From NCBI GenBank assembly GCA_019234945.1, contig JAFAKX010000067.1, positions 1 to 50,637 on the forward strand: a stretch of DNA of 50,637 nucleotides. The letters are read 5' to 3'. Numbering within the stretch: the stretch's first letter is position 1; every line of letters begins with the position of its first letter. Under the pieces are notes generated by a model that saw only the letters and a list, made by a program, of their open reading frames with translations, made no database searches and was not told where the DNA came from. The translations under genes and the position numbers were made by a program. Origin of the DNA: Silvibacterium sp. GTDB lineage: Bacteria; Acidobacteriota; Terriglobia; Terriglobales; Acidobacteriaceae. Of this stretch, positions 1 through 50,637 are shown one piece after another.

Positions 1-10
1 AATTGTCCGC

Positions 11-700
11 TTGTCCGGCATTTCAATATGGGGCGTAGCGCTGTTTCTACTCCTGTCAGTCCCGTTCGCTTCTGCGAAGGAACACGAGCACCACTATCAT
101 GGATCGTTGGTGCTGGTAAAGCCCGGCGACCTACCCGCTGACGCGCAGACCGCCGGCGAAGATATGTACCTATATGAGGGAAACGCGAGAACATACCTGT
201 ATGTTGAACAGGGCGGCGGCAAACGCCTGCTGATCCTGGATGTGACAGATCCAGACAGAACCTCTGAAGTCGATGAGAGACAACTCTCCACTGACATTCC
301 ATTCGATTTTGTCGGTCCGGTGGACGGGACGTCGGTACTGGTTAGGTTCCGGACCACGGGAGGGTCGTCCGAATGGGGCTGCCTGCGACTCGACCGGCCT
401 GCATCACCGGTCCTCGTGACATGGGACCAGAGTGCTGGAGACATTGTCGATCCTTTGAACAACCGCACATTCAACGCGGACAGCTCGCTGCTACCAAATC
501 ACCGAGCGACGAACTCGTTTCAGATTGTTGATGTGTCAAGGAGTGAGCCCCAACCTTTCGCCACAATGCCCGGAGTCACAAAGATCCTGACAGACCCGGA
601 ACAGGGCCGCAAATTCTACCTCGCGAGCAATGGAGTATGGATTCTTCGCAACCTCTCAATTGAAAGACAGCGCCAGATTGAAATGACACAGGCGAACTGA
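11..700 (+). CDS. Secreted hypothetical protein with signal peptide and His-rich mature N-terminus
   Basis: 229-aa ORF; hydrophobic N-terminus ending ..FASA-KEHEHHYHG; no family recognised. Confidence 0.55.
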   Translation: MSGISIWGVALFLLLSVPFASAKEHEHHYHGSLVLVKPGDLPADAQTAGEDMYLYEGNARTYLYVEQGGGKRLLILDVTDPDRTSEVDERQLSTDIPFDFVGPVDGTSVLVRFRTTGGSSEWGCLRLDRPASPVLVTWDQSAGDIVDPLNNRTFNADSSLLPNHRATNSFQIVDVSRSEPQPFATMPGVTKILTDPEQGRKFYLASNGVWILRNLSIERQRQIEMTQAN

Positions 701-852
701 CCTCGGTATCCCTGGCAAGAGAACTGCAGTCACTCACCGGGCTCATATGCCGGCCGGTCAGGGCCCGGTGATACGCAGTTCCTGAAGCAATCAAAGTGTG
801 CTGCGCGCCCTTGTGGCGCAGCACCGAGCACGGACAAATCAGAGAGGATTTT

Positions 853-1644
853 GTGACAGACATGGACACATATCAATACGCTCAAGTCCTGCGCTTACAT
901 CTTTTGGACATGGCGAGGGTTTCTCAAAGAGGCGTGGATTACGCCATCAAAGCCTACAAGTTCGGCGTTTTCGAGTTCTGTAAAAGCGTTCGAGATGATA
1001 CGTACGAAATCGATGTCCTCCATCGTGAAATTACCGAGATCGCACGTGACCTGCTGATGATGAAGCTGCGGGGCGAGCCAGACCTGCGTTGCGTACTAGC
1101 CTCGGAGCAAATCGCAAATGCTCTGCGTGCTATGCACAGGCACGCTGTTGAGATTGCTGCGAACAGTATGCGGATTCTCGAGAATGGCGGTGGTCTTGGC
1201 TGCACAGAACTTCCGACGATGGGCGATCTGGTCAATAGCTTGGTGCGATTGTCTGTTGTTGCGCTTTTTCAGGAAGAGCTAGAGCACGCTGAGCTGGTTC
1301 TGCGCTGCAATGGAATAGGCCGCCTGCTCGAATCGACTTTCTACGATTGGTATCGGACCATCGATCCCAGCGAGAGGGCCCAGGCTGGATTCGAGCGCGA
1401 GATCACGAGGCACCTCAGCCAGGTCGCTCGACAGACACATGAGATAGCCGGCGGCGTTGTCTTCTCGTTGCAAGATTTAGGTGACAGATCAGGAGACGAA
1501 GCCGACGAGCAGGCCCTCACTTCAGATGAGACGACATCGGAAGTAGACCTCCGGAAGGCGGTGCCGATCCCAAATGGAATGGATTCATTCCTCCAGAGCA
1601 TAGATGCCTGCTTTGCCGACACCCGTTTTTGGAGCAGGTTATAG
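853..1644 (+). CDS. PhoU-like helical protein
   Basis: GTG start after AGAGAGGA; PhoU-like pattern (..DDTYEIDVLHREITEIARDLLMMKLRGEPDLRCVLASEQIANALRAMHRHAVEIA..); no pst genes adjacent. Confidence 0.55.
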   Translation: MTDMDTYQYAQVLRLHLLDMARVSQRGVDYAIKAYKFGVFEFCKSVRDDTYEIDVLHREITEIARDLLMMKLRGEPDLRCVLASEQIANALRAMHRHAVEIAANSMRILENGGGLGCTELPTMGDLVNSLVRLSVVALFQEELEHAELVLRCNGIGRLLESTFYDWYRTIDPSERAQAGFEREITRHLSQVARQTHEIAGGVVFSLQDLGDRSGDEADEQALTSDETTSEVDLRKAVPIPNGMDSFLQSIDACFADTRFWSRL

Positions 1645-1879
1645 ACGCCCTTCACATACGCAGCCTGCAGCAGGAAGCTTCTTCCATTACGCAGGACGCC
1701 TGCAACTTTCAATCCTACAGTCACATGCAGCATCTGAGCGGCCGATCGGCAAGCTGGTGACGCCTTGTTGGTTTCAGACATTCGTGAGGTATTATTGATG
1801 CACCGGATAGCATTAGGAGGCGCTCCGGGGTAAGTGCGCGACTCAAGAGCGTCCCTGTTGGCCGGTATGAGTCCGTATT

Positions 1880-2452
1880 ATGGACACGCCTCCGGATCGC
1901 CATTTGGTGACGGAACTGCTTCGGCAATGGGGCAGCGGAGATAAGCAGGCTCTCGACCGGTTGATGCCGGTTGTCTACGATCAGCTTCGGAAACTGGCTT
2001 CGCGAGCCTTGAGGGCTGAACGTCCCGATCACACGCTTGCAACCACGGCTCTCGTTCACGAGGCTTATCTGCATCTGGTTGATGCGAACATAGCCTTGAA
2101 CGATCGAGCCCACTTCTTCGCAGTTTCGGCGCGCATCCTGCGACGCATTCTGGTGGAGCATGCGAGGTCGCACAGCCGCGCAAAGCGTGGCGGAGGATTA
2201 CAGAAAGTTGAGCTGGACGAGGCTGTCGTTGTCGGACCAGTATCGTCGGACCGGGTGCTTGAATTAGATGAGGCGCTACAGCGCCTCGCTACGCTGGATC
2301 CTCGAAAGAGCGAGATTGTCGAATTGCTCTGTTTCGGAGGGCTTACCTATGACGAGACGGCGGCCGCATTGGAAATCTCACCAGCCACAGTGCATCGCGA
2401 ACTGACGATGGCCAAAGCGTGGTTACATCGTGAGCTCACGCGAACCTCCTAA
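1880..2452 (+). CDS. ECF-family RNA polymerase sigma factor
   Basis: 190 aa; sigma region 2/4 pattern (TTALVHEAYLHLVD..RAHFFAVSARILRRILVEHAR.., ..LTYDETAAALEISPATVHRELTMAKAWLHREL). Confidence 0.9.
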   Translation: MDTPPDRHLVTELLRQWGSGDKQALDRLMPVVYDQLRKLASRALRAERPDHTLATTALVHEAYLHLVDANIALNDRAHFFAVSARILRRILVEHARSHSRAKRGGGLQKVELDEAVVVGPVSSDRVLELDEALQRLATLDPRKSEIVELLCFGGLTYDETAAALEISPATVHRELTMAKAWLHRELTRTS

Positions 2453-2464
2453 GGACGTGTCGCC

Positions 2465-5400
2465 GTGCTCCCCTCCTCTGATCGCTGGAAGCGCCTGGAG
2501 ACTTTGTTCTACAAGTGTCTCGAATTAGATCCCCAAACACGCTCAGCATTCCTGGAAGAAAATTGTGATGGAGACGCCGAGCTCAGAAGGGAACTGGAAA
2601 CGCTCCTAGACGAGGTCGACAGACCAATGGATCTTCTGGAGCGGCCCGTCTTCGAAGCAGCGCACGGGGTTATCGCCGAATCGAAGCACGATGTCCTGGG
2701 CGCGGGCGCCAGGATCGGCCACTATGAAATCATTTCGCTGCTCGCGACGGGCGGCATGGGCCAGGTTTATCTGGCCGAAGATACGAGTCTGCAGCGCCGC
2801 GTGGCATTCAAGATCCTGACGCCGGATTTTATGCGTGACGACCGCGGATTGAGTCGCTTCCAGCGCGAGGCCCAGGCTGCCTCTGCCCTAAGTCATCCTA
2901 ATATTGTCACGATCTATGAATTCGGCCAGGTCAACGGATTGCAGTTCATTGCGTCCGAATTCGTCGACGGGCCTACACTGCGTGAAAAGCTTTCCAACGG
3001 CAAACTCGACTTGAACACGACGCTGGATATCGCTATCCAGATCGCCAGGGCACTGGGCGCCGCGCACTCCTCCGGAATTGTCCACCGCGACGTCAAGCCC
3101 GAGAACGTCATGATCCGGAGCGACGGGGTGGTGAAGGTCCTTGATTTTGGAATTGCAAAACTAAGCCCAGCTGGAATCGCCCATCGCAAGGTGCCTGCGG
3201 GGCTTAGGTCTATCACCGAATCAGGAATGCTGATCGGGACGGTAGCGTACATGTCTCCAGAGCAGGCGGCCGGCAAAGAGTTGGACGTCCGATCAGACCT
3301 CTTCTCATTTGGCGCCGTGCTGTACGAAATGGCCAGTGGGGTAGCACCATTTCCTGGAGAAAATTCCGGTGCAGTTCTAGAGGCCATTCTCAGCCGGCCT
3401 CCGATGCCCCTAAGGCAGCTCAACCCGGCGGCTTCAACGAGACTGGAAGAAATCATCAGCAAGACTCTGGAGAAAGACCCAAGGTCGCGCTATCAGGATG
3501 CCGCCGAAATTCTTTCTGACCTGGAGTGGTTGCAACGCGATCTGGATCCGCGCAGATCCATCGTAGTGCAGTATCCACCGTCTGCGGGCAAAAGACGTCG
3601 ATTGCAATGGATCATTCTTACGGGGCTGGCGGTCGCAATGGCGCTGATCGTAGGGTATTTTGTCTCGCGCCACCCAGCCAAGCTCACCGACAAAGATACT
3701 ATCGTGCTCGCTGATTTCAACAATGGTACGAATGACTCGGTTTTCGACGGTACGTTGAGGCAGGGCCTTTCGGCGCAGTTGGAGCAGTCGCCATTTCTGA
3801 ATCTGCTCTCGGATGAGCGCATCGCAGAGACGCTCTCTTTAATGGCAAAGCCGAGAGATACAAGATTGAACGGCGAGTTGGCGCGCGAAGTCTGTCAGCG
3901 AACCGCGAGCGCAGCCACGATCGAAGGATCGATTGCCAGCCTGGGCAGCCAGTATGTCCTCGGCCTGAAAGCGGTGAACTGCCGCAACGGAGATGTACTC
4001 GGGGAGGAGCAGGTCACGGCTGACGGCAAAGAACAGGTCTTGAATGCGCTGGGTAAAGCAGCCGCGAAGCTGCGCGCCAGGCTAGGCGAATCGCTGGCCT
4101 CAGTGGAAAAGTACGACGCGCCGCCAGAGAACGTGACTACATCCTCCCTTGAGGCCTTGCAAGCCTACAGCCTTGGCTACCGGGAAATGGTCGTAACGAA
4201 CAATTATTCTGCAGCGGTCCCTTTGTTTCAGCGAGCTATTAAGCTCGATCCCAACTTCGCCATGGCCTACGCACGGATCGCGACCTCCTATTTCAACCTC
4301 GGGGAAACGGAGCATGCGGCTGAGAGCCTGCGCAAAGCCTATGCGCTGCGCGAGACGGTGAGCGAGCGCGAGCGGTTCTACATTGAGTCGCACTACCAAC
4401 AGTTTGTTACCGGGGATATGGAGGCCGCTCGGAAAATACTAGAGCTATGGGCGGCAACCTATCCCCGCGACGATATCCCTCCCAATAACCTGGGATTTGT
4501 CTACGCCATTCTGGGTTACCACGACAAGTCCCTCGCTGCACATCAAGACTCCTTGAGGCTCGACCCTAAAAGCGGAAATTCCTACCTCAATGTCGTCGAT
4601 GCCTACGTCAGGCTTAATCGCCTGAACGAGGCTAAAGCAACGCTACGACAGGCGCAAGGCGGTCACTTCGAAACACCTTTCCTGCACCAAACGCTCTACA
4701 TTATTCACTTTTTGCAGCATAACGCCGCGGGCATGCAGCGTGAGCTGGACAGTCAGATGGGAAAGCCAGGAAGCGAGGACCGCATTCTGTATCACGAATC
4801 GGACACGGCGACGTATGCAGGTAACTTTACGAAAGCACGCGAACTAACCAGACGCGCCATTAATTCCGCGCTGCAGGCCGATGAGAAAGAAGTAGCCGCC
4901 AGCTATGAAGCCGAAGGTGCTGTGCGGGAAGCAGTGGCAGGGAGCATGGGACGGGCAAAGCAACAGGCACAGGCGGCGCTTGGATTGTCAAAGGGAAGAG
5001 ATGTTGAGGCCATTTCCGCAGTTGCACTGGCGCTGGCCGGCGACGCTACGCGGTCGACACGACTGGCTGATGAACTCGCAGCGCGCTTTGGTGAAGATAC
5101 GACAGTTCAATTCCACTATTTGCCCACCATCCACGCCGCTTACGCCATCGCTAGCGGGAACACTGCTAACGCAATTCAGGCCCTGGTCCCGGCTGCTCCC
5201 TACGAATTAGGAGAGCCGGCTATTCAAACTCTGGCCTTCAATCTTTACCCAGTGTACTTGCGAGGGATCGCGCTACTCGCTGCACGACAGGGTTCGGCCG
5301 CTGCCGAGTTCCAGAAGATCCTCGACCATCCCGGCATTGTGTTGAATGAACCGCTCGGCCCATTGGCACACCTGGGATTAGGCCGTGCTTATGTTCTTGT

Positions 5401-5518
5401 CGGCGCGCGGGAGAAGGCCAGGGCCGCGTACCAGGATTTCTTCGCACTCTGGAAGGATGCCGATCCGGACATTCCCATTCTGAAGCAAGCCCAAAGCGAA
5501 TACGCGAAACTGCAGTAA
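2465..5518 (+). CDS. Serine/threonine protein kinase with C-terminal TPR repeats
   Basis: 1017 aa; kinase motifs (GGMGQVYLAED, IVHRDVKPENVMI, LDFGIAKL, YMSPEQAAG), TM segment, TPR-like C-terminus; 12 bp after sigma factor. Confidence 0.92.
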   Translation: MLPSSDRWKRLETLFYKCLELDPQTRSAFLEENCDGDAELRRELETLLDEVDRPMDLLERPVFEAAHGVIAESKHDVLGAGARIGHYEIISLLATGGMGQVYLAEDTSLQRRVAFKILTPDFMRDDRGLSRFQREAQAASALSHPNIVTIYEFGQVNGLQFIASEFVDGPTLREKLSNGKLDLNTTLDIAIQIARALGAAHSSGIVHRDVKPENVMIRSDGVVKVLDFGIAKLSPAGIAHRKVPAGLRSITESGMLIGTVAYMSPEQAAGKELDVRSDLFSFGAVLYEMASGVAPFPGENSGAVLEAILSRPPMPLRQLNPAASTRLEEIISKTLEKDPRSRYQDAAEILSDLEWLQRDLDPRRSIVVQYPPSAGKRRRLQWIILTGLAVAMALIVGYFVSRHPAKLTDKDTIVLADFNNGTNDSVFDGTLRQGLSAQLEQSPFLNLLSDERIAETLSLMAKPRDTRLNGELAREVCQRTASAATIEGSIASLGSQYVLGLKAVNCRNGDVLGEEQVTADGKEQVLNALGKAAAKLRARLGESLASVEKYDAPPENVTTSSLEALQAYSLGYREMVVTNNYSAAVPLFQRAIKLDPNFAMAYARIATSYFNLGETEHAAESLRKAYALRETVSERERFYIESHYQQFVTGDMEAARKILELWAATYPRDDIPPNNLGFVYAILGYHDKSLAAHQDSLRLDPKSGNSYLNVVDAYVRLNRLNEAKATLRQAQGGHFETPFLHQTLYIIHFLQHNAAGMQRELDSQMGKPGSEDRILYHESDTATYAGNFTKARELTRRAINSALQADEKEVAASYEAEGAVREAVAGSMGRAKQQAQAALGLSKGRDVEAISAVALALAGDATRSTRLADELAARFGEDTTVQFHYLPTIHAAYAIASGNTANAIQALVPAAPYELGEPAIQTLAFNLYPVYLRGIALLAARQGSAAAEFQKILDHPGIVLNEPLGPLAHLGLGRAYVLVGAREKARAAYQDFFALWKDADPDIPILKQAQSEYAKLQ

Positions 5519-5682
5519 TCCCGAGAAGTCGCGTGATCAGGGTAGAAATTCAGGCTGGGACACAATACGCAGGTAAGGCCGCGCGGCCTTCCACTCAGGT
5601 ATTTGCTCCTTGCGTGCTCGTCGGAGACCAGGCCAGCAATGATGACGTCATCTCCCTGCACCCAATTCTGAAGCCTTCTCGC

Positions 5683-6570
5683 TCAACCCGCTCTCCCCAA
5701 GAGGCTGTGGAGAATACCCGGCCCCCAGTGATAGCGGATAAAGTAGTAGGTCCCGATACCGACAACCAGTGTTGCGATATTGAGTACAACTACAGCCGAT
5801 ATGCCAAAGGCAGAGCAGAGCCGCTTCCACCTGCCACGAAGGAACAGTTCCGCGAATGCCAGGTTCGGCAAGTAAAAGAAAAACGACATGACTATGTCAA
5901 ATGGACCGCGAAACGTCTTGGTATGCCCAATCCTATGGGCAGCGAGCAGCCAGAAACCATAATCCATTCGGTATAGCCATGAACCGATGGCCAGTGCAAA
6001 AAGGCGAATCGCCCAGACACGATGTGTTTCGAACCGCCGGCCGCGGGCGTGGCGATATGTCTCAGTGGCTGCGAGCACCATAAGTGCGCCGTAAACTCCG
6101 AAGCCCAGATTCATGGGAGCGCCACCGATCGTTCCCTTGCTCACAATAAAGCCAAGTCCGCCTAAGCCGGCTACGAAAGCAGTGAACACGTACAAACGGC
6201 CAAGCCAGCGGTGCATCGCCGGCCAGCGGCCGCGGAATTTGTCGATTAGTTGTACAGGGCCGAGGAGCAGGATGATAGCGCCCGTGCCGAGATGAGCCGC
6301 CATGGCCAGGAATGCGAGCGGGTGATCTCGATCGTACAGACCGGAAAGGTTGTTATTCCATTGCTCAATATGCCCCGAGCGAATGGCCCCAAAGTAAAAG
6401 CAAAGGATGTACAGTCCGAAAGCAGCGGCACTTATCCAGCTTGCGGCAACCAGGCCGACGGCCGACCAAGCCACACACTTCGAGGGAGGAGTCGACCGGC
6501 CGATCTGGCGTGTTGGAGAAGTGGTGGTTGCCGCTTCGTCCTGCTCGGGATTTTGGAGGTATGTACTCAT
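5683..6570 (-). CDS. DUF2306-like multi-pass membrane protein
   Basis: 295 aa; HLGTGAIILLLGPVQLIDKFRGRWPAMHRWLGRLYV and HRVWAIRLFALAIGSWLYRMDYGFW match the DUF2306 pattern. Confidence 0.75.
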   Translation of the reverse strand: MSTYLQNPEQDEAATTTSPTRQIGRSTPPSKCVAWSAVGLVAASWISAAAFGLYILCFYFGAIRSGHIEQWNNNLSGLYDRDHPLAFLAMAAHLGTGAIILLLGPVQLIDKFRGRWPAMHRWLGRLYVFTAFVAGLGGLGFIVSKGTIGGAPMNLGFGVYGALMVLAATETYRHARGRRFETHRVWAIRLFALAIGSWLYRMDYGFWLLAAHRIGHTKTFRGPFDIVMSFFFYLPNLAFAELFLRGRWKRLCSAFGISAVVVLNIATLVVGIGTYYFIRYHWGPGILHSLLGRAG

Positions 6571-6832
6571 CCATTTTCAGCGGCAGAGTGTTCGCATGCG
6601 TTCTCTGCTCACCTCTATATGCGACATTTCGCGTCGCGTTCTCTCAGAAACGTTTCGAAGGGGCCAAAGCAACAGATCCACGACCCACGAGTTGGCCCAC
6701 ATGTAGCTTTTGTGCCCGAAAAAAACGGAGTGGGTGAGAAAATCAGTCACTTGGCCCGGGATTTAACTCACACGGACAGTGAGGGTACGCGAGGCAAAAA
6801 GTCGCATATCTAGGTGAGTCACGGAAGATCTC

Positions 6833-7450
6833 ATGTCAAATTCAGCCTCTATTTCTGCAATGAGTAATTCAGGCTCCGATCCGAATCCCGGACCGGACAT
6901 CACTGCGATCCTGCGGCGGTGGGCCGAAGGAGATCGATCCGCACTGGATCAGCTGACTCCTTTCGTCTACGACGAACTGCATCGATTGGCGCGGATGAAG
7001 TTAAGCGGAGAGAGGCCAAATCTTACGCTCCAGCCAACAGCCCTGGTTCACGAAGCGTATCTGAAGCTCACTGGTCACACCAGAATCTCATGGCAGAGCC
7101 GCGCCCATTTTTTTGCCATCGCGGCGAACATCATGCGGTGCATTCTCATTGACGATGCGAGAAAGAGGAAGGCTGGCAAGCGGGGCCAAGGGCTGAACAT
7201 CACTCTTCGCGAAGAAATCGATGTTGCAGATGAGAAGCCGCTAGATGTAGTCGCGCTCGATCTGGCCCTTCAGTCTCTGGCCGCAGTTGACAAGCGCAAG
7301 AGTCAGATTATCGAGTTGAAATTTTTTGGTGGACTTACGACTGAAGAGATTTCCGAAGCCATGGACATCTCTGTCGCGACGGTGGGGCGGGACCTTTGTG
7401 TCGCCCAAGCTTGGCTATATCGTGAGATGGCTGGGAGTTGCAACAAATGA
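6833..7450 (+). CDS. ECF-family RNA polymerase sigma factor
   Basis: 205 aa; LQPTALVHEAYLKLTG..RAHFFAIAANIMRCILIDDARKRKAGKRGQG..; paralog of 1880-2452. Confidence 0.9.
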   Translation: MSNSASISAMSNSGSDPNPGPDITAILRRWAEGDRSALDQLTPFVYDELHRLARMKLSGERPNLTLQPTALVHEAYLKLTGHTRISWQSRAHFFAIAANIMRCILIDDARKRKAGKRGQGLNITLREEIDVADEKPLDVVALDLALQSLAAVDKRKSQIIELKFFGGLTTEEISEAMDISVATVGRDLCVAQAWLYREMAGSCNK

Positions 7451-8713
7451 CTGCAAACCAGTGGAACCTCATCGAAAGTGTTTTTTGGAATGCACTCGAG
7501 AAGAAGGGTGAAGAACGAGAACGCTATCTGGATGAAGCCTGTTCGGGAAATGAGGAACTGAAATCGGAAGTGGAATCTCTGCTGGTTTACGAGGATCGGG
7601 ATGAGAAGTCCATAATGTCGGTTGTTAGCAGCGCGGCGAGGCAGTTAGTTTCACCGCGTGATACATATGCCGGTTCGAGATTTGGCCCTTACCTTCTCGT
7701 TCGGGAGTTGAGCCAGGGAGGGATGGGAGTTGTTTATCTGGCAGTCCGTTCGGACCAGCACTATCTGCAAACAGTGGCAATCAAGCTGCTGAAGTCTGGC
7801 ATGGCTTCGCGCGAGGATATCAACAGATTTCGTTCTGAGAGACAGATACTCGCCAATTTAGCTCATCCTAACATTGCGGCAATCCTCGATGGCGGCAGTG
7901 CCGAAGATAACTTGCCGTATATCGTGATGGAGTACATCGATGGCCAACCGATTACGGAGTATTCACACGCGCGTGGACTCTCGCTGCGAGACCGCATCCG
8001 TCTGTTTCGGCCTGTTTGCCTGGCTGTTCACCATGCCCACCAGAGGCTCGTTATTCATCGAGATATCAAGCCCGGAAACATCCTGGTAACGTCCGAGGGG
8101 ATTCCGAAACTCCTTGACTTCGGCATAGCAAAGCTATTAGCCCGAGAACTGCTCCCGTCGGGAGAGCCTCTCACCAAGACTGGTATCCGCATGATGACAC
8201 CTGACTACGCAAGTCCAGAGCAGGTTCGTGGCGAACCTCTGACCACCGCCAGCGATGTATATTCGCTCGGGGTGGTCCTGTTCGAATTGCTGACCGGAGG
8301 CCGGCCTTATTCGACAAATGGTGTGGCCCGTCGAGAGTTGGAACTGCTTGTATGCAATGAGGAGACGATCAGGCCAAGCGAACTCTCAGGCCTTCCGCAC
8401 AGTAAAGCAGTTGCGCGGCGATCTGGAAAACATCATTTTGATGGCAATGCACAAGGAGCCTTCGCGCCGCTACAAATCGGCGGAACAGCTCGCGGAAGAC
8501 CTGTTGCGGTATTTGGAAGGACAGCCAGTCATTGCCCGGTTGGATAGGCCTCTGTATCACACCGGGAAGCTCCTCCGCCGCTACAAAGCAATGGTAGGAG
8601 TTGGCGCCGCGCTCCTCATTGCGTTCCTGATCGGCATAATGGTTGGTCGCAATCTCCGGAAGACCCAACCGCCCAGCGCACCACATTCTGCGCGTGCTGG
8701 CTCACACCGATGA
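7447..8713 (+). pseudogene. Serine/threonine protein kinase, frameshifted and truncated (or sequencing error)
   Basis: ATGA overlap with sigma factor stop; kinase motifs intact in frame 1; conserved RQLRGDLENIILMAMHKEPSRRYKSAEQLAEDLLRYLEGQPVIAR continues in frame 2 (ORF 8318-8713); no TPR region. Confidence 0.75.
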
Positions 8714-8769
8714 TCGATTTCCAGATCCTCTTTTCGCCTTACTTATTGAGCACCACGAAGGAAAGATGA

Positions 8770-10182
8770 GTGAGAAGAAGCCGACACATTGTCCTGATGC
8801 TGCGACGCTTGCTGGTCCTCGGCGTAAGCACTGCTGTTTACGTTCGGGCTCAACAGGCTAGCCCGTTTCAGGGGAGCGTTCCGGCAGAGGAGCGCACGTC
8901 AACGCCCGTGAATCTGACGCTCGATGGTGCGATTCAGCGTGGCCTGAAGGCGAATTTAGGTTTGCTCGAGCGTGACTCGTACAGCAAAGAAGAGCGGGCC
9001 GAACGCCTTCGCGCCCTTTCCGCACTACTGCCTCAGGTCACCGGCTCATTCGATGAGAGTGTGGAGCAACTCAACTTGCAGGCATATGGCCTGAACGTAA
9101 AGACTCCTCCTGGCCTCGGCATTACCATCCCGACGATAACGGGCCCTTTTCAATACACGCAGGTCGGCGCGACCGTTTCGGCGAAGGTTTTCGACTGGCG
9201 TGCGCTCAAGAACCTGAGTTCCGCCAGGGCCACAGAAACTGCTGCACTGCTCTCGCTTCAGGATGCGCGGAACCTGGTCGTCCAGGCCGTAGCGAACGCC
9301 TATCTGCTGGTCATCGCAGACGCGTCTTTGCTCGAATCGATACGCGCGCAGGTGAACACCGCGGAAGCTCTGTACCAGCGCGCGGTTGACCAGGAAACTG
9401 GCGGAATCTCGCCAGAAATAGATAGGCTTCGCGCGGAGGTGGAATTAAAGACACAACAACAGCGGTTTCTTGCTCAGCAAAATCAATTTGAGAAAGACAA
9501 GCTGTCTCTAGGACGAGTTATAGGACTTCGCGCCGGTCAAGATTTCACCGTCAGTGATCGCCTATCCTTCACACCACCACCTCCACTTACTCAGGAGAAA
9601 GCGCTCGAGACAGCGCGAGAGCAGCGGCCGGATTATCAGAGCGCTCGTCGGCTGGTGCAGGCGGCTGAACAGACAGTTGCCGCGGCGCGCGCTGAGCGCT
9701 ATCCCACCCTTGATGTGAACGGATACTACGGGGATGGCGGTGCGGGGCTGACGAGTTCGCACTCCGTCTTTTCGGTCACTGCTGCGATCAACTTCAATAT
9801 TTTCGATGCCGGTCGCATCGGAGCGGACGTCCAGCAGGCAAGCGCAAAGCTAAAGCAGCGGTCGGATGAGCTTGCCAATCTGGCGGGGCAGATCGACACA
9901 CAAGTTCGGGAAGCTTTTCTCGACATCCAGACCGCCGCCGATCAGGTGAACGTGGCGCGGAGCAACGTGACGCTGGCCAATAAGACTCTCGAGCAGGCAA
10001 CAGATCGGTTTTCCACTGGTGTTGCCGACACGATCGAATTAGTGCAGGCGCAGGAGTCGGTTGCAAAAGCCAACGACGCTCTGATCTCCGCCCTTTACGC
10101 GCACAACATCGCCAAGGTCTCGCTCGCGCGGGTTCTCGGCCGGAGCGATCAGCAGCTTCAAGAATTCATCAAGGCGGGTTGA
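8770..10182 (+). CDS. TolC-family outer membrane efflux protein
   Basis: 470 aa; TolC-like repeat architecture, signal peptide; first gene of efflux operon. Confidence 0.88.
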   Translation: MRRSRHIVLMLRRLLVLGVSTAVYVRAQQASPFQGSVPAEERTSTPVNLTLDGAIQRGLKANLGLLERDSYSKEERAERLRALSALLPQVTGSFDESVEQLNLQAYGLNVKTPPGLGITIPTITGPFQYTQVGATVSAKVFDWRALKNLSSARATETAALLSLQDARNLVVQAVANAYLLVIADASLLESIRAQVNTAEALYQRAVDQETGGISPEIDRLRAEVELKTQQQRFLAQQNQFEKDKLSLGRVIGLRAGQDFTVSDRLSFTPPPPLTQEKALETAREQRPDYQSARRLVQAAEQTVAAARAERYPTLDVNGYYGDGGAGLTSSHSVFSVTAAINFNIFDAGRIGADVQQASAKLKQRSDELANLAGQIDTQVREAFLDIQTAADQVNVARSNVTLANKTLEQATDRFSTGVADTIELVQAQESVAKANDALISALYAHNIAKVSLARVLGRSDQQLQEFIKAG

Positions 10183-10183
10183 C

Positions 10184-11449
10184 ATGGCAACGATCGTTGA
10201 GCGGGAGACAATCGAAAACGCACGGAGCCTTCCTGGCGAGCTGCTCAAATCCAGGTTGGTGCAGGTGGCTCTAGGTATCAGCCTGTTGGGTCTACTCGCG
10301 AGCGGCTACGTTCTGTGGCGTTATTTCAGTTCCCATGAGTCGACTGATGACGCGCAAATCGATGGTCACGTAGTTGCAGTCAGCGCGCGTATACCTGGCC
10401 AAGTCGCGGAAGTGATGATCCAGGATCAGCAGATCGTCAAAGCAGGTGAAGTCCTCTTGAGAATCGACTCGCGAGACTACGAGGTTGCGGCAGCAAAAGC
10501 TGAGGCAGATCTTGCCGGGGCTGAGGCAACGGTGCGCGCCGCAGAAACCGACGTGCCAATCACGGCGACCAATGCCAGCAGCACGCTAACGACGGCCACA
10601 TCTTCGCGTGTGGACGCTGAAGCCGGTGTGAATGCCGCGAATCATCAACTCAGCATAGCGCAGGCACGTTTGGAAGCTGCACGAGCGCAGGCAAAAGCTG
10701 CTGAAGCCGACTATCAGAAAATCGACGACGATGCAGCCCGTTACTCTTTTCTCATATTAAGAAAGGAGATCTCGGAGCAACAATACGACCACATCGTTCA
10801 GTCTGCAGAGTCAGCAAAGGCAACTTCGGATGCCCGGAGCGCAGAGGTCACGGCGGCGCAGGAAAACGTGCGCGTTGCGCAATCGGCCATCCAACAGGCA
10901 AGGGCCAGGGTGACTCAGGCAGGGGCACAAATCCAGGCTGCGTCAACCGGCGGGCAACAGATATCTCTAAGCCAGTCGAGAGCGGACTTGGCGCACGCAA
11001 ATCTTCTCGAGCGAAGGGCACTGTTGAACCAGGCCAAACTGAATTTAAGCTATACGACCATCTGTGCGCCCGTGGGTGGAGTCGTCGGCAAGAAAACTGT
11101 CGAAGTCGGCCAGAACGTATCATCGGGTCAACAACTGATGGCGATCGTGCCGGTCGACGAAATCTGGGTCACGGCTAATTTCAAAGAGACGCAGCTCAAG
11201 CGGATGAGGCCTGGCCAGAGGGCGACGATTGCTGTCGACGCGTATGGCCGGGAACTCACAGGCCGCCTGACAGCAATCGGTGGCGCCAGCGGCGCGCGGT
11301 TCAGTCTCTTGCCTCCAGAAAACGCTACAGGGAATTACGTCAAAGTCGTGCAACGCATCCCGATCCGCATCGACCTGGATTCCGGACAGGACCTTGACCA
11401 CCGCCTTAGGCCCGGCATGTCGGTGCGGGCAAAAGTGTACTTGCGCTGA
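10184..11449 (+). CDS. HlyD/EmrA-type membrane fusion protein
   Basis: 421 aa; N-terminal TM, DDAQIDGHVVAVSARIPGQVAEVMIQDQQIVKAGEVLLRID. Confidence 0.92.
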   Translation: MATIVERETIENARSLPGELLKSRLVQVALGISLLGLLASGYVLWRYFSSHESTDDAQIDGHVVAVSARIPGQVAEVMIQDQQIVKAGEVLLRIDSRDYEVAAAKAEADLAGAEATVRAAETDVPITATNASSTLTTATSSRVDAEAGVNAANHQLSIAQARLEAARAQAKAAEADYQKIDDDAARYSFLILRKEISEQQYDHIVQSAESAKATSDARSAEVTAAQENVRVAQSAIQQARARVTQAGAQIQAASTGGQQISLSQSRADLAHANLLERRALLNQAKLNLSYTTICAPVGGVVGKKTVEVGQNVSSGQQLMAIVPVDEIWVTANFKETQLKRMRPGQRATIAVDAYGRELTGRLTAIGGASGARFSLLPPENATGNYVKVVQRIPIRIDLDSGQDLDHRLRPGMSVRAKVYLR

Positions 11450-11459
11450 GCCAGACCAT

Positions 11460-13058
11460 ATGCCGAACCATGCAGATTTCTTACGGTGGCAGCCCCGCCA
11501 CAATAAGTGGTTGATCGCAGTGACAGTTTCGTTGGCAACCTTCATGGAAAACCTCGATTACAGCATCGCCAACGTAGCGCTGCCACATATCACAGGCGGA
11601 CTCTCCGCAGGCCTGGATGAAGGTACCTGGATACTCACCTCTTACTTCATTTCCAACGCAGTGATGATGCCCATCTCGGCGTGGATGGCCTTGCGCATGG
11701 GGCGGAAACGGTTTTATATGGCCTGCGTAGTCGTGTTCGGCATTAGTTCTCTACTTTGCGGGCTTGCGCCAAGCCTTGGGCTGCTGATTTTCTTTCGCGT
11801 GTTGCAAGGGGCGGGCGGCGGAGGACTGGTTCCTAGTGAACAGGCGATTCTCGCGGATACATTTCCACCTAAGAAATTGGGGATGGCCTTCGCGATCTAT
11901 GGCCTGACGATCGTGATGGCTTCAGCGATTGGTCCCACGATTGGCGGTTACATTACAGATAACTTCGGCTGGCGGTGGATCTTTTTTATCAATGTGCCGG
12001 TCGTCATTCTTTCTTTGGTTCTGACTTCGCGGCTGGTAGAGGATCCTCCCTATTTGTCCGAGGAACGCAAAAAAGTACGCGGCGTTGACTATCTTGGACT
12101 GGCCTTAATCTGCCTGGGACTCGGCTGCCTGCAGGTCGTGCTCGACAAGGGGCAGCGTGAAAACTGGTTCTCATCCGACTTCATCGTTTGTTTCGCAATC
12201 CTGTCCGCCGTCGGAATCCTGGGTGCGCTGTTCTGGGAATACCTGCACCCGTACCCGATCATCGATATCAGGCTTTTTCAGAATCGCACTTTTACCATTT
12301 CCTTCATCATGATGTTCATGGCCGGGTTTGCGCTCTATGGCACCACAGTGCTGATGCCACAACTAGCGCAAACGCTCTTAAGTTACCCGGCGCAAACCGC
12401 TGGGTTGATGCTCGCTCCGAGTGGGCTCACAACAATGCTGATCATGCCTATCGCCGGCTTGCTTGTTTCGCGGCGAGATCCGCGTTTGCTGGCCGCCTTT
12501 GGATTTTTCGTCACGACGCTGGCGCTCTTGCAATTGACAACCATGAGCTTGGACATGGACTTTTGGACCGCAGTGAAACTACGGATGTTTCAAGCGGCCG
12601 GTATTGCATGGCTATTTGTTCCCATCGGCACCATGGCCCATTCCGATCTTCCGGGGTCCAAGAATAATGGCATTGCGGGTCTGAGTAACCTGGCGCGAAA
12701 CGTCGGTGGAAGTGTAGGGATCTCTGTTGTCACAACACTGCTTGCGCGACGCTCTCAGTACCATCAAAATGTACTGGTCGCACATGCCTCTGATTATGAC
12801 GCCGCCTTCCAGCATGTCTCCAAAGGGGTGGCTGACGCTCTCAGCTCGGCCGGAACAGATTCGGTCAGCGCAGTTTCCCAAGCGTATCAAGAGACCTATC
12901 TGGCTATTCAAAGACAGGCTTCGATCCTCTCGTATATTGATGTGGCTTGGCTCTTCGCCATCTGCGTAGGGCTGATGGTTCCATTGGCATTTCTGATAAA
13001 GCGTCCGAAAGGCGGACACGCGCGAGGGCGTGGCCTCCGGCACCAAACAGACCAATAG
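11460..13058 (+). CDS. DHA2-family (EmrB/QacA-like) MFS drug transporter
   Basis: Start MPNHADFLRW; FMENLDYSIANVALPHITG..GTWILTSYFISNAVMMPISAWMALRMGRKRFY. Confidence 0.92.
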   Translation: MPNHADFLRWQPRHNKWLIAVTVSLATFMENLDYSIANVALPHITGGLSAGLDEGTWILTSYFISNAVMMPISAWMALRMGRKRFYMACVVVFGISSLLCGLAPSLGLLIFFRVLQGAGGGGLVPSEQAILADTFPPKKLGMAFAIYGLTIVMASAIGPTIGGYITDNFGWRWIFFINVPVVILSLVLTSRLVEDPPYLSEERKKVRGVDYLGLALICLGLGCLQVVLDKGQRENWFSSDFIVCFAILSAVGILGALFWEYLHPYPIIDIRLFQNRTFTISFIMMFMAGFALYGTTVLMPQLAQTLLSYPAQTAGLMLAPSGLTTMLIMPIAGLLVSRRDPRLLAAFGFFVTTLALLQLTTMSLDMDFWTAVKLRMFQAAGIAWLFVPIGTMAHSDLPGSKNNGIAGLSNLARNVGGSVGISVVTTLLARRSQYHQNVLVAHASDYDAAFQHVSKGVADALSSAGTDSVSAVSQAYQETYLAIQRQASILSYIDVAWLFAICVGLMVPLAFLIKRPKGGHARGRGLRHQTDQ

Positions 13059-13094
13059 ATAATTTCTCGATGCAACCTAAAAAGGAGAACTCTT

Positions 13095-13280
13095 GTGAGC
13101 GGTTCCAATCACCATCAAGTTGAATTCCCTTTGACCCTCAAAGCCGAACAACACTATGCCGCTGATCGGTCCAGTCAGGATGTGCAGCAACGCGAAGGCT
13201 CAGTTTCAATCTCGCCTCAGGAGGCCTTTCAAGAATTCGTGGAAGATCACTCAGAATTGCTGCGGAGGCTGGCGCTGTGA
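13095..13280 (+). CDS. Putative antitoxin partner of Doc-like toxin
   Basis: 61-aa ORF, SD AAAGGAG; stop overlaps GTG start of the toxin gene. Confidence 0.6.
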   Translation: MSGSNHHQVEFPLTLKAEQHYAADRSSQDVQQREGSVSISPQEAFQEFVEDHSELLRRLAL

Positions 13281-13660
13281 ACAAGTACCTGATGACCGAC
13301 GACGTTCTGCGATTTCACGAAGCCCTGGTTGCGAGGTTTGGTGGCAAAAGCGGGGTCCGCGACCGAGGCCTTCTGGAATCTGCCATTGCTCGTCCGCAAA
13401 GCGGTTACTACAGCGACGTGATTGAGGAAGCAGCAGCATTCTGGGAGAGCCTGTCACAGAATCATCCGTTTCTCGATGGAAATAAACGTACCGCAGTAGC
13501 GGCGACGGCGGTCTTCTTGCGTATCAATGGTTTCGGCTATAAGCTGCGGGTCACCGATGCCGAGGCTTATGCATGGATGTGGGAGCGCTACGAGACTGGA
13601 ACAATGCAGAAAGAGCACATTGAATCTTGGATACGCCGGCATACCTATCAGGAGCAATAG
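13277..13660 (+). CDS. doc: Doc (death-on-curing)/Fic-family toxin
   Basis: 127 aa; Fic/Doc motif HPFLDGNKRTAVAA; characteristic N-terminus (HEALVARFGGKSGVRDRGLLESAIARPQ). Confidence 0.9.
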   Translation: MNKYLMTDDVLRFHEALVARFGGKSGVRDRGLLESAIARPQSGYYSDVIEEAAAFWESLSQNHPFLDGNKRTAVAATAVFLRINGFGYKLRVTDAEAYAWMWERYETGTMQKEHIESWIRRHTYQEQ

Positions 13661-13951
13661 AGAATGATAGGCGCCTCACGCCGCTCCGCAGCGGATTGAA
13701 AGGCCCCGACTAGCCTGGCTCTAACAGTACTCCCACAGGGTCCCCAAAAGGGAGCTTTAGGTCACTACTGCCTTCGCCCGATACCTCTGCCTGACGGTTT
13801 TGAAGACCCGCTCGTGTTGCTTCACGTTCGCAACAGAGTTTGGGACGTCCTACGCAATGACCGCATCCCGACTGGGTCCGCGAATCAATTAAGAGCTGCT
13901 GTGAGTGACTGGAGCGTCCATTTACGCCTTAGTGAGTGAGGAGAATTTAAG

Positions 13952-14440
13952 ATGGCTACACAGATCCTTCAGATCGTACCGATACATCCGCAGACAGCTC
14001 TTTCTCGTGAAACTCGAATTGCTCAAAAGGTTATTGACCTTGCTACAAGGGAGCGATCAGAATTCGTCAACATAACGGACCGCGTTAATGAAGTCGTGCG
14101 TCACAGCGGTGTGTCCACTGGATTAGTACACGTTCAGTCACTGCATACGACCGCCGGTGTTTTTGTCTGTGAGTGGCAGGACGCGCTAATCAAGGATGCA
14201 AAGGCATTTCTCAGTCAGCTTGTTAGTCGCGACGGCTATTGGCGCCACAACGACCCTCAGTACTCAGATTGCGAACGAAAGAACGCAGATTCACACATTC
14301 GAAGCCTCCTGACAGGTCAAAGCCTGAGTCTGCAGATACGCGATTCGAGAGTTCTGCTCGGAACTTGGCAGAACATTGTGGCGGCCGAGTTTGATGGGCC
14401 TCGTACACGTTCATTCTCCATTCAGATATTTGGGATTTAA
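13952..14440 (+). CDS. YjbQ/UPF0047 family protein
   Basis: 162 aa; VHVQSLHTTAGVFVCEW, HNDPQYSD.., GTWQNIVAAEFDGPRTRSFSIQI. Confidence 0.88.
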   Translation: MATQILQIVPIHPQTALSRETRIAQKVIDLATRERSEFVNITDRVNEVVRHSGVSTGLVHVQSLHTTAGVFVCEWQDALIKDAKAFLSQLVSRDGYWRHNDPQYSDCERKNADSHIRSLLTGQSLSLQIRDSRVLLGTWQNIVAAEFDGPRTRSFSIQIFGI

Positions 14441-14473
14441 CTTTCCGGCAGTTTTCCGTCGAGGATTGCAGCA

Positions 14474-15445
14474 ATGCACACAAAAATATCTACCAAAACA
14501 AATCACGTATTATTACCCGGATGTCTGCAGGACGTCCTGACTTTCGCAGAGGTTTGGCAGAGATTTGAGGATCTCCTGAATCGTACGATTCCAGACCTCG
14601 GTCCACGGGCGACATTGCTGACCCGTGCCCAACGCCACATCATCAATGCCGGGGGCAAGCGATTGCGTCCTAGCTTACTTCTCCTTGTCTTCAACACCTG
14701 CTCAGTAGACAAGGCTGGATTAGAGCTGGCACTGCTGGCAGCATGCTCGCTAGAGCTGTTTCATACTGCTTCTTTGGTTCATGACGACTTACCGTGCTTT
14801 GATAACGCTGATATGCGCAGGGGCTTGCCAACGCTTCATCGTAAATTTGGGGAACCGATCGCAGTCCTGGCGGGCGATGCACTTATCGTTCGAGCGCTGC
14901 AGCTGATAGCTTCCAGTCCGCCATCACATGCGCACGAGGCAATGGAGATCGTCAAACTTCTGGGCGATGCGGTTGCCGGAGAGGATGGCGTTATCGCCGG
15001 TCAGGCGATGGAAGAGCAACTCGAACTGATCCCTCCGGATCAATCCGCGGCCGAATCGCTCACCCGCTACCATTATCGGAAAACAGCCGCCTTATTTCGT
15101 GCTGCCTGCACGGCGGGCGCGATTGCTGCACGTGTGCCTAACGCGCAAGCCTGGGCTTCGCTTGGTGGCTACATCGGAAAGTATTACCAACTGGCAGATG
15201 ACCTTATCGACTGCTATGCCAACCCTGCACAAATCGGTAAGCCGGTTCATCAGGACGTAGACCGTTTGAATATGGTTACCGAAGTTGGCGCGGACATGGT
15301 GCGCAGCCTGATGGAACGAGCTCTCAGACAGGCACGAGAGACGATCATCGCGCTCGCAGATTCTCCCGACGAGCTGTTGTCGTGGGTGGACCGGTTAGTT
15401 GCATCGGTAGAGTCAGCTCTGCCTGAGAGTCTGATCGCAAACTGA
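14474..15445 (+). CDS. Polyprenyl (farnesyl/geranylgeranyl) diphosphate synthase family protein
   Basis: GGKRLRPSLLLL, FHTASLVHDDLPCFDNADMRRGLPTLH, YYQLADDLIDC. Confidence 0.88.
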   Translation: MHTKISTKTNHVLLPGCLQDVLTFAEVWQRFEDLLNRTIPDLGPRATLLTRAQRHIINAGGKRLRPSLLLLVFNTCSVDKAGLELALLAACSLELFHTASLVHDDLPCFDNADMRRGLPTLHRKFGEPIAVLAGDALIVRALQLIASSPPSHAHEAMEIVKLLGDAVAGEDGVIAGQAMEEQLELIPPDQSAAESLTRYHYRKTAALFRAACTAGAIAARVPNAQAWASLGGYIGKYYQLADDLIDCYANPAQIGKPVHQDVDRLNMVTEVGADMVRSLMERALRQARETIIALADSPDELLSWVDRLVASVESALPESLIAN

Positions 15446-15571
15446 AGGGCGCCTGGTGAGCGATTGCGAACTCATCTTATCGCTCATCCGATCCTGCTCA
15501 TGTACAAATCAATTCCTGTTATCGAATCAGTGAAATTCCATTTTGAAATTACGCGTAGGTCCCTTGTTTTG

Positions 15572-15647
15572 TGGAGCACCGGGCGGGGATTGAACCCGCG
15601 AATACTGGTTTTGCAGACCAGCGCGTTAGCCACTTCGCCACCGGTGC
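15572..15647 (-). tRNA. tRNA-Cys (GCA)
   Basis: GCACCGGTGGCGAAGTGGCTAACGCGCTGGTCTGCAAAACCAGTATTCGCGGGTTCAATCCCCGCCCGGTGCTCCA; 7-bp acceptor stem, A13/A22, U73, encoded CCA. Confidence 0.96.
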
Positions 15648-15694
15648 TCACGGCCCGCCACAAAATCGTGCGGCGGGATCATGCGAAAACGTTG

Positions 15695-16351
15695 TTACTG
15701 CGGCTGCGCGGTGGTGCGCAGGTAGGGCTTCACTGTCTTGTAGCCAGGGAAGATTTTATCCGCTTCTTCGTTTGAGACCGCGCCGGTGATGATGACGTCT
15801 TCGCCCTGCTTCCAATCTGCCGGAGTCGCGACGCGATGCTTCGCTGTGAGCTGAATCGAATCAAGCACGCGGAGAATCTCGTCGAAGTTGCGACCCGTGG
15901 TCATGGGATAGGTCAGCGTCAACTTGATACGCTTGTCAGGGCCGACGACAAAGACGGCGCGCGCGGTTGCGTTGTTGGCCGGAGTACGACCTTCGCATGA
16001 ATCGCCCGCATCCGCTGGCAGCATATCGTAGAGCTTGGCAATTGTCAGTTCGGGGTCGCCGATAAGGGGGTACTTCACGGCGTGACCAGTGACTTCCTCG
16101 ATGTCCTTTGCCCACTTGCCATGATCGGACACCGGGTCGACGCTGAGGCCGATCACTTTGGCGCCCCGAGCCGCAAACTGATCCTCGAGTGCGGCGACGG
16201 CGCCGAGTTCGGTTGTGCAGACGGGAGTAAAGTCCTTGGGGTGAGAGAACAGAACAGCCCAGTTATCGCCGATCCACTCGTGGAAACGGATGGTGCCCTG
16301 CGTGGTTTCGGCAGTGAAATCTGGTGCGATATCGTTGATCCGAAGTGACAT
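15695..16351 (-). CDS. Peroxiredoxin, 1-Cys/Prx6 type
   Basis: HPKDFTPVCTTELG, long C-terminal domain, start MSLRINDIAPDF with SD GAGAGG. Confidence 0.92.
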   Translation of the reverse strand: MSLRINDIAPDFTAETTQGTIRFHEWIGDNWAVLFSHPKDFTPVCTTELGAVAALEDQFAARGAKVIGLSVDPVSDHGKWAKDIEEVTGHAVKYPLIGDPELTIAKLYDMLPADAGDSCEGRTPANNATARAVFVVGPDKRIKLTLTYPMTTGRNFDEILRVLDSIQLTAKHRVATPADWKQGEDVIITGAVSNEEADKIFPGYKTVKPYLRTTAQPQ

Positions 16352-16395
16352 TTCGATTTTGCCTCTCAAATTTTCGGTGATCTTACGTGGATACT

Positions 16396-16431
16396 AAAAA
16401 CCCACCCGGCATTCTAGCAGCGGGTGGGTTT
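16396..16431 (-). terminator. Intrinsic terminator-like hairpin in the peroxiredoxin 5' leader (putative attenuator)
   Basis: Minus strand AAACCCACCCG-CTGCTAGAATGC-CGGGTGGGTTTTTAG: 11-bp stem followed by T tract, upstream of (not downstream of) a same-strand gene. Confidence 0.8.
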
Positions 16432-16462
16432 GAGAATTTCGAAGCTTGTCAGTTCGATTCGC

Positions 16463-16537
16463 TCATACACACACCCGCACGGGGCAGCAGCGACAGCAGC
16501 AGCACAGACACATGCAGGTTGGAGCGATCCTGGTCAT
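16463..16537 (-). CDS. Poly-cysteine leader peptide (24 aa)
   Basis: Minus-strand ATG...TGA: MTRIAPTCMCLCCCCRCCPVRVCV; 9 Cys of 24 including TGC TGC TGC TGT CGC TGC TGC; ends 31 nt before the terminator stem. Confidence 0.7.
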   Translation of the reverse strand: MTRIAPTCMCLCCCCRCCPVRVCV

Positions 16538-16609
16538 AAGGTGTAAACGGCGGAGGGACTCCGCTTCACAACAGTGAGAATATGCCTTGAGGAAGGTGGT
16601 GTCAATCGG

Positions 16610-17509
16610 ATGAGCTTACGCGAATTTGAATACCACGTCTGTGACGTGTTCACAAGCAAGCCTCTCGAAGGCAATCAACTGGCGGTATTCCCCGATGCGG
16701 CCGGTCTCAGCGAGAGCGAGATGCAGGCCATTGCACGCGAGACGAATTTGTCGGAGACGACATTCGTGGTCCGACGGGATGTGGAGACAGAGCGCGAGAG
16801 GGGCGTGCGTGTGCGAATCTTCACCACTCGGGAAGAGCTGCCGTTTGCGGGGCATCCTACGCTGGGCACGGCGGCTACGATCCGCAGGACGATTCCGGGG
16901 TACTCCGGAGCTGAAAGGATCATTCTGGACTTGAATGCGGGACGGGTGCCGGTGGTATTTCCGCCGGAGCGAAACACTGGAAATCGCAGCTATGGCGTGA
17001 TGACGCAGCCTGAACCGATCTTTGGTTCGATGCATGAGATCGAAGCAGTCGCGCCATTGCTCGGCCTCCGAGAGGGGGACTGCGCGACGGAGCCGCGGCC
17101 CCAGACGGTGTCAACCGGAATCCCATACTGCATTGTTCAGCTTCGGTCGATGGATGCACTGGCACGATTGCGTGTAGATCTCGCCGCGAGCGAGCGGTAT
17201 TTCATATCGTCGGAAGCGAAGTTTTTCTATGCCATCGCGCCTGAGGGGCCTCGGGTGTGGCGGGCGCGGATGCAGTTCTATAACGGCGAGGATCCCGCCA
17301 CGGGATCGGCTGCCGGCTGCGCGGTTGCTTACCTACTGAGGCATGGAATCGCCGCTCCTGATGAGGAGATACGCATCCGCCAAGGGGTAGAAATTTCGCG
17401 TCCGAGCGACCTTTACGGATGGGCAAATTTGATCTCGGGAAAGATTACAAATGTGCGGCTGGGTGGGAGCACTGTCCACGTGGCAAATGGGCGCCTTTTC
17501 CTTGAATGA
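16610..17509 (+). CDS. PhzF family isomerase-like protein
   Basis: VCDVFTSKPLEGNQLAVFPDA, ETTFV, FTTREELPFAGHPTLGTA, NGEDPATGSAAG. Confidence 0.92.
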   Translation: MSLREFEYHVCDVFTSKPLEGNQLAVFPDAAGLSESEMQAIARETNLSETTFVVRRDVETERERGVRVRIFTTREELPFAGHPTLGTAATIRRTIPGYSGAERIILDLNAGRVPVVFPPERNTGNRSYGVMTQPEPIFGSMHEIEAVAPLLGLREGDCATEPRPQTVSTGIPYCIVQLRSMDALARLRVDLAASERYFISSEAKFFYAIAPEGPRVWRARMQFYNGEDPATGSAAGCAVAYLLRHGIAAPDEEIRIRQGVEISRPSDLYGWANLISGKITNVRLGGSTVHVANGRLFLE

Positions 17510-18048
17510 TTCACATGGTTTCAACAGCGGTTTCTAGCTTCAACCCCAACATTCATGGAGTGATGAGCCGACGGCGTGGAAGCGAGGTCCAAAACAGGCC
17601 ATCTCTTCGCCTGACGTTCTCCATTTACATGGGGCGCTGCTCTTCGTACTCTTGGCAAGCGTTCCGGTAAAAACGGAGCGCAACTTTCGCCGATTTACTC
17701 ACAATCTGAAGCTGAGCGAGCACGCTGTGCGTGGCTCCAAGGCATAGTCCGGCCATATTCCGGGAATCACACCGAGAAACCGGCGGGCTCTGCTTAGGGA
17801 GCAGGCAACAGTGCATGGCGCGCTTGTTCTCCGCATTCTGGCCCAAGCCTGGTTGCGGTCCCCCGAAAGATGCACGCTAGTGGCGCTGTCATCGCGCTGC
17901 GCAGTGTTGCGTGGAGGCCCCCGCATGGCCGATTTCGGGCCAGGCACTGGGCCAGGATGCGGCAACCCAAACCGCCGCACGGCGCGCACACTTGACGTGT
18001 GTCTGCGGCCCCAAAGTCGCTTACGTGGCGAAGAAGTAAGGGAAATCG

Positions 18049-18492
18049 ATGAGGCCCAAGAAGACCATTCTGTGTGTAGACAACAACGAGCAAACGCTAT
18101 TGGTACGTAAGTTCATGCTGGAGACTCGTGGCTATCGAGTTGTGTCCGCGCTCTCCGGTGAGAGGGCTCTGGAAATTTTTCGTAACGGCGGGATTGATCT
18201 GGTATTGAGCGATCTGCTGCTGGCAGACATCGACGGGAACGAACTGGTCCGGCGGATGAAGGAGTTTTCACCTGAGGTTCCGACCATCCTGTTCAGCTCG
18301 ACAGTGAAAGCGTTTGAACGGGCCAATCGAGCAGATGCATTTCTGCCAAAAGGTGCATGCACGCCAGCCGAGGTGCTGGAGCGCATCCGCATCATGAGCG
18401 CGCGCAAGCGAGGGCCGAAGAAGGGAACGGTGCGGCATCAGCCAGCGTTTGAACATGCGCCGGCTATCGCGCCGTGTGTCGTCTCGGTCTAG
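18049..18492 (+). CDS. Single-domain response regulator (CheY-like receiver)
   Basis: KTILCVDNNEQTLLVRKFMLETRGYRVVSALSGERAL..DLVLSDLLLADIDGNELVRRMK. Confidence 0.88.
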   Translation: MRPKKTILCVDNNEQTLLVRKFMLETRGYRVVSALSGERALEIFRNGGIDLVLSDLLLADIDGNELVRRMKEFSPEVPTILFSSTVKAFERANRADAFLPKGACTPAEVLERIRIMSARKRGPKKGTVRHQPAFEHAPAIAPCVVSV

Positions 18493-18535
18493 TTGTCGAC
18501 GAAGTCCGGGCTGCGATTCGATTTACAATCGATGA

Positions 18536-19258
18536 GTGCAACCCATTATTCGCGCGGAAGATCTGACGAAGGTCTACCACACAGGCAAGATTGAGGTCCC
18601 GGCTCTGCGAAACGTGTCGTTTTCGATCGAGGCGGGTGAATTTGTCAGCATCGTCGGTCCTTCTGGGAGTGGAAAATCCACGCTCTTTTATCTGCTGGGC
18701 GGCTTGACCCGGGCTACCTCGGGCAAAGTCGAAATCGGTGGCGTGGATTTTGCCGCACTCGATGATGCGGAACGCACGAAGATGCGCCGGTCGAAGATCG
18801 GCTTTGTGTTCCAGAAGTTCAATCTTCTGCCCACTCTCACCGCTCGCGACAACATTGAGATTGCCTATGAGATCTCTGGCCGGCGAGAGCCGCTCAACTC
18901 AGGCTATCTGTCGCAGCTGACCGATATGCTGGGGATCACCGGACGGCTCGATCATCGGCCTTCCGAGATGTCGGGAGGCGAGCAGCAGAGAGTAGCAATT
19001 GCCCGTGCGATGGTTACGCATCCAGCGATCGTGCTGGCCGATGAACCGACAGGCAACCTGGACTCGAAGAATTCCGAGGCGGTCCTTGCCATGCTTCTGC
19101 GATCGAATCGCGAACTGAAGCAAACAGTTCTGATGATTACGCATAATCCCGAGGCCGCCGCAATCGGAGACCGGATTTTGCAAATGCGTGATGGGGAGAT
19201 TGTGGGCATCGAGGCCGGGAGCGGCAAAGCGGGTGCAAGCCGCGAAGCGGTCATTTGA
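18536..19258 (+). CDS. ABC transporter ATP-binding protein (LolD/MacB type)
   Basis: Walker A GPSGSGKST, signature MSGGEQQRVAIARA, Walker B VLADEPTGNLD; no adjacent permease. Confidence 0.92.
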   Translation: MQPIIRAEDLTKVYHTGKIEVPALRNVSFSIEAGEFVSIVGPSGSGKSTLFYLLGGLTRATSGKVEIGGVDFAALDDAERTKMRRSKIGFVFQKFNLLPTLTARDNIEIAYEISGRREPLNSGYLSQLTDMLGITGRLDHRPSEMSGGEQQRVAIARAMVTHPAIVLADEPTGNLDSKNSEAVLAMLLRSNRELKQTVLMITHNPEAAAIGDRILQMRDGEIVGIEAGSGKAGASREAVI

Positions 19259-20801
19259 CGAACTCGTCGGCGAGCGGCAGCAGATGCACGCAGGTGACAA
19301 CCTTTTGAAAGCGGGGGTCGCGGCGCATGTGGTCGTAGACAGGATCGATGTTGATGTAAATGAGCGCGCTGGCGTGCTCGTTACATGCCTTGGTGAGCCA
19401 TTCGATGCTGGCATTGTCGTCCCGAAGAGCGGCGTACACGGCGGCGATTTCCGCGGATGAAATGTACCGTTCGACGGACCCCTTGACCAGGGTGTTGAGA
19501 ATCTGGCGCGATTCGGCCTGACGATGAGAGAGTGCGTAGCAGCGAGCCAGATAGGCGCGTGCGACGGGGTCCTCGTGCGACAATTCGACCCCCTTTTCAA
19601 ATTCCAGGCACGCCTTCGCGAATTGGCCGGTGTAGAGGTAATCCAGCGCCATAACGCGATGTGCCTGGACGAAGTTCGGGTCTAGTTCAATCGTCTTGAG
19701 GGCCTGCGGTATGGAGCGGTCGTACTCTCGGGCCATCAGGTGGTGCCATGCCATGTGTTCATTCATGAGCACATTGGCGGGGTCCAGGTTGAGCGCCTCC
19801 TCGCTCTGGATATGGGACTCCTGCACCCGACCTTCAGCCATCAACTCATGGGAATACCAGTGGTGCGCATTGATGTAGTTCGGGTCCAGTTCGAGCGCCC
19901 GCCGGAACTCCGCCTCAGCCCCGGTCCAGTCCCAGTCGTAGGTCAGCTTGATGTAGGCAAGCGAAGTATGCGCCTCTGGAGAGTTGTTATCGAGCGCGAG
20001 AGCTCGCTCCACCGCTTCTTTGGCCTTCGGCATTGCCGTTTGGGGCGCCATGAAGCTGTTTCCGTAGGAGCCGGCGAGGATATAGGCGTCGGCAAGTCCG
20101 GCGTAGGCGGCTGCATAATTTGGGTCGATGGCGATGGCCTGGCGGAAGAGGTCGATACTCTGCTGGATCGCGTCTGCACTGCGCCTTGACCAGTAGGCCC
20201 GGCCTTGCGTGTAAAGAGCTCGCGCCTGGGGATTGGCTGTATCCGTCGTGTGTCGCACGCTGGCGCGGGTGGCTTCGGTACTCTTCGGGTTTGCTAGCCT
20301 TCGGTATGCAACCCATGCAGCTCCAGCCACAACGAGAGCCAGCACGGCGATCAGGGGCCACTTGAGTGCTGAAATTGTTTGTAGGCCCGCCTCGCGGATA
20401 GCGGGTGCCGGAGCCACGGGAGTTGATAGGAGTGAAGGCAGTGGCACTGGCGGTGGCGGCGCAGAGGCCTCGGCTGTTTGCGCGACTTCGGTCACGGGCG
20501 AATCAAACCGATATCCGCGCTTGGGGATGGTGGAGATGTACTGGCGTCCGTCCGGCTGCTCTCCCAAAACCTTGCGCAGGAGAGAAATATTGACGGTGAG
20601 GTTAATCTCCTCGACGAAGCTGTCGGGCCATATCGTGTGCATCAGCTGGTCGCGGGTCAGGAGTTGACCATGGCGCGACACCAGAACGGCAAGCAAGTCG
20701 AATGTCTTGGGGGCAAGCGCAATCGCCGTTTCTCCACGAAGCAGCAGATGCTCGGAAGGTAAGAGGCGAAATGGGCCGAAGCTGTAGGATTTGCCGCCCA
20801 T
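19251..20801 (-). CDS. CadC/ToxR-like winged-helix transcriptional regulator with TPR repeats
   Basis: 516 aa; OmpR-type DNA-binding N-terminus (LLSRHGQLLTRDQLMHTIWPDSFVEE..ISTIPKRGYRF), TM segment, TPRs. Confidence 0.9.
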   Translation of the reverse strand: MGGKSYSFGPFRLLPSEHLLLRGETAIALAPKTFDLLAVLVSRHGQLLTRDQLMHTIWPDSFVEEINLTVNISLLRKVLGEQPDGRQYISTIPKRGYRFDSPVTEVAQTAEASAPPPPVPLPSLLSTPVAPAPAIREAGLQTISALKWPLIAVLALVVAGAAWVAYRRLANPKSTEATRASVRHTTDTANPQARALYTQGRAYWSRRSADAIQQSIDLFRQAIAIDPNYAAAYAGLADAYILAGSYGNSFMAPQTAMPKAKEAVERALALDNNSPEAHTSLAYIKLTYDWDWTGAEAEFRRALELDPNYINAHHWYSHELMAEGRVQESHIQSEEALNLDPANVLMNEHMAWHHLMAREYDRSIPQALKTIELDPNFVQAHRVMALDYLYTGQFAKACLEFEKGVELSHEDPVARAYLARCYALSHRQAESRQILNTLVKGSVERYISSAEIAAVYAALRDDNASIEWLTKACNEHASALIYINIDPVYDHMRRDPRFQKVVTCVHLLPLADEFVK

Positions 20802-21112
20802 AGCGGTCTCAGCGCCCAGACAGAAGAGCCCAATCTATTTCCAACAATTCTTTAAGCATAGTCCAAGAGTATGAAAACGCGTCAGATTTTATCTCCTTTG
20901 CTGAATTCAGGTGTGCTGCCGAGAAGCCGAATCGGCTGGCGAAATGAATGGGTTATCGACGGTGAGTGTGAGGCCAATCCCCACCTCGAAGAACCAAGTT
21001 AAGTTTGAGTGAACCCAAAAGACATTGGCGAGGGAGTTTTCCTACTGTCGGGTTGCTGCTGCCCTGGTGACCCACGGCCGGCAGGAATTCCAAGATCTCG
21101 AGGAAAACTTCC

Positions 21113-22231
21113 ATGCAATACGATCGTTCAGCTGTTGTTCGCAAACTTGTGGCCAGCATTACGCTCGCAGCTGCCACCAGCGGTCTGGCCTTTGCCCAGG
21201 CTTCTCATGTAAACCGGAGTTCCGACTCCGACGATGCCTTCCTTCCCAGCCCTGTGAGGATGGCCTCCACCGTTCCCAGCAACGGTGATGTCAATCCGTA
21301 TGGAGTGGCCTTCATCAAGAACAATTTCCTGACCGGATCGGGCCCGCTGCAGTACGGCGACATCCTGGTCTCGAACTTCAACAATAAGAATAATCTTCAA
21401 GGCACGGGCACCACGATCGTCCGGATTCCGAAGAGCGGTTCACCGGCACTGTTTTTCCAGGGCACATCTCCGCTCGGGCTCTCGACCGGTCTGGGAACCC
21501 TCCAGTACGGTTTTGTGCTGGTGGCCAATCTGCCTACCCAGGACGGAACAGCGGCTACAGCAGGCCGGGGTTCGCTGCTTGTAATCAACAATCAGGGCAA
21601 GCTGATTCAGACTTTCACCAGCAGCCAGATCAATGGTCCCTGGGACGCAACCGTTGTAGATAATGGTGACCGAGCCACCGTCTACATCTCGAACGCGCTT
21701 GATGGAACGGTCAGCAGAATCGACTTCGCCGTAAATTTCAACGGCCTGACGAAGCTGGACCATTACACAATCGCTTCCGGGTTCATGCATCAGCCCGATC
21801 CCGCAGCCCTGTTTGACGCTCCAACCGGCCTGGTCTATGACCGCAACACCGACAAGCTGTACGTTGCCTCCACTCTGGACAACGCCGTTTTCGTCGTTGA
21901 TAACGCATCCAAGCGGACGACCAGCAACGGACCCGGCGAGATCGTATACAAGGACAACGCGCACCTGCATGGCGCACTCGCGATGGCAGAGGCTCCAAAT
22001 GGTCATCTGCTCGTCACGAACAACGATGTAATTAATGCTGATCCCAATCAGCCCAGCGAAATCGTCGAGTTCACGAAGCACGGCGAGTTCGTAAAGGAGA
22101 TTCCGGTGGATCCCAACCTTGGCGGATCGTTTGGTCTGGGCGTGAACAGAGTAAGCGACGACACCGCAATCCTGGCTGCCGTGGACGACAACACAGCGTC
22201 GATCACGATCTGGACTCTGCCGCTCGAATAA
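21113..22231 (+). CDS. Secreted beta-propeller-like protein
   Basis: 372 aa; signal peptide ..SGLAFAQ; repeated blade-like segments (NPYGVAFI.., TGLVYDRNTDKLYVASTLDNAVFVVDN..). Confidence 0.6.
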   Translation: MQYDRSAVVRKLVASITLAAATSGLAFAQASHVNRSSDSDDAFLPSPVRMASTVPSNGDVNPYGVAFIKNNFLTGSGPLQYGDILVSNFNNKNNLQGTGTTIVRIPKSGSPALFFQGTSPLGLSTGLGTLQYGFVLVANLPTQDGTAATAGRGSLLVINNQGKLIQTFTSSQINGPWDATVVDNGDRATVYISNALDGTVSRIDFAVNFNGLTKLDHYTIASGFMHQPDPAALFDAPTGLVYDRNTDKLYVASTLDNAVFVVDNASKRTTSNGPGEIVYKDNAHLHGALAMAEAPNGHLLVTNNDVINADPNQPSEIVEFTKHGEFVKEIPVDPNLGGSFGLGVNRVSDDTAILAAVDDNTASITIWTLPLE

Positions 22232-22270
22232 GCGTTGAGCAGATTCCGTAAGTCTCCTGGTGAATACCGG

Positions 22271-22297
22271 CCGGGAGCCCTCCATGAGGACTCCCGG
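22271..22297 (+). terminator. Hairpin, terminator-like, after the secreted propeller gene
   Basis: CCGGGAG..CTCCCGG with internal TCC-ATGA-GGA; weak T tract. Confidence 0.4.
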
Positions 22298-22680
22298 TCG
22301 CTAGTTACCGTAACGCCAGACGTGGTCAGCGACAAATCCTGCCATTTTGCAAAATAGCGGTCCCACTTGACCACAAATTGTTGCATCGTAGTAGCAAGCA
22401 CAAGGGAGAGGAGTCGACGATGGAGAGGTCTAGCAAGCAGTCATGCGTCGAACATCAGAAGCGCTCGCTCATCGAATTTCTCCTGGGAGGTCACGGGGTC
22501 CCAGGATGGCTGGATGCATATAGTAACCGCAGTTGCAGGCCCACATCAGATCGGCTAACAGAGCCATCTCTGAAGAATCACGCCGCTGCGGCGTGATTCA
22601 CAAGCCTCAGGCCGCGCCCTCACTAAGCGAACCTGCGTTGACCGCATGGAGACCGGCTGGATATACTCAGAAAGTACCCA

Positions 22681-22755
22681 GCGGGAGTAGCTCAGTGGTA
22701 GAGCATCGCCTTGCCAAGGCGAGGGTCGCGGGTTCAAGTCCCGTCTCCCGCTCCA
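22681..22755 (+). tRNA. tRNA-Gly (GCC)
   Basis: GCGGGAGTAGCTCAGTGGTAGAGCATCGCCTTGCCAAGGCGAGGGTCGCGGGTTCAAGTCCCGTCTCCCGCTCCA; canonical cloverleaf and CCA. Confidence 0.97.
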
Positions 22756-22837
22756 GTCAGTTCGGATCAGATACGGCAATGCACGCGTCGCCGGACTGGC
22801 TTCGTTCAAGCCGCCTGAATTAGTATTTCCTGTCCAA

Positions 22838-22917
<80 letters not shown>

Positions 22918-23056
22918 CAGCAAGCTTGCGCTGGAGCAATGACGATCCGTTCTCAGTGCTGTATCGTGCTCCCAGATTTTCCCCATTCCATAAACGGATC
23001 CCGACACTGGGCTGCTGGATGTGTGTTCGACCCGGCCGGACACATCGGAGGAAGAG

Positions 23057-23914
23057 ATGTTCTCTTACGCAGTCTTTTGCGTTCCTACAACCGTTTTCCG
23101 TTCTCTATTCTTCTTGATCTTCATGACGGCCTTTTGCTCAGCGCAGGTCGCGCAGCCTGCAGAGAAGGCTGAGCCCGGTGAGCACCAACACGAACACGGT
23201 CAAGGCGAACACCATCACCTGCACCTGGTGCTGGGTGAAGAAAAGTGCGCGCCGACCTATACGTATGAAGAAAGCCCCACGGGTCCAAGCCATTGGCCGG
23301 AGCTCTGTACCACGGGAAAAATGCAGGCCCCTATTGATATTGAGCACGCAGAAAAACTGCCTATCGGGAATCTCAAGTTTAACTATCAACCTTCGGACCT
23401 GGACATCATCAACGACTGCAACCAGTACCGCGTCGTAATGAAATTTCCTGACAACTACTGGCTCACCATCGGGAAGAGGCCATATTTCCTGAGCGAAGTT
23501 CACTTTCGCGCTCCCGGCGAGAACGCAGTTAAAGGCAAGCGGCCGCGCATGTCAGTCCAGTTCGTACACTTCTCACCCGAAGGAGTTTTCCTGATTGTGG
23601 AGGTTCCGGTTGTGGCAGGCAAAGAAAACCCGCTGATCAAAACCCTCTGGGAAAATATTCCGGAACCCGGGAAAGAGAAAAAGGTGCCGGGGCTGAAGAT
23701 CAATGCCGCGGACCTGCTGCCCGCCGACCGCAATTACTACCGCTTCCCCGGCTCGCTGACGACTCCGATCTGCAATGAAGGAGTTCAATGGTACGTGACC
23801 AAGAACCCGATTGAAATGTCGGAAGAACAGATTGTTGAATACACCAGGCACTATCACGATGTAGCCCGGCCGCTTCAACCCCTCAACGGCAGACCGATTC
23901 ACGAACCGCAATGA
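23057..23914 (+). CDS. Alpha-carbonic-anhydrase-like secreted protein, predicted catalytically inactive
   Basis: TGKMQAPIDIE, RFPGSLTTPICNEGVQW conserved; zinc-ligand positions read VHFR and SVQFVH; His-rich N-terminus. Confidence 0.85.
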   Translation: MFSYAVFCVPTTVFRSLFFLIFMTAFCSAQVAQPAEKAEPGEHQHEHGQGEHHHLHLVLGEEKCAPTYTYEESPTGPSHWPELCTTGKMQAPIDIEHAEKLPIGNLKFNYQPSDLDIINDCNQYRVVMKFPDNYWLTIGKRPYFLSEVHFRAPGENAVKGKRPRMSVQFVHFSPEGVFLIVEVPVVAGKENPLIKTLWENIPEPGKEKKVPGLKINAADLLPADRNYYRFPGSLTTPICNEGVQWYVTKNPIEMSEEQIVEYTRHYHDVARPLQPLNGRPIHEPQ

Positions 23915-23926
23915 GGCGGCAGGGCA

Positions 23927-25141
23927 ATGTTGGCGAATCGCATCGTGCGCTGGTTTCTGGTTGTTGTTCTGCTACCCCATAGCTGGGGACTGGCATCTCC
24001 ACAGCAGGCCAACGCTAACTCTGCCTCAGAGCGGCAAAAGGCACTCGACATCTTTGCTCAGGGAAAGCGTTTGCAAGCGCTGCCTCTGCTCGAAGACCTG
24101 GTCAAAGCCAATCCCAAAGATGACGAGGCTCTGGTGGCGCTGGCGGCCTCTTTGGTGGACCACGCGGCAACACTGACCGACGCGAAAGCCGCAGCCGCCG
24201 AGCGATTTCGCGCACGCGACCTGCTCGACCGGGCCTGGAAGCTGGGCAACGCCTGTCCGCTGGCCATGAACCTGTCGCAGTTCCTGCAGCAGTTGCCACC
24301 TAGCGGTACGATCGAGTTCTCAAAGGATCCGCGGGTAGAAAAATCGATGCAGGTCGGCGAGGCGGCTTTTGTCCGCCGCGATTTTGATGAAGCGCTGAAG
24401 AGCTATGCCCAGGCCCTCGAACTGGAACCCAAGAACTATTCCGCAGCTCTTTTCAGTGGCAACACTTACGACCGCGAGAACAATTTCGCCCAGGCTGCGG
24501 AATGGTACCAACGCGCGATTCAGATAGATCCCAACATCGAGACTGCCTACCGCTACTACGCCGACATGTTGGCCAGGCAAAATGACCTCGCCGGTGCCCG
24601 CAAGATGCTCGTTGGGGCAGCCATTGCGGAGCCTTATAACCGTGCCGTGTGGCGGGAATTGCATGCATGGGCCAAGCTCAGCGGTTCACATATCAATATG
24701 GTGTATGTGAGTGTTCCACCGCCAGATGGCAAATCGGGGATCGTCCAGAACTCAGCCGTTTCCTCGGCTTGGGACGCGTACCGTACTGCTCGGGCGCAGT
24801 GGCAGCAGGGCGGCGAATTCACGAAACACTTCCCTCAGCAGAAAGCTTACCGCCATAGTCTGACGGAGGAATCGGACGCTTTGAAGGCTGCCGCTATTCG
24901 GCTAGTAGACCTGCGTGCAAAGCCAGACACTGCAACCTTGGTTGCGCAGGACTCGGCGGCGACCCAACTCTTAAAGCTATACGATGCCGGCTTGATTGAA
25001 CCCTATGTACTGTTCAGCCTTGGCGACGATGGAATTGCCCAAGACTATTCGGCTTATCGAGAAAACAACCGCAGCAAGCTTGAGAACTACGTGGATCAGT
25101 TCGTAGTGCCACCCCTTCCCGCTGACCTCAGACATAAATAA
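23927..25141 (+). CDS. Secreted TPR-repeat protein
   Basis: Signal-like N-terminus; TPR pattern (DFDEALKSYAQALELEPKNYSAALFSGNTYDRENNFAQAAEWYQRAIQIDPNIETAYRYYADML). Confidence 0.8.
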   Translation: MLANRIVRWFLVVVLLPHSWGLASPQQANANSASERQKALDIFAQGKRLQALPLLEDLVKANPKDDEALVALAASLVDHAATLTDAKAAAAERFRARDLLDRAWKLGNACPLAMNLSQFLQQLPPSGTIEFSKDPRVEKSMQVGEAAFVRRDFDEALKSYAQALELEPKNYSAALFSGNTYDRENNFAQAAEWYQRAIQIDPNIETAYRYYADMLARQNDLAGARKMLVGAAIAEPYNRAVWRELHAWAKLSGSHINMVYVSVPPPDGKSGIVQNSAVSSAWDAYRTARAQWQQGGEFTKHFPQQKAYRHSLTEESDALKAAAIRLVDLRAKPDTATLVAQDSAATQLLKLYDAGLIEPYVLFSLGDDGIAQDYSAYRENNRSKLENYVDQFVVPPLPADLRHK

Positions 25142-25172
25142 GGCTGCATCGAAACTTCCCGGATGCAGCCTT
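25140..25172. terminator. Hairpin terminator between convergent genes
   Basis: AAGGCTGCATC-GAAACTTCCCG-GATGCAGCCTT. Confidence 0.75.
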
Positions 25173-25201
25173 GTTCGTCAAAAGGTTGACCGATTTAAAG
25201 C

Positions 25202-26956
25202 CTATTCATCCTTCGTGACCCGAATAATCGCCATCATGCCAAGGTCCTCGTGCGAGAGGATATGGCAGTGATAAACGAAGTCGCCGATGTCCATACCGCG
25301 GAAGTCCATCTTTAACTGGACGTCAGGAACGGGTCCGTTGGGGTTCTTCACATTGTCCCAGAAAGGCACTTCCACCATGTCGAGGAATTGGCCGTCAATC
25401 GCAGGAGCCTGGGTGGCCCCATTGGTCTCGAAGTTTTCCTGCGCCAGCACCTGGAAATGAATCTGATGCATGTGAAATTCGTGGTTTTCCTGGGCCAGGT
25501 TTTGGACAATCCACCTCTCCACTGCTCCCTGATGGGTCACAATGGCTGGAGGATGGTTGTTGTCAAAGACCACAGGAGTCTGACCAGCCACTGTGATGAA
25601 AAACTGGGTCGGCTGGATTTCGCTGAACTGCAACGTTCGGACGGTGCTGGCATCGTCGAGTAGAGCGCCGCCAAACCGCTGCTGGTGATTACTCAGTGCG
25701 GTGAACGTTGGCATCCGGTCTTCACGCGTGGCGAGGAGCTCGCCGCCGTGAGTCAAGCTGATGTTGAACAGGGCACGAGTGGGATCGCAATCCCCCTGTG
25801 GACCCGTGTTGATGTTGTTCGTCACGAGTTGTGCAACTTTCACTGTCGATGCCGGGGCTTTCACTAAAAACTCTACCCGGCTCGCAACAGGCAACCGGAA
25901 ACGAGTTACCGGGATCAACTTTGGGGGCTGGGGCCCTTCCTGGGAGTTCACCGGCACGGCATCAATCGAAACGATCTGCATAGTTTGAGAGACACCGTCG
26001 TACATAACTTGCAGATCGAGGATCGTGTCTGCCGCGCTGTTCACCACTCTCCAGAACTCCGTTGCCCCTTGCTGCATTTGGAGAACGGCCGGGGTAAACC
26101 CGATCGTACCGTTACTTTCCTGGAACGAGACAATCGGCACATAGTTGACGCTGAGGTCCTGGAACGGAATTCCATTCCCGCAGTTCATGGTTTCAGCTCC
26201 TGCGCCGAAGATCGACGTCTGGTCGCGGACGATCAACAGGCGCTGGGGAAGTCCCTGGACTGCAGGTTGTACGTTCTGGATCCCGTCGACGACGAGTGCG
26301 CCAGTAGCGCCGCCCAGCAAGTCCCGTTCGGCCAGACCGTGAACGTGCGGGTGGTACCAGTAGAGCCCCGGAGGTTCGTTGGTTGGGAACGTAAAGCTGT
26401 ATTGGAAAGTGCTCCCGGAATTGATCAGCGTTTTGGTCACATTGTCCCCTCCGCATTGCGGAGTGACGTTGGTTCCGTGATAGTGGATATTCACGGAAGA
26501 ACCGACTGATGCGATGCCATTGGGATTTTGTTGACCTTGCTGTAGCGGGGGCGAAGTCGTAGGAAACTGAACGGTTGTGTCTCCGCAATTCGGAGTATTG
26601 AAGGTTTCGCCGAATGGTTGTGCTTGAGTGTTATTGGTGACCGTAATGTTCAACGTATCACCCGGATTAACATGGAGAGTCGGTTCCTGAATGCCATCTG
26701 GCGTCATAAAGCAGTAAATCGGGTTGCCGAGGGAGTCAATTGTCTGCTGGTAGGAAAACCGGACGTTTAAGACGCCGTTCTGGCTGAACAGCGCAGGTGG
26801 TTGTGCAATGACACTGCCGGCCGCGAAGCGCGGAGTGCAGGGGTTAGAGACTGGGGGAACCGGAGTTGGCGATTTTTGGGCTAGCGTAGTTAGGGGAAAT
26901 GCGGTCAGCACCGATGCCAACGCTAAGGCATTTCTTATACCGGTCGACCTCTTCAT
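25202..26956 (-). CDS. Multicopper oxidase
   Basis: Copper motifs HYHG, YWYHPHVHG, HEFHMHQIHF, YHCHILSHEDLGMM; start MKRSTGIRNALALASVLTAFPLTTLAQ. Confidence 0.92.
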   Translation of the reverse strand: MKRSTGIRNALALASVLTAFPLTTLAQKSPTPVPPVSNPCTPRFAAGSVIAQPPALFSQNGVLNVRFSYQQTIDSLGNPIYCFMTPDGIQEPTLHVNPGDTLNITVTNNTQAQPFGETFNTPNCGDTTVQFPTTSPPLQQGQQNPNGIASVGSSVNIHYHGTNVTPQCGGDNVTKTLINSGSTFQYSFTFPTNEPPGLYWYHPHVHGLAERDLLGGATGALVVDGIQNVQPAVQGLPQRLLIVRDQTSIFGAGAETMNCGNGIPFQDLSVNYVPIVSFQESNGTIGFTPAVLQMQQGATEFWRVVNSAADTILDLQVMYDGVSQTMQIVSIDAVPVNSQEGPQPPKLIPVTRFRLPVASRVEFLVKAPASTVKVAQLVTNNINTGPQGDCDPTRALFNISLTHGGELLATREDRMPTFTALSNHQQRFGGALLDDASTVRTLQFSEIQPTQFFITVAGQTPVVFDNNHPPAIVTHQGAVERWIVQNLAQENHEFHMHQIHFQVLAQENFETNGATQAPAIDGQFLDMVEVPFWDNVKNPNGPVPDVQLKMDFRGMDIGDFVYHCHILSHEDLGMMAIIRVTKDE

Positions 26957-27359
26957 TGAGAGTCGCCTCCTTGGCGAACTTCTGCACTTCAGTATGCGTC
27001 CTATCACGGGGATACTGACCTTGTCGTTGCTCCAGAGCAAGGTTTGGACTACTGGGAAGTCGTAGTTACGCTGGTCGCAAGCAGATTGAGGTTTCGCACA
27101 CGACCCTACTGCGGCCTTTTGTCAGGAGACCACGACAGAAATATCCGCTTAATTGCCTCTTAGAGAGAAGGCAGATCGGGGCGAACGAGTTGAGCAGCAA
27201 GGAGTTGAACCGGGCTGGAGGAAATGGGACGCGTGAAGTCTGCCAAAGGTGTATCCGAGGGGATGCCAACGGTCAGGATCTCGCCGAACTACGCCGAATT
27301 TCACTCAGTAGTTTCAGATTTCTCCCTTTCAGTCCCAAGCCTGCCCCAGGTACCCGACG

Positions 27360-27675
27360 TTGGCCCTGCATCTTGCTGCCGACGAGATACGTCGGGGTGC
27401 TGTGACGCTTATGGCTTAATGGCGGTCTCTCAGAAAGGCCCCGAGTTGCTCGTACTGGTCGCTGGCGATGTAATCCACGCCTGCGGCAAGTGCTGCGTTC
27501 CAGCGCTCCTCGACTGCAGCGAAGGAGCCGAAATTGTAGCCATGGAACCATCCATTGCAACTGAGTTCCTTTTCCGTAGCGCCATCGAGAGTGTAGAAGC
27601 GAATCCACAAGCCCTGCTCATGCGCGTGCGCGACGAGTGAGCGAAGGCGCTCCTCGTCGGCGGCGGTCCAGTCGC
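27360..27675. repeat. 316-bp direct repeat copy 1 (~97% identical to 31370-31685)
   Basis: Side-by-side reading finds about 8 mismatches. Confidence 0.92.
27416..27675 (-). pseudogene. C-terminal fragment of the GDPD/PI-PLC-like gene at 31426-32421
   Basis: WIRFYTLDGATEKELSCNGWFHGYNFGSFAAVEERWNAALAAGVDYIASDQYEQLGAFLRDRH nearly identical to the intact copy; 5' part missing. Confidence 0.88.
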
Positions 27676-27765
27676 GAAGAGGCTGAGAAATACGCCGAGC
27701 AATTTAGCCCGTGCTATGCGTCTTCACCCTTCTGCTAATATTTCATCATCGTAATAAAGGAGATC

Positions 27766-29079
27766 GTGATAAAGGAGATCGTGACCCGAGGCAAAGCCAC
27801 TGTAATTCTGCCAACGCTTTTGTTGGTGTGTGCTTTTATCTTCTTCCTGCTACGTGGGCCTTGGCGAGCATTTCACGGTCGAGGCGCCGACTTTGCTGCA
27901 CCCTACGTGTCGAGTCTCAGATTTACACGCGGGCAGAATCCATACGACTCAAAGGATTTCATCGCATATTGGCACGCTGCCGGTGCGCCACCCAATGCCG
28001 CAGTGGATGAATCGGGGCGTCGCCCTATCTATCCACCGAGTACGTTTTTCATCCTGTCGCCGTTCTGCATGCTCGATTGGCTTTCAGCCCTTGTCTATTT
28101 CGAGATTCTAAGCGTCGGCCTCGTGCTGTGGGTGCTGATCTATCTCGCGCGAAAATTAGACTCGCGATCTACTCAACTGCTGTTCGTAGCCTACGCCTTG
28201 ATACTGGCCCCGCTGTCCACCGGCCTGAGCGTCGCGAACGTCAGCATCCCGGCAGTTACCCTTTGCCTCTTGGCAGTGCTGCTGGCAGCAGACGGACGGG
28301 AGCTTCTTGCCGGGGCAATGCTTGCGATCTCGATCTGTCTGAAGCCGACTACCGGGTTGCCGGGTTTGGTTTACCTGTTATTCGTTCGGCGCTGGAGAGT
28401 CTGCGGCTATGCGCTGGCGCTCAGCACGATGATCACAGGCGCGGCTCTCATGAGGATGCACTACCTGCCTGCGCGATGGCAGGTCGACTATCGCGCAAAT
28501 CTGAATTACCTCTTCGGGCCTACGGGAGCAGCGAGCTACAGCAGCGCCAGCGATGGCCGCTTCGATCTTTTAAATCTTCAGGTGCCGGTGTTCGCGCTGA
28601 CTCAGAGCCATCCAGCAGCGGAAATAATTCCTTGGGTGCTGGTGCTAATACTGGGCGGTTGGTGGCTTGCCATGATACGGACCTACCCGGCGCTTGCGCC
28701 CCGTTTAGAATCGGCAGCCGTCGTGCTTCTCCTCGGACTCTTGCCGGTTTATCAGCGCAGTTACAATGCTGGGTTTGTCCTGCTGGCGCTGCTTTGGGCG
28801 TTCATGAACCTTGAGGATCGAGTCGCTAAGGCGATTCTGATCGTGGGGTTTGTATTTGTGATCCCCGGCGAAGCGCTCATCAGAACAGCGCTTCACGGAC
28901 ACTCGTTTTCAAGTGGAAGGCTCTGGAATGGAGTCGTAATGCCTCAGGAGTCGTGGGCACTCGTCGCGCTCGTAGTGATCCAACTGGGCGCGATCTGGAG
29001 GACATCCAGACAGGGGTGTGTATCTCGATCAGTTAAGGGGAGAGATACGGGATCGCGGCATGAAGCCCTGAGAACCTGA
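27766..29079 (+). CDS. Glycosyltransferase family 87 / DUF2029-like integral membrane protein
   Basis: 437 aa, multiple TM segments, DUF2029-like pattern (RGQNPYDSKDFIAYWHA..YPPSTFFILSPFCML). Confidence 0.75.
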   Translation: MIKEIVTRGKATVILPTLLLVCAFIFFLLRGPWRAFHGRGADFAAPYVSSLRFTRGQNPYDSKDFIAYWHAAGAPPNAAVDESGRRPIYPPSTFFILSPFCMLDWLSALVYFEILSVGLVLWVLIYLARKLDSRSTQLLFVAYALILAPLSTGLSVANVSIPAVTLCLLAVLLAADGRELLAGAMLAISICLKPTTGLPGLVYLLFVRRWRVCGYALALSTMITGAALMRMHYLPARWQVDYRANLNYLFGPTGAASYSSASDGRFDLLNLQVPVFALTQSHPAAEIIPWVLVLILGGWWLAMIRTYPALAPRLESAAVVLLLGLLPVYQRSYNAGFVLLALLWAFMNLEDRVAKAILIVGFVFVIPGEALIRTALHGHSFSSGRLWNGVVMPQESWALVALVVIQLGAIWRTSRQGCVSRSVKGRDTGSRHEALRT

Positions 29080-29964
29080 CGCTCTACATGCAGCGGCAGG
29101 TCAGGTTGGACAGCCGGGTCCGGAAGCTGCGACAGGCATCAGTGTTCTCAGTCATTTGTAAGCATCACTATGCAAGCGAGCGGCCGCACTCGCGGGTGAT
29201 CCCGCGATTTTTGGGATTCTGATTTCGCGATTTTGAATTTTCGGCGGCGCTCGCTAGTTCTAAAATTCGTGGCCCGCGATTCAACACGCTGCGCACGGCC
29301 TTCTCTGGTCGAAGCGTCAGGCTCGTTTTCCGCCAGTGCGCCGGATCGCGGTTTCCATGGAAACAGGCATCACTCTCAGCGCGTTGTCCGGCTCGATTAC
29401 AAACGGCCTTAGTCTGTTTCCAAACGGTAGGGATGGCCCGAGACCAAGACGGAACTCGCTCCCATCTTTGAAGGGACCCGTCGTATGTTGAAACGACCGT
29501 TTGTTGGCCGCAATTCAGACATTTCGCCTCAAGGAGCGGGCGGTCAGCCACTCGCGTTAGCTCGTACCTGAAGGCTCGCTTCGCGAATGGTGTCATCGGA
29601 AATGAATTCTTGCAATTCTTGCGCCACGGCATCCGCCCTTCTTCTCCTCGGGCGCGCTGTTCCCACGCCCGAGGGACTGGAAGTCGGCGGATACAACGAG
29701 CGTCCCGATGGCCGAAAACGGGGCCGTCTCTCCTGATCGCAACCGCTGTCATCCTTGCGATCCCCACAGCGAAATTGCCTGCCGTGTTCGACAAGTCCAC
29801 GTCCCACCTGGTCGTGGCCCGTCTTCTCTGCGACCAATTCATTCGGTTCAACTGTGATGATGGCGAAAGTATCCATGTCGTGTTTCCCCTTTTAGTCGGA
29901 GCTGCCCGACCCGAATGCTATTCTGGGTTGCAGTGCACCCGCCAACCACATTCGGAGACATCCA

Positions 29965-31059
29965 ATGATTGCGGCGAAGCCAACGCCGGCATCCGAGACT
30001 CGGAGTCCCAGCACGAGACAGAGTTCCTACATTCCCACGCTGGACGGGTGGCGTGCCATTGCCATTGTATTGGTGATCGGCCTGCATTCTTCCCCGATGC
30101 TCAGCAATAGCCACACACGCTTCGGCGATTTGGCTCTGAAGTTGTTCCGCCATGGAGCATACGGAGTAGATATTTTTTTCGCGCTAAGCGGCTACCTGAT
30201 CAGTACCCTTCTCTTGCGGGAGAAGGAGCATACCGGTACGATCAGCCTCCGTCGATTCTATACACGCCGCGCTTTTCGCATCCTGCCGCCGGTCTTGATT
30301 TATCTGACTGTTTTGCGTTTGCTTGTTGAGCTGAAGAAATTGCCGCCAATTCCTGCAATCGATTTGATGCGCGTGCTCTTCTTCGCGCGGAATTATTTCC
30401 ATGGACCCTGGTACACGAAGCACTTCTGGTCCCTGGCAGTCGAGGAGCACTTTTACGCTTTTGCGCCACTGCTTCTCCTTCTGCTGCCATGGAAGTGGGC
30501 CCTCCGCATCGCGCTGATACTGATTGGGGTGTGTACAGGAATTCGGTGGTTTGAATTCGCACATCAGGCACACTTCCAGGGAGCCACGCTGGTGTTCCGC
30601 ACCGAGAACAGATTCGATGCTCTGTTATGGGGAGGGGTATATGCCCTGGTGCTGCGACGCGCCGAAATCAGCCAGTGGATTGCAGAACATGTGAGCGGGC
30701 CGGTAGTTGCAATCATTGGAGTAACCGCAGTGGTTTCACTGAACGTGTATTTAGCTGATGAAATCCGACGGGTCGTACTCGCGGCTTTAATGCCGCCGAT
30801 GATCACTTATACTGTGCTCCATCCTAAGGACCTAGCTGGGCGTTTCCTGGAACTGCCACTGATGCGTTGGATCGGGCGAATCTCTTACAGTTTATACATC
30901 TGGCAAATGCTCTTTTTGCCGGACACCGTGCGGCCGCTGGGCCGAGCTCAGTCGTTTCCGCTGGCTTTTGCCTGGATCCTACTGTGCGCGGTAACGAGCT
31001 ATTATCTGGCCGAAAAACCGATGATTCGTCTCGGGCACAGGCTGTCGACAGCTCCGTGA
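29965..31059 (+). CDS. Acyltransferase family 3 (OafA/YrhL-like)
   Basis: LDGWRAIAIVLVIGLHSS, FFALSGYLISTLLLREKE, HFWSLAVEEHFYAF. Confidence 0.92.
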   Translation: MIAAKPTPASETRSPSTRQSSYIPTLDGWRAIAIVLVIGLHSSPMLSNSHTRFGDLALKLFRHGAYGVDIFFALSGYLISTLLLREKEHTGTISLRRFYTRRAFRILPPVLIYLTVLRLLVELKKLPPIPAIDLMRVLFFARNYFHGPWYTKHFWSLAVEEHFYAFAPLLLLLLPWKWALRIALILIGVCTGIRWFEFAHQAHFQGATLVFRTENRFDALLWGGVYALVLRRAEISQWIAEHVSGPVVAIIGVTAVVSLNVYLADEIRRVVLAALMPPMITYTVLHPKDLAGRFLELPLMRWIGRISYSLYIWQMLFLPDTVRPLGRAQSFPLAFAWILLCAVTSYYLAEKPMIRLGHRLSTAP

Positions 31060-31194
31060 TAGCGGGGCATCCGGATTTCCGCCCGAGTACGTTCAACTGT
31101 GATCTTGAAGGTTCCGGAGGAGCGTTTGCGCTTATCGGAGGGCCCATTCACTGTCCAGATGGTGAGTACAAATCTCACAAAATCGGCCCGAGAC

Positions 31195-31246
<52 letters not shown>

Positions 31247-31369
31247 TTCAATAGATAGGTGCTGACGCGTGCGACCCATTTAGCAGCACTGTAGCGAACC
31301 GCGCACTGCCGGGTTTGTGGTTGACTCGCCACTTCGGACACATCGGAGGCAGACATGTTCGCCCGACTA

Positions 31370-31685
31370 TTGGCCCTGCATCTTGCTGCCGACGAGATAC
31401 GTCGGGGTGCTGTGACGCTTATGGCTTAAGGGCGGTCTCTCAGAAAGGCCCCGAGTTGCTCGTACTGGTCGCTGGCGATGAAATCCACGCCTGCGGCAAG
31501 TGCTGCGTTCCAGCGCTCCTCGACTGCGGCGAAGGAACCGAAATTGTAGCCATGGAACCATCCATTGCAACTGAGTTCTTTTTCTGTAGCGCCATCGAGA
31601 GTGTAGAAGCGAATCCACAAGCCCTGCTCATGCGCGTGCGCGACGAGTGAGCGAAGGCGCTCCTGGTCGGCCGCGGTCCAGTCGC
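31370..31685. repeat. 316-bp direct repeat copy 2 (3' end of GDPD-like gene plus downstream)
   Basis: See 27360-27675. Confidence 0.92.
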
Positions 31686-32421
31686 CGGCGTGGCGCTGGC
31701 CTCCTTGTTCAACGACGCTCCATGGGTTGTTCCACCAGCGGCGGTAGTTGCTGGCGCGCTCGGGCTCGATGACCTGCGGAGGGGCCATCGGATTCTCGGT
31801 ATGCGCATGGACGGCGCCGAAGACCAGAAGATTGCTGCCGACAGGGACCTGATCGTAGAACACTTTCTGCTGCGCGTCGGACTCGCCGGTGAGCACGAGG
31901 ATGGGACGCACGGTGAGCTTTTCGACGGCTGCAGGGTCGGCTGTCTTGGGAGCCGTGGTGAGCCAGTCCTGATACTTCGTCAGCAACGCCCACACGGCTT
32001 CGAGATGCTGCGGCTCTTCGGTTTTGAAGTCGAGATTCAGAGTGATGAGCGGCCAGTCGCCGTGATCGCCGTCTTTCAGGGCCTGTTCGACAATGGGGCG
32101 CACGCGATCGAAGAAGTAGTGCTCCATCGTGGGCTCGTGGCCGCTGACGGGTTCGCCGTGAGCGACGAGCGATGCAGACTTCCCTGTCTTTAAATCGGTG
32201 TACCAGTAGAGGTCCTGCTCGATGGCCAGCGGCGTTCCGGCGGAGAGCGCGCGGTCGATACGGTCATACCACCATTCGAAGTAGGGATAGCAGTTGTGCG
32301 CGTCCATGATGGTGCGCGCACCGGGATGGGCTGCGTCCTGCGCGGAGGCGAGCGGCGCCGCGAGCGGAGAAACCAGCGATGCGCAGAGAACCAACGACAG
32401 AGTGGAGCAAGGGCCGGGCAT
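31426..32421 (-). CDS. Glycerophosphodiester phosphodiesterase / PI-PLC-like secreted protein
   Basis: IMDAHNCYPYFEWWYDRIDRALSAGTPLAIEQDLYWY pattern; signal peptide. Confidence 0.65.
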   Translation of the reverse strand: MPGPCSTLSLVLCASLVSPLAAPLASAQDAAHPGARTIMDAHNCYPYFEWWYDRIDRALSAGTPLAIEQDLYWYTDLKTGKSASLVAHGEPVSGHEPTMEHYFFDRVRPIVEQALKDGDHGDWPLITLNLDFKTEEPQHLEAVWALLTKYQDWLTTAPKTADPAAVEKLTVRPILVLTGESDAQQKVFYDQVPVGSNLLVFGAVHAHTENPMAPPQVIEPERASNYRRWWNNPWSVVEQGGQRHAGDWTAADQERLRSLVAHAHEQGLWIRFYTLDGATEKELSCNGWFHGYNFGSFAAVEERWNAALAAGVDFIASDQYEQLGAFLRDRP

Positions 32422-32433
32422 GGTCGTTTCCTT

Positions 32434-33918
32434 TTAGTGCTTAAAGCCGATGTAAATAGGATTCCCGAAAAGCAGGAGCTGTCCCTGTGAGTCGCGAACT
32501 TCGGCGCGCAGCCAGTGGCGGGCGCCGTCGGCGGTCCACTTCAGGTCGAGGGTCTGATCCGTGGATGAGATCGATTGCTGGGGAAGGTCGGAGGATTCAT
32601 GGCCATCGAGCAGCAGGCCAACCATCGCTCCTTCACATCCAACGACGTGAATCTTCAGCGTGAGCGTTTCGCCTTTCTGCGGCTCCAGGTCGTCGCCCAT
32701 ATCTGCTGAACCTGCTGAGTCGTGCGCGTTTAGATCGAGAAGCTTATTCCGAGAGCCGGTGAAATCGAGGAAGACGTGCCCGGCGCGGACTCCGTCGAGG
32801 ATCGCGGCCACAGACAAATTCTGGGCGTGGACTACAGTTGTCGGGCTGCCGACGGAGCCAACTTTATCGAGCGGCCAGTCCGCGTGATGATTGTCGCTGC
32901 CTCCGATGGCGGTGACGCGATAGCCTTCACGAAGCTGCTGCTCCCAGAAATGAATACCGGGAAAGAAGCCATGCCCGCCGCCACCGTTCACGACTTCCAC
33001 CGCGGTGACCAGGCCCATATCGGCTGGGGTCTTCGGATTCCATCCGCATCCCATACAGATCTCTCCGGTGGGCGACTCAGGATGATTGATCGAGACGATG
33101 CCGCCGGCCTGTCGCGCGCTCCGGAACATCGTGTTCACGTCAGGGACCTGCGGCGTGCCGACACGGTAGTCGACGAAGAGCGTCGTGCCGAAGAGGTTTG
33201 CGTGGCCGTAGAAGGTGGTCAGCTCGCGTCCCGGGATGAACAGCAGCTTGTCGAAATAAGGCTGCAGCTCGCGCATCGCATCGTATTGGGCCGTCGTGTT
33301 GTGGTCAGTGATGGCGATGAAGTCAAGGCCACGGCGCGCGGCAGCGTCCACGGTGAAGAAGAGCGGACAGGGCGCGGGCTTTCCACTCTGGCTGGGGCAG
33401 CTTCCATCGCTGTGCGCGTTGTGCATGTGCAGATCGCCGCGATACCAGCCGGGGCGGTCGTTGAGCGGCTGCTCCGTGAACGAAGTGTCGTCGATGACCC
33501 GGTTGAAGTAAATTTCGGCGCGATAGCGCGAGGTCACATTGGGCCGGATATTCGGAACGGCAATCTGCAGCTTCCATTTGCCTGGGATGATGGTTCCAGG
33601 CAGATAGGACGGCGTCGCATCGGTTTCGCTGATCGTGAAGTGATCCTTGTTGCCTCCGCTGGCTCCGCGAAAACGGACGGGATCGGCGATACCGAGGTCG
33701 AGCACGGTGTGATCGGCCTTGCCGAGGTTTTCGAAATATACGGTAATGCGGTGAACGCCGGACGGAACCTCGAACGGGATCTCAAAGTATGTCTGGTTCT
33801 GGGAAGGATGCACCTCACCCTGAAGCACGAGATGGGGTGTGGGAGGCGTTTCGGCAGCATGCACCAGGGCGAGCGCAGCAGCGAAGAAGAGCAGCAGCAG
33901 AGAGAGCTTTCGCGGCAT
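32434..33918 (-). CDS. CehA/McbA-like PHP-domain metallohydrolase, secreted
   Basis: YRGDLHMHNAHSDG, RGLDFIAITDHNTTAQYD, GRELTTFYGHANLFG, signal peptide. Confidence 0.85.
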   Translation of the reverse strand: MPRKLSLLLLFFAAALALVHAAETPPTPHLVLQGEVHPSQNQTYFEIPFEVPSGVHRITVYFENLGKADHTVLDLGIADPVRFRGASGGNKDHFTISETDATPSYLPGTIIPGKWKLQIAVPNIRPNVTSRYRAEIYFNRVIDDTSFTEQPLNDRPGWYRGDLHMHNAHSDGSCPSQSGKPAPCPLFFTVDAAARRGLDFIAITDHNTTAQYDAMRELQPYFDKLLFIPGRELTTFYGHANLFGTTLFVDYRVGTPQVPDVNTMFRSARQAGGIVSINHPESPTGEICMGCGWNPKTPADMGLVTAVEVVNGGGGHGFFPGIHFWEQQLREGYRVTAIGGSDNHHADWPLDKVGSVGSPTTVVHAQNLSVAAILDGVRAGHVFLDFTGSRNKLLDLNAHDSAGSADMGDDLEPQKGETLTLKIHVVGCEGAMVGLLLDGHESSDLPQQSISSTDQTLDLKWTADGARHWLRAEVRDSQGQLLLFGNPIYIGFKH

Positions 33919-33988
33919 CGTTTCGATCGAATTGTGACGAAGTTCGGAGGCCGGAAGAACTTTCCGGCCTTCGATGTTGTTGTGCGGG

Positions 33989-36900
33989 CTACCAGGAGAG
34001 CCGCAGCGCGAACTGCATCACGCGCGGATCGCCGGAGAGGGTAGTGATGCTGGCGACACCACCGCTGGTGGTGTTGCCGCTCGGCTGGCCAAACAAGGGT
34101 GTATTGGCTACGTTGAAGACCTCCCAGCGTGCCTCGAGATTATAACGCTCGGTAAAGGGGAACTCCTTCATGAGCGCCGCGTCGAAGACATCGGTGTGGG
34201 GTCCGCGCAGTGGGTTGCGGCTGACGTTGCCGATTGTGCCGACAGCGGTCGTCGCGTAGGCATCTGCAGTTGAAGAGGACAGCTTCCCGCAGGCTTTGTT
34301 CTTGCTGACAAAGAACCAGCAGTCGGGATCGCCCACGACATGCGGCGTGCCGACCAGGTTCGGCACGGCGGTGGTGTAACCGTACGGATCAAGTGCCGCG
34401 TTGTGGACGCCGTCGTTTTCATTCACCTGGAAGGGATGTCCGCTGTAGTAGGTGTAGACGCCGGACGTCCTCCAGTCCCCGAGGATCCACGCCAGCGCGC
34501 CACTGTTCAGCATCGGCCTCCCGTGACCGAACGGCAGCTGATAGACATAGCTCACGGAGACGCGATTCGGGATGTCGAAATCGCTGGGGCCATACCAGGC
34601 GGCGTAGTCGCGACCGTTGGGCGCGTCGCCGGAGCTGGATTCGAGCTCTTCTGGAGTGTTGTCGAGGCTGCGTGAGTGAGTGAATGCGGCTCTCACGCTG
34701 AGCCCGTTGGTGAAGCGGCGTGTGAGGGCGGCCTGCAGCCCGTTGTAGTTTCCGAATCCAATCGGCGAAGTGAATTCGACCTGACCGAAGTTGGGATACG
34801 GAATCACGCCGGTGCTCACATTTCCGGCAATGATGGGCTGGTTGTAGTTCGAGAGCACGTCGAGGTGCGTGGACTTGGTTCCGACGTAATCGACCTGCGC
34901 GGTCCACGCGCTTCCGATTTCACGCTGGAAGCCGAGGCTCCACTGCTGAACGTTTGGCGTGGGGTTGTGATTGGCTGAGGCGCGGATATGAAATGCCTGC
35001 AGCGCATTGAAGTTGATGGTGCTCGGGTCAAGGAAGTTGGACGGGAAGCCGACCGAGGGAGTCAGGACGGGAGTAGTGGTGCTTGCGATCGTCTTGTTGA
35101 CAAGAAAGGGAGGATTGAGGGCGAGCTGGTCTTCGCTGCCGATGCGCTCAAACAGCGAGTAGTAGTAGCCGTATCCTCCGCGGATGACGGTCTTCGTATC
35201 GGGCGAGAAAGCGAAGCCGATGCGCGGACCGAAGTTCTTGGTGTTGGGCTCGACCAGCGAGCGGTCCTGGATGGAGCCGCCGGTGGCGAAGACGAGCGAG
35301 CCGTTGCCGCCATTGCCGTTCGGATTGAAGTTGGCTATGCGGTTCTTGCCTTCCATCACCGGGGTGGCGAAGTCATAGCGCAGGCCGAGGTTGACCGTCA
35401 ACTTTGGCGTGACCTTCCAGTCGTCCTCGACGAAGCCGGAAGCCATCCAGAGGCGCTGGTCGACGAAGTCCACATTGGTGAGCTGCGTGTACTCGGTGGC
35501 CCCGAGCAAACCATCAGCATAGGAGAGGCCGGTGCCGGAAAGGCACTTTCCGGGCGCGCTGTGCTGGCAGGTGAAGACACCGGTAAAGGTGAGATCGCCA
35601 CGCGTGCCGGGCTCGTCCTGGAAGAGATTTCTCATCGGCGCGTAGATGCTGACGCCGAACTTCAGCGAGTGCCTTCCCTTTGTCATCGAGAAGGTGTCGT
35701 TGTATTGGTACTGCATTGGGACCTGCCGTTTCGGCAGAAAGTCCGGCGAGCCTTCAAAGGCGAAGTTCGAGAATTGCGTGAGGGGAACACCGCCGCCCTT
35801 GGCCGGATTCGTTGGAATTCCGGGCACAAAGTCTCCGGCGAACTGCGTTAGACCAAACGGCTGCTGCTGCGCGTAAGAGAAATTGCGGGTCCAGCCAAAG
35901 CGAAACTCATTCACCATGCTTTGATTGAAGATGTGCGTCCAGCCGAGCACGGCGCTGTGCGCCAGCAGTTTCTGGTCGCCCCATGCCGAGGTCGAGGTGC
36001 CGTCGGCGAGACCACCGAGGTAACCTGGAATCGAGCGATAACGGTTGGAATAATTGTAGCGACCGAAGACCGTATCGTTCGGAGACGGCGCCCAATCGAC
36101 ACGACCGTCATAGCTGTCATTGTTGTCGATAGCCAGCGCGTTGCGCACAAAGTTGTTGACGTTCGGCGGGCTTCCGGGAGTAGTCGCATTGGGCAGCGGG
36201 AAGAGCGTCATCAGCGCAGCAACGGAGGAATCGATCCTTCCCGAAGGAATGGTGTTGTTCGCGAAAGGCTGGCAGTTCGAGCCTGAATACGCAGGCGCGC
36301 AGGTGGTGGGATCGTAGATCGTGGGATAGGTGACCCCCACGGCAGCGGCGGTCGCGGGGCTGAAGTCACCGATGCGCTCATTCGGCAGCGGAACAGTCGC
36401 CGTGCGCGAGACGCCCTGCTTGATGCGAGTTCCCTCGTAGTTGAAGAAGAAAAACAGCTTGTTCTTGAGGATCGGACCGCCGAGGTTGGCGCCGAACTGG
36501 TTTTGGTTATTCTCCGGCTTGCGCAGGCCATGTCGGTCAGAGAAGAAATCGTTCGCGTCGAAGTACTGGTTGCGGACGTACTCGTAGGCGAGTCCGTGGA
36601 ACTGGTTGGAGCCACCCCTCGTGTTTACTGAAACGACGCCGCCCGGGCTGCGGCCATATTCGGCCGAGTAGGGATTGGTGATGACGTTGAATTCGGCGAT
36701 CGTATCCACTGAGGGGTGCGACGACTCGGTGCTCAGCTCCTGGACGTTCTCAGAAAAAGTATTGTTATCGATACCGTCAAGAATGAAGTTGTTCTGGAGT
36801 GAGTGGACGCCGTTTACGTTGAAGTCGCCGACGCGGCCAGCCGAGGTTGCTCCACTCTGCTGCGTGTAACGCGCAATCTGCACGCCGGGAACAGTGCGCA

Positions 36901-37375
36901 GTAAGTCGTCCCAATTGCGGAGATAAAGCGGTGTCTGCTCAATAGTGATAGAGCCGATCACGGTGCTGATGGAGGCGTCGTCGGGAGAGAGCAGCGGCGC
37001 TGCGGCCTCAACCTTGACGGTCTGCTGCTCTGACCCCACCTCTAAATGGAAGTCTTCGCGGGCCCTTTGTCCCACGGTCAGCGTGACGGTTTCATGTATG
37101 GTATCGAAACCGGGCTGACTCACGCTGAGCGAGTACGGCCCGATCGGAAGGTCCTGGAAGGAGTAGAGTCCAGCGCCGTCCGTGCGGACGATGCGGCTGT
37201 ATCCAGTTGCCGGATTCGTGACACTTACTGTCACGTTTTGAAGGACCGCGCCGGTGGGATCGGTGACGAGTCCGGATAAGTTTGCGGTGTTGACCTGGGC
37301 CTGGAGAACCAATCCCGCTGTGAGAAGCAGGAGGAACATGAAGAATTGTCGAAGTGGTGCACGCGTCATTGCCAA
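33989..37375 (-). CDS. TonB-dependent receptor-like protein with carboxypeptidase regulatory-like domain (Oar-like)
   Basis: 1128 aa; NLSGLVTDPTGAVLQNVTVSVTNPATGYSRIVRTDGAGLYSFQDLPIGPYSLSV; plug/barrel features; C-terminal ALRLSW. Confidence 0.9.
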   Translation of the reverse strand: MAMTRAPLRQFFMFLLLLTAGLVLQAQVNTANLSGLVTDPTGAVLQNVTVSVTNPATGYSRIVRTDGAGLYSFQDLPIGPYSLSVSQPGFDTIHETVTLTVGQRAREDFHLEVGSEQQTVKVEAAAPLLSPDDASISTVIGSITIEQTPLYLRNWDDLLRTVPGVQIARYTQQSGATSAGRVGDFNVNGVHSLQNNFILDGIDNNTFSENVQELSTESSHPSVDTIAEFNVITNPYSAEYGRSPGGVVSVNTRGGSNQFHGLAYEYVRNQYFDANDFFSDRHGLRKPENNQNQFGANLGGPILKNKLFFFFNYEGTRIKQGVSRTATVPLPNERIGDFSPATAAAVGVTYPTIYDPTTCAPAYSGSNCQPFANNTIPSGRIDSSVAALMTLFPLPNATTPGSPPNVNNFVRNALAIDNNDSYDGRVDWAPSPNDTVFGRYNYSNRYRSIPGYLGGLADGTSTSAWGDQKLLAHSAVLGWTHIFNQSMVNEFRFGWTRNFSYAQQQPFGLTQFAGDFVPGIPTNPAKGGGVPLTQFSNFAFEGSPDFLPKRQVPMQYQYNDTFSMTKGRHSLKFGVSIYAPMRNLFQDEPGTRGDLTFTGVFTCQHSAPGKCLSGTGLSYADGLLGATEYTQLTNVDFVDQRLWMASGFVEDDWKVTPKLTVNLGLRYDFATPVMEGKNRIANFNPNGNGGNGSLVFATGGSIQDRSLVEPNTKNFGPRIGFAFSPDTKTVIRGGYGYYYSLFERIGSEDQLALNPPFLVNKTIASTTTPVLTPSVGFPSNFLDPSTINFNALQAFHIRASANHNPTPNVQQWSLGFQREIGSAWTAQVDYVGTKSTHLDVLSNYNQPIIAGNVSTGVIPYPNFGQVEFTSPIGFGNYNGLQAALTRRFTNGLSVRAAFTHSRSLDNTPEELESSSGDAPNGRDYAAWYGPSDFDIPNRVSVSYVYQLPFGHGRPMLNSGALAWILGDWRTSGVYTYYSGHPFQVNENDGVHNAALDPYGYTTAVPNLVGTPHVVGDPDCWFFVSKNKACGKLSSSTADAYATTAVGTIGNVSRNPLRGPHTDVFDAALMKEFPFTERYNLEARWEVFNVANTPLFGQPSGNTTSGGVASITTLSGDPRVMQFALRLSW

Positions 37376-37847
37376 ATCCTCTAAGAATTGGGAAGTAATT
37401 ATCGAAAGGAGAATTGGTATCCGGAGCAGACACCGGACCCAAAAGAAAAGAAACGATGTCCCTATTCTGCAATGGAAGTATTACTGGAAAGTAAACACCG
37501 GTTATTGCAGGACGATGAACCCCTGGCACTCGACGTGCTTAAGATCGCACTGGGCCTAGGCAATTTTCAATCGGGATTGCAATTTGAACCGAAACATGTT
37601 TGAGGAACGTGACTTCCTTGGAGGTAAAGGAGTTCTTACTTGCCCGTCCTATCGCGAGAACATCCAGCGCGCGACCGCGGTCCGCAAACGATATGAAAAC
37701 ACTGGCTCTTTAACGTTCAGCAACCATTATTCTGCATGCGCTTGAAAACTAAAGTTTCGGGGTCGAGCCCATTTACGACGACGAATTCCTTACGTCAGAT
37801 ATTAACATCCGAGGAGGAGTTCATAAACGCGAGGAGCAATCGCCGCT

Positions 37848-39863
37848 ATGTTGATGACACAGCGTCGTCGAAAGATCGACCATCTTAGTCCCGCAGCTTG
37901 GCAACGCAAATTTATATACGGGATTTTTCTTTTCGCCGCGGTATTTATCAGTATCAGCATTCCGGATCGCAATTCTAGCGGGATCAACTTTGGGCAGGAC
38001 ACATTCATCAGGATGAGTAAGTCTGCACTGTTGGCGGGAAAAATCAGGCTCGCGCAGGTGTTGTCTCCAAATGTCGTTGAAGCAGCAACCGGCTCTACAT
38101 CAACTCCAACTGGTGCAACGCTAACTCCCGGTCCGATCCAATTTCCCGCTGGTTTCATGAAATCGGTAAAAAGTTACGGGGCCGTGGGCAATGGAATTGC
38201 GGATGATACGGCGGCTATCCAGGCAGCTTTAAATGACGGACGCAGCGACGCGTCAGGCAACTATTATGGGCTACCGAAGGCTCTTTATTTCCCGCCAGGC
38301 AAGTATCGTGTCACCGACACTCTGTCATGGAATGGTTGCTGCGTCTCCCTGCAAGGCGCGGGTACTTCGTCCAGCATTATCTTTCTTGCACCTGGCTCTT
38401 CAGGTTTCAACGGACCTGGCGCCAAACCGGTCATTTTAACTCCCGGCGGAAATGCTTCATTTCATCAAAATATCCGGGACATAGGAATCGAAGTCGGTTC
38501 CAACAATCCCGGCGCAGTGGGCGTGGACTTTATTTCGAATAACACTGGTGGTCTGAATGATGTTTCGATCACTAGCGACGACGGGCAGGGGATTGCCGGT
38601 CTTTCGCTAACGCGCCACTATCCCGGCCCCATGATGATCAAGAACCTATATATCCATGGCTTTCAAGTGGGAATTACGACTGCCGCCTACGAATATGGCG
38701 TGACCATCGAGGGTCTTTCTCTCCTCGCCCAAACTGTCGCCGGGCTCAATCTCGCGCAGCAGGACGTAAGTATCCGTAATTTGTATAGCCACAACACGAT
38801 GCCGGCCGTGATCAATAAGGGCGGCTTCGTGTCGATCCTCGATGCGTCGCTCACGGGCGGCAGGCAGTCTTTGCAGGCAATCCAATACAGCGGCGGCGGG
38901 GGCGGCCTTTATCTGAGAAATATCTCTTCCACAGGCTACAGCCAAACTGTGCTGGACTCAAGCGGAACCGTTCCCGTCTCTCAGTCGGGAACCATCGCCG
39001 AATATGTCTCTGGAACGCCGCAGGCCCTGGCCGGCACTCCTGTTCCTCATAGCCTTAATCTGCCTGTCCAGGAAACTCCTGCTTTTTCCGATACAAATCT
39101 CTCTAACTGGGCCGCATTTACCCCTTCTTTTTATGGGGACACTTCAACTCTGCAGGCGACTCTCAACAGCGGCGCCTCCACGATTTATTTTCCCTTCGGG
39201 GCCTATCTTGCCTATAACGAAGCGGCAGTTACAGTGCCTGATACCGTGCATCGTATCGTCGGGTTTTCTTCCGTCGTGAATGGAAGCACCGCAGGCGCCA
39301 ACGGCGGAGGGGTTCGTTTAATTGTAGATAGCACGAGCACTTCGCCATTAGTTGTAGAGCAGTTTGGATATGGCATCAAAGTCGATCAGCAGGGTACCCG
39401 GCCCGTCGTGATAAAGAACGGCAGGTATACGTATACGAGTTATCCGGGAGCCGGTAATCTATTCCTGGAAGATGTGGAGCTGCCCCAAACTACATTTCAG
39501 GCAGGTCAATCGGTCTGGGCGCGCCAGCTCGATGATGAATTCACTGGCACGAAAATCACAAATAATGGGAACCTTTGGATTCTAGGACTTAAGACGGAGC
39601 AGCCGGGCATTGTCATCGACACTGCCCCTGGGGGACAGACTGAACTTCTCGGCAATGTGATTTATCCTGTACGAACGATGCCTGCGAATTCAATTGCATT
39701 CCAGGACACCGATGCGAATGTCTCCTACCTCTATACTGAGTCTGTGTACTGCAGTACCTGCGGTTACGGCGTTCAGGTTTCCGAGACGCGCGACGGTGTC
39801 AACAATCAATTGGGGTCCAATCAGGGTCTGCGCTACGTAATGCACTTGTTTGTCGGCTACTGA
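37848..39863 (+). CDS. Pectate-lyase-superfamily (right-handed beta-helix) protein
   Basis: MKSVKSYGAVGNGIADDTAAIQAALND..ALYFPPGKYRVTDTLSW. Confidence 0.82.
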   Translation: MLMTQRRRKIDHLSPAAWQRKFIYGIFLFAAVFISISIPDRNSSGINFGQDTFIRMSKSALLAGKIRLAQVLSPNVVEAATGSTSTPTGATLTPGPIQFPAGFMKSVKSYGAVGNGIADDTAAIQAALNDGRSDASGNYYGLPKALYFPPGKYRVTDTLSWNGCCVSLQGAGTSSSIIFLAPGSSGFNGPGAKPVILTPGGNASFHQNIRDIGIEVGSNNPGAVGVDFISNNTGGLNDVSITSDDGQGIAGLSLTRHYPGPMMIKNLYIHGFQVGITTAAYEYGVTIEGLSLLAQTVAGLNLAQQDVSIRNLYSHNTMPAVINKGGFVSILDASLTGGRQSLQAIQYSGGGGGLYLRNISSTGYSQTVLDSSGTVPVSQSGTIAEYVSGTPQALAGTPVPHSLNLPVQETPAFSDTNLSNWAAFTPSFYGDTSTLQATLNSGASTIYFPFGAYLAYNEAAVTVPDTVHRIVGFSSVVNGSTAGANGGGVRLIVDSTSTSPLVVEQFGYGIKVDQQGTRPVVIKNGRYTYTSYPGAGNLFLEDVELPQTTFQAGQSVWARQLDDEFTGTKITNNGNLWILGLKTEQPGIVIDTAPGGQTELLGNVIYPVRTMPANSIAFQDTDANVSYLYTESVYCSTCGYGVQVSETRDGVNNQLGSNQGLRYVMHLFVGY

Positions 39864-39889
39864 ACATTTCAATCCAACTCACGCGGGGT

Positions 39890-41203
39890 ATGGATCGCTG
39901 GATGCTCTGGGAAAACCTTAAGCGTGGCTTGCTTCGCATCAGCGGGGGCCGGGAAATGTCGGCGCTGGTCGATCAGGCCATCGTTAGTGGTGCGAACTTT
40001 ATCACGAACGTCATTCTGGCTCGGTCTCTCGGCCCTCGGGATTTCGGTGTTTTCGCTTTGGCGTGGATGGCTGTGCTTTTCGCGAACAGCCTCCAGTTTG
40101 CCTTTGTTATCACGCCAATGATGAGCGTCGGGCCCAAGCAGGAACCCGCAGACAGGCCGCTCTATTACGCTGCGGTGCTGGTACAAGAGATCATATTTGC
40201 ATTGATATGTTCCTTGGCGGTGTTGCTTGCAGTACGGCTATCCGCTCAGCATTTTCCACGGTGGGATGTTCACGGTTTGGGCATCCCGCTGAGCATTGCA
40301 ACCCTGGCATATCTGTTGCAGGATTTTGTCCGGCGTTATCTCTTCTCGACGCGGCGGAGCAAACTGGCCTTGGCCAGCGATGCAGTCAGCTATCTGACTC
40401 AGTTGCCGATCATTTTGTGGATGGCGCCGCGGGCCCATTTCACATCGCAAGCTGCGCTTTGGGTGATTGCTCTGACCTCCCTGGCGGGCTTTGTAGTGGG
40501 TTGTTACTGGTTTGAGCCGATCCGGTTGCAATTCCGTGCGCTACGCGCGATCTTTTTGCGGCACTGGAAGATCTCCCGTTGGTTGGCGCCCTCGGCGTTT
40601 ATGCAGTGGAGTTCGGGAAACCTGTTTGTCATGGCTGCGCCGTTCTACTATGGTGCGGCGGCCGCCGGAATCCTGCGTGCTTCGCAGAACATCGTCGGAG
40701 TCGCGCACATCTGGTTTCTTGGGCTTGACAACGTCGTTCCCGCGGAGGCCGCGCGCCGCATGCACAGCAAGGGGCTCGATGCGTCTTTCGATTACATCAA
40801 GCAGATCCTCTGGCGCTGGGGCCTGATCACGCTTTTCTTTCTAGCGCTGGTTGCTCTCTTTCCCTCGCTATGGCTCAAGATTTATGGTGCCAAATATGAG
40901 GCCTACGGGTATATCCTGCGGCTTTACGCGCTCTTTTACTTCGTGGTCTTCTTTGCCGGTCCGTTGCGAGCAGGTCTCCAGGCCTTGGAATACACCGCGC
41001 CCCTTTTCTGGTCTTATCTGGCGATGACCGGCTTCTCGATCCTCTTTGCGGGGCCATTTGCAAAACACCTGGGTTTAACGGGTGTGATGTTAGGCATGAC
41101 CGCAGCCCAGATTCTTTTCCAGACAATCGTCGGCGCCGGGCTCGTCCTGCGCGTGCGGCGAATGAGGCGTGATTTTCTACTGACTCCGCCCGTTGAAGTG
41201 TAA
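39890..41203 (+). CDS. Polysaccharide flippase (Wzx/MATE-like)
   Basis: 437 aa; GANFITNVILARSLGPRDFGVFALAWMAVLF and about 12 hydrophobic segments. Confidence 0.85.
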   Translation: MDRWMLWENLKRGLLRISGGREMSALVDQAIVSGANFITNVILARSLGPRDFGVFALAWMAVLFANSLQFAFVITPMMSVGPKQEPADRPLYYAAVLVQEIIFALICSLAVLLAVRLSAQHFPRWDVHGLGIPLSIATLAYLLQDFVRRYLFSTRRSKLALASDAVSYLTQLPIILWMAPRAHFTSQAALWVIALTSLAGFVVGCYWFEPIRLQFRALRAIFLRHWKISRWLAPSAFMQWSSGNLFVMAAPFYYGAAAAGILRASQNIVGVAHIWFLGLDNVVPAEAARRMHSKGLDASFDYIKQILWRWGLITLFFLALVALFPSLWLKIYGAKYEAYGYILRLYALFYFVVFFAGPLRAGLQALEYTAPLFWSYLAMTGFSILFAGPFAKHLGLTGVMLGMTAAQILFQTIVGAGLVLRVRRMRRDFLLTPPVEV

Positions 41204-41229
41204 TTTTTAGCCAAACGCAAATTTTTACG

Positions 41230-42447
41230 ATGAGGGTCCTTCTTTCTGCCTATGCCTGTCGCCCCAACGCCGGTTCCGAACCCGGAACCGGCTGGAATTG
41301 GGCGCTGCACCTTGCCGAGGCGGGCTGTGAGGTTTATCTCTTGACCGCAGGCAGAAACAGGAATTCGATTGACACGTATCTCAAGGAACATCCCTGTCCG
41401 CGCTTGCACCCTCATTATGTCGACGTGCCGTGGATGAACCCCATGAGCTCAGGGGCAGCGCATTATCTGCTGTGGCAGTGGGGCACACTCCGTCAGGCCA
41501 AATCTCTTTCGTGCAAGATCTCCTTCGACATCGTTCATCATGTCTCTTACGGCGCCGTGCATGTTCCTACACAACTCTGGAGGCTTGGCCTTCCTACCAT
41601 TTTTGGGCCAGTGGGCGGCGGCCAGACCACGCCAGAGAGTCTGCTGTCTTATTTCGGTGATGCGGAAAAAGGTGAGCGCAATCGTACGCGCGTTACTCGC
41701 CTTCTGCCGCGACTCTGGCTTTACCGGGCGTGGATGAAGCGGATGAGCGTGGTGCTGGCCGCCAACAATGACACCTTGGCGCTCGCCGAAAATGCCGGTT
41801 GCCGCCGCGTAGAGCTGCTCTGCGATACGGGCTCTCGTCAGGATTTTCGCGCCGAGACGCCCAGAGTTTTCTCCGGGGCTCCGCCTCTCCGCCTGCTTTG
41901 GGTTGGCCGCTTCCTTCCGCGAAAAGGGCTGCCCCTGGCATTGGACGCCCTCGCGCAAACACAGGCCAAGATACACATCACGTTGGTGGGCGATGGCCTG
42001 CCGGCCGAGACCGTGCGTCGTATGATCTCCGAGCGTTCACTCGCTGGCCGCGTGCATTGGAAAGGCGAACGACTGCCGTGGATGGAGGTGCGCGAGGCAT
42101 ACGCCACGCACGATGCGCTTCTTTTTACCAGCCTTCGCGATAGCTTCGGATCGCAAAATCTGGAGGCAATGAGCGTAGGCCTGCCCGTGATCACCCTGAA
42201 CCTGAGCGGGGCACGCGATCTCATCTCCGACGATTCAGCGCTGAAGGTACCAATCGGTTCCACAAAGCAGGAAACAGTCCTAAATCTCTCTCAAGCGTTG
42301 GATCGTTTTGCCGCGATGTCGCTCGAGCAGAGAAATCATATGTCGGAAATGGCCTGGCGCCGTGCAGAAGAATTTTCATGGGCTTCACGCGCCGCCTTCG
42401 CTAAAACACTTTACAGCGGTTTGCTCGATAACCGACGCGCTTCATAA
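41230..42447 (+). CDS. Glycosyltransferase family 4
   Basis: ACRPNAGSEPGTGWNWALHLAEAG..; LLWVGRFLPRKGLPLALDAL. Confidence 0.88.
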   Translation: MRVLLSAYACRPNAGSEPGTGWNWALHLAEAGCEVYLLTAGRNRNSIDTYLKEHPCPRLHPHYVDVPWMNPMSSGAAHYLLWQWGTLRQAKSLSCKISFDIVHHVSYGAVHVPTQLWRLGLPTIFGPVGGGQTTPESLLSYFGDAEKGERNRTRVTRLLPRLWLYRAWMKRMSVVLAANNDTLALAENAGCRRVELLCDTGSRQDFRAETPRVFSGAPPLRLLWVGRFLPRKGLPLALDALAQTQAKIHITLVGDGLPAETVRRMISERSLAGRVHWKGERLPWMEVREAYATHDALLFTSLRDSFGSQNLEAMSVGLPVITLNLSGARDLISDDSALKVPIGSTKQETVLNLSQALDRFAAMSLEQRNHMSEMAWRRAEEFSWASRAAFAKTLYSGLLDNRRAS

Positions 42448-42537
42448 TTGAATTAAAGCTCTACCATAAGAAAAAGATTGACAGACAGCCTTTCGTTCCC
42501 CTGAAAAGTCCACGCGTTGCTGCGCACTGGAGGCGAC

Positions 42538-43617
42538 GTGACGAATAGCTTTGTAATTTGGGGCGGCTATGGCGGGCACAATCTGGGAGACGAGGCCATT
42601 TTATGGGCGCTCTCACGGCAATTGCGCAGGCTTGAGCCGGCCGCCCGGCAATATGTTCTGGTGCCCCGCGGTGTGAGCCGGGAGGTAAAGGCGCAGTACG
42701 ATGCCTGGCAGATCGAAGTTGTGTCAGGACCGTTGCCTGCCTCACTGCAAATTCTGCGAAAGGCCCGCCTCATCGTCGGAGGCGGACAGATGGTCGACGA
42801 TACCTCGCTCGGTTGGCCTGTGGGCTGGAGTTCGCTCTTTCTGCTGATCAACTGGTTCTTCGGCAAGAAGCCACTGGTCACCTGCATCGGTGCCGAGAAG
42901 CTCAACCGCAAGCTCCCTCGATTCCTGGTGAAGCACATGTATTCGCTGGCGCAGGTGTGCACCTGTCGTGACCCCGAGTCCACCGAAGTCCTGAAGGACG
43001 CCGGCATTCGCGAAAACAAAGTGTGGACGACACGCGATGTCGTCTTCTCTCTTGATCGAGCGCTCCTGCCGCAATGGAACCAGTCCGACGCCGACCATCA
43101 GCTCCGCGTGGCGATGCTCATCGCCTATGATCCAAAGCGTATTCGCGAAAAGAACGAGCGAACCATCCAACTGATTGATGCGCTGCTGAAGAACGGCATC
43201 TCTGTGCAGTTGGTCGCACACGATCTGCGAGCGGAATACGATCTCCAGGCTCTCGCCGAAATCGAGGCCAGATACAAGGACCATCCCGGCGTCACCACCG
43301 CCTCGGCGCAAATCGTTGATGACGTCGTGGCCATTTACAGCCGCACCGACGCGGTTATCAGCGGCAGAATGCACCCGTTGATCCTCGCTTCGCTCACCGG
43401 CACACTACCCATTGCCTTTGGCGGAAAGGCCAAGGTGCAATCCCTGCTTTCCATGTCGGGCATCCCATCGCTAACCGCGTCCACCCCGGAAGAACAGGCG
43501 GCCCAGGTGCGACAGCTCACCGCACAGCGATCGCAGATCTTGCCCAAAATCGCCGAAGTCGTGGCCGATTTTCGCAAGATTGTGGAAGGATCGATGGCCC
43601 AGGCCTTGACACTCTAG
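42538..43617 (+). CDS. Polysaccharide pyruvyl transferase family protein
   Basis: GGYGGHNLGDEAILWAL; YSRTDAVISGRMHPLILASLTGTLPIA; GTG start preceded by GGAGG. Confidence 0.85.
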   Translation: MTNSFVIWGGYGGHNLGDEAILWALSRQLRRLEPAARQYVLVPRGVSREVKAQYDAWQIEVVSGPLPASLQILRKARLIVGGGQMVDDTSLGWPVGWSSLFLLINWFFGKKPLVTCIGAEKLNRKLPRFLVKHMYSLAQVCTCRDPESTEVLKDAGIRENKVWTTRDVVFSLDRALLPQWNQSDADHQLRVAMLIAYDPKRIREKNERTIQLIDALLKNGISVQLVAHDLRAEYDLQALAEIEARYKDHPGVTTASAQIVDDVVAIYSRTDAVISGRMHPLILASLTGTLPIAFGGKAKVQSLLSMSGIPSLTASTPEEQAAQVRQLTAQRSQILPKIAEVVADFRKIVEGSMAQALTL

Positions 43618-43769
43618 TAATTTGAACGTGGAAAAGTTGTGGCGGTAATTCGACCTATTACAACCGTAATCATGGTAACCTGATATCAATCCCAAAAATA
43701 TCCGTTGCGCAGGCAATGCCAACGCAAGTACTAGGTCCAACTCTTGCAATAGTGGAAAGGCTGGATACG

Positions 43770-44909
43770 ATGCGATTCGTGCATATCCTGGTGGGTAGTG
43801 CTGATCCGAGATCTGTAAACGGCGTCAACAAGGTTGTTCATTGGTTGGCAGCTACGCAGAAAGAGATGGGACTTGAGTCTGAAGTGTGGGCGCTGAAACC
43901 CAATCGCGCTCCGGTTACGCACGAGCATATCTATCCCATTCAAGTCTTTTCTACAACTAAATCGCGATTTCTGCTGAGCGGAGAATTACGCCAGGCCTTG
44001 AATAGCTTGCCTTCGAATACCTGGGTTCAGCTCCACTCCGTGTATATCCCGGAACTCACATCCATCGCGAAAGTGTTGAAGAATCGCGGCATCTCCTATG
44101 GAGTTACAACCCACGGCGGGTATCTGTCGCTATATGCCGACCAGTCTCGCTCATTACGCATCAAGAAAGCCATCTTCGCCGCTCTCTGGGAGAACTGGAT
44201 GCTGCGCAATGCCGCGATGATCCACGTGATCGGCGCAACTGAAATCGAAGACCTGGAATCGCGTGCGCCCGGCCAGAAGATGGTGATCATTCCCAATGGC
44301 TACGAGCCGAAGCAGCTGGAGGTCGATCCCAGTCCACGCTCTGAAGCCACTCCGCCTGCCATCATGTTCTGCGGACGTCACGAAATTAAACAGAAGGGCC
44401 TCGATTTGCTCCTTCGTGGGTTTGCCGAGTATCGCAAGAACGGTGGGACGCTGAATCTCGTCCTTATATCCGGCGGCAAGGACAACGCCTACCTGCGTGA
44501 TCTGGCCGAGCACCTAGGCATTGCCGATCATGTCTCGTGGCCAGGAGTATTGCCGGTTAACGAGCTGCGTTCCACGCTGCGAACGGCGGCGGCATTCGTG
44601 CATACCTCGCGCTTTGACGTATTGCCAACGGCGTGTCTCGAAGCTGCGGCTCTCGGTCTTCCCTTGTTTGTGAGCGAAGAAACGAACTTTGCAGAATACC
44701 TTGAGCCTCGAAAGGCCGGTTGGATCTGCCGTCCGAATCAGCCCAAGAGCATTGCGGAAACAATGTTCGCGATCGAGAAGACCAGTCCAACCGAGCGCAT
44801 CGCCATGGGCGAGCGCGCACAGCGCATGATCGACGAGGAACTGCGGTGGGATCTGATCTGCCAAAAGCTCTCGCACGTCGCTGAGAAATGCATGAGTGGC
44901 GCGGCATAA
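43770..44909 (+). CDS. Glycosyltransferase family 4
   Basis: VNGVNKVVHWLAATQKEMG; MFCGRHEIKQKGLDLLLRGF; C-terminal GT4 pattern. Confidence 0.85.
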   Translation: MRFVHILVGSADPRSVNGVNKVVHWLAATQKEMGLESEVWALKPNRAPVTHEHIYPIQVFSTTKSRFLLSGELRQALNSLPSNTWVQLHSVYIPELTSIAKVLKNRGISYGVTTHGGYLSLYADQSRSLRIKKAIFAALWENWMLRNAAMIHVIGATEIEDLESRAPGQKMVIIPNGYEPKQLEVDPSPRSEATPPAIMFCGRHEIKQKGLDLLLRGFAEYRKNGGTLNLVLISGGKDNAYLRDLAEHLGIADHVSWPGVLPVNELRSTLRTAAAFVHTSRFDVLPTACLEAAALGLPLFVSEETNFAEYLEPRKAGWICRPNQPKSIAETMFAIEKTSPTERIAMGERAQRMIDEELRWDLICQKLSHVAEKCMSGAA

Positions 44910-44974
44910 GCTCCGCTCATCAACGCGCGTCCTTCGCGCAAACCCCCGTTGCGCCTCACTAGAAGGAAAGCTTC

Positions 44975-46165
44975 ATGCGCGTGCTGGTGTTGCATAACCG
45001 CTATCAAATCCAGGGCGGCGAGGACGTCGTCGTTTCGCAGGAAACGGAAATGCTGCGTTCTTTCGGTATTGACGTCGACGTCTTCGAGATAAACAACGAT
45101 TCCATCATCAGCGCGCGAGAGAAGATCTACACAACGATGCACCTCGCGTATTCTTCCCGAATGCGCGAAGCGGTCCGCAAGCGCATTCGTAACTTTCGCG
45201 CCGATGTCATCCACGTCCATAACTTTTTCCCTCGCTTCACGCCGTCTGTCTACGATGCTGCCCGCGACGAAAACTGCGGCGTCGTGCAGACGTTGCATAA
45301 CTACCGTCTGATGTGTGCCGGCGGTCTCTTATTCAGAGATCAGGCCATCTGTACGGAGTGTCTGAGCCGCGGCAATGCGTTGCCGGCTCTGGTTCACCGC
45401 TGCTATCGCGGAAGTGCGGTGGGAACTGCTGCGCTCGCCGGTATGGTCACGATCCACAAGCTGCGTGGTACCTGGCGCACGCGCGTCGACCGCTTTATCA
45501 CCCTGACCGCTTTTGCGCGCTCTCTCTTCATTGAACACGCCGGCCTTCCGGCCGACCGCATCATCGTCAAGGCGAATGTCGTGCCCGACATCGGCTTAAC
45601 GGCTGGTGAGAAAGCCTATGCGTTGTTTGTCGGCAGGCTTTCTCCGGAGAAAGGAATCGACTGCATTCTGCGCGCGGCCAGGAGTGGCAAGTTCCCTTTG
45701 CCGCTCAAGATCGTCGGTTCCGGCCCCCTGGAAAGCGCTGTGCGCGAAGCCGTCGAGCCTGGCAAGCTCGAATTTCTAGGCAAGAAACCCAGTGCAGAGG
45801 TGCACCTGCTGCTACACGGAGCAAAAATGCTGTTGGCGCCATCCATGTGGCATGAGGCGGGCGTTCCGCTGGTCATCGGAGAGGCCTTTAGCGCCGGTGT
45901 GCCGGTCATTACTACGCGAATCGAGCCCATCGACAGCGTCGTCGAGCATGAGCGCAATGGCCTGCTGATAACTCCGGGCAGCGCACGAGAGCTTGCCGAA
46001 GCTGCTGCGAGGCTTGATTCAGACGACGGGCTGATGGGCCGCATGGGCCACCAGGCTCGCCGTACCTACGAGCAGCTATACATGCCGGCCAGTAATTGCC
46101 GTGCTCTCCTCAATATTTACTCAGACGCATTGGATGCCGCCCGAAATCCCGTCGTGGTAGCCTGA
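44975..46165 (+). CDS. Glycosyltransferase family 4
   Basis: HNRYQIQGGEDVVVSQETEML; LFVGRLSPEKGIDCILRAA; SMWHEAGVPLVIGEAFSAGVPVI. Confidence 0.9.
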   Translation: MRVLVLHNRYQIQGGEDVVVSQETEMLRSFGIDVDVFEINNDSIISAREKIYTTMHLAYSSRMREAVRKRIRNFRADVIHVHNFFPRFTPSVYDAARDENCGVVQTLHNYRLMCAGGLLFRDQAICTECLSRGNALPALVHRCYRGSAVGTAALAGMVTIHKLRGTWRTRVDRFITLTAFARSLFIEHAGLPADRIIVKANVVPDIGLTAGEKAYALFVGRLSPEKGIDCILRAARSGKFPLPLKIVGSGPLESAVREAVEPGKLEFLGKKPSAEVHLLLHGAKMLLAPSMWHEAGVPLVIGEAFSAGVPVITTRIEPIDSVVEHERNGLLITPGSARELAEAAARLDSDDGLMGRMGHQARRTYEQLYMPASNCRALLNIYSDALDAARNPVVVA

Positions 46166-46208
46166 GCGCCCCTCGTTTAGACGATAATCATGTGTTCAGG
46201 CTCCGGTT

Positions 46209-47360
46209 CTACGCCGTTCTGTGCTTTGCGCGCATTGCAAGGAATGGCCGTTCAACCGCCCAGTGCAGTGCCAGAGCTGCGAGATACGCCGCGACACCGC
46301 AGACCGACCACACAATCAGGCGCCCGCCATGAATATGCGCGGAAACAATCTCGATAGCAGCGCCGTGAACCAGATAGAGCGCGTAGCTGAGTGTCCCCAG
46401 ATGCACCAGCACCGGATGGTTCAGAGGCCGCGCCAGCCATGATTTGTCGTAGTGCGTCACCAGATAAAGAATTGGAAGCAGCGCGATGCTCTGCAGCGTA
46501 AAGCGGAAGGTCATTCGGCCGGACGCATGAAAGACAAAAGTGAGGGCCAGCAACACGAATGCAAAGGGGATAAGCCACAGCAGACGATTGTAAGTAAGCA
46601 GCTTTCGCCATCCATCGTGATGCTCGACCGTTGCCAGAAAGCATCCCCAGAGGATCGAATCGAGACGGGCATCGGTTGCCAGATAGCAGTACTCCTCCCC
46701 AAGCGGCATAATGCGAACCGCGATTATTCTCCACACCAGCACACCAAGACAAATCACGAAGAGCGCTCTTGATATTTGCTCGAAGTTCATCTTCCTGCGC
46801 AGCATCACCAGCAGCAGGAGAGGAAACAACAGATAAAAGTGCTCTTCCACACAGAGCGACCAGTAGTGACCGGTACCGGCTATATAGAAAGAGTGACGAC
46901 CTGCAGACAGATTCCACCAGAAAGCATAGTTCTCAAGATAAAGAGCTTGAAAGAAAAATGCGGATGCTTTGAAGGGAATCTTTAGTACGTGCCAATAGGA
47001 GAGCAGCGCACAAATGATGAGGACCGCATAGCCGCTCGGAAAGATGCGAAGCGTACGCCGATAGTAAAAATTGCGAAGAGAGATCGTCCCAGTTTTCGAA
47101 TGCTCGCGTAACAGCAGAGTTGTAATCAGGTAGCCGCTCAACAGAAAAAAGACGCTGACCCCAAAGCCCCCCGGCCGTGATCCCAAAAAGCCCATGTGGG
47201 AAACGAAGACGAGTAGAAAAGATAAAGCCCGTACACCGTCGAGACTCGGAATGCGCCCTGACCATTGCGAAGCGGGAAACAGCGAGAGGGGCGTGGCCGC
47301 GGCGCTAACCACTTCAGTTTCTTCATCAACAGTCAGCAAGGCAGAATTTGGAGACATCAT
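46209..47360 (-). CDS. Acyltransferase family 3
   Basis: SLDGVRALSFLLVFVSHMG, FFLLSGYLITTLLLREHSKTGTISLRNFYYRR, HYWSLCVEEHFYLL. Confidence 0.92.
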   Translation of the reverse strand: MMSPNSALLTVDEETEVVSAAATPLSLFPASQWSGRIPSLDGVRALSFLLVFVSHMGFLGSRPGGFGVSVFFLLSGYLITTLLLREHSKTGTISLRNFYYRRTLRIFPSGYAVLIICALLSYWHVLKIPFKASAFFFQALYLENYAFWWNLSAGRHSFYIAGTGHYWSLCVEEHFYLLFPLLLLVMLRRKMNFEQISRALFVICLGVLVWRIIAVRIMPLGEEYCYLATDARLDSILWGCFLATVEHHDGWRKLLTYNRLLWLIPFAFVLLALTFVFHASGRMTFRFTLQSIALLPILYLVTHYDKSWLARPLNHPVLVHLGTLSYALYLVHGAAIEIVSAHIHGGRLIVWSVCGVAAYLAALALHWAVERPFLAMRAKHRTA

Positions 47361-47547
47361 TGTTTAAACCCCTCACAGTGGCGAATGGGTGGTTTTAGAA
47401 AACATATCTGCGGGCACGCAAGAACCGGGCAAAATATCAACGAAAGCGAGGTATGATCCCTTACGGGCTTGGATTTGGCGCCTCTGCCAATCCGAAGCAA
47501 ATATTGCACGCGATGCGAACGCGAAAAATACCTTTAGAGAACTGCTG

Positions 47548-48903
47548 TTAGTGCAAAAGCCTCGGTGTACCGGTAAGATCGATCGTTGGGGTTGTGATTG
47601 ACGCGTGTCCTCCCGTCAGGTCGTCTACTTGAGAAACCTTCCAGTCCTTGGGGATTGTGAATGTCTCTTTATCCTTGTTTGTCCAAACAATGTACTGTTC
47701 TTGTCCCTTCTCCGTCCGGGATTTGACGATCCACTCACTTGACTGGGTATGAGTTACGCCTTCATATGTAGCTCCGAGCAGCCATTGGGTGATCGTTGCG
47801 TAGGCGCGCGTGGCATCTTTCATACCGGTACCGTTGTCGTCAACGATTGCGTACGCCGGCTCGCCCCAGCCATACCAGTAGAATCGCTCAATTCCTGCAG
47901 CCCATGCCAGAGCGTACGACCTTCCCACTGCGTCGACGGCCTCCTGCTGCGCGAGAACATGAATGTTGGCCGGATAATTTTTGATATAGGCTTTCGCACC
48001 TGGAGCACTGTGAATGTAATACCCGGATTCCGTGTCCCAGATGGGCTTAGTGGTGAGGTTGAAACTATCGAGTATATGTCTCAGCTGCTGAGCGGTTCCC
48101 ACCAAGGACTCCGGGTGAATCCTCGGGGACGATAAGTTATCGTAGAAATGAAAGCCGAGAACGTCGAAGGTATCTCCACCACCCTGTTCGATAAAAGCGC
48201 GAAGATACTCGGGACCGCCACCAGGGGCCGGCGATGGAGAGATCACACGGATCGTCGGGTCTACCTGCTTTAGAACGCGGTAGGCGGATCTGCAAAGCTG
48301 CACGAGGTGAGGAATGTCCCCGGAATAGTTGGACTTCATGTTGGGCTCGTTCCACATCTCATAGACATGAACACGGCCCTTGTAGCGTGTGGCGACCGTG
48401 CGGACGTAGTTTTCCCAGTCGGCCATATCTTTCGCTTCTGCGCGGGTTCCCAAAGCCTGAAAGGCAAAGGGATTCGTCTCGGTCGGGCGCGCCGAGGCCC
48501 AGGTCGGAGAAGCGTCCAGCACCAGGTCGACATCTGCGCCATGTTGCCGCGCTTGAGCCACATCTTCATCAACGTGAGAAAAATCCCAGTTGCCCTTCTG
48601 CGGCTCGACCTTGGCCCACACGGAGTCGAAGATGCGGACTGCCCCCACATTCACGGTCGGCCAGGGATGCTTCCATGCCGATCCGGCCAGGTTCATCGCG
48701 AAATATGTCCGCGGTACGGGATTTTGTACGGCATTAGGTTCCAACGTTACGTCGAAGCTGTTTAGCTGAGAGTGCGAAATATGGAAACCGCTCGATAACA
48801 ATATTGCGCTCAAGATTAGAGAGCGAGACTTTGGACGGCGTCTGTGTGCCACGCCGGATTGCACGTTTTTTGCTGATGACTCAAAAGACATAGTTGAACT
48901 CAT
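47548..48903 (-). CDS. Glycoside hydrolase (GH39/PslG-like clan A fold)
   Basis: VRIFDSVWAKVEPQKGNWDFSHVDEDV, VHVYEMWNEPN (acid/base Glu), PIWDTESGYY (nucleophile Glu). Confidence 0.75.
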   Translation of the reverse strand: MSSTMSFESSAKNVQSGVAHRRRPKSRSLILSAILLSSGFHISHSQLNSFDVTLEPNAVQNPVPRTYFAMNLAGSAWKHPWPTVNVGAVRIFDSVWAKVEPQKGNWDFSHVDEDVAQARQHGADVDLVLDASPTWASARPTETNPFAFQALGTRAEAKDMADWENYVRTVATRYKGRVHVYEMWNEPNMKSNYSGDIPHLVQLCRSAYRVLKQVDPTIRVISPSPAPGGGPEYLRAFIEQGGGDTFDVLGFHFYDNLSSPRIHPESLVGTAQQLRHILDSFNLTTKPIWDTESGYYIHSAPGAKAYIKNYPANIHVLAQQEAVDAVGRSYALAWAAGIERFYWYGWGEPAYAIVDDNGTGMKDATRAYATITQWLLGATYEGVTHTQSSEWIVKSRTEKGQEQYIVWTNKDKETFTIPKDWKVSQVDDLTGGHASITTPTIDLTGTPRLLH

Positions 48904-48917
48904 AATGTGAAGTGAGC

Positions 48918-50210
48918 CTAACTGTAGGGAAGAGCCTGAACGGTTGTGCGCTTGGTGTGCTGCTCAATCCCCGAGGCGTCCTCGATGAAATTAGAGTCAG
49001 AGAGAGCTCGATCGTTTGAAAAATAACCAGATAATCGATTTTTATATTTTAGAATGGGCGATTCAAAATAACGGAAAGATAGCGAAGCCACACTAAGGGA
49101 GCATAGAAAACTAGTTAAAGCGACGACGAGAGAACCCGTATATGACTGTACAGACAAGAAGCGTAAATGTGCAGCTGCTTCATTGACGAGAAATAATACT
49201 GGAACATGGACCAGATAGAGAGTATAGCTGATTGTTCCTATAGCAACCAAGGGTTTAATGCGCAAGACGCGATGAAGCCTACGGTTACTCCCCCCATGCT
49301 TAATAATGTGATTAAGTAAACCTGAAAATCCAAGTGTGATCAACGGCAAGCCAAAAACCATAAATAAACAATCGTTGCGAATCTCTCTGCCAATTACGGG
49401 CCTACCCGTATAGAGAATGACTGCCAGCAACAACGCGCAGGCTGCAGAAATCCATAACAGCATGGAATCGCAGCGCTCCTGTGCAGGTTTGGGAAGCTCG
49501 CGTCTATGCTCCACCCATAGAGCAAGCAAAGCACCTCCCATCAGGACATCGATGCGAGAAAAGAAGTCGAAGTAAGTGTCGAATCCCAGAAATCCGAACC
49601 AGCGAACGGCAAGAGCTAAAATGCACGTGATTATGCAAATACTGCCGAGCACTTTCTGCCGAAAATGAAGAACCATGGGGGCCCACAGAATATAAAACCA
49701 CTCTTCTATGGAAAGCGACCATGTTGGTACAAAACTCTTGCTAAATCCTCCATGCACAAAAAAGCCATGCATAGCATTGGGGAGATCCTCACGAATGAAA
49801 GGATCTGGAAATGACAGGTTGCCTTGCACCGTGTGAAGAATGTGAGCAAAGACAGCGGGGGATTCTCCAAAGCTTTGGAGGAAAAATATTTTGCCTATCA
49901 TTTTGGACCAGCTAAAGTGATCACCTTGTAGCATTGCAAGGCTAAGGACCAAAATGAATACAGCGTAATAGGGTGGAAAGATGCGAAGAATACGGCGCGC
50001 ATAAAAAATCTTATAAGGATGCGGCCTCTCTTTTAATTGCAGCAAAATACTAGTGATCAGGAAACCCGATAAGACAAAAAACAGCTCTACTCCGACCCAT
50101 CCAAATTCAGGCAGGCCATAGAGCATGACTGTGAAAGGATAGTAATGGTGCGTAATTACCATAAGGATGGCAAAAGCTCGAATGCCATCAAGTTCAACAA
50201 TACGTTTCAT
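48918..50210 (-). CDS. Acyltransferase family 3
   Basis: LDGIRAFAILMVITHHYYPF, ELFFVLSGFLITSILLQ, PTWSLSIEEWFYIL. Confidence 0.92.
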   Translation of the reverse strand: MKRIVELDGIRAFAILMVITHHYYPFTVMLYGLPEFGWVGVELFFVLSGFLITSILLQLKERPHPYKIFYARRILRIFPPYYAVFILVLSLAMLQGDHFSWSKMIGKIFFLQSFGESPAVFAHILHTVQGNLSFPDPFIREDLPNAMHGFFVHGGFSKSFVPTWSLSIEEWFYILWAPMVLHFRQKVLGSICIITCILALAVRWFGFLGFDTYFDFFSRIDVLMGGALLALWVEHRRELPKPAQERCDSMLLWISAACALLLAVILYTGRPVIGREIRNDCLFMVFGLPLITLGFSGLLNHIIKHGGSNRRLHRVLRIKPLVAIGTISYTLYLVHVPVLFLVNEAAAHLRFLSVQSYTGSLVVALTSFLCSLSVASLSFRYFESPILKYKNRLSGYFSNDRALSDSNFIEDASGIEQHTKRTTVQALPYS

Positions 50211-50283
50211 AAATGGGCACCAGAACTTGCAATATTTACTTTATTAATCGGATATTGTGGGCATACAGACGCATGCTAGTTCA

Positions 50284-50637
50284 TCAAACAGATGAAACCT
50301 CCTCTGTCCAGTGAGGGCTTGGCATTGAGTCGATGCTCATAGCCGGAGCCGGTGTCCTTTCGCGAACTGTTCGTTTCGCAGCCATTATCCCAATAAAGCA
50401 CAGTAGAAAAAGGCATCCCGTCTCACAGAATGGCACGGTGATGAGCGGCATGATAAAGGCCATGATGATCAGTTGAATGAGCGCGATGAGCAGGAATATA
50501 TGTTTCAATCCCTGACGCGCGTTACGAAGCGCGGCCCAAAGCACGCGTATATAGATGCACACGACAAGGATGCCGGCAAGAATGCCCCCTGACACCAGGG
50601 CCTGGATGAACTCGCTATGGCAATGCGGCGGGATCCA
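50284..50637 (-). CDS. O-antigen ligase-like (Wzy/WaaL) membrane protein, C-terminal part, runs off window edge
   Basis: Frame is open to the edge: WIPPHCHSEFIQALVSGGILAGILVV.. resembles the O-antigen ligase HxxFxQxLxxGG pattern. Confidence 0.6.
   Translation of the reverse strand, partial: WIPPHCHSEFIQALVSGGILAGILVVCIYIRVLWAALRNARQGLKHIFLLIALIQLIIMAFIMPLITVPFCETGCLFLLCFIGIMAAKRTVRERTPAPAMSIDSMPSPHWTEEVSSV

Follow-up and report, generated by a model that had tools for sequence, protein, structure and literature searches.

A candidate cysteine-codon transcription attenuator preceding a peroxiredoxin and a tRNA-Cys gene in Silvibacterium sp. and its relatives

The window analyzed here is a 50,637-nucleotide stretch of a Silvibacterium sp. 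contig. Its minus strand carries, in order, a predicted promoter, a cysteine-rich leader ORF, an intrinsic terminator, a peroxiredoxin gene (prx), and a tRNA-Cys gene (Table 1). A preliminary description had reported a minus-strand leader ORF at 16537-16463 with nine Cys in 24 codons, followed by a terminator hairpin with a T tract and then by the prx Shine-Dalgarno sequence and ATG. Direct reading of 16537-16463 (-) reproduced this ORF exactly: it runs from ATG to TGA, mixes TGC and TGT codons, and encodes MTRIAPTCMCLCCCCRCCPVRVCV. The sequence also agreed with the downstream layout, with the terminator stem AAACCCACCCG/CGGGTGGGTTT at 16431-16398, the T tract ending at 16396, and the prx Shine-Dalgarno sequence GAGAGG at 16367-16362 before the ATG at 16351. 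No clear Shine-Dalgarno sequence precedes the leader ORF in the window.

Table 1. Positions of the features discussed in the text (window coordinates).
Feature	Position	Strand	Description
tRNA-Cys(GCA), second isoacceptor (tRNA-Cys2)	15572..15647	-	U73, 76 nt; ARAGORN
prx/tRNA spacer	15648..15694	-	hairpin CCCGCCGCACGATTTTGTGGCGGG, no T tract
prx	15695..16351	-	218-aa peroxiredoxin, 1-Cys/Prx6-like (AhpC-TSA + 1-cysPrx_C)
Intrinsic terminator (regions 3:4)	16396..16431	-	11-bp stem and T tract; fold about -21 kcal/mol
Region 3	16420..16426	-	CACCCGC; terminator 5' arm; pairs with region 2 in the predicted antiterminator
Leader ORF	16463..16537	-	24 codons, 9 Cys; Cys run at codons 12-15 (16504-16493); read directly
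Region 2	16472..16480	-	GTGCGGGTG, codons 20-22, within the leader ORF; predicted antiterminator strand
Region 1	16511..16518	-	CCTGCATG; predicted to pair with region 2 if the leader is ribosome-free; RNAalifold, swap tests
Promoter (predicted)	16577..16605	-	-35 TTGACA (16605-16600), 17-nt spacer, -10 TATTCT (16582-16577)
phzF-family gene	16610..17509	+	divergent from the leader-prx unit
Ordinary tRNA-Cys(GCA) (tRNA-Cys1)	22838..22912	+	adjoins tRNA-Gly; outside the operon

The predicted -10 box ends 39 nt 5' of the leader ATG, and we infer a start site from it, with the RNA expected to begin near 16570. Promoters of the TTGACA-N16-18-TANNNT class scoring at least 9.5 precede 75% of 80 non-redundant leaders, compared with 1% of shuffled upstream sequences. 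The flanking genes, the phzF-family gene on one side and a polyprenyl synthetase gene on the other, both lie on the plus strand, which leaves prx and the tRNA gene as the only members of the operon. The hairpin was rejected as the terminator of a neighboring gene, since phzF points away from it and the minus strand has no gene upstream. The genome itself (72% complete, 3.5 Mb, 256 contigs) was searched by pattern and by gene family. It contained 36 exact TGYx4 matches, compared with 19 for the reversed-pattern control; among the 30 of these 36 that were read, only the window's site combined a short ORF with a downstream terminator, and a chance artefact was therefore rejected.

Conservation of the Cys run and the hairpin before orthologous prx genes, a check proposed in the preliminary description, was found in relatives. 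Leader, terminator, and prx occurred together in 12/12 closest orthologous loci (L004-L015), which belong to other genera and have diverged in sequence. A covariance model of the leader built from 11 orthologous loci recovered the window leader at E 1e-37. Of 301 genomes in the family, 209 contained a match at E<=0.1, and more than 90 sites reached E<1e-6. Among 297 genomes drawn from across the phylum, strong matches were confined to one Acidobacteriaceae-like family; beyond it, weak matches were found in 5 genomes at E<=0.01, which is approximately the chance expectation. The named relatives of prx came from Acidobacteriaceae/Acidobacteriales MAGs and Terriglobus albidus; the leader is present in T. 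albidus DSM 26559 (L127), a cultivated relative. The Proteobacterial, Bacteroidota, and other relatives had no leader according to the RNA model, and leader calls based on an ORF only among them, such as L141, L166, L175, and L202, resembled chance ORFs. No Rfam family matched the leader at E<=1, and a known RNA family was rejected on that basis. At L103, a model match about 400 nt into the oriented locus has a decayed Cys run, with a tRNA-Cys some 300 nt downstream. Given the lost run and the distance to the tRNA, it was not kept as a leader and tRNA locus; the switch may have been lost naturally here.

The 80 non-redundant leaders start with ATG in 76 cases and contain 27.8% Cys, with a run of at least three Cys in 72; runs of up to eight Cys occur in the family. 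The leader peptides vary in length and sequence while Cys is retained, and both Cys codons are used (TGC 319, TGT 210). That Cys is kept despite synonymous drift suggests that the Cys codons are translated.

The leader RNA offers a complete trp-type set of alternative pairings. Regions 1 and 2 can form a hairpin that extends over the Cys run, regions 2 and 3 an antiterminator (GCGGGTG:CACCCGC), and regions 3 and 4 the terminator. RNAalifold predicted the 1:2 hairpin and the terminator in each of two separately aligned lineages, and the terminator with its T tract is kept at nearly every family site. For 2:3, the duplex energy of cognate partners was -16.3, compared with -15.0 for swapped partners (0/5000 permutations) and -12.2 after synonymous recoding; for 1:2, it was -25.0 compared with -21.5 for swapped partners (0/5000 permutations). 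Relative to cognate pairs, synonymous recoding cost 4 to 6 kcal/mol, and the 1:3 pairing, used as a negative control, showed no difference between cognate and swapped partners. The 1:2 pairing was also superior to swaps between nearest relatives (p about 5e-6). The 2:3 pairing had no significant advantage over nearest-relative swaps (p 0.1-0.2) and its column-level covariation was weak, both of which can be explained by the almost invariant core GGGTG:CACCC.

Constraint folding of the window leader gave outcomes that depended on the position of the ribosome. In these computations, a footprint on Cys12-17 led to the 2:3 antiterminator, an A site at Cys18, Cys23, or the stop codon led to the terminator, and ribosome-free RNA adopted the 1:2 hairpin together with the terminator. 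With the ribosome at Cys10, minimum-energy folding gave the antiterminator as long as region 4 had yet to be transcribed and the terminator once the RNA was complete. As modeled, these outcomes are trp logic. The same data bear on the idea that the leader is a gene of its own, which yields a short RNA (an sRNA) or a Cys-rich microprotein (a thiol-rich peptide) and ends at the terminator. Leader and terminator do form a compact promoter-to-terminator unit, as such a gene would; however, the unit holds its position before prx, tRNA-Cys, or sulfur genes across the whole family, the peptide drifts in length and sequence, and region 2 is under RNA-level selection according to the recoding control, which makes this explanation extremely improbable.

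ARAGORN placed a tRNA-Cys(GCA) directly 3' of prx in the window, about 47-48 nt away, and likewise at the 12 other loci closest to it. A same-strand tRNA-Cys lies at most 300 nt behind prx in 65/91 leader-bearing prx loci, a lower estimate because the leader calls in this count were ORF-based and include about four likely chance ORFs. In another 22 loci with leader and prx, this interval contains no tRNA, and the same is true of all 70 prx loci without a leader in the collection of named genomes. The tRNA behind prx has U73 in 65/65 cases and a GCA anticodon loop in 64/65. Genus members with the operon nearly all possess tRNA-Cys1 as well, the exception being G003, a genome that is 75% complete. 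By-eye comparison showed a C in tRNA-Cys2 where tRNA-Cys1 has G48. Thus the peroxiredoxin gene, which the preliminary description had named as the regulated target, is part of the unit, although not alone, since a tRNA-Cys gene follows it.

The spacers between prx and the tRNA fold well (median z -2.6), and at least four T residues follow the hairpin in only 2/65. The hairpin is likely a processing or stability element rather than a terminator, and the absence of a T tract behind a well-folding spacer in 63/65 suggests that the tRNA may be processed from a common transcript. Two loci (L098 and L110) carry a longer unit consisting of the leader, prx, a second prx-like gene, and a tRNA-Cys about 115 nt further.

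The leader is also found without prx. At ten loci (L062, L079, L081, L085, L097, L107, L109, L112, L113, and L118), leader and terminator stand directly before a tRNA-Cys gene, which is there the leader's first and closest target. These loci are informative about the possibility that attenuation is mainly translational or acts via Rho, with the hairpin as a bystander and the tRNA gene transcribed from its own promoter within the 47-nt spacer. Mycobacterial Cys leaders, which lack conserved terminator hairpins (Seliverstov et al. 2005, PMC1262725), could be taken as a precedent. In contrast to that precedent, a strong terminator with a T tract is retained at nearly every site here and its 5' arm takes part in the alternative pairing, most loci have a hairpin in the spacer where the tRNA promoter would lie, and a leader-terminator unit directly before tRNA-Cys leaves no coding gene for translational control. 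We consider this possibility very unlikely.

Sulfur genes form a further group of targets. The leader type precedes genes of the nitrite/sulfite-reductase family and siroheme genes at L111, L114, and L116, sulfite reductase/siroheme genes in class families f5 and f7 (among L269-L288), and an SsuA-family/ABC/cysD operon at L115. In the Silvibacterium genome, a leader ending in MLIPVSFVSIPACLCRECCFTLSRICE and a terminator precede sulfite reductase (C56), and the Cys-rich leader MVRATQTRFCCCLSSTSDGCTQ precedes cysD (C78); no simple terminator was recognized behind the latter. Both leaders are likewise present in close relatives. Paralogous reductases (L301-L304) have no Cys-rich leader, and cysS has no Cys leader in the eight genomes checked, including this one. 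The same leader type before the genome's own sulfite reductase and cysD ties the signal to cysteine supply. Other genes behind leaders encode sulfide:quinone-reductase-like, TonB-dependent outer-membrane, and TIM-barrel proteins (L068, L108, and L117). At L317, the leader MKSTSHLRCCCCHACCACRGFVRACMCCCC, with 12 Cys in 30 codons, lies about 350 nt upstream of a cysD domain match.

A different signal would be sensed if the nascent poly-Cys peptide responded to redox state or metals, by oxidation of its thiols or by binding metal in the exit tunnel, and arrested the ribosome, so that the same RNA switch answered an oxidant or a metal instead of Cys-tRNA. The peroxiredoxin target, Cys runs of as many as eight, and the conservation of Cys while most other residues drift are consistent with such a sensor. 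However, leaders before sulfite reductase, siroheme, ssuA-cysD, and tRNA-Cys genes fit Cys-tRNA supply and not metals, and the number and spacing of Cys vary freely, as codon counting would allow and a binding motif would not. Sensing by the peptide is thus unlikely.

Taken together, the conserved Cys run, the terminator, the alternative pairings, the promoter, and the recurrence of this leader type at sulfite reductase and cysD bear out the attenuator reading of the preliminary description. On this sequence evidence, it is highly probable that a ribosome-mediated (trp-type) Cys-codon transcription attenuator controls the two-gene operon prx-tRNA-Cys2. The most direct signal supported by the leader sequences would be failure to decode Cys codons (low Cys-tRNA), for which oxidation of cysteine may be one cause. 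In the proposed sequence of events, RNA polymerase would start near 16570 with a ribosome trailing on the 24-codon leader. When Cys-tRNA is plentiful, the ribosome would reach the stop codon and cover region 2, the 3:4 pair would form, and transcription would stop at 16396. When Cys-tRNA is scarce, the ribosome would stall in the Cys run and occlude region 1, so that regions 2 and 3 could pair, no terminator would form, and prx and tRNA-Cys2 would be transcribed. If the leader is left untranslated, the 1:2 pair would allow the terminator to form.

What follows from this anatomy is a predicted response to Cys decoding only. The transcription start, stalling, readthrough, and co-transcription are proposed, as is the physiological cause, which may be cysteine shortage or thiol oxidation that damages cysteine or CysRS. 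Decoding could fail through sulfur shortage, oxidation of cysteine, CysRS damage, or a lack of tRNA-Cys, and any of these would release a thiol peroxidase together with a reserve tRNA-Cys. We lean slightly towards the view that tRNA-Cys2 is such a reserve isoacceptor, kept off by the poly-Cys attenuator and released with the thiol peroxidase when Cys decoding fails.

In trp/his-type attenuators, the operon is preceded by a leader ORF with many copies of the regulatory codon, by 1:2, 2:3, and 3:4 pairings, and by an intrinsic terminator. The present system shares a Cys-rich leader ORF, mutually exclusive 1:2/2:3/3:4 pairings, and a terminator between the ORF and the first gene; it differs in its Cys codons, its occurrence in Acidobacteriota, and in having a peroxiredoxin and a tRNA gene in place of a biosynthetic operon. 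T-box riboswitches also link transcription attenuation to tRNA charging; however, they bind the tRNA directly and have no leader peptide, unlike the system described here. No T-box covariance match from Rfam was found in the window region at E<=1.

Closer counterparts use Cys codons. Mycobacterial polycysteine leaderless sORFs are short Cys-run ORFs that precede sulfur/cysteine genes (Canestrari et al. 2020, Mol Microbiol 114:93, as cited in PMC13236596). The short Cys-run ORF is common to both, and many of the present leaders start 5-15 nt after the -10 box, which makes some relatives' leaders nearly leaderless; in contrast, the window leader is predicted not to be leaderless, the terminator hairpin is conserved, and the phylum and sequences are different. 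A prx or tRNA target, as found here, is absent from the accounts of mycobacterial leaders in PMC1262725 and PMC13236596. The uORFC-8-2 motif is a uORF before cysS in Rhodobacterales with Cys codons at positions 14-15 and a terminator, for which a response to charged tRNA-Cys was predicted (PMC8632094). It resembles the present leaders in its Cys codons and terminator, whereas the present leaders stand before prx and tRNA-Cys, and cysS has none in the eight genomes checked.

Cys codons are thus already known to serve in attenuation, and their use in this way ahead of a tRNA gene and prx appears to be new. Neither leader-peptide control of a tRNA gene nor a Cys attenuator in Acidobacteria was found in the searchable, open-access literature, and as of 2010 almost no predicted acidobacterial attenuator had an assigned function (PMC2965389). 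One widespread acidobacterial attenuator family would gain a clear signal, a mechanism, and a regulon. The circuit would form a feedback loop, with a tRNA gene under a leader peptide decoded by that same tRNA; it would link antioxidant defense to the state of cysteine decoding, and it allows a direct test of whether tRNA supply is a regulated output.

In some leader lineages, tRNA-Sec(TCA) replaces tRNA-Cys behind prx (L018, L025, L101, and L264, at 61-174 nt), and in two others (L082 and L267) it lies about 600 nt behind prx; at L024, a tRNA-Sec is located just upstream of a leaderless prx. The presence of tRNA-Sec in the same slot suggests that the circuit may guard the decoding of chalcogen amino acids more generally. 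In the window, the 3' part of tRNA-Cys1 is repeated as a 57-bp direct repeat with 98% identity (22861-22917 and 31190-31246). The 8.3 kb between the repeats contain carbonic anhydrase-, multicopper oxidase-, and acyltransferase-like genes, with no integrase recognized, and this segment looks like an island inserted at tRNA-Cys.

Follow-up and report, generated by a model that had tools for sequence, protein, structure and literature searches.

A predicted cysteine-codon leader attenuator upstream of peroxiredoxin and tRNA-Cys genes in Acidobacteriota

Control by leader-peptide attenuators is textbook knowledge for the biosynthesis of amino acids and for certain tRNA synthetases. The E. coli trp, his, thr, phe and leu attenuators combine a short ORF carrying a run of regulatory codons with an antiterminator that competes with an intrinsic terminator. 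T-box leaders sense tRNA charging by direct tRNA binding, need no translated ORF and often end in a terminator. Genes for tRNA synthetases can also be preceded by leader peptides, for example in Streptomyces (PMC8079986). The uORFC-8-2 motif is a Cys-codon uORF followed by a terminator, which its published summary places only before cysS in Rhodobacterales and proposes as a sensor of charged tRNA-Cys (PMC8632094). The leaderless polycysteine ORFs of mycobacteria (Canestrari 2020) are cited as translational attenuators near Cys biosynthesis genes (PMC13236596). The PBC-28-3 RNA motif, found before ahpC, is summarized as a long stem whose conserved loop lies beside the start codon and as a proposed protein binder (PMC8632094). 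Among the attenuators predicted for Acidobacteria, almost none had an associated function in a 2010 survey (PMC2965389).

Here we analysed a 50,637-nucleotide stretch of DNA from Silvibacterium sp. (the window), in which a Cys-rich leader ORF and a terminator precede genes for a 1-Cys peroxiredoxin (Prx) and a tRNA-Cys (Table 1). The element has the short ORF, regulatory codon run and competing hairpins of the E. coli attenuators, but differs in its Cys codons, its occurrence in Acidobacteriota, its peroxiredoxin and tRNA gene targets and its weak protector hairpin. With uORFC-8-2 it shares the Cys-codon uORF followed by a terminator; unlike that motif it lies before Prx/tRNA-Cys in Acidobacteriota, and the cysS locus of the same genome (L273) has no Cys leader. 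It resembles the mycobacterial polycysteine ORFs, as summarized in the citing article, in being a short polycysteine ORF with Cys biosynthesis genes nearby and a predicted leaderless-like start in most relatives, and departs from that summary in its intrinsic terminator and tRNA targets. Like PBC-28-3 it is a cis element 5' of a peroxiredoxin gene, and the summary of that motif mentions no leader ORF. A sensor of tRNA charging combined with a terminator would also recall T-boxes, but an Rfam scan of the window listed only three tRNAs, with nothing at the leader and no T-box match. In the open-access literature we found no report of a leader-peptide attenuator acting on a tRNA gene or of this element, which is weak evidence of novelty.

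We propose, with a probability of roughly 0.8, that the element is a trp-type ribosome-mediated transcription attenuator which senses how much Cys-tRNA-Cys is available and regulates an operon composed of 1-Cys peroxiredoxin and tRNA-Cys. When charged tRNA-Cys is scarce, the ribosome would stall on the leader Cys codons and leave GCGGGTG free to pair with CACCCGC as an antiterminator before the terminator 3' arm is made, and RNA polymerase would continue into Prx and tRNA-Cys. With ample Cys-tRNA, a ribosome at TGA would cover GCGGGTG, the terminator would form and transcription would end. Of the structural elements of trp-type attenuation that we tested for, the window has all but a firm protector hairpin: a short ORF rich in one amino acid, a terminator before the first gene, a conserved, mutually exclusive antiterminator that a ribosome at the stop codon would mask, and downstream genes linked to Cys. 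The preliminary description of the sequence had noticed the leader switch, but neither the more extensive protector hairpin nor the presence of a tRNA-Cys gene in the same putative operon.

Table 1. Predicted features of the attenuator locus in the window
Feature	Position	Strand	Basis or remark
Promoter-like site TTGACA-17-TATTCT	16577..16605	(-)	consensus scan
Leader ORF, 24 codons, 9 Cys: MTRIAPTCMCLCCCCRCCPVRVCV, stop	16463..16537	(-)	ATG 16537, TGA 16465-16463
Segment 1 ACCTGCATG (codons 7-9), pairs with segment 2 as protector hairpin	16511..16519	(-)	1:2 fold
Main Cys codon cluster, codons 12-15 and 17-18	16484..16504	(-)	sequence reading
Segment 2 CGTGCGGGTG, containing GCGGGTG, the antiterminator 5' strand	16472..16481	(-)	pairing tests
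GCGGGTG	16478-16472	(-)	third position of codon 20 to the end of codon 22
Inner antiterminator helix TGAG:CTCA	16465-16462 with 16434-16431	(-)	2:3 hairpin fold
Inner antiterminator helix TCGAA:TTCGA	16457-16453 with 16443-16439	(-)	2:3 hairpin fold
Segment 3 CACCCGC, common to antiterminator and terminator	16420..16426	(-)	sequence and comparative tests
Intrinsic terminator AAACCCACCCG...CGGGTGGGTTT plus T tract	16396..16431	(-)	folding, homologous loci
Terminator 5' arm	16431-16421	(-)	holds CACCCG of CACCCGC
Terminator 3' arm CGGGTGGGTTT	16408-16398	(-)	runs into TTTTT 16400-16396
1-Cys peroxiredoxin (AhpC/TSA), 218 aa, first gene of the putative operon	15695..16351	(-)	PF00578, PF10417
Stem-loop between Prx and tRNA, without T tract	15654..15677	(-)	also in nearly all type A loci
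tRNA-Cys (GCA), U73, CCA encoded, 47 nt 3' of the Prx stop	15572..15647	(-)	66.3 bits

The perfect complementarity of GCGGGTG and CACCCGC, and the placement of six bases of the latter in the terminator 5' arm, had been read from the sequence beforehand; both hold at the exact coordinates when checked base by base. When the upstream leader RNA was shuffled by mononucleotides, 7% of the shuffles contained a perfect 7-mer complement to a stretch of the arm (P 0.07). The 7-base complement is therefore unremarkable in the window alone, and comparison with other loci was needed. The window 2:3 duplex reached -16.3 kcal/mol versus a mean of -9.2 kcal/mol for synonymous recodings of the same peptide (p=0.01), and the complete 2:3 antiterminator hairpin with its inner helices reached -24.1 kcal/mol (z -5.2, below all 200 shuffles). 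The terminator fold came to -20.8 kcal/mol and the 1:2 protector hairpin, folded alone, to -18.9 kcal/mol. A small CCC-GTGC-GGG hairpin, previously pointed out as a competitor, is present, but it is only part of a larger rival in which codons 7-9 (ACCUGCAUG) pair with CGUGCGGGU. This 1:2 protector does not outcompete 2:3 in the truncated window RNA.

For the ribosome-dependent states, RNA was cut before the terminator 3' arm, and sequestration of the 5' arm was scored for each ribosome position, with the E. coli K-12 trp, his, thr, phe and leu leaders as controls of the procedure. The footprint logic suggested earlier, by which stalling frees GCGGGTG and a ribosome at TGA masks it, was reproduced: sequestration of the window arm was 0.89 for a ribosome placed on the Cys cluster versus 0.15 at the stop codon (0.87 without a ribosome). 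For the two translated states, similar values were obtained under the same procedure for trp (0.71 stalled, 0.02 at stop, 0.07 without ribosome), thr (0.90, 0.00 and 0.38), phe (0.84, 0.10 and 0.21) and leu (0.67, 0.01 and 0.28), while the his states were not separated (0.60, 0.60 and 0.41). Among related loci, which fall into the two sequence subtypes described below, sequestration was higher under stalling than at the stop in 20 of the 25 type A loci (p=6.6e-6) and in 18/18 type B loci (p=7.6e-6).

The complete window transcript at equilibrium forms the terminator even with a stalled ribosome, which at face value would match the refuting condition set beforehand, a pairing that is never competitive. 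The terminator likewise wins under stalling at equilibrium in the full E. coli trp, his, thr and leu leaders; as these controls fail it too, equilibrium folding is no test of co-transcriptional switches and was dropped as decisive. Because equilibrium favours the terminator even in the stalled state, the switch must be co-transcriptional and depend on kinetics. In these models the two translated states appear to act as proposed, and the untranslated state does not seem firmly off. The ribosome-free truncated window RNA prefers the antiterminator (0.87, versus 0.07 for trp), so the untranslated state may leak.

Prx homologs were sought in the same GTDB family and their upstream regions compared. 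About 45 loci of this one family have leader, antiterminator and terminator in the same order 5' of Prx, with Terriglobus albidus (L091) among the named carriers. Beside Prx homologs outside Acidobacteria the element was absent (genome contig scan among 80 Prx homologs). By their sequences, the loci fall into two subtypes of one design: type A (to which the window belongs; 25 loci) has leaders of the form ...CMCxCCCCRCC...VRVC before the stop, with GCGGGTG and CACCCGC, and type B (about 25 loci) has leaders ending in ...LCCCTRAPVCG before the stop, with CCGGTGTGTGGGTAG and ACCCACCCGGC. The Cys-rich leader is kept in both, with TGC and TGT codons both in use; nine of 24 residues are Cys in the window, against medians of 7 Cys per leader in type A and 4 in type B. 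At most homologous loci a TTGACA stands at the position corresponding to that in the window.

At each locus, 500 synonymous recodings of the ten final codons served as the reference for the duplex of ORF end and terminator arm; the native duplex was better at p<=0.05 in 13 of the 25 type A loci and in 16 of 18 type B loci. Cognate strands also paired better than swapped partners (p=0.0028 in type A, p=0.0016 in type B). Compensated variants occur in L009 (GCAGGTG/CACCTGC), L004 (GCGGGTT/AACCCGC), L008 (ATGCCGG/CCGGCAT) and, with one mismatch, L006 (GGCTGGGGTG/CACCCAAGCC). That is, the mutually exclusive 2:3 and 3:4 pairings noticed in the window are conserved in the roughly 45 loci, with compensatory changes that keep the pairing. 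Of 23 type A loci, 10-11 lack the two innermost pairs of the terminator, but 22 retain the antiterminator partner of the first inner arm base, which argues that this base is held for the antiterminator. Covariation across homologs, proposed as a check on the sequence reading, is visible in the compensated loci; column by column, the signal was modest for 2:3 and not significant for 1:2. The weak column-wise signal follows from shifts of register in the compensated loci. Column-wise covariation on the MAFFT alignment was set aside and the per-locus duplex tests were used instead.

Downstream of Prx, a tRNA-Cys gene is found in every type A locus with a scanned downstream side. We built a covariance model from the leaders alone, trained on Prx-linked loci; a tRNA-Cys gene lies downstream on the same strand in 29/29 of its top matches besides the window (one of them without Prx), a count that is drawn from related genomes and does not represent 29 independent events. 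It is unlikely that the attenuator acts on Prx only and that the tRNA-Cys is a separate transcription unit placed behind it by chance. The stem-loop between the two genes could be taken to separate them, but it lacks a T tract and fills most of a spacer that is itself short (41-60 nt in most type A loci), so that a promoter would hardly fit. Moreover, nine loci have a model match directly 5' of tRNA-Cys with no Prx between (L193, L205, L206, L207, L211, L212, L213, L225 and L242), although the short ORF of L242 has no recognisable Cys run, the L207 terminator was not cleanly picked by the script, and the 2:3 pairing tests in the nine were individually mixed. The stem-loop without T tract would fit a single transcript that is processed later, and may be a processing signal. 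At L225 the attenuated tRNA-Cys is followed on the same strand by a phage-type integrase gene, possibly reflecting tRNA-targeted integration.

All 20 genomes checked have at least two tRNA-Cys genes, so the Prx-linked copy is not the sole supply. The second tRNA-Cys in the window lies at 22838, within 22681-22912 on the (+) strand, behind a tRNA-Gly. Two distinct tRNA-Cys types coexist: the second has 75 nt and the acceptor GGCGCGG, the Prx-linked one 76 nt and the acceptor GCACCGG. In five type B loci (L027 at 2254-2351, L244, L251, L255 and L262) a tRNA-Sec (anticodon TCA) stands directly 3' of Prx on the same strand, in the position held by tRNA-Cys in type A. On balance we favour the reading that the main conserved target of the attenuator is the gene of the very tRNA that is sensed: shortage of Cys-tRNA-Cys would switch on a second tRNA-Cys gene, with Prx recruited into the unit in many lineages and, elsewhere, a tRNA-Sec standing behind the same Prx.

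Across the class Terriglobia, the covariance model matched in 113/399 genomes, and a search of the phylum gave weak matches in 4 genomes outside the class. Weaker matches lie 5' of genes for sulfite reductase (PF01077/PF03460), CysD (PF01507), a CysK-like PALP enzyme, rhodanese, TauE and an AhpC-like Prx; in 36 such loci pooled, 2:3 pairing exceeds recoding (12 at p<=0.05, Fisher p 2.8e-8). The genome of the window has one such leader, MVRATQTRFCCCLSSTSDGCTQ before the stop with ACGGGTGT/ACACCCGT, about 100 nt 5' of CysD (L271), with a poorer terminator hairpin. At its sulfite reductase, CysH-like and cysS (L273) loci a Cys leader was sought and not found, and its other model matches that we examined (including 46749-46864 in the window) showed no Cys leader with terminator, several of them lying inside coding sequence. 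By eye, Cys-leader matches at L220 and L235 stand before carboxypeptidase-like/TonB-type outer membrane proteins, which perhaps serve the uptake of sulfur compounds. The associations with tRNA-Cys and with sulfur-assimilation genes make Cys-tRNA charging the likely signal.

These associations bear on the idea that the Cys-rich nascent peptide is itself the sensor, with metal binding or oxidation arresting the ribosome and Prx under an oxidant- or metal-responsive switch. Metal binding or disulfide formation is conceivable for clusters like CMCLCCCC, and the first downstream gene encodes a peroxiredoxin, but we consider a peptide sensor improbable: peptide sequence varies widely among loci while Cys codons and RNA pairing persist, and the same design stands 5' of sulfate assimilation genes and tRNA-Cys. 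A Thr-run leader (MATTTIITTTITTT...) 5' of an aspartokinase gene (L240), with Thr codons in place of Cys, is likewise unexplained by a metal-binding peptide. This leader, together with a Thr-rich leader sequence 5' of another aspartokinase (L238), accords with codon-specific sensing as in the proposed attenuator. With their CCCACCGCC terminators, the L238 and L240 leaders show the same design with another amino acid in Terriglobia.

By the predicted -10 element, most type A and B leader ORFs would be leaderless or nearly so (0-17 nt from the end of the -10 to the start codon in most relatives, median 7-10.5 nt), the window with 39 nt being an exception. The short distances would suit translational rather than transcriptional attenuation, as reported for the mycobacterial polycysteine ORFs, but we regard this as very unlikely, given that almost all type A and B loci have a strong intrinsic terminator with T tract and that the tRNA-Cys targets are not translated. 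An ordinary terminator after a short ORF with a chance 7-base complement, which the shuffles of the window alone would tolerate, is already contradicted by cross-species conservation, the recoding and partner-swap tests and the compensated variants, and can practically be dismissed.

For the proposed trp-type attenuator, the physiological trigger might be a shortage of Cys, its loss to oxidants or a loss of tRNA-Cys. Of these, oxidant loss of cysteine and loss of tRNA-Cys are candidates for a condition in which Prx and the tRNA would rise jointly under a Cys-tRNA signal. A class-wide, testable Cys regulon can now be proposed for attenuators of Acidobacteria. Control of the cognate tRNA gene by an attenuator would place tRNA abundance itself within the feedback, and a peroxiredoxin coupled to Cys-tRNA charging suggests that the ribosome may let a cell sense oxidant damage to its pool of cysteine.
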